Positions 1 to 20,931 of a stretch of DNA of 20,931 nucleotides are shown in pieces; within the stretch, counting starts at the first letter, position 1, and every line of letters begins with the position of its first letter. Made by a program: the position numbers and the translations under genes. This DNA comes from a virus, in IMG/VR virus record IMGVR_UViG_3300043464_001351, positions 1 to 20,931 of that record; one strand, 5' to 3'. The notes beneath the pieces were generated by a model, which was not told the origin of the DNA, ran no database searches, and saw nothing but the letters and a program-made list of their open reading frames with translations.

Positions 1-242
1 GTATCCCCTATATTGCTATCATAGACAAATGTGGCGGTAAGAGGAACGTTCTGTATGTTTGCTACAGCAGACCAAGTTCCATCCTCTCTGCCATAAAGCT
101 CTCCATCTTCTGGGCCTTCCAAGAGAAAAGAATCAGCGGCAATTTTTCTGGTATTATTAGAATTGCCATCAACCGCAATAAAGTCCCCAGAATCTGGGGA
201 CGGTGCGGTTACTTCTAAATCTTTGATTCTTTTGTTGGCCAT
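1..242 (-). CDS. Tail-appendage protein, N-terminal part (partial, runs off the left edge)
   Basis: Eighty codons are visible from an ATG at 242, starting MANKRIKDLEVTAPSP; the rest lies outside the window. By eye about 47 of the first 75 residues match the start of the leucine-rich-repeat protein at 1528-2451, including KRIKDL, DFIAIDG, NNTRKIAAD, LYGR and TFVYD. The two genes therefore share an N-terminal module. Short N-terminal modules of this kind in phage fibre-like proteins usually attach the protein to the virion, so an anchor role is inferred. What follows the module is unknown. The start lies 5 bp after the stop of the 157-aa gene with an AAGGG stretch just upstream, so it is probably co-expressed with it. 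It is real coding sequence (conserved paralogue, open frame); exact function is uncertain. Confidence 0.8.
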   Translation of the reverse strand, partial: MANKRIKDLEVTAPSPDSGDFIAVDGNSNNTRKIAADSFLLEGPEDGELYGREDGTWSAVANIQNVPLTATFVYDSNIGD

Positions 243-247
243 AACCC

Positions 248-721
248 TTACAACAATTTACTTGCGGCGTCTTGCACGGTTTCTTCAAATCCAAACGGAG
301 CATTGGGCCAATCGTTGCGGGGTTCGGGATTGGCGGCGAATGCACCAAGAATGGCATCAAGCCACGAGCGGACGGCTGTGAGCTTGGCAGAAGTCTTGCC
401 AGCTTCGGCCAATTTACCCTCCAAATCCATCAATGTCACAAGACGTATGGCGGGATAGCCCTCGCGCTCAATATGCTTTTCGGCGGTGACAGCGGGTTTC
501 GGACGAGCGGCAATCAGTTGTTCGCGGTGCTCCGCCATAGTAACGAGTTCTCCATTTTTGTAAAAATAAAACACCTTGGGTTCGCTGGTTCGTCCAGCTT
601 GGACGGTTGCTGCTTGCTCGTCGGTAATTTCAACAACGGTTGCGCCTTCGGCTACGGCCTTGGGTTCTGTGTCGCTGATACGGTTAATTGCCCCTTTGGG
701 GCCGATAATTGCATATTTCAT
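248..721 (-). CDS. Hypothetical protein, 157 aa, in tail-appendage cassette
   Basis: Starts at ATG 721, inside the stop of the sulfotransferase gene (ATGA overlap), so it is probably translationally coupled. The N-terminus (MKYAIIGPKGAINRIS) looks beta-rich. The middle is charged and Ala/Glu/Lys-rich, and the C-terminal half (about residues 90-157) looks helical, with a tryptophan in SWLDAIL and a WPNAPFGFEETV stretch. There is no signal peptide or membrane segment. I do not recognise a family. Its place between a sulfotransferase and a fibre-like gene would suit a small virion protein or a fibre-assembly chaperone, but this is inference from position only. Confidence 0.75.
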   Translation of the reverse strand: MKYAIIGPKGAINRISDTEPKAVAEGATVVEITDEQAATVQAGRTSEPKVFYFYKNGELVTMAEHREQLIAARPKPAVTAEKHIEREGYPAIRLVTLMDLEGKLAEAGKTSAKLTAVRSWLDAILGAFAANPEPRNDWPNAPFGFEETVQDAASKLL

Positions 722-1518
722 AGTTCGTTAATCCATTTAAATGTTTGTGCCACTTGATCTGAAAGTTGTCTGCCAAGGATGTTTAGCCAGTCGGGTTCTA
801 CGGGTTCGACCTTGCTGCGGATTTCGTGGTCGCCGTAGGGCCAGCCAAGCTCATGCTCTTTAGTATATTGTTGCACATTATCAAAGTCATGGCGATCAAA
901 TTTTAATCCAAGATAATCCCAAATTTCTCCCATTGTTTCTGCGGGATTTCCCGTAAGAGATTCAAAGTGGACAAAATGAAGCTTGTCTTTGTAGCGGCGA
1001 ACGGCATCCGAAACGCGCTCTACGGCGATACCAAGCGGAGGCATTTGCAACCAGCCCTGTGCGCGTTTTTCCACCGTAGTCCAATTTTGCGGGGACTGTT
1101 TTTCAACTCCCGTAAAGGGAAAGGGATGGCTTCGCCATTTCTTCTCCAAAGAGCAAAGAATGCCGCGCATGTCGCGGACAGGAACCAAAACTTTTGCGTT
1201 GGGCCAGATGGCAAAGAGCATATCCAAGTGACCAACCCAGCTACGGCACTTGTCAGCCACAATCGGGCGGTCGGTCAAACGATTGAATGCATTTTCGCAT
1301 CCGCCCTTGACGTAATCGTAGAACAAGGTTTCACCATCCTTTGGATTCGGGATGGTCTTGAACTCCTCGGTCGCGGAGAACTGACGAGCGATGTAGCCGA
1401 TTTCATGGAGGCCGCTTGTTGCGGTGGAATGGACTTCGGGATTTTGCGCGAGAAGGTTCATTAAAAGTGTTGAACCGCTGCGCGGCAGACCCGATACGAA
1501 GTGAATGGTTTTACTCAT
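718..1518 (-). CDS. PAPS-dependent sulfotransferase
   Basis: 266 aa, ATG at 1518. Residues 10-17 (GLPRSGST) match the 5'-phosphosulfate-binding loop of PAPS-dependent sulfotransferases, followed by the usual LLMNLLAQNP helix. Residues 114-123 (VRDMRGILCS) match the 3'-phosphate-binding motif, with R115 and S123 in the expected places. HFESL at 184-188 followed by a DYLGL segment is the usual C-terminal pattern. These enzymes transfer sulfate from PAPS to hydroxyls or amines of glycans, proteins or small molecules. The acceptor cannot be read here. There is no signal peptide or transmembrane segment, so it should act in the cytoplasm of the infected cell. The length fits a complete catalytic domain. 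It sits between two paralogous appendage genes and overlaps the downstream gene by 4 bp, so a surface or virion target is plausible. Confidence 0.88.
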   Translation of the reverse strand: MSKTIHFVSGLPRSGSTLLMNLLAQNPEVHSTATSGLHEIGYIARQFSATEEFKTIPNPKDGETLFYDYVKGGCENAFNRLTDRPIVADKCRSWVGHLDMLFAIWPNAKVLVPVRDMRGILCSLEKKWRSHPFPFTGVEKQSPQNWTTVEKRAQGWLQMPPLGIAVERVSDAVRRYKDKLHFVHFESLTGNPAETMGEIWDYLGLKFDRHDFDNVQQYTKEHELGWPYGDHEIRSKVEPVEPDWLNILGRQLSDQVAQTFKWINEL

Positions 1519-1527
1519 AGCCCACGA

Positions 1528-2451
1528 TTATGGAACATTTGGATAGTTTGTCCACACGGAAACTGTGACGTTGGCTCCGCCAACACTTTGCCCCGCGCCC
1601 AAGGTGTAGCCCGTGGCGTCTGGGCCGATATAGATGTTGTCGATATTTGATGCGTACATGAAAGCATTAACTGCCACTTGTCCTATGGGTTGGTTGAGGT
1701 AGGCTGCTGTTAAGAAAAGGCAATTGCTGAACGCATAATCACCAATGGAGGTAACGGAATTGCCGATGGTTAGATTTCCTGTGAAGCCGTTGCAGTTGCC
1801 GAACGCATAATTGCCAATAGAGGTGACGGAATTGGGGATGATTAGGTTGCCTGTGAAGCCAGAGCAGTTACTGAACGCATAACTGCCAATGGAGGTAACG
1901 GAATTGGGGATGGTTAGATTTCCTGTGAAGCCGTTGCAGTTGCCGAACGCATAATTGCCAATTATGGTAACAGAATTTGGAATGGTTAGATTTCCTGTGA
2001 AGCCGTTGCAGTTGCCGAATGCGCCATCGCCAATTATGGTAACAGAATTTGGAATGACCAAATTACCTGTTAAGCCATTGCAGGAGTAAAACGCATAGCT
2101 TCCAATGGATGTGGCAGAATTGCCGATAGATAGTTGAGTCAAGTCACTATTGCTGTAGCCGAATCCCAAGCTTTGCCAATCATTAGGAATGTTGCCAACA
2201 ATGAATTGTGTGGTTTCAGCCGTGCCGTCATAGACAAAGGTTGGGACAATCGGAATGTCATCAGGGCTTGCGGCCTCTTCCCATGCTCCATCCTGACGGC
2301 CATAAAGTGTTCCATCGCTGGGGGCATCCTGCAAAAATGTATCTGCCGCAATCTTGCGCGTGTTGTTGGTTGCTCCGTCAATAGCAATAAAATCATCATT
2401 TGCTGGTGATGTTGCTGTTGCTGCTAAATCTTTAATTCGTTTGTCGGCCAT
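1528..2451 (-). CDS. Tail-appendage protein with BspA-type leucine-rich repeats
   Basis: 307 aa, ATG at 2451, preceded by AAGGAG seven bases upstream. Residues 1-75 are the module shared with the partial gene at the left edge. Residues 112-255 form about six 24-aa repeats of the form SVTxIGxYAFxNCxGFTGNLTIPN, which matches BspA/TpLRR-type leucine-rich repeats (LRR_5). Such repeats form curved solenoids that bind proteins or extracellular matrix. The C-terminal 50 residues (YLNQPIGQVAVNAF onward) look like a beta cap. No signal peptide is present, so a virion role is favoured over a secreted adhesin: N-terminal anchor, LRR receptor-binding part. A structural role rather than receptor binding cannot be excluded. 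Confidence 0.87.
   Translation of the reverse strand: MADKRIKDLAATATSPANDDFIAIDGATNNTRKIAADTFLQDAPSDGTLYGRQDGAWEEAASPDDIPIVPTFVYDGTAETTQFIVGNIPNDWQSLGFGYSNSDLTQLSIGNSATSIGSYAFYSCNGLTGNLVIPNSVTIIGDGAFGNCNGFTGNLTIPNSVTIIGNYAFGNCNGFTGNLTIPNSVTSIGSYAFSNCSGFTGNLIIPNSVTSIGNYAFGNCNGFTGNLTIGNSVTSIGDYAFSNCLFLTAAYLNQPIGQVAVNAFMYASNIDNIYIGPDATGYTLGAGQSVGGANVTVSVWTNYPNVP
1687..2118 (-). repeat. Tandem 72-bp repeats encoding LRR units
   Basis: About six 72-bp (24-codon) units in tandem inside the LRR gene. The middle copies are nearly identical at DNA level around the block coding GFTGNLTIPNS. Such near-identity allows copy-number change by recombination and can also collapse in short-read assembly. Confidence 0.9.
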
Positions 2452-2462
2452 AATATTTCTCC

Positions 2463-2978
2463 TTATGCGTAAATCAGTTTTGCGGAGCCTTCTCCATCAT
2501 CGTATAAAAGATCACCAACATCAACGCTATCGTTGTATTCGATGAAGAATGTTTCTGTTGGAACTGGCGGTGGTGGTGTTCCGCCGTTTAGTTCAACCAA
2601 AAGAGCCAATTGAATTCTAATTGGAAGATCAATGTAATATGCAAGAAATTGGGAAATGTTTTGATCTCCGTAGGTTGCTCCGAGAATCCAGCCTAAAGCT
2701 TGTTTTTCTGCCCAATCGTAATGAACGTTAGTATCTCCAGAAATTGCGTTGTAAATATCGCTCCAGACATATTGCTTGGGAAGAGAGATGTAATCGACTT
2801 CCGCCCTTGGGCATCCGTAAGCTACTGCAATCTTTGCAAGAAGGTATCGCTCTGGGAGTGTTGCATAGTCGCCAGTTTCGCCAAACCCTTGAACACCAAT
2901 AAGCCACCGCGCAAAAATCTCCCTTTTGGGGAGCGATGCGTTGATGGCTACTTGGTCATTTAGGTTCGGAATTGGCAT
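2463..2978 (-). CDS. Hypothetical protein, 171 aa
   Basis: ATG at 2978, 9 bp after the stop of the 79-aa gene, with only a weak SD-like GGTAAG. Residues 1-130 look mainly helical. Related aromatic segments occur around LPERYLLAKIAVAYG and LPKQYVWSDIYNAI, hinting at an internal repeat. A proline linker (TPPPPVP, about residues 134-140) separates this from a short acidic C-terminus (VDVGDLLYDDGEG). No transmembrane segment. I do not recognise a family. Its position between the capsid gene and the LRR appendage gene makes a head-completion, neck or tail role plausible. The stop codon is embedded in the SD of the LRR gene (TAAGGAG), suggesting coupled translation. Confidence 0.75.
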   Translation of the reverse strand: MPIPNLNDQVAINASLPKREIFARWLIGVQGFGETGDYATLPERYLLAKIAVAYGCPRAEVDYISLPKQYVWSDIYNAISGDTNVHYDWAEKQALGWILGATYGDQNISQFLAYYIDLPIRIQLALLVELNGGTPPPPVPTETFFIEYNDSVDVGDLLYDDGEGSAKLIYA

Positions 2979-2987
2979 CTTACCAGA

Positions 2988-3227
2988 TTAGGCCATGCCC
3001 ATAATGCGCTCGCCCATGTTGCCCATAGCGGCAACTTCTTCCATGTCTTCCTCTTCCATGTCTTCTGCGTCTTCCGTCTCGGCATCTTCAGCCGCAATTT
3101 CAACGCCAGCAATCATGGTCGGAACAAGCATGTCGCCTTCAAGACGAATGGTCACAAGCTCATCAAATGTATCGCCGTCAGCAACGCCTTCAGGCAATGT
3201 GTATCCTTCGGGAATTTTAATTTTCAT
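2988..3227 (-). CDS. Small acidic protein, 79 aa, after the capsid gene
   Basis: ATG at 3227 with GAGGAG eleven bases upstream. The N-terminal half (MKIKIPEGYTLPEGVADGDTFDELV) looks like a small beta domain. The C-terminal half is very acidic (EDAETEDAEDMEEEDMEE) and ends in a Met/Gly-rich tail. It is soluble, without a membrane segment. No family is recognised. The position next to the capsid gene suggests a small virion, decoration or assembly protein, but this is inference. The SD lies in the outer stem of a hairpin that follows the capsid stop, so translation is probably kept below that of the capsid. Confidence 0.75.
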   Translation of the reverse strand: MKIKIPEGYTLPEGVADGDTFDELVTIRLEGDMLVPTMIAGVEIAAEDAETEDAEDMEEEDMEEVAAMGNMGERIMGMA

Positions 3228-3238
3228 AATAGTTATTT

Positions 3239-3291
3239 CTCCTCATAGAGCTTGCCATAAATTTTACTCTATGGCAAGCCTTGATGAGAGG
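3239..3291 (-). promoter_or_regulatory. Long hairpin after the capsid gene that can sequester the next SD
   Basis: Reading the minus strand, a perfect 10-bp stem GCTTGCCATA/TATGGCAAGC (3270-3279 with 3250-3259) closes a 10-nt loop. Outside it, CTCAT pairs with ATGAG (3284-3288 with 3242-3246), extended by imperfect pairs. The outer arm contains GAGGAG (3239-3244), the SD of the 79-aa gene. It begins 10 bases after the capsid stop. No T-run follows, so it is not a standard intrinsic terminator. A role as mRNA 3' stabiliser and translational brake is inferred. Confidence 0.65.
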
Positions 3292-3301
3292 AACCTAACT
3301 A

Positions 3302-4522
3302 TCAGGAAAGGTATCCGTAGCCGCTACCAGCAGGGCAAGCAACCAGATCGTTTGCCAAGTTGCAACGGAGGTGGAGGATGTAGTATCCCCACTGAGGGAA
3401 CACTTGCTTGACGGCACTCGCCATCTTCGCTCTCCAGTAACCGCTGTTCTTGTCGGGGTTGCAGGTCTTGTCGTATTCGTTGATCCATTTGAAGTCGCCG
3501 CGATAATTCTGAGCGTCATAGACCAATTTGCCGACTTTGACGTTAGTGCTAGGAACAAGCCATTCAGCCGCTTTCGGGTGGAACACAACCGTAGTGGTGT
3601 ATTTCGCCGTCTTGTAGGCCGGGTTGATGACATACTTGGTTCCCTTGGTTGCGCCAGTGGCAACATAAGCCGGAACTTCGGTATAACCGCCAGCACCGTC
3701 ATCATTGAAGCGTTTCGGGAACGGACGGCTGTGGAACACAAAGCCACCATAGCTCTTGCGGGGCAGGAGCGAGGAGCCGTTTGCGCCAAGCAGATCATTC
3801 ACACGATCACTCCAACGGATGTCCTGACGAACATCGTCCTGAAGCTTGATAAGATTCTCAATCGTGGCGCGTTCAGCGAACACGTTGAAAACAGGTGAAC
3901 CATCATCGGTAACAGCATCGCCGTCATCGCCAGCGTTGTCCTGATAGAGATTGTCGTAGATCGAACGCAGCACTCCCGGCGTCAAAACGCTGGTCGGGGC
4001 GGTCGAAGGGAACGCAGTGTCATCTTCAGGCAAACCGGGGGCAACAACCATCTTGTGCTCCGAGATGTCGAAATAGTCTTGATCGTAACGCTCAATCCAC
4101 TCAACGTTCACGTTGTCGGCAAGGATTTTGATGTAGTTGTTAACATCGTCCACGGGGAACGCGGAGGTGCGAACATCTTCCAAGCAAATCCAATCCGACT
4201 CAATGGCCTGATGGCGGAGTTTGAAGGTTTTCTGATCGAATGCATAGCCAACCTTTTTGACGGGCGGCAAACAGGCGTTGTCTTGACCGCTAACGGTCGA
4301 AATACCAACATCTTCCCAACCAGAGCCAGTGGCTTTGGTGCGTTGGGCAATCGTGTTGGTGATAACCGCGCCCATGTTGTCAGGGAAAGCGGACTGCGAG
4401 ACAAAACGCAGATACGGGTCTTTATAGAGGCCAAGACGATGAGTGCCAAGGGCAATACGTCCGGTTTCTCTCTGGAAGTTATCATTGATAGCTTCGCAAG
4501 TGAGTCCAGTAGGGGCTGACAT
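3302..4522 (-). CDS. Probable major capsid protein
   Basis: 406 aa, ATG at 4522, with AGGAGA about ten bases upstream. It is called capsid by context and character: it follows the scaffold-like gene and portal in the usual head-gene order, has its own promoter, a strong SD and a terminator just upstream, and its length is normal for HK97-fold capsid proteins. Its coding sequence is visibly richer in C/G-ending codons than the neighbours, as expected of a highly expressed gene. The protein is soluble and mixed alpha/beta without a signal peptide. A long acidic helix-like stretch (about residues 120-160, containing VDDVNNYIKILADNV) could be the spine helix. I see no diagnostic motif, so the family assignment is inference. 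An alternative is another abundant head protein. Confidence 0.75.
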   Translation of the reverse strand: MSAPTGLTCEAINDNFQRETGRIALGTHRLGLYKDPYLRFVSQSAFPDNMGAVITNTIAQRTKATGSGWEDVGISTVSGQDNACLPPVKKVGYAFDQKTFKLRHQAIESDWICLEDVRTSAFPVDDVNNYIKILADNVNVEWIERYDQDYFDISEHKMVVAPGLPEDDTAFPSTAPTSVLTPGVLRSIYDNLYQDNAGDDGDAVTDDGSPVFNVFAERATIENLIKLQDDVRQDIRWSDRVNDLLGANGSSLLPRKSYGGFVFHSRPFPKRFNDDGAGGYTEVPAYVATGATKGTKYVINPAYKTAKYTTTVVFHPKAAEWLVPSTNVKVGKLVYDAQNYRGDFKWINEYDKTCNPDKNSGYWRAKMASAVKQVFPQWGYYILHLRCNLANDLVACPAGSGYGYLS

Positions 4523-4697
4523 AATATTAAATTCTCCTATTTAATCTAATTTTGTTTTTGCATTAAGTCTTAAATAATGCACACGCATTATCTGACCGCT
4601 TGCGATTTTTCCCATGCTGCGGTGGGTATAGACAGCTATTAGTTTTAGGAGGCGATGTCGCTCACCAACCAGCGTCCGTGACCAATTCGGCTAAGTC
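4523..4697 (-). other. Structured 5' leader of the capsid transcript
   Basis: About 175 nt lie between the inferred start site of the capsid promoter and the capsid ATG, with no credible ORF. Structures visible on the minus strand are a 7-bp hairpin ATAATGC/GCATTAT with loop GTGT (4574-4591), an overlapping alternative hairpin GCATTA/TAATGC (4560-4580) that uses the same bases, and a hairpin around the SD (4526-4545). The promoter-proximal half (4610-4690) is GC-richer with several short possible stems, such as TCAC/GTGA. I do not recognise a known riboswitch class. Confidence 0.55.
4526..4545 (-). promoter_or_regulatory. Capsid SD displayed in a hairpin loop
   Basis: On the minus strand ATTAAAT, AGGAGA, ATTTAAT: a perfect 7-bp A/U stem with the Shine-Dalgarno hexamer as its six-base loop. 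The SD is about ten bases before the capsid ATG at 4522. The stem is weak, so it would present rather than block the SD, or melt easily. Confidence 0.65.
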
Positions 4698-4704
4698 ATA
4701 ATTG

Positions 4705-4733
4705 AATCTACTATAATGACAATGCCTTGTCAA
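4705..4733 (-). promoter_or_regulatory. Sigma70-type promoter for the capsid gene
   Basis: Minus strand: -35 TTGACA (4728-4733, consensus), 17-bp spacer, -10 TAGATT (4705-4710, four of six consensus). Predicted start is near 4697. It lies immediately downstream of the scaffold terminator, so the capsid block can be transcribed independently of the terL-portal-scaffold block. Confidence 0.65.
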
Positions 4734-4734
4734 C

Positions 4735-4770
4735 AAAAAAAGAAGAGCGAGATTTTACTCTCACTCCTCT
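4735..4770 (-). terminator. Rho-independent terminator after the scaffold-like gene
   Basis: Minus strand: a 12-bp stem (two G-U pairs) between 4759-4770 and 4741-4752, loop GTAAAA, followed by a run of seven T (4735-4741). It starts about 20 bases after the scaffold stop. This is the clearest intrinsic terminator in the window. Confidence 0.88.
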
Positions 4771-4790
4771 ATTGTGATTAGGGGGAAATA

Positions 4791-6110
4791 TTATCGTCCC
4801 AAAATAGACGCTCCAAAATTGGTTAGTCTTTTATCGTCAATATCTTCTTCAACATCGCTGTTGTCTGTAGTGGCGGTTCCAAGATTCGGAGAAGCACCAA
4901 CCAGACCCTCAATCTGTTTCTTGAGTTCGGCAATTTCGGCGTTTTTGCTTTCAGAAACTTTGGCCAATTGCGCCGAATAATGATTGATAGCAGACTCCAA
5001 GAATGGAACAACCGAAGCTTTGGCAAGAATTGCAGACCTGTCTTCAATGCTTAGTCGGTCTAGGTTTGTCTCTGCCGCCGTTTTCTTGGCAGTTCTAATG
5101 TGATTGTTCCAATCGTCTTGCCCGTCAATTTCTTTGAGGAAGTCATAGCGGTCTTCAAGCCCCGTCCAAGTTTGTGAAGTAAAGGCTTTCTGAAGGCGAA
5201 GATCGTTTTCAATAAACTCCTGCTCCTCTTGGGCGCGTCTTGCTCTTTCGTTTTCCACAAGGGATTCCGCATCTTTTTGAAAGCGTTCATGCTCGGACGC
5301 CAGATTGTGATACTTCTCCGTAAGCTTAACAACCTCAAGCTGCTCCATGCGCTTGAAGTCGCCAATAAGGTCTTCAAGACTGTCAGTGCGCTTGCGAATG
5401 TCGGGTTCCGTAACAGCTTGCCAGAGCTTGCCAAAATCGGCATCGTTGGCTTCTGCAATTGCGCGAAGATCACCCTGCAATCCGTTTAGCGGCTTTTTGA
5501 CCTTTTCAACATATTCTGGACTGCGCTCAAAGTTGGCTGTTTTAAGCTCTCTGCTGAGTTCTGCGATTTTTGTTTTGTAGTCTTCGATTTCCTTTTTGTA
5601 GTTTTCGGCTTCAAAGGAAGTCGTTGTTGAGGCGGCTTCTTTTGCGGCTTTAAGTTCCGCAACGAGCCTGTCCCTTTCTTCTCTCGCTTTTTTAAGCTCC
5701 GCTTTGTGCTCTTTCCAAGAAGCGAGTCCTTTTTCCGAATCATCGCCAGCGGGTTTATCTGCAACCTCTTTGTCGTTAAAATGGGGGTTGACAGGAAGAT
5801 CAGAGTCGGAAGCAGAAGAATCTTCAGTTTTGCTTTCGGTTTTTTCAGTAACTTTTTCAGTTTGTTTAGAAATGTCAACATCTTCAGTTTTTTTGGTTTT
5901 TTCTTCAACTTCTCTGGTTGGGGCTTTGGTTTTCTCTTCTTGCTTGGGCTGTTCTTTGGCCTCCGTTTTCTCAGCCGTTTTTTCTGGTTCTGGGGTTGCT
6001 GGCTGTTGCTCTGCAACGGGTTCGGGGGTGGCCTCTTGATTTCTACCAAGAACGGCTCCAGCGAAATCTGCTTCGCCAGTAAGTGCGCTATTAAGGATTG
6101 CGTTTGACAT
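4791..6110 (-). CDS. Scaffold-like head assembly protein
   Basis: 439 aa, ATG at 6110, 2 bp after the preceding stop. Residues 20-115 are disordered and made largely of Pro, Glu, Lys, Thr and Ser (PEPVAEQQPATPEPEKTAEK type). Residues about 130-205 are strongly helical with heptad-like charge patterns (KAREERDRLVAELKAAKEA), as are stretches around 245-290 and 370-410. Ends in a short C-terminal segment, LTNFGASILGR. Long coiled coil, low complexity and position between portal and capsid genes are typical of phage capsid scaffolding proteins, which template the procapsid and leave or are degraded. No protease domain is visible. The transcript ends at the terminator just downstream, separating it from the capsid gene. 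Function rests on composition and context, not on a motif. Confidence 0.8.
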   Translation of the reverse strand: MSNAILNSALTGEADFAGAVLGRNQEATPEPVAEQQPATPEPEKTAEKTEAKEQPKQEEKTKAPTREVEEKTKKTEDVDISKQTEKVTEKTESKTEDSSASDSDLPVNPHFNDKEVADKPAGDDSEKGLASWKEHKAELKKAREERDRLVAELKAAKEAASTTTSFEAENYKKEIEDYKTKIAELSRELKTANFERSPEYVEKVKKPLNGLQGDLRAIAEANDADFGKLWQAVTEPDIRKRTDSLEDLIGDFKRMEQLEVVKLTEKYHNLASEHERFQKDAESLVENERARRAQEEQEFIENDLRLQKAFTSQTWTGLEDRYDFLKEIDGQDDWNNHIRTAKKTAAETNLDRLSIEDRSAILAKASVVPFLESAINHYSAQLAKVSESKNAEIAELKKQIEGLVGASPNLGTATTDNSDVEEDIDDKRLTNFGASILGR

Positions 6111-6112
6111 GA

Positions 6113-6403
6113 TTATTTATTTTTTTCTGTAGTTATATGTGAGAAGGGTTCTGGAAGTTCTGTTTTCGGTTTGTTCTCCACTCTTCCATTAGCCAAAATT
6201 TCAACAAGGTCAAGAACTTCTTGTCCACCCTCGTAAAATCCACACGTCTTAATAAAGACTGGAGACAGGTCAAACCCTTGTGCAACTTGCCCAACCATAC
6301 GGCGGGGTCTTACCTTTTTGGCGATAATTCTCAAACCTTTGAGCATGTGCGGTTGCTCCCAAGTTTTCGCCCACTCACGAGCGTCTTGATCTGTCCATTC
6401 CAT
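6113..6403 (-). CDS. Hypothetical protein, 96 aa, between portal and scaffold genes
   Basis: ATG at 6403, stop 2 bp before the scaffold start. Small, charged, Trp-rich at the N-terminus (MEWTDQDAREWAKTWEQP), with a basic middle (KKVRPRRMVG) and an acidic helical segment (GGQEVLDLVEILANG). No membrane segment. Not recognised. Small genes between portal and scaffold in tailed phages often encode assembly or head-tail adaptors, but nothing here proves that. Its tight spacing on both sides supports it being a real gene of the head operon. Confidence 0.7.
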   Translation of the reverse strand: MEWTDQDAREWAKTWEQPHMLKGLRIIAKKVRPRRMVGQVAQGFDLSPVFIKTCGFYEGGQEVLDLVEILANGRVENKPKTELPEPFSHITTEKNK

Positions 6404-6450
6404 TTGTTCTTACTTGCTATATGAATCCAAGCGGCCTGTCCAGAATTATT

Positions 6451-8733
6451 TTAAACACCTTGGGCCATCGGGGGTCTTCCTGTTCCTGCCAGCGGTGTTG
6501 TTGACTTTTGCATAATTGAGCTTTTTGTTTTAAGATCATTCAAGCTCATTTGCTGACGAATAGTTTCCATTCTTTGCGCGTGGGCCTCTTGGTTCATTAA
6601 ACGCTTTTCTTGCATTTCCGCAAGTTTGATTTGCGCCTTCTCCAACTCAATCATGTCTTTGGGATTGGGTTGCTGGCCTTGTTGTTGACCTTCAAGGGCT
6701 TGTTCCTGCATTTTGTTTTGCTCGGACATCATTCTGTTGATGACTTGCTGTTCAAGCTCGTCAACGTATGCCGTGACGTTTTGCAACTGCCGTTTAAGTT
6801 CATTTACCTCTTGCTTGCGGAAGCTGTTGCTTGAGAAGAACACAAGATGTTGTGTGGTATGGTCTGCCAGAGGACGAAGAATCTGCATTGCTTGCTCGTC
6901 TGGGATTTGCTGTTGACGGTGAAGCTCGATGATTTCTGCCATAAGCGGAATGTGGGCTTCGATATGAACCGCATGATTTTGGCTATCGTGAACGATTTGC
7001 TGAACGCCTTGGCGAAGGTTTCCGTTTTCAAGGTTGGCAATGTCAAAGTCAACAACGCGCCTTGGGCCTTTCTCGGAAACAAACAGATCGACCTTTTGGT
7101 ATCCGACACCGGGGATACCAGCAACAACGGCTCTAAGGGTGTTTTCCTTGCCCTTCTCGTCCATCAACGAATAAAGCTCCATGAGTTGCTTGGATGCCAT
7201 TTCCGTCATAACGGGGCTACCGTCTCCCATCGCTCTCATTGCCGTAACCTTCAAGAATCTTCTCATTCTCTCAATAGAAACTCCGCGCCGTTTGCAGCGA
7301 GCGCGAAACTCTAAGGCAAGCCTTCCACCGCGATCAGAAGGTGTGATAAATTCTGATACTGCTCTACGATATTGCTCTGTGAGCAATTTGTTATATGGCG
7401 TGTAAAACAATTCAAGAGCGGCAGCATTAAGCGTTGATTCCTGTCTGGCTTGCTGAACAACCTCGGTGGCAGACCTTGCTTGTGCGTCTGGATTAACGGA
7501 GCGAGAGCGATAGCTACCAGTGTTGTTCTGAAGCGTCTGGCTCATTAGGTTATAAACGGGGATGCCCTGTGTTGCAACGCTTGGGGGTGTAAGCTGAATG
7601 GGGGTCAATCCATTGGGGATAAATGTATAAGGCCCAACTTCAATGTATTGAAAGTCTTGAATCGCCTCTGCGTCTCCTTGCAACTGGATTAGCCCTGCGG
7701 TAATGGCTGCTTGGGCGGCTTGGCAAAGGATTCTGTTGGAAACTTGAATCGGGTTGTAAATCTTTTGCTTGAGTCCGCGAATGGTATGAAAGGTTCCTTG
7801 GCCAACGCCATAGGTGAAGATTACAAAGCAATTGTTAACATTGTTGTATTTCCCATACCTTTCGTAAAGAAAGCTGTCTGCATCCCTTGAAGAGATAAGC
7901 TGTGTGAATTTGCCATCAAATTCGCGGTTATAGCCGTAAATCAATTGTGCGCGATGGTAGGCTGATTCGCCTGAATAAAGGTCGTTTTCTTTTACTTCGC
8001 GCTCAAAATCTTCCCAGTGATGGGTATAATTTTTCCATTGATCTGACTTTGTGGAAGCTTTCCAAATTGCCTGTTTTACAGCATTGATGTTCCACCCCAT
8101 AGCTTTTGCGGCCTTGGGATTTCTGATGTAGTGATACAGTTGGCTCACAGACATGCTCCGAGTAACAATCGCCACTTCAATTGCCTCGTCAGAAACCTTG
8201 GTGTCTCTGGCAACTTTAAAATCTTTTAATCCGCATGGTTCCCAAAAGATGGTTCTTTCGTCTGGCCACATGGCAACACCAACACCATCACCAACAAATT
8301 CTCGTGAGAGCAATTGCATGTTGTATGGGTAATCGCTCCACTCTTTGAGCATCCAATCAAACTCTTCAGAAATAATTTCTGAATCCTCGTTTGAATCGCC
8401 CTCATAGGATTCCATGATTACATTGGCAATGCGCGGAACGCCATTTTGAAGCTCAATATACGGAGCAAGAGCCGCCTCAATAATAGCAGAAGCTTCGCCA
8501 AAATTACTGTTAACAACATGAGTTAGCCCCTTGTCTCGCAGTTCGTCGCTGTCGTATGGAGGCTCACCATTGATTAGTGCCTGAGCGCGAGCACGAAGAT
8601 AGCTGGCCTCCTCGTCTTGTTCAATGTATTTATCCGCGATTGCTACAAGACTTCCAGAAGACTTAATGCGCTTTTGGGGCGCACTGCCAGTTTCTGTTAA
8701 ATTCTCCAACTCTGCATTGCCTTCGTTTGCCAT
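6451..8733 (-). CDS. Portal protein
   Basis: 760 aa, ATG at 8733, 1 bp after the stop of the preceding gene. Long soluble protein encoded between the terminase/tail block and the scaffold gene. The N-terminal two thirds resemble large podovirus-type portals: a helical start, YLRARAQALINGEPPYDSDELR, then a beta-rich core with VGDGVGVAMWPDERTIFWEP and a central QAAQAAITAGLIQ helix. The last 125 residues (from about 636) are a Gln/Glu/Lys-rich helix (NELKRQLQNVTAYVDELEQQ; QQQGQQPNP), consistent with a long C-terminal barrel or crown. Portals form the dodecameric ring at one capsid vertex through which terminase pumps DNA. Length is at the upper end for portals, which hints at a short-tailed phage. 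Identification is by length, layout and general resemblance. Confidence 0.85.
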   Translation of the reverse strand: MANEGNAELENLTETGSAPQKRIKSSGSLVAIADKYIEQDEEASYLRARAQALINGEPPYDSDELRDKGLTHVVNSNFGEASAIIEAALAPYIELQNGVPRIANVIMESYEGDSNEDSEIISEEFDWMLKEWSDYPYNMQLLSREFVGDGVGVAMWPDERTIFWEPCGLKDFKVARDTKVSDEAIEVAIVTRSMSVSQLYHYIRNPKAAKAMGWNINAVKQAIWKASTKSDQWKNYTHHWEDFEREVKENDLYSGESAYHRAQLIYGYNREFDGKFTQLISSRDADSFLYERYGKYNNVNNCFVIFTYGVGQGTFHTIRGLKQKIYNPIQVSNRILCQAAQAAITAGLIQLQGDAEAIQDFQYIEVGPYTFIPNGLTPIQLTPPSVATQGIPVYNLMSQTLQNNTGSYRSRSVNPDAQARSATEVVQQARQESTLNAAALELFYTPYNKLLTEQYRRAVSEFITPSDRGGRLALEFRARCKRRGVSIERMRRFLKVTAMRAMGDGSPVMTEMASKQLMELYSLMDEKGKENTLRAVVAGIPGVGYQKVDLFVSEKGPRRVVDFDIANLENGNLRQGVQQIVHDSQNHAVHIEAHIPLMAEIIELHRQQQIPDEQAMQILRPLADHTTQHLVFFSSNSFRKQEVNELKRQLQNVTAYVDELEQQVINRMMSEQNKMQEQALEGQQQGQQPNPKDMIELEKAQIKLAEMQEKRLMNQEAHAQRMETIRQQMSLNDLKTKSSIMQKSTTPLAGTGRPPMAQGV

Positions 8734-8734
8734 A

Positions 8735-10354
8735 TTATTGAAAAAGCGGGATTCTAAACGTGTTTGTTACGCCATTTGTTACAACGGTTATTCCCATCCA
8801 AGCAACCGCCGTATTAAAGTTGATTGCGTTAACGTTTGCCGAATTTGTTGGTATGGAATTTGTGGTAAAAATTGCAGCTTGAAAATTTGTGTTGCTTGTA
8901 TTGGTTAATGCTGGCAAGGGAAGACCAAGATTGGTTCTGGTAAGCGCGGCGTTTGTTACGGCAATTGCACCACCAACATTAAGGTTGGTAACAGCCGTAA
9001 CAACTCCAGTAGAAGTAAGCGTTCCAGAGGCGATAATGTTTGAAAATGTTACATTGTTGGTTACTCCAAGCTCAATGGCCGTGCGAAAATTGGTTACATT
9101 GGTGTTGGTGAGCCATGTTGCCCCAATACCAAGATTTGTTCTGCTAGCCGCAGCATTATCAATAGCATTTGTTCCCGAAAAATAAATAGGCTCAATATAT
9201 GAAATATTGTCAGCCAATGTCCAAGCATTTTCTTTATAAATGAGCCTTACGGCTTCGTCCAATTGGTTAAGAATAATAATATTGGTTGAAGACCCAAGCT
9301 GTCTAACTGCCGTTGTTGAATTCGTGTTTCCAGAATGAATTATGGTTGCCACATCTCCGTTAAATGTTGAGCCGTTTGTTGGAAGGGTAATGGTGTTTGT
9401 TATGCCGCTAACTGATGGCGACAAACTATACAAATACAAATTACGCGAGTTTGTGGCAACATTTGTTGATGTTCCTGTAACGTTAGTAAAACTTTGAACG
9501 GTAGTGCTAATTGGTGCTGATTGCCAAAAGTTTGTCGGACTAACAACCGAGCCATTGGTATTGACGAGAACGGGATTTGTGTTTGCCCCAAACAGGGCGG
9601 TCTGGAATCCGCTTGATGTCGTGTTCGTTAATGCGCTCCATCCAAGCCCCAGATTGGTTCTAGCGGTTGCTGCATTGCTTGCGCCAGTTCCGCCGTTTGT
9701 GATGGCAACAACGCCAGTAACGTTAGATGCTGTTCCTGTGGTGTTTTGATTTAGCGTTGGGAAATTCGTAAGCGCAGAGGCATTTCCATTTGTGGCCAAC
9801 GCACCAACAACGCCGCTAACTGAAATATTGGTTAGATTGATTCCATTGTTATTCGCCAAATTCGTTAGAGCGGAAGACGATGGTTGGAACGCTGACTCAG
9901 AATTTGTTGCCGCGCTTCCAAGACCGAGATTGGTTCTGGCGGTTGCCTCGTTTGTTGCACCAGTTCCACCGTTTGTAATGGCAATTACTCCGCTTACGTT
10001 AGACGCTAATGCTACCGTTCCCGCAATATTGCTTGCCGTAATGTTAGTAAGCGCAGAACCATTTCCGTTGGTTGCCAAAGCTCCAATCACCCCCCAAACG
10101 GGGATGTTTGTTAGTGTTGCGCCATTATTGTTAGCCAAATTAGTAAGAACCGAAGATGACGGCTGAAAAGCTGTAGAAGGATTGGTTGCGGCGGTTCCAA
10201 GCCCAAGTCCGCTTCTTGCATTGGCGGCATCGGCAGACCAAAAATTTGTCGGAGAAATAATAACGCTATTAGTGTTTACTACAACATTTCTTGTCTGCGC
10301 GTTAACAGAAGCAACAAGAAACAGGGCGGCAATAATGGCAAAAATATTTTTCAT
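8735..10354 (-). CDS. Repeat-rich tail-fibre-like protein with Sec signal peptide
   Basis: 539 aa from the ATG at 10354. A longer reading from TTG 10375 is rejected because the ATG lies 2 bp after the previous stop and begins a textbook signal peptide: MKNIFAIIAALFLVASVNAQ, with VNA as a likely signal peptidase site. The mature part is very rich in Thr, Asn, Ala, Ser and Gly. It contains a 92-aa repeat carrying ITNGGTGATNxATARTNLGLG, a motif typical of phage tail-fibre shafts, plus two later single motifs (ASRTNLGIG, LTRTNLGL). A long beta-rich unique part lies between. The shaft motif and location beside the portal favour a virion fibre. The signal peptide is unusual for a cytoplasmically assembled virion and could mean export to the periplasm or surface. 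Confidence 0.8.
   Translation of the reverse strand: MKNIFAIIAALFLVASVNAQTRNVVVNTNSVIISPTNFWSADAANARSGLGLGTAATNPSTAFQPSSSVLTNLANNNGATLTNIPVWGVIGALATNGNGSALTNITASNIAGTVALASNVSGVIAITNGGTGATNEATARTNLGLGSAATNSESAFQPSSSALTNLANNNGINLTNISVSGVVGALATNGNASALTNFPTLNQNTTGTASNVTGVVAITNGGTGASNAATARTNLGLGWSALTNTTSSGFQTALFGANTNPVLVNTNGSVVSPTNFWQSAPISTTVQSFTNVTGTSTNVATNSRNLYLYSLSPSVSGITNTITLPTNGSTFNGDVATIIHSGNTNSTTAVRQLGSSTNIIILNQLDEAVRLIYKENAWTLADNISYIEPIYFSGTNAIDNAAASRTNLGIGATWLTNTNVTNFRTAIELGVTNNVTFSNIIASGTLTSTGVVTAVTNLNVGGAIAVTNAALTRTNLGLPLPALTNTSNTNFQAAIFTTNSIPTNSANVNAINFNTAVAWMGITVVTNGVTNTFRIPLFQ
9650..10222 (-). repeat. Two-plus copies of a 276-bp coding repeat in the fibre-like gene
   Basis: The block coding for TNLGLG recurs 276 bp apart (for example the GATTGGTTC stretch at 9652 and 9928), giving a 92-codon period across residues about 45-235. 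Copies have diverged at synonymous and some non-synonymous sites. Confidence 0.8.
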
Positions 10355-10356
10355 TG

Positions 10357-10680
10357 TTACATTCTCTGAACCCAAACTTTTTCGTTGGTGGCCGTTGCAT
10401 AGTCAGCGGGACGCACAACAAGCGGGATGTTTTCTGCGGTATTTGCCGCTACCAGTTGATACGTTGATGGCGGGGTTACGTTAGGCAAAAATACACAAAT
10501 TCCTACGGGATAAGAGCTTCCAGTAGCGGTTGCAATAGACTTCAAAGAATTGCTGCCACTTCCGCTCACGGTTGTAATTTCGGTTTCAACGCGAAAAACA
10601 GAAGAGCTTGGTGCGCTGGCCTGTGAAGACGCAACACCAATCACGCTAGTAGATGGTAGCGGAATGCAAAGTTTGCTCAT
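10357..10680 (-). CDS. Hypothetical small beta-rich protein, 107 aa
   Basis: ATG at 10680 overlaps the preceding stop (ATGA), and its own stop is 2 bp before the fibre-like gene, so the three genes are one coupled unit. Composition is Ser/Thr/Val-rich and beta-like (SVFRVETEITTVSGSGSN; YPVGICVFLPNVTPPSTYQL). No signal peptide, no transmembrane segment and no recognised motif. A small tail or neck accessory, or a partner of the downstream fibre-like protein, is inferred from position. Confidence 0.72.
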   Translation of the reverse strand: MSKLCIPLPSTSVIGVASSQASAPSSSVFRVETEITTVSGSGSNSLKSIATATGSSYPVGICVFLPNVTPPSTYQLVAANTAENIPLVVRPADYATATNEKVWVQRM

Positions 10681-11021
10681 GTGTTAAAATAGACCTTCCC
10701 TTGGAATATTCTGGTCACAACGCTGCCATTTGTCAAATAAACTCTATGAACGCCCTCGTCCACATTGACGGCAGAGGTTTCATTTGCAGACAGGGTTAAT
10801 CTGATTGATCCAGTTTGTTCGTTTAAAACCATTCTTCCATTTGTGGTTGTTAGGATTAAAATGTTATCAGGGCTATTTGGATGGGTTTTGACTTCCATGC
10901 TTCCCGTGTATCCCGCAAGGTTTACTGGCGTTGATGGTTCTCCCGTTTCCCAAAACAAAGTTTGGTTAAAGGTTTGCCCCTTTAAAATGCAAATATCTAC
11001 TTCGGTTATTGGGAGTTCCAT
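10677..11021 (-). CDS. Ig-like beta-sandwich tail/baseplate-type protein, 114 aa
   Basis: Start taken as ATG 11021 (MELPITEVDICILKGQTFNQ). A longer form from TTG 11036 adds five residues and has no better ribosome site. The pattern KGQTFNQTLFW, PVNLAGYTGSMEVKTHP, LILTTTNGRMVL, GSIRLTLSANETSAV, VYLTNG, VTRIFQGKVYF is a familiar small phage beta-sandwich seen beside tail-fibre genes, similar in style to the N-terminal domain of baseplate upper proteins. This is recognition of a fold-like pattern, not of a named family. Ends in an ATGA overlap with the next gene. Confidence 0.72.
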   Translation of the reverse strand: MELPITEVDICILKGQTFNQTLFWETGEPSTPVNLAGYTGSMEVKTHPNSPDNILILTTTNGRMVLNEQTGSIRLTLSANETSAVNVDEGVHRVYLTNGSVVTRIFQGKVYFNT

Positions 11022-11042
11022 GCAATAATACGACAATATTTT

Positions 11043-12887
11043 TTACCAATTACTCCTTAAAGTCAAGCGTTGTTTTATTTTCTTAAAACCCTCCCTGTTC
11101 TTTTGTTTGATTTCCGCAATGGCCTCGCTTCCCGCCATTGCCCCGAAAACTTTCCTGACTACAAAAAGCCCAACAGCAAAAGAATCAAACAAGTCAGGGG
11201 ACTTGCCAATCCGTTTTTTCATGTCTGTTTTAGATTCAATAATGATTTTTCTTTGGCGGCGAACATATTTTCTTTGGGTCATCTCCCAAGCCAAGTCTGG
11301 CGTGACTCCTTTTAATTGTTCGTTTTCAACGAAATATCTACCAACAAAACACAACTCGCTTGCCATGTTGTGAAAAAGCTCTTTGCCCACCTGTGGCTTT
11401 CCTGTTGCCTCATTTCTAAGCGCGTATTGCGCCGAAACAGGAAGATCAGATGCGGCCCCAGCAAAACTTACCGCGTGCCACCCCTTTAACAACTCTCGTT
11501 CACCGATAGACCAAAAGATGCCGCCAGCGGAGGCGTCAACGCCCATCCACTGATTTGGTATTCCCAGTTTTTCGGCCAAGTCTTTGATTTGATGAATCAT
11601 TTCGTATTGAAAATCTTCTTGGCTCCCCTGTCTTCTGTTGAGAACATATTGCTTTTCTACGGCGACTGCCCACTTGCCAGATATGAGCCTTCCATATTTT
11701 AGGTGCGTAAAAACAAATCTGTCTCCACCTTCTGTATAGCTTGGGTCAACCCCAGCTATGTCTTTGGGTGTTCCATCCCATATCGGCTTATCTAATGCGC
11801 CGTGGCGAGCCAGCAAGATGTCACTAAAAATCGTGGTATCATCTGCATCCGCTGGTGGCCAAAACCCGCGAAACTTTCTCCAATACTGAGGATTGAGTTC
11901 TCCAAGTTCTTTTTTGGCAATAGCAACATCATTAGGCTTGGGAAGGAACGGATAACGCAGTCCTTTTCCAGCATCAAACGATTGCTGGTTGGGATTGTCT
12001 TTTTCAGAGTCAAAACGAAGGCATATTCCCTCAATGCCAGCCACCCTTATCTTCCAGTGTGAAGTTTCCTCATCAACGCTCATCCATCCTTTGATGGGTT
12101 CGCAGAACTTTCCGTGGGGGTCAAAGATTGATGATGGGTTTCCTGCGCCGACAACGTAAAGCTCTTGCGCCCCCTTAAATCCCCAAATGGCCTCGTTAAT
12201 CACGGAAGCAGAACAGTCTTGTAATTCGTCAATGATTAAAACAATGCGACGATTCTTTTTACCCTGAAGTCGCTTCTGTGCGTCATCCTTAAATTCGTCG
12301 CCAGCCGCCAAGAGCATGATGGAAGATGCGTCGGACACGCCAACGGAGGCGTCGATTACCTTGCCCTCTTCGTCAGAAAGTTTGATGATGTCCATTGACT
12401 CGATTAGCCGCCCCGGAGCCACACCCAACGCCTGAGCCTCACGATACATCTTTACCAGTGCGCCCCATATTCGCTGTTTTGCGTCAATCTTGCTTGTTGA
12501 AACTACAATAACCATCGTGTTCAATGGGTCGCAAAACCAGTTCACAAGACCAAATGCGGCCATGTCCCAAGACTTTCCAGAGTCGGTTCCGCCAGCGAGT
12601 CCTGTAACACCCCTGACATATCTATTGCTTCCATCAACCTCTATGTTGTTCATGCAGAAGGCTTGCGCCCTAAGCTCTGCCCATTTATGCCAAGCGAAGG
12701 TTGGCCATATTGTTGATACGATATTTTTGTAGTGAACGGCCTTGCCAAGCCCTCCATCCTCTTTGGTTAACCCCGCAAGGAATGCGTCCATCTCGATTCG
12801 TAGCGGCGTAACAGCGGCCCCGCTTTGCGGATACCAAAGCCTTCCATATTTTTCAACCGCACCATCAGCGTTAATTGCTGTTGCCAT
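11043..12887 (-). CDS. terL: Terminase large subunit
   Basis: 614 aa, ATG at 12887. ATPase domain: Walker A GGTDSGKS at residues 99-106, Walker B IVLIIDE at 215-221 (D220, catalytic E221) and a motif-III-like GAGNPSS at 247-253. Nuclease domain of the RNase H fold: candidate metal ligands D381 in GVDPSY, D451 in GVDASAGG and D565/D568 in SPDLFDSF. It packages DNA into the prohead through the portal and cuts the concatemer. Full length for the family with all catalytic motifs, so likely functional. It is transcribed divergently from terS, which is less usual than the adjacent same-strand order. A perfect TATAAT lies only 10 bases upstream of the ATG, so its mRNA may be almost leaderless. Confidence 0.96.
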   Translation of the reverse strand: MATAINADGAVEKYGRLWYPQSGAAVTPLRIEMDAFLAGLTKEDGGLGKAVHYKNIVSTIWPTFAWHKWAELRAQAFCMNNIEVDGSNRYVRGVTGLAGGTDSGKSWDMAAFGLVNWFCDPLNTMVIVVSTSKIDAKQRIWGALVKMYREAQALGVAPGRLIESMDIIKLSDEEGKVIDASVGVSDASSIMLLAAGDEFKDDAQKRLQGKKNRRIVLIIDELQDCSASVINEAIWGFKGAQELYVVGAGNPSSIFDPHGKFCEPIKGWMSVDEETSHWKIRVAGIEGICLRFDSEKDNPNQQSFDAGKGLRYPFLPKPNDVAIAKKELGELNPQYWRKFRGFWPPADADDTTIFSDILLARHGALDKPIWDGTPKDIAGVDPSYTEGGDRFVFTHLKYGRLISGKWAVAVEKQYVLNRRQGSQEDFQYEMIHQIKDLAEKLGIPNQWMGVDASAGGIFWSIGERELLKGWHAVSFAGAASDLPVSAQYALRNEATGKPQVGKELFHNMASELCFVGRYFVENEQLKGVTPDLAWEMTQRKYVRRQRKIIIESKTDMKKRIGKSPDLFDSFAVGLFVVRKVFGAMAGSEAIAEIKQKNREGFKKIKQRLTLRSNW

Positions 12888-12909
12888 AAGAATTTGATTA
12901 TACTATATT
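12881..12909 (+). promoter_or_regulatory. Promoter for terS (leaderless or nearly so)
   Basis: Plus strand: -35 TTGCCA (12881-12886, five of six), 17-bp spacer, -10 TATATT (12904-12909, five of six). Predicted start is near 12916, at the terS ATG (12917). The -35 lies inside the first codons of terL. No Shine-Dalgarno is visible before terS. Confidence 0.55.
12897..12902 (-). promoter_or_regulatory. -10 element (TATAAT) for the terL operon
   Basis: A consensus TATAAT on the minus strand ends 9 bases before the terL ATG at 12887, interleaved with the plus-strand promoter elements. The matching -35 region (TTCTTC) is poor, so it may need an activator or be used by a phage-modified polymerase. 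Confidence 0.45.
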
Positions 12910-12916
12910 ATGGCGA

Positions 12917-13690
12917 ATGGAAGAAAAAAAGAAGCGCGGCAGGAAGCCTATTGATTGGGACTCGCCAGAAAACAGGTATAAAAAACAAAACGCCTTCAAG
13001 CTGTTTGTAGCCGATAGAGAGCTTTCCGAGGTTACAGAAGCTTTGGGAATTAAAAACATTTCTAACACGAAACGTTTTATTTATTCAGAAAAATGGGAAA
13101 AACACAAGCAAATTTGGCTTGATAACCCAGATAAAGAAATGCCGTATCCTTGGGAGGAGGAGGCTCCCGTTAAGCTTGCGGCCCCTCCGCCAGACATGAG
13201 CTTAATGAAGCAGGACAAGAGAATACAATGCATTAAGGGATTCTCAATGTATTGCGCTGGAAGAAATATTGCGGAAATTGCACAAGAGCTAAACGCCAGC
13301 CACGCAACAGTAAGCATGTGGGCCGACACTCAAAGATGGAAGATTTGCAGAGAGCGTCTTGTCAATGACCAGTCTCCAGCACCTTGGGAAAGCGATGATG
13401 TCCCAACCCTTATTTCTGACATAACCGCATCTCTTGAAACGATGAAGAAGTCCATTAAGTTTCTGACTGGCAAGGTTTTGGTTAAAGCCGCAGATGCCGC
13501 GCAAGAGCTTGATGGTATGGAGGCGTTGGGTATGATGCGTAACATCAAACAACTCGCGGAAGCCGCAACAATTAACTTCTCTGAACCAAACCAACAATCA
13601 CAGGTTCAGATAAACATTGCAACAAAGCTGGAATCGTTAAAGGTTCCAGACAACAACACATTTGAGGCCGAATTGGTAGTCAATGAGTAA
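12917..13690 (+). CDS. terS: Terminase small subunit
   Basis: 257 aa, ATG at 12917. Very basic N-terminus (EEKKKRGRKP). Two similar helix-turn-helix-like segments are visible: residues about 26-68 (FKLFVADRELSEVTEALG...) and about 108-150 (GFSMYCAGRNIAEIAQELN, SHATVSMWADTQRW). The second is a typical terminase small-subunit DNA-binding HTH. The C-terminal half (from about 160) is helical, suited to oligomerisation, and ends in a short acidic tail. TerS recognises the packaging site on phage DNA and loads TerL. The gene is divergent from terL with only 29 bp between starts. An upstream ATG at 12910 is in another frame and stops after 14 codons. It overlaps the next gene by 8 bp. Confidence 0.85.
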   Translation: MEEKKKRGRKPIDWDSPENRYKKQNAFKLFVADRELSEVTEALGIKNISNTKRFIYSEKWEKHKQIWLDNPDKEMPYPWEEEAPVKLAAPPPDMSLMKQDKRIQCIKGFSMYCAGRNIAEIAQELNASHATVSMWADTQRWKICRERLVNDQSPAPWESDDVPTLISDITASLETMKKSIKFLTGKVLVKAADAAQELDGMEALGMMRNIKQLAEAATINFSEPNQQSQVQINIATKLESLKVPDNNTFEAELVVNE

Positions 13691-14273
13691 TTCCCTTAAA
13701 TTTTGTCTAAGCAGAAAGGAAGCAGTTCCTCCTAATGGTTTTCGCTGTATTTGCCCCATGACGGACATAATGGTTCGTGCGGCAGACTTCGGGGAGCTTG
13801 TAAAGGAATGCACAAAAACGATTATGTCCCTTGGGCTTGTGCCGCCAGCGGATTTAGTAAGAGAGGTTGAAAACGCGATTTGCAACGAACTTCCCGGCTA
13901 CAAGTTCTGCAAGCCATGCTCTCAAGTGAAACAGACCCTTGGATTCGGCGCAATTACCAGATGGGTTACAGCAATGTATAAGTTTGCCAAAGAAGCAAAG
14001 TTTTCACTTGTCGAACAAGAAGAAGCTGAACGGAGAGCTAAAATCTGTGCTTCTTGCCCTCACCAAATTGAGGCGGCTGGATGTTGGGGATGTAAGGGCA
14101 TCGCTGGAATGCTTCCACACATTGCTGGTGCAAGAAAAACATCGTTTGACCCGCAGCTTAAAGCTTGTGGGATTTGCGGATGCTACAATTCTGTTAGCGT
14201 TCATTTGCCCGTTAGTGTTCAAGGTGGAGAAAATTTAGAGTTTCCCGATTGGTGTTGGAAGAAAAAAGTTTAG
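13683..14273 (+). CDS. Cysteine-rich, probable zinc- or metal-binding protein
   Basis: 196 aa, ATG at 13683, overlapping the terS stop by 8 bp in another frame, so the two are likely co-translated. Fifteen cysteines are mostly paired: CIC (22-24), CKPC (76-79), CASC (122-125), CWGC (134-137), CGICGC (162-167) and C191. The C-terminal third looks like one or two zinc-ribbon units. A helical middle (residues 85-120) is rich in charged residues. No signal peptide. Not a family I can name. An Fe-S cluster is an alternative to zinc. Its link to terS suggests a packaging or DNA-transaction helper, but this is context only. The 3' end overlaps the convergent DnaB gene by 3-4 bases. Confidence 0.78.
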   Translation: MSNSLKFCLSRKEAVPPNGFRCICPMTDIMVRAADFGELVKECTKTIMSLGLVPPADLVREVENAICNELPGYKFCKPCSQVKQTLGFGAITRWVTAMYKFAKEAKFSLVEQEEAERRAKICASCPHQIEAAGCWGCKGIAGMLPHIAGARKTSFDPQLKACGICGCYNSVSVHLPVSVQGGENLEFPDWCWKKKV

Positions 14274-15583
14274 CCAATATCTTGAAATCTTGTGATTGGC
14301 TTGTTGAATAGCATCTTACAGCTATCCGTGGCTCCGTCTCTGTGTTTGGCAACAACAAACTCTACATACGGCATCTGTGTCTGATTTTCTGGGTCTTCAT
14401 CGTCCCTATGAATCATAATGACAATATCCGCATCTTGCTCAATTGCGCCAGAGCCTTTTAGGTCTGCCATGTTTGGCTTGCCCTTGCGCTTCTCTGGGTC
14501 GCGGTTTAGTTGGGCCAAAATCAGAATTGGCACGTTCAAGCTCTTTGCCAATTCTTTAACGCCATTGCTGATTTCTTCAACTTCGCAAACCCTGTTTTCC
14601 TTTCCGCGTTTTGAGTCTCCGTGGATAAGCTGAAGGTAATCTATAACGATTAGGTCTATTGGCTGTTTCTGGTGCGCCCTTCTGGATACCGCCTTAATAT
14701 ATCCCATGCTTCGGCCAGAGGAGTCATCGCACAATATGTTGGAATCAATGATTTCTTGAGTGGCATTTGCCAAAGCCATCTTTTGATCGTTGGTTACAGC
14801 GCGAGCCAAGAGATGGGCAACCGGAACTCTTGCCCTTGAACGAATCATTCTTTCCATCAATGAAACGCTGGTCATCTCCAGAGAGAATATCAACACGCGC
14901 TTTTTAAGGTCTAGCGCAACATGCTCTGCAATCTGCATTGCAGCAGAAGACTTGCCAACGCTTGGACGAGCCGCCAAAACCGCCATGTCCCCACCGCGAA
15001 GCCCAAAGGCCAATATTTTGTCTATCTCTTTCATTCCGGTAGATACACCACGCCTTGGTTCTCCGCGAAGAATAGCTTCAATGTTTGACACGGCAGCGTC
15101 AGCAGCGGACTTAATGGAAAGTTTGTCTCCGTCATCAAGCATGAAGTCAGCCTTCATAACACTTGTTTCGCTCCAGTTTTTAAGCTGGTCAAGGGTCATC
15201 TCCCTGTCTCTCGCTTTATGAATCATGTCGGATGCCAAAACCTCCAAAGAACGGCGATAGCGAGCATCCTCAAGCTTTGGATAGTATCTTGTCCAGTTTG
15301 TATGAGATGGACAAAAGGTTGCAATCTCCGCAATCTTTTGTTGACCCCCAACAGATGCAAGCTGTTGTTGGGCCTCAAGCTCGTTCATAATCGTAACCCA
15401 GTCAGCTTGTAAGTTTTGTGCAATAAGTCGAAGCGCGGCACGATAAATCAGCTTGTGTTCGTTAAGATAAAAGTGATCTTCTTTTATCTTTTCAACCATT
15501 TCCTTTTGCAGCTCTGTCGGTGCATGACAAATGCATGACAATGTTGCGGCTTCGGCTGATTGTTCGTATATGATTTCTTTCAT
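14270..15583 (-). CDS. dnaB: DnaB-like replicative DNA helicase
   Basis: 437 aa, ATG at 15583. N-terminal helical domain (residues 1-110; EQSAEAATLSCICH, HKLIYRAALRL), a linker, then a RecA-type ATPase: Walker A ARPSVGKS (205-212), catalytic glutamate E236 in FSLEM, Walker B LIVIDY (311-316), H3 ILAQLNR (355-361) and the DLKGSGAIEQDAD region expected near the arginine finger. Length is close to bacterial DnaB. Hexameric 5'-3' helicase that unwinds the fork and recruits primase. No primase or polymerase lies in the window. It sits 3 bp downstream of the SF2 helicase gene, in one replication operon. All catalytic motifs appear intact. Confidence 0.95.
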   Translation of the reverse strand: MKEIIYEQSAEAATLSCICHAPTELQKEMVEKIKEDHFYLNEHKLIYRAALRLIAQNLQADWVTIMNELEAQQQLASVGGQQKIAEIATFCPSHTNWTRYYPKLEDARYRRSLEVLASDMIHKARDREMTLDQLKNWSETSVMKADFMLDDGDKLSIKSAADAAVSNIEAILRGEPRRGVSTGMKEIDKILAFGLRGGDMAVLAARPSVGKSSAAMQIAEHVALDLKKRVLIFSLEMTSVSLMERMIRSRARVPVAHLLARAVTNDQKMALANATQEIIDSNILCDDSSGRSMGYIKAVSRRAHQKQPIDLIVIDYLQLIHGDSKRGKENRVCEVEEISNGVKELAKSLNVPILILAQLNRDPEKRKGKPNMADLKGSGAIEQDADIVIMIHRDDEDPENQTQMPYVEFVVAKHRDGATDSCKMLFNKPITRFQDIG

Positions 15584-15586
15584 AAA

Positions 15587-16900
15587 TTATTGGCCGTCAT
15601 TAAGTATTTGAAGCTGTCTAAGCTTTTTGGCGCAACCCTCAACCATGAATTGGCTCATCCCTCCCGCGATACACGGAATGTATTGCCTTGCGTGGGTCTT
15701 TCCGCCACAACGATCAATTCGCCCAATGGCTTGTCCCATTTTTACTGGTTGATCTGTTGGAAATATGTAGCTCACTCTTGGTCTGGTTCCTGTAGTGTCG
15801 TGGAGGCTAACGCTTGCGCCTCCCGCTCCGATGTTAGACAGGAGAATGTGTATTTCGTTCAATTGAAATTTTTCGATAAGTTCTTTTCGTTTTTTTGGAG
15901 ATTGACCACCAAAGAAGCCGTCTTTTGTTCCGAGGATGCTTCCAGCAAGTTCCCTGCTTTCCGTAAAAGAAAAGAAAGCGGCTACAGAGTTGCCACACTT
16001 TATGTCTTCTTGGATTCTTTTGCAGACATGAGGAACAAGGGCCATTTCTGAAGCTTTCCACGCTTTCATTCTGTTGCCGCGCCGAACGTTCATAATGATA
16101 TTTCTGTCTATTCCTTGGGACTCCATCCATCTGGCTTGCTTGTCGGCTTTCTCCCATTTTCTTTCAATCTCATAAAACTCCTCAACAATGAATGGAAGGA
16201 CTTCAATTGTTGTTCCTGCATACTCGCTTCCAAGGTCTGATTTTCTCATCCTGCAACCTCTTTGTGGAATAAGCTGCTTGTGAATTGCGACAAGTTTTTC
16301 TGTGTAGCTTTTGTCCCACCACCACCTGTCCTCGTCTTGGTTGTATCGGCATCCATTGCCATACATAAACCTTATCCAGTCATCTCCTCCAGAGTGCAAG
16401 CCTGTTATCCTTCCTGCAATACGCAGTTCAAGCGGAGAAAGAGCCAGCGTTGCGCTGGCGCAAATTATTGGTATGTTTTGCTTTATGGCCCCACCGATAC
16501 AGGCGGTTGTTATGGAGTCCATGTTTCGGGTTATCTGTGCCTCGTCTGCAATAATGATAATATCGCTGGGGTTGTTCCACTTGAAATACCTGTCGCCAAA
16601 CTGTCCTATGCTGGGCCTCCAGTTGCCCCTTACGGCTTCGTAAGACCCAATGTGGTATGGCTCCGCCCCGAAGTGAGAAAACGCCTTGTGCCACCCCTCA
16701 ACGCCAACAACAGGACAAAGCACAGCAACCCTGCGTCCAGTTTCAATGGCGGCAGCAAGGTCGCAGTAGGTTTTCCCCATACCAACCTCGCTCATGTCAA
16801 CAGCCCCAGCATATCCCCATTCTCTTGTCCCGTTTTGCAGGGCGCGTAAAAGTTGGGATGCTGGAACCTGTTGGTGGTTAAGAAGTTTGGGACTGAACAT
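15587..16900 (-). CDS. SF2 DEAD/DEAH-type helicase (SNF2-like)
   Basis: 437 aa, ATG at 16900, start lying 23 bp inside the end of the glycosyltransferase-like gene. Motifs in order: Q-like NHQQVPASQLLRAL at the N-terminus, Walker A SEVGMGKT (37-44), motif Ia near VLCPVVGVEGW, DEAQ box at 119-122, motif III ASAT (148-151), helicase domain 2 with an FFSFTESREL strand, GGQSPKKRKELIEKFQ, LLSNIGAGGASVSLHD and motif VI QAIGRIDRCGG (390-400). The GAGGASVSLHD and GRIDR pattern resembles SNF2/RAD54-type or phage UvsW-like enzymes. It likely remodels replication or recombination forks. Compact, complete for a phage SF2 enzyme. Confidence 0.92.
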   Translation of the reverse strand: MFSPKLLNHQQVPASQLLRALQNGTREWGYAGAVDMSEVGMGKTYCDLAAAIETGRRVAVLCPVVGVEGWHKAFSHFGAEPYHIGSYEAVRGNWRPSIGQFGDRYFKWNNPSDIIIIADEAQITRNMDSITTACIGGAIKQNIPIICASATLALSPLELRIAGRITGLHSGGDDWIRFMYGNGCRYNQDEDRWWWDKSYTEKLVAIHKQLIPQRGCRMRKSDLGSEYAGTTIEVLPFIVEEFYEIERKWEKADKQARWMESQGIDRNIIMNVRRGNRMKAWKASEMALVPHVCKRIQEDIKCGNSVAAFFSFTESRELAGSILGTKDGFFGGQSPKKRKELIEKFQLNEIHILLSNIGAGGASVSLHDTTGTRPRVSYIFPTDQPVKMGQAIGRIDRCGGKTHARQYIPCIAGGMSQFMVEGCAKKLRQLQILNDGQ

Positions 16901-17855
16901 TTTGCTTGCCCCAGCGTTTTGCAGCCACAGCTTTCATGTGATCACTTCTGCGCTCGCGCTCTTGATCTGAAATAACGCGGCGTTTCTTTTTTTCTTTTTT
17001 GGGTTTCAAATCAGATTTGGACGTTTTAAGGGTTGCCGAAACTGGCTTCGGGAACCCCTTTAAATTTTCGGAACCCGAAGTTTTCGCAAGTCCCTCCTGA
17101 ACCATTTTATGGAGCGAGCCGTCTTTGCATCCGTGGATAACCACAGCGTCCATTGACACAAAGCGATCTGGACAGGTTACGTTTTGTATTTCTTGCGCGT
17201 CTGGACTGTCGGCAAAAAACACAATTTTGCCGTCCTTCCTCTGATAGTTCACGCTTTTCCAATACGCACGAATCAGGGGCGTGTCTCTTGCTATTTTTAA
17301 AAACTCCCAACGGCAATACACGTCCCAAGGTTCTGGCTCGACCCCCGCAGATCGGTAGGACAGGTTGTAAGAATTTAAGTTTCTCGCCAAGGGGCAATAA
17401 TCAAAAAAGTTTGGCGGATAAATCGCGCTACCCACAATTAGCTTGTGAACTTTTTTCCCTCCGGTGGTTGTCCCCTCATTATACATGCACCCAAGGATTG
17501 AAGGGTTCTTGGCGTATTCGTCTTGCAAGATGTCGCACCATCCAGCTTTTACGGGAACACAATCTGGCTCCCAAAAATACCAAGGCTCTCCCTTGGAGTA
17601 ACATTCAACAGCGGCGTCCACAAACATCTGATTTGGGCCAAGCGGCCAACCATTAAATCCATCTTGTGCCACAATCCTGCCAACATCCACAAAACATTCT
17701 TTTAGGATTCCCGAAATTTGATCTACTTCTTTGGTTTCGGCTGGGCAACAGATGGTGGCTTTATGCCTTATGTTTGCCCCTATTGATTTGATGGATTTGG
17801 CTGACTCAATGGCAAGCTCAACATCTCCGTTATGATATGCAAATACAATATTCAT
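16878..17855 (-). CDS. Glycosyltransferase-like protein (GT-A style) with basic tail
   Basis: 325 aa, ATG at 17855, overlapping the previous stop (ATGA). The N-terminal half looks like a Rossmann-type sugar-nucleotide domain: MNIVFAYHNGDVELAIESAK, then WYFWEPDCVPVKAGW (residues 92-106), where EPD at 96-98 stands in place of the metal-binding DxD. A conserved-looking VVIHGCKDGSLH follows at 238-249, a common position for the metal-coordinating His. The last 60 residues are strongly basic (KPKKEKKKRRVISDQERERR), suggesting nucleic-acid binding or partner contact. The donor and acceptor are unknown. In a replication operon, glycosylation of modified DNA bases is one possibility; modification of host or virion components is another. 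Glycosyltransferase assignment is by pattern. Confidence 0.7.
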   Translation of the reverse strand: MNIVFAYHNGDVELAIESAKSIKSIGANIRHKATICCPAETKEVDQISGILKECFVDVGRIVAQDGFNGWPLGPNQMFVDAAVECYSKGEPWYFWEPDCVPVKAGWCDILQDEYAKNPSILGCMYNEGTTTGGKKVHKLIVGSAIYPPNFFDYCPLARNLNSYNLSYRSAGVEPEPWDVYCRWEFLKIARDTPLIRAYWKSVNYQRKDGKIVFFADSPDAQEIQNVTCPDRFVSMDAVVIHGCKDGSLHKMVQEGLAKTSGSENLKGFPKPVSATLKTSKSDLKPKKEKKKRRVISDQERERRSDHMKAVAAKRWGKQNVQSQTS

Positions 17856-18079
17856 TTTCTTTTCTTTTTGTTGCTATGATCGTTAAGGTATCTCTCAAGG
17901 CTTTCTGCTAAATTTTGTGCCGCTTCAATCTCTGTTGCTGGGTCAAAATAATATCCTCCGCGCTCTTGGTAAATGTTTTCCATCGGCATTGGTAAGCCCC
18001 TTCTAAATCTTGGCCCAACAGGACACGGGGACACGGAATCTGTTGATATGACCGTTAATACTACTTTGAATTTGGACAT
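17852..18079 (-). CDS. Hypothetical protein, 75 aa
   Basis: ATG at 18079, lying 19 bp inside the preceding 74-aa gene in another frame, and ending in an ATGA overlap with the glycosyltransferase-like gene. The sequence has a beta-like start (MSKFKVVLTVIST), a Pro/Gly/Arg-rich middle, an acidic helical segment (DPATEIEAAQNLAESLERYL) and a lysine-rich end (NKKKRK). No membrane segment. Not recognised. The tight overlaps on both sides support it as a real gene. Confidence 0.65.
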   Translation of the reverse strand: MSKFKVVLTVISTDSVSPCPVGPRFRRGLPMPMENIYQERGGYYFDPATEIEAAQNLAESLERYLNDHSNKKKRK

Positions 18080-18285
18080 TTAGGAAACTCCGCCCAATAT
18101 TTAATCAATTTTTCAAGAACGTGGCCAACTCCACTCCAACCGTAATAGGGATCATAATAACATGCCGTCCTAAATGGAGGGTTGCAATTTTCGTTGGCAA
18201 TGATGTAAACTCCAGCTACATTTGGCTTTTCATCGCCGTAGTCGTGCCACACGATTGGTTCAGATACAAAATTTAAATTATTCAT
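18061..18285 (-). CDS. Hypothetical protein, 74 aa
   Basis: Start taken as ATG 18285 (MNNLNFVSEPIVWHDYGDEK). The frame stays open further upstream, but that extension runs antisense over the plus-strand HNH gene and is Phe/Arg/Leu-rich, so it is rejected. Contains many aromatic residues (YYDPYYGWSGVGHV) and a helical end (LEKLIKYWAEF). The pattern PNVAGVYIIANE, then WSGVG, resembles small phage proteins with no assigned function that appear in replication regions. The ATG is 4 bp from the divergent HNH start, without a clear SD. Confidence 0.65.
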   Translation of the reverse strand: MNNLNFVSEPIVWHDYGDEKPNVAGVYIIANENCNPPFRTACYYDPYYGWSGVGHVLEKLIKYWAEFPKCPNSK

Positions 18286-18289
18286 CGTT

Positions 18290-18637
18290 ATGTATTTGAC
18301 AAGAAAAACTCCACTTCGTTCAAAAACTCCTTTAAAAAGAGGCGGCAGGTTGCGGGGAGCATCCCCAAAACGCGCAAAGCAATATCGTGAGTATGATAAG
18401 GTAAAGGGTGCGTATCTTGCTCTCCATCCACAATGCGAGCGTTGCAAAAACAAAAAGAGCACTGACATACACCATAAGGCTGGCAGGGTGGGTCAATGGT
18501 TGTGTAAATACGAATATTTTGCCGCTTTGTGTCGTGAGTGCCATGATTGGGTTCATGCTAATGGTAGGGATGCTAGGAAGTTGGGTTGGATTATTGATAT
18601 AGTTCATGCTCTTCCAAATCCCGATCAAGAGCCTTGA
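18290..18637 (+). CDS. Small HNH endonuclease
   Basis: 115 aa, ATG at 18290. Basic N-terminus (TRKTPLRSKTPLKRGGRLRG), then KRAKQYREYDKVKGAYLALHP, and the HNH core: C49-x2-C52, H61-H62 in DIHHKAG, C81-x2-C84 and H85 in CRECHDWVHANG. The cysteines form the usual structural zinc site and H61/H62 are the catalytic candidates. Similar small HNH proteins in tailed phages are linked to packaging or recombination (NinG-like). It is a single plus-strand gene between minus-strand genes. Its start is 4 bp from a divergent start, and its last 47 bp overlap the convergent lipoprotein gene. No SD is visible. Confidence 0.85.
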   Translation: MYLTRKTPLRSKTPLKRGGRLRGASPKRAKQYREYDKVKGAYLALHPQCERCKNKKSTDIHHKAGRVGQWLCKYEYFAALCRECHDWVHANGRDARKLGWIIDIVHALPNPDQEP

Positions 18638-18878
18638 GTTTTTCTATCTCGTAGCCAAAATCGGGCTGGTAAGATTTTGTGATTTCGCAATAGACCTTAT
18701 TGCTTGGAGTTGTCAATTTTCGCCAGTTATCAACAAGATTGACCCAACTGGTTTCAAGTGGCGCGTTCCATTCATGGGCTGGGGGGAAGTTCCAAGGATA
18801 GGGCCGTGGATAAGAAACACAACCGTTAGCAATAAGTATTGCTATTCCTATCCCTGCTCTTTGAAGTCGTAAAACCAT
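18591..18878 (-). CDS. Small putative lipoprotein, 95 aa
   Basis: Start set at ATG 18878 because GAGGAGG lies five bases upstream; the GTG 18905 alternative would put this SD inside the gene. Begins MVLRLQRAGIGIAILIANGC, a short hydrophobic segment ending in IANGC, a loose lipobox (residues 16-20, Cys20 as lipidation site). The mature part is Pro/Trp-rich (YPRPYPWNFPPAHEWNAP) and ends in an acidic helix (LKALDRDLEEHELYQ). An outer-membrane lipoprotein is likely. An outer spanin is one possibility, given the size and Pro-rich start, but no inner spanin or lysin is proven nearby. Its start lies inside the end of the 214-aa gene. Confidence 0.72.
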   Translation of the reverse strand: MVLRLQRAGIGIAILIANGCVSYPRPYPWNFPPAHEWNAPLETSWVNLVDNWRKLTTPSNKVYCEITKSYQPDFGYEIEKLKALDRDLEEHELYQ

Positions 18879-19492
18879 AGTTCCTCCTCGCTTTCGCTTA
18901 CCCACCTGCTGCCTGTGCGTTCACAGCTAAACTCTTGGCTGAATACTTTCCAGTCTGGCTTGGTGTCAAATTTCTTGGCAATAAATGAACCGCCGTCCAT
19001 CCATAACACGCGATTATTTGGCTGGATAAAGTATTGCCCGTCTCCAGCAAACACATGGCCGCATTTGTGGCCAGCCGCCATCTCTCCATACCCAGAGGTA
19101 TAATGTGGCCCCAAGCACCAATCCAAGGTGAACATGTATTGGGCTTTTTCAAAAGACTTGTTCTTCAACATAATGTTGGCTGCGCGGTTTTTGCAGTAGT
19201 CCAAGATGTTGACCGAGCAGTAGTAGCTCATGGAGTCCCATAGCTGAATCCAGTCCAGAGGGTAGTTGCTGCCACCCGTTTCATCTGTATGGAGATATTG
19301 AATTGGAACTCTGGCGTGTTGTGAGCCGTATTCGGTCATAACGCTAAACATTCCGCACCTTTGGGGTATTGACGTGTAGGCGAAAACTTCTACAACAACT
19401 CTTTCTCTTGTCACGCTTGGCTCAAGGTCATAAAAGAATCCTTTGTCCAAGAATGCAAAGAAAAACGGAATGTTTACGTTAAGATAGTTCAT
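18848..19492 (-). CDS. Hypothetical protein, 214 aa
   Basis: ATG at 19492, overlapping the previous stop (ATGA), and ending 31 bp inside the lipoprotein gene. The sequence is aromatic and beta-rich (MNYLNVNIPFFFAFLDKGFF; HARVPIQYLHTDETGGSNYP), with several cysteines and a YTSGYGEMAAGHKCGHVFAGDG segment, then an acidic end (SESEEELWFYDF). No signal peptide in the usual sense and no clear transmembrane segment. I do not recognise a family or catalytic motif. Coupling to a secreted protein upstream and a lipoprotein downstream suggests a shared job, possibly at the cell envelope. Confidence 0.75.
   Translation of the reverse strand: MNYLNVNIPFFFAFLDKGFFYDLEPSVTRERVVVEVFAYTSIPQRCGMFSVMTEYGSQHARVPIQYLHTDETGGSNYPLDWIQLWDSMSYYCSVNILDYCKNRAANIMLKNKSFEKAQYMFTLDWCLGPHYTSGYGEMAAGHKCGHVFAGDGQYFIQPNNRVLWMDGGSFIAKKFDTKPDWKVFSQEFSCERTGSRWVSESEEELWFYDFKEQG
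18881..18889 (-). promoter_or_regulatory. Strong ribosome-binding site that fixes the lipoprotein start
   Basis: Minus-strand GAGGAGGAA is followed by CT and then ATG at 18878. It is among the few strong SD sequences in the right half of the window and lies within the coding end of the 214-aa gene. Confidence 0.75.
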
Positions 19493-20025
19493 TGGTTGGC
19501 CAATTTTTGCAAAAGTTTTGTCTGCTTTTGAAGTTCTTGTGTTTGATACTCAAGCTGCCGTTGTGCGCGGCTTGCATCCAATTGGCGATAGGCTTCTGCT
19601 GTGCGAGCCTGAGAGTCTCTGACAATGTTATCAACCAATGCTTGTGTTCTTTTTGCCGTGGAATCTGGCTGTGTCACGGTTGCTGTTCCATAGTTATATG
19701 TTGGAGAATTGTTCCCGTAACCAGTATTATACGAATATCCGCTGTAGTTGATTGTTTCTTGTGCTTGGGCTGCGCCACAAACAAAAATCAAAAGCATTGC
19801 TGCTGCTTTGATTTTTTTGGCAATCGAATATTTCGCATAGCGTTTGCCATTTCTGGAAACGATTTCTTTGCTGATTTTAATGCCAGAGCGTTTGATTTCG
19901 TTGATTCTGGATGCCAGTCGGAAACACTTAAAACGGCTTAACGCTTCAAGCGGTGTGATTGATTTACCTTTGAGAAGGTAATTGAGGATTTTAACTGTTT
20001 GACTAGGATTAGTGTGGTTTTTCAT
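19489..20025 (-). CDS. HTH_39-type domain fused to a secretion signal and coiled coil
   Basis: 178 aa from ATG 20025 (a GTG at 20052 would add nine residues; neither has an SD). Residues 5-68 match the short helix-turn-helix domain HTH_39: LNYLLKGKSITPLEALSRFK, LASRINEIKRSG, VSRNGKRYAKYSI. Residues 69-88 (AKKIKAAAMLLIFVCGAAQA) look like a Sec signal peptide with an AQA cleavage site. After it come a Tyr/Asn/Gly-rich stretch (about 94-112) and a Gln/Arg coiled coil (125-178). A cytoplasmic DNA-binding domain before an export signal is contradictory. Either the second half has its own internal start (Met77, 19797), or an A-run of seven bases at the junction hides a frameshift or sequence error, or it is a true membrane-anchored fusion. 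Confidence 0.75.
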   Translation of the reverse strand: MKNHTNPSQTVKILNYLLKGKSITPLEALSRFKCFRLASRINEIKRSGIKISKEIVSRNGKRYAKYSIAKKIKAAAMLLIFVCGAAQAQETINYSGYSYNTGYGNNSPTYNYGTATVTQPDSTAKRTQALVDNIVRDSQARTAEAYRQLDASRAQRQLEYQTQELQKQTKLLQKLANQ

Positions 20026-20097
20026 ACGAGTCAATAGACACAGATTAACCACAAACGTTCAATCTTTTTTTAAAAAATTTGTTGGGAACGGAGTGCG

Positions 20098-20751
20098 CTA
20101 TGTGGTCAAAATTTTTGCGCCCTTCTTAATGTTGTCTTTCGCCCACAACGGCTGAAGATTTTTCCAGTTAAAGCATTTCTCTTGTTGGGCTGGAATTGTT
20201 AAATTAAAACTACTGCATGGCAGTATGTGGTCAATATGCCACTTTCCGTAATTTTCCCAAGACATTCCATCAGTCCACTTTGATTCCAAGTGTTTTTTTA
20301 GAAATTCAATAGAACATCCAACCAATGACAGCGACGGCTTCCCGGAAAATGATCTTTTTAATGCATCTTTGAGTCTTGATCGCAGATTTAATTTTATTCG
20401 ATATTGAGGCTCTTGTTTTTTTCTTTTATAATATTCTCTCATGTTGGCATTGTATTTTTCTTTGTTTTTTTGCCTCCACAAGCGATTATAAATTGCTGAC
20501 TTAACTTTGTTTCGATATTTCTTTTTATTGTTTATATATTTTTTGTAATTCGTTTCTCTTAATCGCTTATTGTATATTTTTGAATTTCGCCTTTGTTTTT
20601 TTAAATATTCTTCAAATGTTTCTTTTTTATACCAAAGCTCTTTTCCGTTTGAATATTTGTAAAATTTTCTTTTTTCTCCATGGATTGGGTGATTGTCTCC
20701 GTGTTTAAAGGTTCCGAGCGGCATTCCTGTTGCAACTTTTAATAGTTTCAT
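20098..20751 (-). CDS. Free-standing HNH endonuclease, AT-rich
   Basis: 217 aa, start taken as ATG 20751 (MKLLKVATGMPLGTF); the TTG at 20787 is rejected because it forms the -35 element of a promoter. Residues 40-120 are lysine/arginine/tyrosine-rich helices with a loose repeat (NYKKYINNKKKYRNK; REYYKRKKQEPQYR), a probable DNA-binding arm. The HNH core is at the C-terminus: LVGCSIEFLKKHLESKWTDG, then HIDH (172-175), N195/N198 in CFNWKNLQPLW and N207. This belongs to the phage HNH group that moves as homing-like genes. The gene is much more A/T-rich than its neighbours, which suggests recent acquisition. Confidence 0.85.
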   Translation of the reverse strand: MKLLKVATGMPLGTFKHGDNHPIHGEKRKFYKYSNGKELWYKKETFEEYLKKQRRNSKIYNKRLRETNYKKYINNKKKYRNKVKSAIYNRLWRQKNKEKYNANMREYYKRKKQEPQYRIKLNLRSRLKDALKRSFSGKPSLSLVGCSIEFLKKHLESKWTDGMSWENYGKWHIDHILPCSSFNLTIPAQQEKCFNWKNLQPLWAKDNIKKGAKILTT

Positions 20752-20759
20752 TTCTGAAT

Positions 20760-20787
20760 ATTTTATATAGAAACAAATAAAAGTCAA
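20760..20787 (-). promoter_or_regulatory. Promoter for the HNH endonuclease gene
   Basis: Minus strand: -35 TTGACT (20782-20787, five of six), 16-bp spacer, -10 TAAAAT (20760-20765, five of six). Predicted start is about two bases before the ATG at 20751, so the transcript would be leaderless. No SD is present, which agrees. Confidence 0.5.
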
Positions 20788-20931
20788 GCATGGGGCTTTC
20801 GGGAGTCTAAGAGGCTCATGCCCCGCCCGTCCCGCCAGACGCCATTCATCACGAGGATGTAGAGGGCTGAACTGGCCGTGAAGTTGTCACGCTGCCCAAC
20901 AAAAATTATGGCTGGATGTCCTTGGGGACTT
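20784..20931 (-). CDS. C-terminal end of an unknown protein (partial)
   Basis: The minus strand is open from the right edge for 48 codons to a TGA at 20784-20786. The visible end reads HPAIIFVGQRDNFTASSALY, then ILVMNGVWRDGRGMS and a basic terminus (LLDSRKPHA). It is clearly G/C-richer than the HNH gene next to it. The stop overlaps the -35 of the HNH promoter. No family recognised. Only 148 bases are visible, so a chance open frame remains possible. Confidence 0.4.
   Translation of the reverse strand, partial: SPQGHPAIIFVGQRDNFTASSALYILVMNGVWRDGRGMSLLDSRKPHA

Follow-up and report, generated by a model that had tools for sequence, protein, structure and literature searches.

In viral DNA of 20,931 nucleotides (IMG/VR record IMGVR_UViG_3300043464_001351, positions 1 to 20,931; hereafter the window), the gene for a PAPS-dependent sulfotransferase (ST) directly follows a gene for an LRR fibre-type protein. 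This ST belongs to a single viral clade in which the linkage holds in every contig that can be decided, and the LRR tip and the ST persist across phages while the N-terminal docking module varies. The explanation that we favour, and hold with moderate confidence, is a mobile cassette of uncultured phages composed of an LRR fibre-type protein, an ST resembling the tyrosylprotein sulfotransferases (TPST) and often a tail-fibre-assembly-type protein, in which the ST would sulfate the tip.

Organization of the locus

All features described here are on the minus strand. A sigma-70-like promoter (4705–4733; TTGACA, 17 nt, TAGATT), recognised by consensus match only, precedes the capsid gene and the LRR-ST unit, and a terminator-like hairpin of 12 pairs with a T-run (4741–4770) lies directly upstream of it. 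Such promoter matches number 10 against 6.6 expected from shuffled sequences, and terminator-like hairpins 13 against 7.6. The putative major capsid protein (3302–4522, 406 aa) was assigned from its size and its place after scaffold- and portal-like genes; Pfam and PHROG searches gave no significant family match for it. Next come the reading frames of an acidic 79-aa protein (2988–3227) and a 171-aa protein (2463–2978), the latter forming the left flank of the insertion in comparison with relatives.

The LRR fibre-type gene (1528–2451, 307 aa) is separated by 9 nt from the ST gene (718–1518, 266 aa). The ST gene shares a 4-nt overlap (718–721) with the gene for a 157-aa protein (248–721), which family alignment places in the tail-fibre-assembly-like MKYA family. 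After a 5 nt gap, the anchor module recurs in a second gene (3–242, 80 aa), which continues beyond the window edge. No tRNA was found in the window, and no Rfam family reached the gathering threshold. The sequence-only reading had described a coupled unit of a PAPS-dependent ST and a 157-aa protein between two genes sharing an N-terminal module, and the reading frames and Pfam matches bear this out. By BLASTP the modules of the two genes are identical at 46 of 75 positions (counted by eye as 47) and similar at 57 of 75, with E 1e-31.

LRR fibre-type proteins and exchange of anchors

The 1528–2451 gene encodes an N-terminal anchor module (2227–2451), a BspA-type LRR_5 tip (roughly 1627–2157) and a C-terminal cap ending in TNYPNVP. 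The Pfam LRR_5 match reaches 137.7 bits (cut-off 27.7; E 2.5e-40); the LRR_5 nature of this gene had been missed by the sequence-only reading. Residues 38–97 match the tail fiber family phrog_15437 (7.7e-6), and the Pfam score for Fibritin_C is under the cut-off. Locus L003, on a near-identical contig, has a complete copy of the gene cut at 3–242 (9277–10197, 306 aa), with six LRR-type repeats found by pattern. Both genes of the locus thus carry an LRR-type tip, contrary to the earlier idea of varied receptor-binding parts on one docking module.

LRR_5 was matched in 51/51 ST partner proteins scanned (Pfam, E<=0.01), a set of 53 dereplicated proteins minus the fragments L024 and L183. Among the best 25 of 50 PHROG families, those for tail, fibre or virion proteins each match one or a few of these 51 proteins. 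The LRR proteins are described here as putative fibre proteins.

The N-terminal anchors of 46 LRR proteins fall into 14 groups by BLASTP, which does not support a single docking module as the logic of the pair. ST was present in all eight loci that combine the window's module with LRR; the module without LRR had ST in 0/17 loci, nine of which were decidable (at least 846 nt after the gene). Searching with an LRR C-terminal cap profile derived from ST-linked proteins recovered 24 viral loci, of which 22 are ST contigs. Counted from the LRR side over all 120 loci, 21 of the 78 decidable LRR-tip loci had ST and 57 were without it (a subset of 80 loci gave 13/54 decidable with ST). At locus L149 the LRR gene and the chaperone-like gene are kept and ST is absent. 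Since ST-less tips are common and this locus exists, sulfation is not required for folding.

Linkage of one sulfotransferase clade to the LRR genes

STs sharing at least 53% identity with the window ST form one clade (62 tree rows, support 100/99), and all of them lie on viral contigs. The tree was reconstructed from 106 STs minus five, namely L209 (match range interrupted by a stop codon) and the fragments L042, L043, L197 and L198 (<230 aa), and was then reduced to 87 by removal of near-duplicates. The four fragments were counted among the 77 clade contigs by identity, not by tree. An LRR gene lies upstream on the same strand in 71/71 decidable contigs, in 69 of them within 400 nt; the six contigs set aside have no upstream sequence. 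A profile HMM of the tips likewise found an LRR reading frame in 71/77 loci, and its six misses are these same contigs. The LRR of L184 lies in an overlapping frame and was shown by tblastn; those of L172 and L175 were matched by a broader pattern, L172 also by Pfam. In the tree, L216 received an LRR-like label from a loose pattern, with Mtd_N and no LRR_5 in Pfam.

Outside the clade, the profile HMM found an LRR frame in 0/29 outgroup ST loci, and the pattern in 0/28. The more distant STs (35–43% identity) showed no LRR linkage, and only some of them follow fibre-like genes. A second ST group pairs with a different fibre-type tip: in 8/28 outgroup loci the ST comes directly after proteins that share, by eye, one common C-terminal domain.

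These counts support the earlier proposal of a modular host-recognition cassette. Its association of ST with appendage-type genes stands throughout the clade, and relatives with the ST away from such genes were sought there and not found. The co-occurrence with ST that the sequence-only reading proposed to look for is also real; however, the partner proved to be the LRR tip rather than the shared module.

Distribution of the pair

At one site in the phage family of the window, LRR and ST occur together in 4/74 relatives and are both missing from 70/74; the latter span the site with no LRR or ST between the 171-aa family and a gene of 90–94 aa. The clade loci form 25 groups by flanking genes (threshold of at least two shared proteins), and the linkage holds over an ST identity range of 99% to 53%. 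At least 578 viral ST relatives were detected. Ten records come from named phages (24–32% identity), and 16 from plasmids, all below 60% (28–30% among the matches listed). Two pattern scans of bacterial genome contigs (53 and 13 matches) returned no relatives; because such scans detect close relatives only, absence from bacteria is not proven.

The tail-fibre-assembly-like protein

Of 21 aligned relatives of the MKYA protein, five matched Phage_tail_APC (best 7.9e-18), one DUF4376 (2.1e-21) and five the PHROG tail fiber assembly family (phrog_4912); the 157-aa protein of the window has no significant match itself in Pfam or PHROG. In 45/74 decidable contigs there is a fibre-assembly-like gene no more than 500 nt away. 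The chaperone-like gene was found in 0/28 outgroup loci, a count of little weight because the HMM was built from clade neighbours. The arrangement resembles known modules of fibre and chaperone (Phage_tail_APC, DUF4376, PHROG tail fiber assembly) in its small chaperone-like gene and exchangeable tip, whereas here an ST, usually between the tip and the chaperone-like gene, is co-inherited with the LRR tip.

Family, motifs and predicted fold of the sulfotransferase

The window ST matches Sulfotransfer_3 (1.2e-18; 68.6 bits, curated cut-off 27) and Sulfotransfer_1 (1.6e-11; 44.5 bits, cut-off 22) in Pfam, as well as phrog_27463 (1.6e-29). Among 55 sequences, R13 of the 5' PAPS motif is at least 90% conserved and S123 of the 3' motif is invariant; a positive residue in the 5' motif and a Ser in the 3' motif are described as features of PAPS motifs (PMC6637879). 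The catalytic base of the superfamily is a His or Glu between the two motifs; H38, E39 and E52, which do not vary among 30 clade STs, are candidates for it.

An AF2 model of the ST was obtained with pLDDT 92.1 (an earlier model from 22 close sequences, pLDDT 53.9, was set aside). Its predicted fold is nearest to the tyrosylprotein sulfotransferases. Foldseek ranks 1–12 are protein-tyrosine sulfotransferases; VIA-align gave TPST at ranks 1–7 (Z 19.4–20.0, rmsd 3.8–4.1, 237–240 residues aligned), the next family at Z 16.1, and 3-OST and other glycan enzymes at Z about 14. A profile search of PDB sequences also returned TPST first. TPST1 and TPST2 (PDB 5wrj, 5wri, 3ap1) share with the model the fold over 237–240 residues and the Arg and Ser of the 5' and 3' PAPS motifs; the phage ST is 15–18% identical to them and has no visible membrane anchor. 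The GEE stretch of TPST contains the catalytic base Glu. No Glu stands opposite this stretch in the HMMER alignment ('atatS' there), and the ST may possibly have its catalytic base at another place.

No signal peptide was seen by eye, and the model opens directly with its first strand. The enzyme would therefore be expected to encounter its acceptor in the cytosol, the compartment in which fibre proteins fold. APS kinase is absent in 34/34 ST-bearing virus records, and therefore PAPS is probably supplied by the host.

Search for an acceptor residue

Every one of 53 tips contains at least four Tyr. At the xYAF repeat position, Tyr makes up 38.5% in ST-linked LRRs and 21.4% in others. This enrichment was considered as proof of the acceptor and rejected: in a residue-by-residue control, other positions differ as much or more. 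As several other residues show comparably strong differences, and ST-linked LRRs contain less Tyr overall, the enrichment may reflect ancestry. Comparison of the ST-linked proteins identified no acceptor residue in the LRR tips or caps, and by eye no candidate residue is common to all cap types.

Proposed function and alternatives

In the favoured explanation, the cassette core is joined to N-terminal anchors that differ from phage to phage. The ST would draw PAPS from the host and act in the cytosol, where it would sulfate the LRR fibre tip either ahead of assembly or in the course of it, with tyrosine as the likeliest acceptor; released virions would then bear a sulfated receptor-binding tip. 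Counting against this explanation are the missing Glu opposite the GEE stretch, the frequency of LRR tips without ST (57/78 decidable) and the absence of the cassette from 70/74 relatives in the window's phage family. More tentatively, and with a probability well short of even, the enzyme may be a phage-dedicated protein-tyrosine ST acting on the phage's own fibre tip, and the pair a transferable sulfated grip for any anchor. If so, this would be, to our knowledge and within the papers searched, the first case in bacteria of a viral enzyme sulfating a viral receptor-binding protein.

The main alternative, possible though somewhat unlikely, is that the ST acts on the host. Its acceptor would then be a surface glycan recognised by the LRR tip, or the cytosolic precursor of that glycan, and sulfation would mask the receptor. 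Infected cells and debris would stop binding virions or further phages, and the pair would combine a grip with the means of masking its receptor. Either target explains equally well why the ST goes with the tip rather than with the anchor, and why the pair moves as a unit. The Foldseek list includes glycan sulfotransferases (3-OST, NDST), and in phage S-SRM01 the second and fourth genes downstream of a distant ST (26%) encode a glycosyltransferase and a nucleotide-sugar epimerase, respectively. However, the glycan enzymes score below the protein-tyrosine enzymes in the fold comparison (Z about 14 against 19.4–20.0), the LRR and ST genes follow capsid-region genes, often beside a fibre-assembly-like gene, and no constant glycan-modifying neighbour was seen by eye in the locus listings. 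The appendage is favoured over the host surface as the target of sulfation.

The two genes might also be neighbours with no joint task, the ST being passed on with the LRR gene through recombination at the conserved ends of the latter and acting elsewhere. LRR genes are often without ST (57/78 decidable), and repeat genes readily recombine. We nevertheless consider this distinctly unlikely: the linkage extends over 71/71 decidable contigs, 14 anchor groups, about 25 flanking-gene groups and identities from 99% to 53%, and chance linkage should break in some groups. Least probable, in our judgement, is an auxiliary metabolic or nucleic-acid-modifying enzyme. Viral STs have been listed as AMGs or suspected nucleotide or protein modifiers (PMC12285232, PMC8290583, PMC10829341), and the ST of Sinorhizobium phage AP-20-A lies among replication genes (PMC13299392). 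The clade STs, on the other hand, adjoin adhesin and fibre-assembly-like genes, the nearest fold is protein-modifying, and the ST-bearing records (34/34) lack APS kinase.

Comparison with known systems and implications

RaxX-RaxST of Xanthomonas offers a parallel by description, since a cytoplasmic bacterial protein-tyrosine ST is encoded there beside the extracellular recognition protein that it modifies (PMC6637879, PMC9372746); that ST acts on a small secreted peptide accompanied by export genes, whereas the phage neighbour is of the LRR fibre type. The STs of the Synechococcus phages S-SKS1, S-SCSM1 and S-SRM01 belong to the same Pfam superfamily and, like those of marine single-cell phages, are distant relatives of the window ST (24–30%). 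Unlike the clade STs, they have no LRR or fibre gene annotated next to them at the three loci. The OM43 phage STs, likened by description, are of the same superfamily, and the role of ST in phages has been described as unclear (PMC10580990). Virome studies have catalogued viral sulfotransferases as metabolic genes (PMC12285232, PMC8290583, PMC10829341), and searches of the open-licence literature returned no title or abstract opening on an ST paired with an LRR tip.

The strict pairing of one ST clade with one fibre-tip type points to a concrete role in host recognition. The gene pair suggests chemical decoration by the phage, either of its grip or of the surface gripped. Because enzyme and likely acceptor occur as a gene pair, the question of the acceptor is open to two-gene expression. 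Bacteria are described as having only sparse protein-tyrosine sulfotransferases (PMC9372746); phages would be a further source of related enzymes, along with a likely acceptor.

Organization of the cassette in the window

The window is the entire IMG/VR virus record, and the cassette comprises four genes on its minus strand: a leucine-rich repeat (LRR) gene (1528-2451), a PAPS-dependent sulfotransferase (ST) gene (718-1518), a gene for a 157-aa protein (248-721), and a cut gene (3-242). By the ORF coordinates, 9 nt separate the LRR and ST genes, the ST and 157-aa genes overlap by 4 nt, and 5 nt lie ahead of the cut gene. The ST exceeds the Pfam cut-off for two models, and gene 1528-2451 encodes a BspA-type LRR protein (LRR_5, 2.5e-40). 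The sequence-only reading had placed the ST between two genes with a common N-terminal module, which was confirmed by 46 identical residues out of 75 between genes 1528-2451 and 3-242. It had also assigned these genes two different receptor-binding parts. The near-identical contig L003 has the second module gene in full, and its repeat pattern is likewise of LRR type; therefore the flanking genes are instead two copies of one appendage type.

Linkage of the ST clade to LRR tips

The viral scan with the window ST retrieved 42 loci, including 41 at 80-99% identity and a 41-residue fragment at 56% (L043). A scan with wider alignment gave at least 578 ST relatives, 80 of which were used. In the midpoint-rooted tree of 87 STs, 62 were clustered in one group (support 100/99) and 25 fell outside. 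The linkage count covered 77 distinct contigs with an ST at 53% identity or more (the ST clade), all uncultured and many fragmentary, including four whose ST is a fragment of insufficient length to enter the tree. The LRR gene was sought upstream of the ST on the same strand; it was present in 71/71 contigs with upstream sequence, which six of the 77 do not have. ORF calling placed it within 400 nt of the ST in 68 of the 71; in L184 the LRR frame reaches the ST start (tblastn), and in L192 and L012 the gene lies about 1.75 kb and 3.3 kb upstream, respectively. The gap is -4 to 90 nt in 65 of the 71 contigs, L184 included. A profile HMM of the LRR part (the tip) recovered 71 of the 77 clade loci, the six misses being those without upstream sequence, and the Pfam scan detected LRR_5 in all 51 dereplicated partner proteins scanned. 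As outgroup controls, 28 ST loci at 35-43% identity contained no gene with three or more repeats, and the tip HMM matched none of these loci plus L199 (0/29).

Four extra ORFs separate the LRR gene from the ST in L012 (4243-7506), so the cassette may take in further cargo. One of them is a P-loop protein of sulfotransferase type by eye (MKKRIKIFGLPRSGTNLLEH). In L170 (5298 onward) and L207 (6171 onward), the first ST gene is followed in tandem by another, different gene that looks sulfotransferase-like by eye in its N-terminal motif.

The LRR tips were also surveyed with a degenerate DNA pattern written for a single common repeat, which matched at least 120 viral loci. Among 120 of these, 106 contained an ORF with three or more repeats, and an ST was present in 21 of the 78 having an ST or enough downstream sequence. 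LRR tips are thus frequent without an ST, whereas the ST of the clade was not found without an LRR. A profile covering the C-terminal 60 residues, built from ST-linked LRRs only and hence biased toward them, matched 24 viral loci, 22 of them on ST contigs; of the others, L142 is cut off by the end of its contig, and L149 has an LRR and a chaperone-like gene without ST.

The family of the 157-aa protein begins with MKYA and has a member no more than 500 nt from the ST in 45 of the 74 contigs that could be judged; its HMM found no member in the 28 outgroup loci, a weak negative given that it was built from clade neighbours. Among 21 aligned members, five matched Phage_tail_APC, one DUF4376 and five PHROG tail fiber assembly. 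The window protein itself had no significant family match, so its chaperone-like name rests on the family alignment.

Exchange between anchors and the insertion site

The shared N-terminal module (the dock) is present in 25 viral loci. The co-occurrence of module and ST, which the sequence-only reading had proposed to check, held where the module is joined to an LRR tip (8/8 loci), but not in the other 17, which showed neither LRR tip nor ST; five of these genes are cut by the locus end, three are followed by 163-323 nt and nine by at least 846 nt. On this evidence, the ST goes with the tip rather than the dock. The tip and enzyme pair moves as a unit between anchors. BLASTP of the region ahead of the first repeat gave 14 groups among 46 clade proteins, using short pieces that may split related anchors or chain unlike ones. 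Grouping the 77 contigs by flanking genes (LRR, ST and chaperone-like genes omitted; few flanking genes in some loci) gave 25 groups when at least two shared proteins were required and 31 when at least three were; requiring just one merged 71 of the 77 into a single group.

In the phage family of the window, relatives of the presumed capsid protein (3302-4522, minus strand) were found in 114 loci, the best 80 of which were surveyed. The site between the 171-aa gene (2463-2978, minus strand) and a 90-94-aa gene is spanned in 74, with LRR and ST both present in four, both absent in 70, and one alone in none; a fifth ST-bearing locus, L046, does not span it. In the cassette-less relatives, as far as listed here, the 171-aa gene often has a longer, variable C-terminal part, so the site looks like a variable host-recognition locus. 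A 236-237-aa gene lies between the capsid and 80-aa genes in some relatives, L055 (11302-12012), L059 (2778-3491) and L060 (5593-6306); it starts with MKKYIQLKHGTAIIDE or MNKYIQLKHGTAIIDE and may encode an HNH-type endonuclease.

Other fibre-type genes

Eight of the 28 outgroup STs (L213, L214, L216, L217, L219, L223, L225 and L226) directly follow proteins that by eye have another C-terminal domain in common, ending like TIRWVAHVQGIEIAYG; one of these proteins has an Mtd_N anchor. This suggests that STs are paired with fibre tips more widely, also beyond the clade. The window also encodes a 546-aa fibre-like repeat protein with PHROG tail fiber matches (8735-10375, minus strand). Its gene is flanked by portal-like genes on one side and terminase genes on the other, and by eye a stretch close to the protein's start resembles a secretion signal (MKNIFAIIAALFLVASVNAQ). 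A long protein in a relative's locus, L104 (6054-7979), likewise has a lipoprotein-like leader. The 325-aa protein at 16878-17855 (minus strand) is glycosyltransferase-like by eye.

Predicted structure and proposed acceptor of the ST

The AF2 model of the ST, from 55 viral sequences, had pLDDT 92.1 and pTM 0.90. Tyrosylprotein sulfotransferases (TPST1 or TPST2) filled Foldseek ranks 1-12, and TPST also ranked first by sequence profiles. VIA-align gave Z 19.4-20.0 for the TPSTs (rmsd 3.8-4.1 over 237-240 residues), 16.1 and 15.4 for the CurM and olefin-synthase domains, and about 14 for glycan 3-O-sulfotransferases. R13 and S123 match the two PAPS motifs described in PMC6637879, and H38, E39 and E52 are invariant across 30 clade STs. 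In the alignment, the ST lacks the TPST Glu stretch. The modelled fold appears nearest to TPST, though fold likeness alone is no proof of substrate. No leader was visible on the ST by eye or in the model, and no APS kinase was found in 34 ST-bearing virus records, some fragmentary; so the enzyme should act in the host cytosol using host PAPS.

Sulfation of the tip by the cassette ST before virion assembly is the most likely reading. The cassette would be transcribed along with the capsid gene, and a promoter-like site, by consensus match, precedes this unit. The LRR fibre protein would then be produced, its tip sulfated in the cytosol by the TPST-like enzyme, and its assembly aided by the chaperone-like protein, so that virions would bear sulfated tips. 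In the main rival reading, the ST sulfates a host-side receptor or its precursor. The frequent LRR tips without ST count against tip sulfation, and an acceptor residue was sought in the ST-linked LRR proteins and none was found. The predicted fold leans toward a protein acceptor and hence away from the rival, as does the adjoining fibre-assembly-like gene; neither is firmly decisive.

No work on the LRR-ST pairing was found in the open literature searched. Viral sulfotransferases are treated as metabolic in PMC12285232, PMC8290583 and PMC10829341; PMC13299392 places a sulfotransferase among replication-region genes, and PMC10580990 calls their role unclear. We file the cassette as a phage fibre and chaperone module, newly with a dedicated sulfotransferase.
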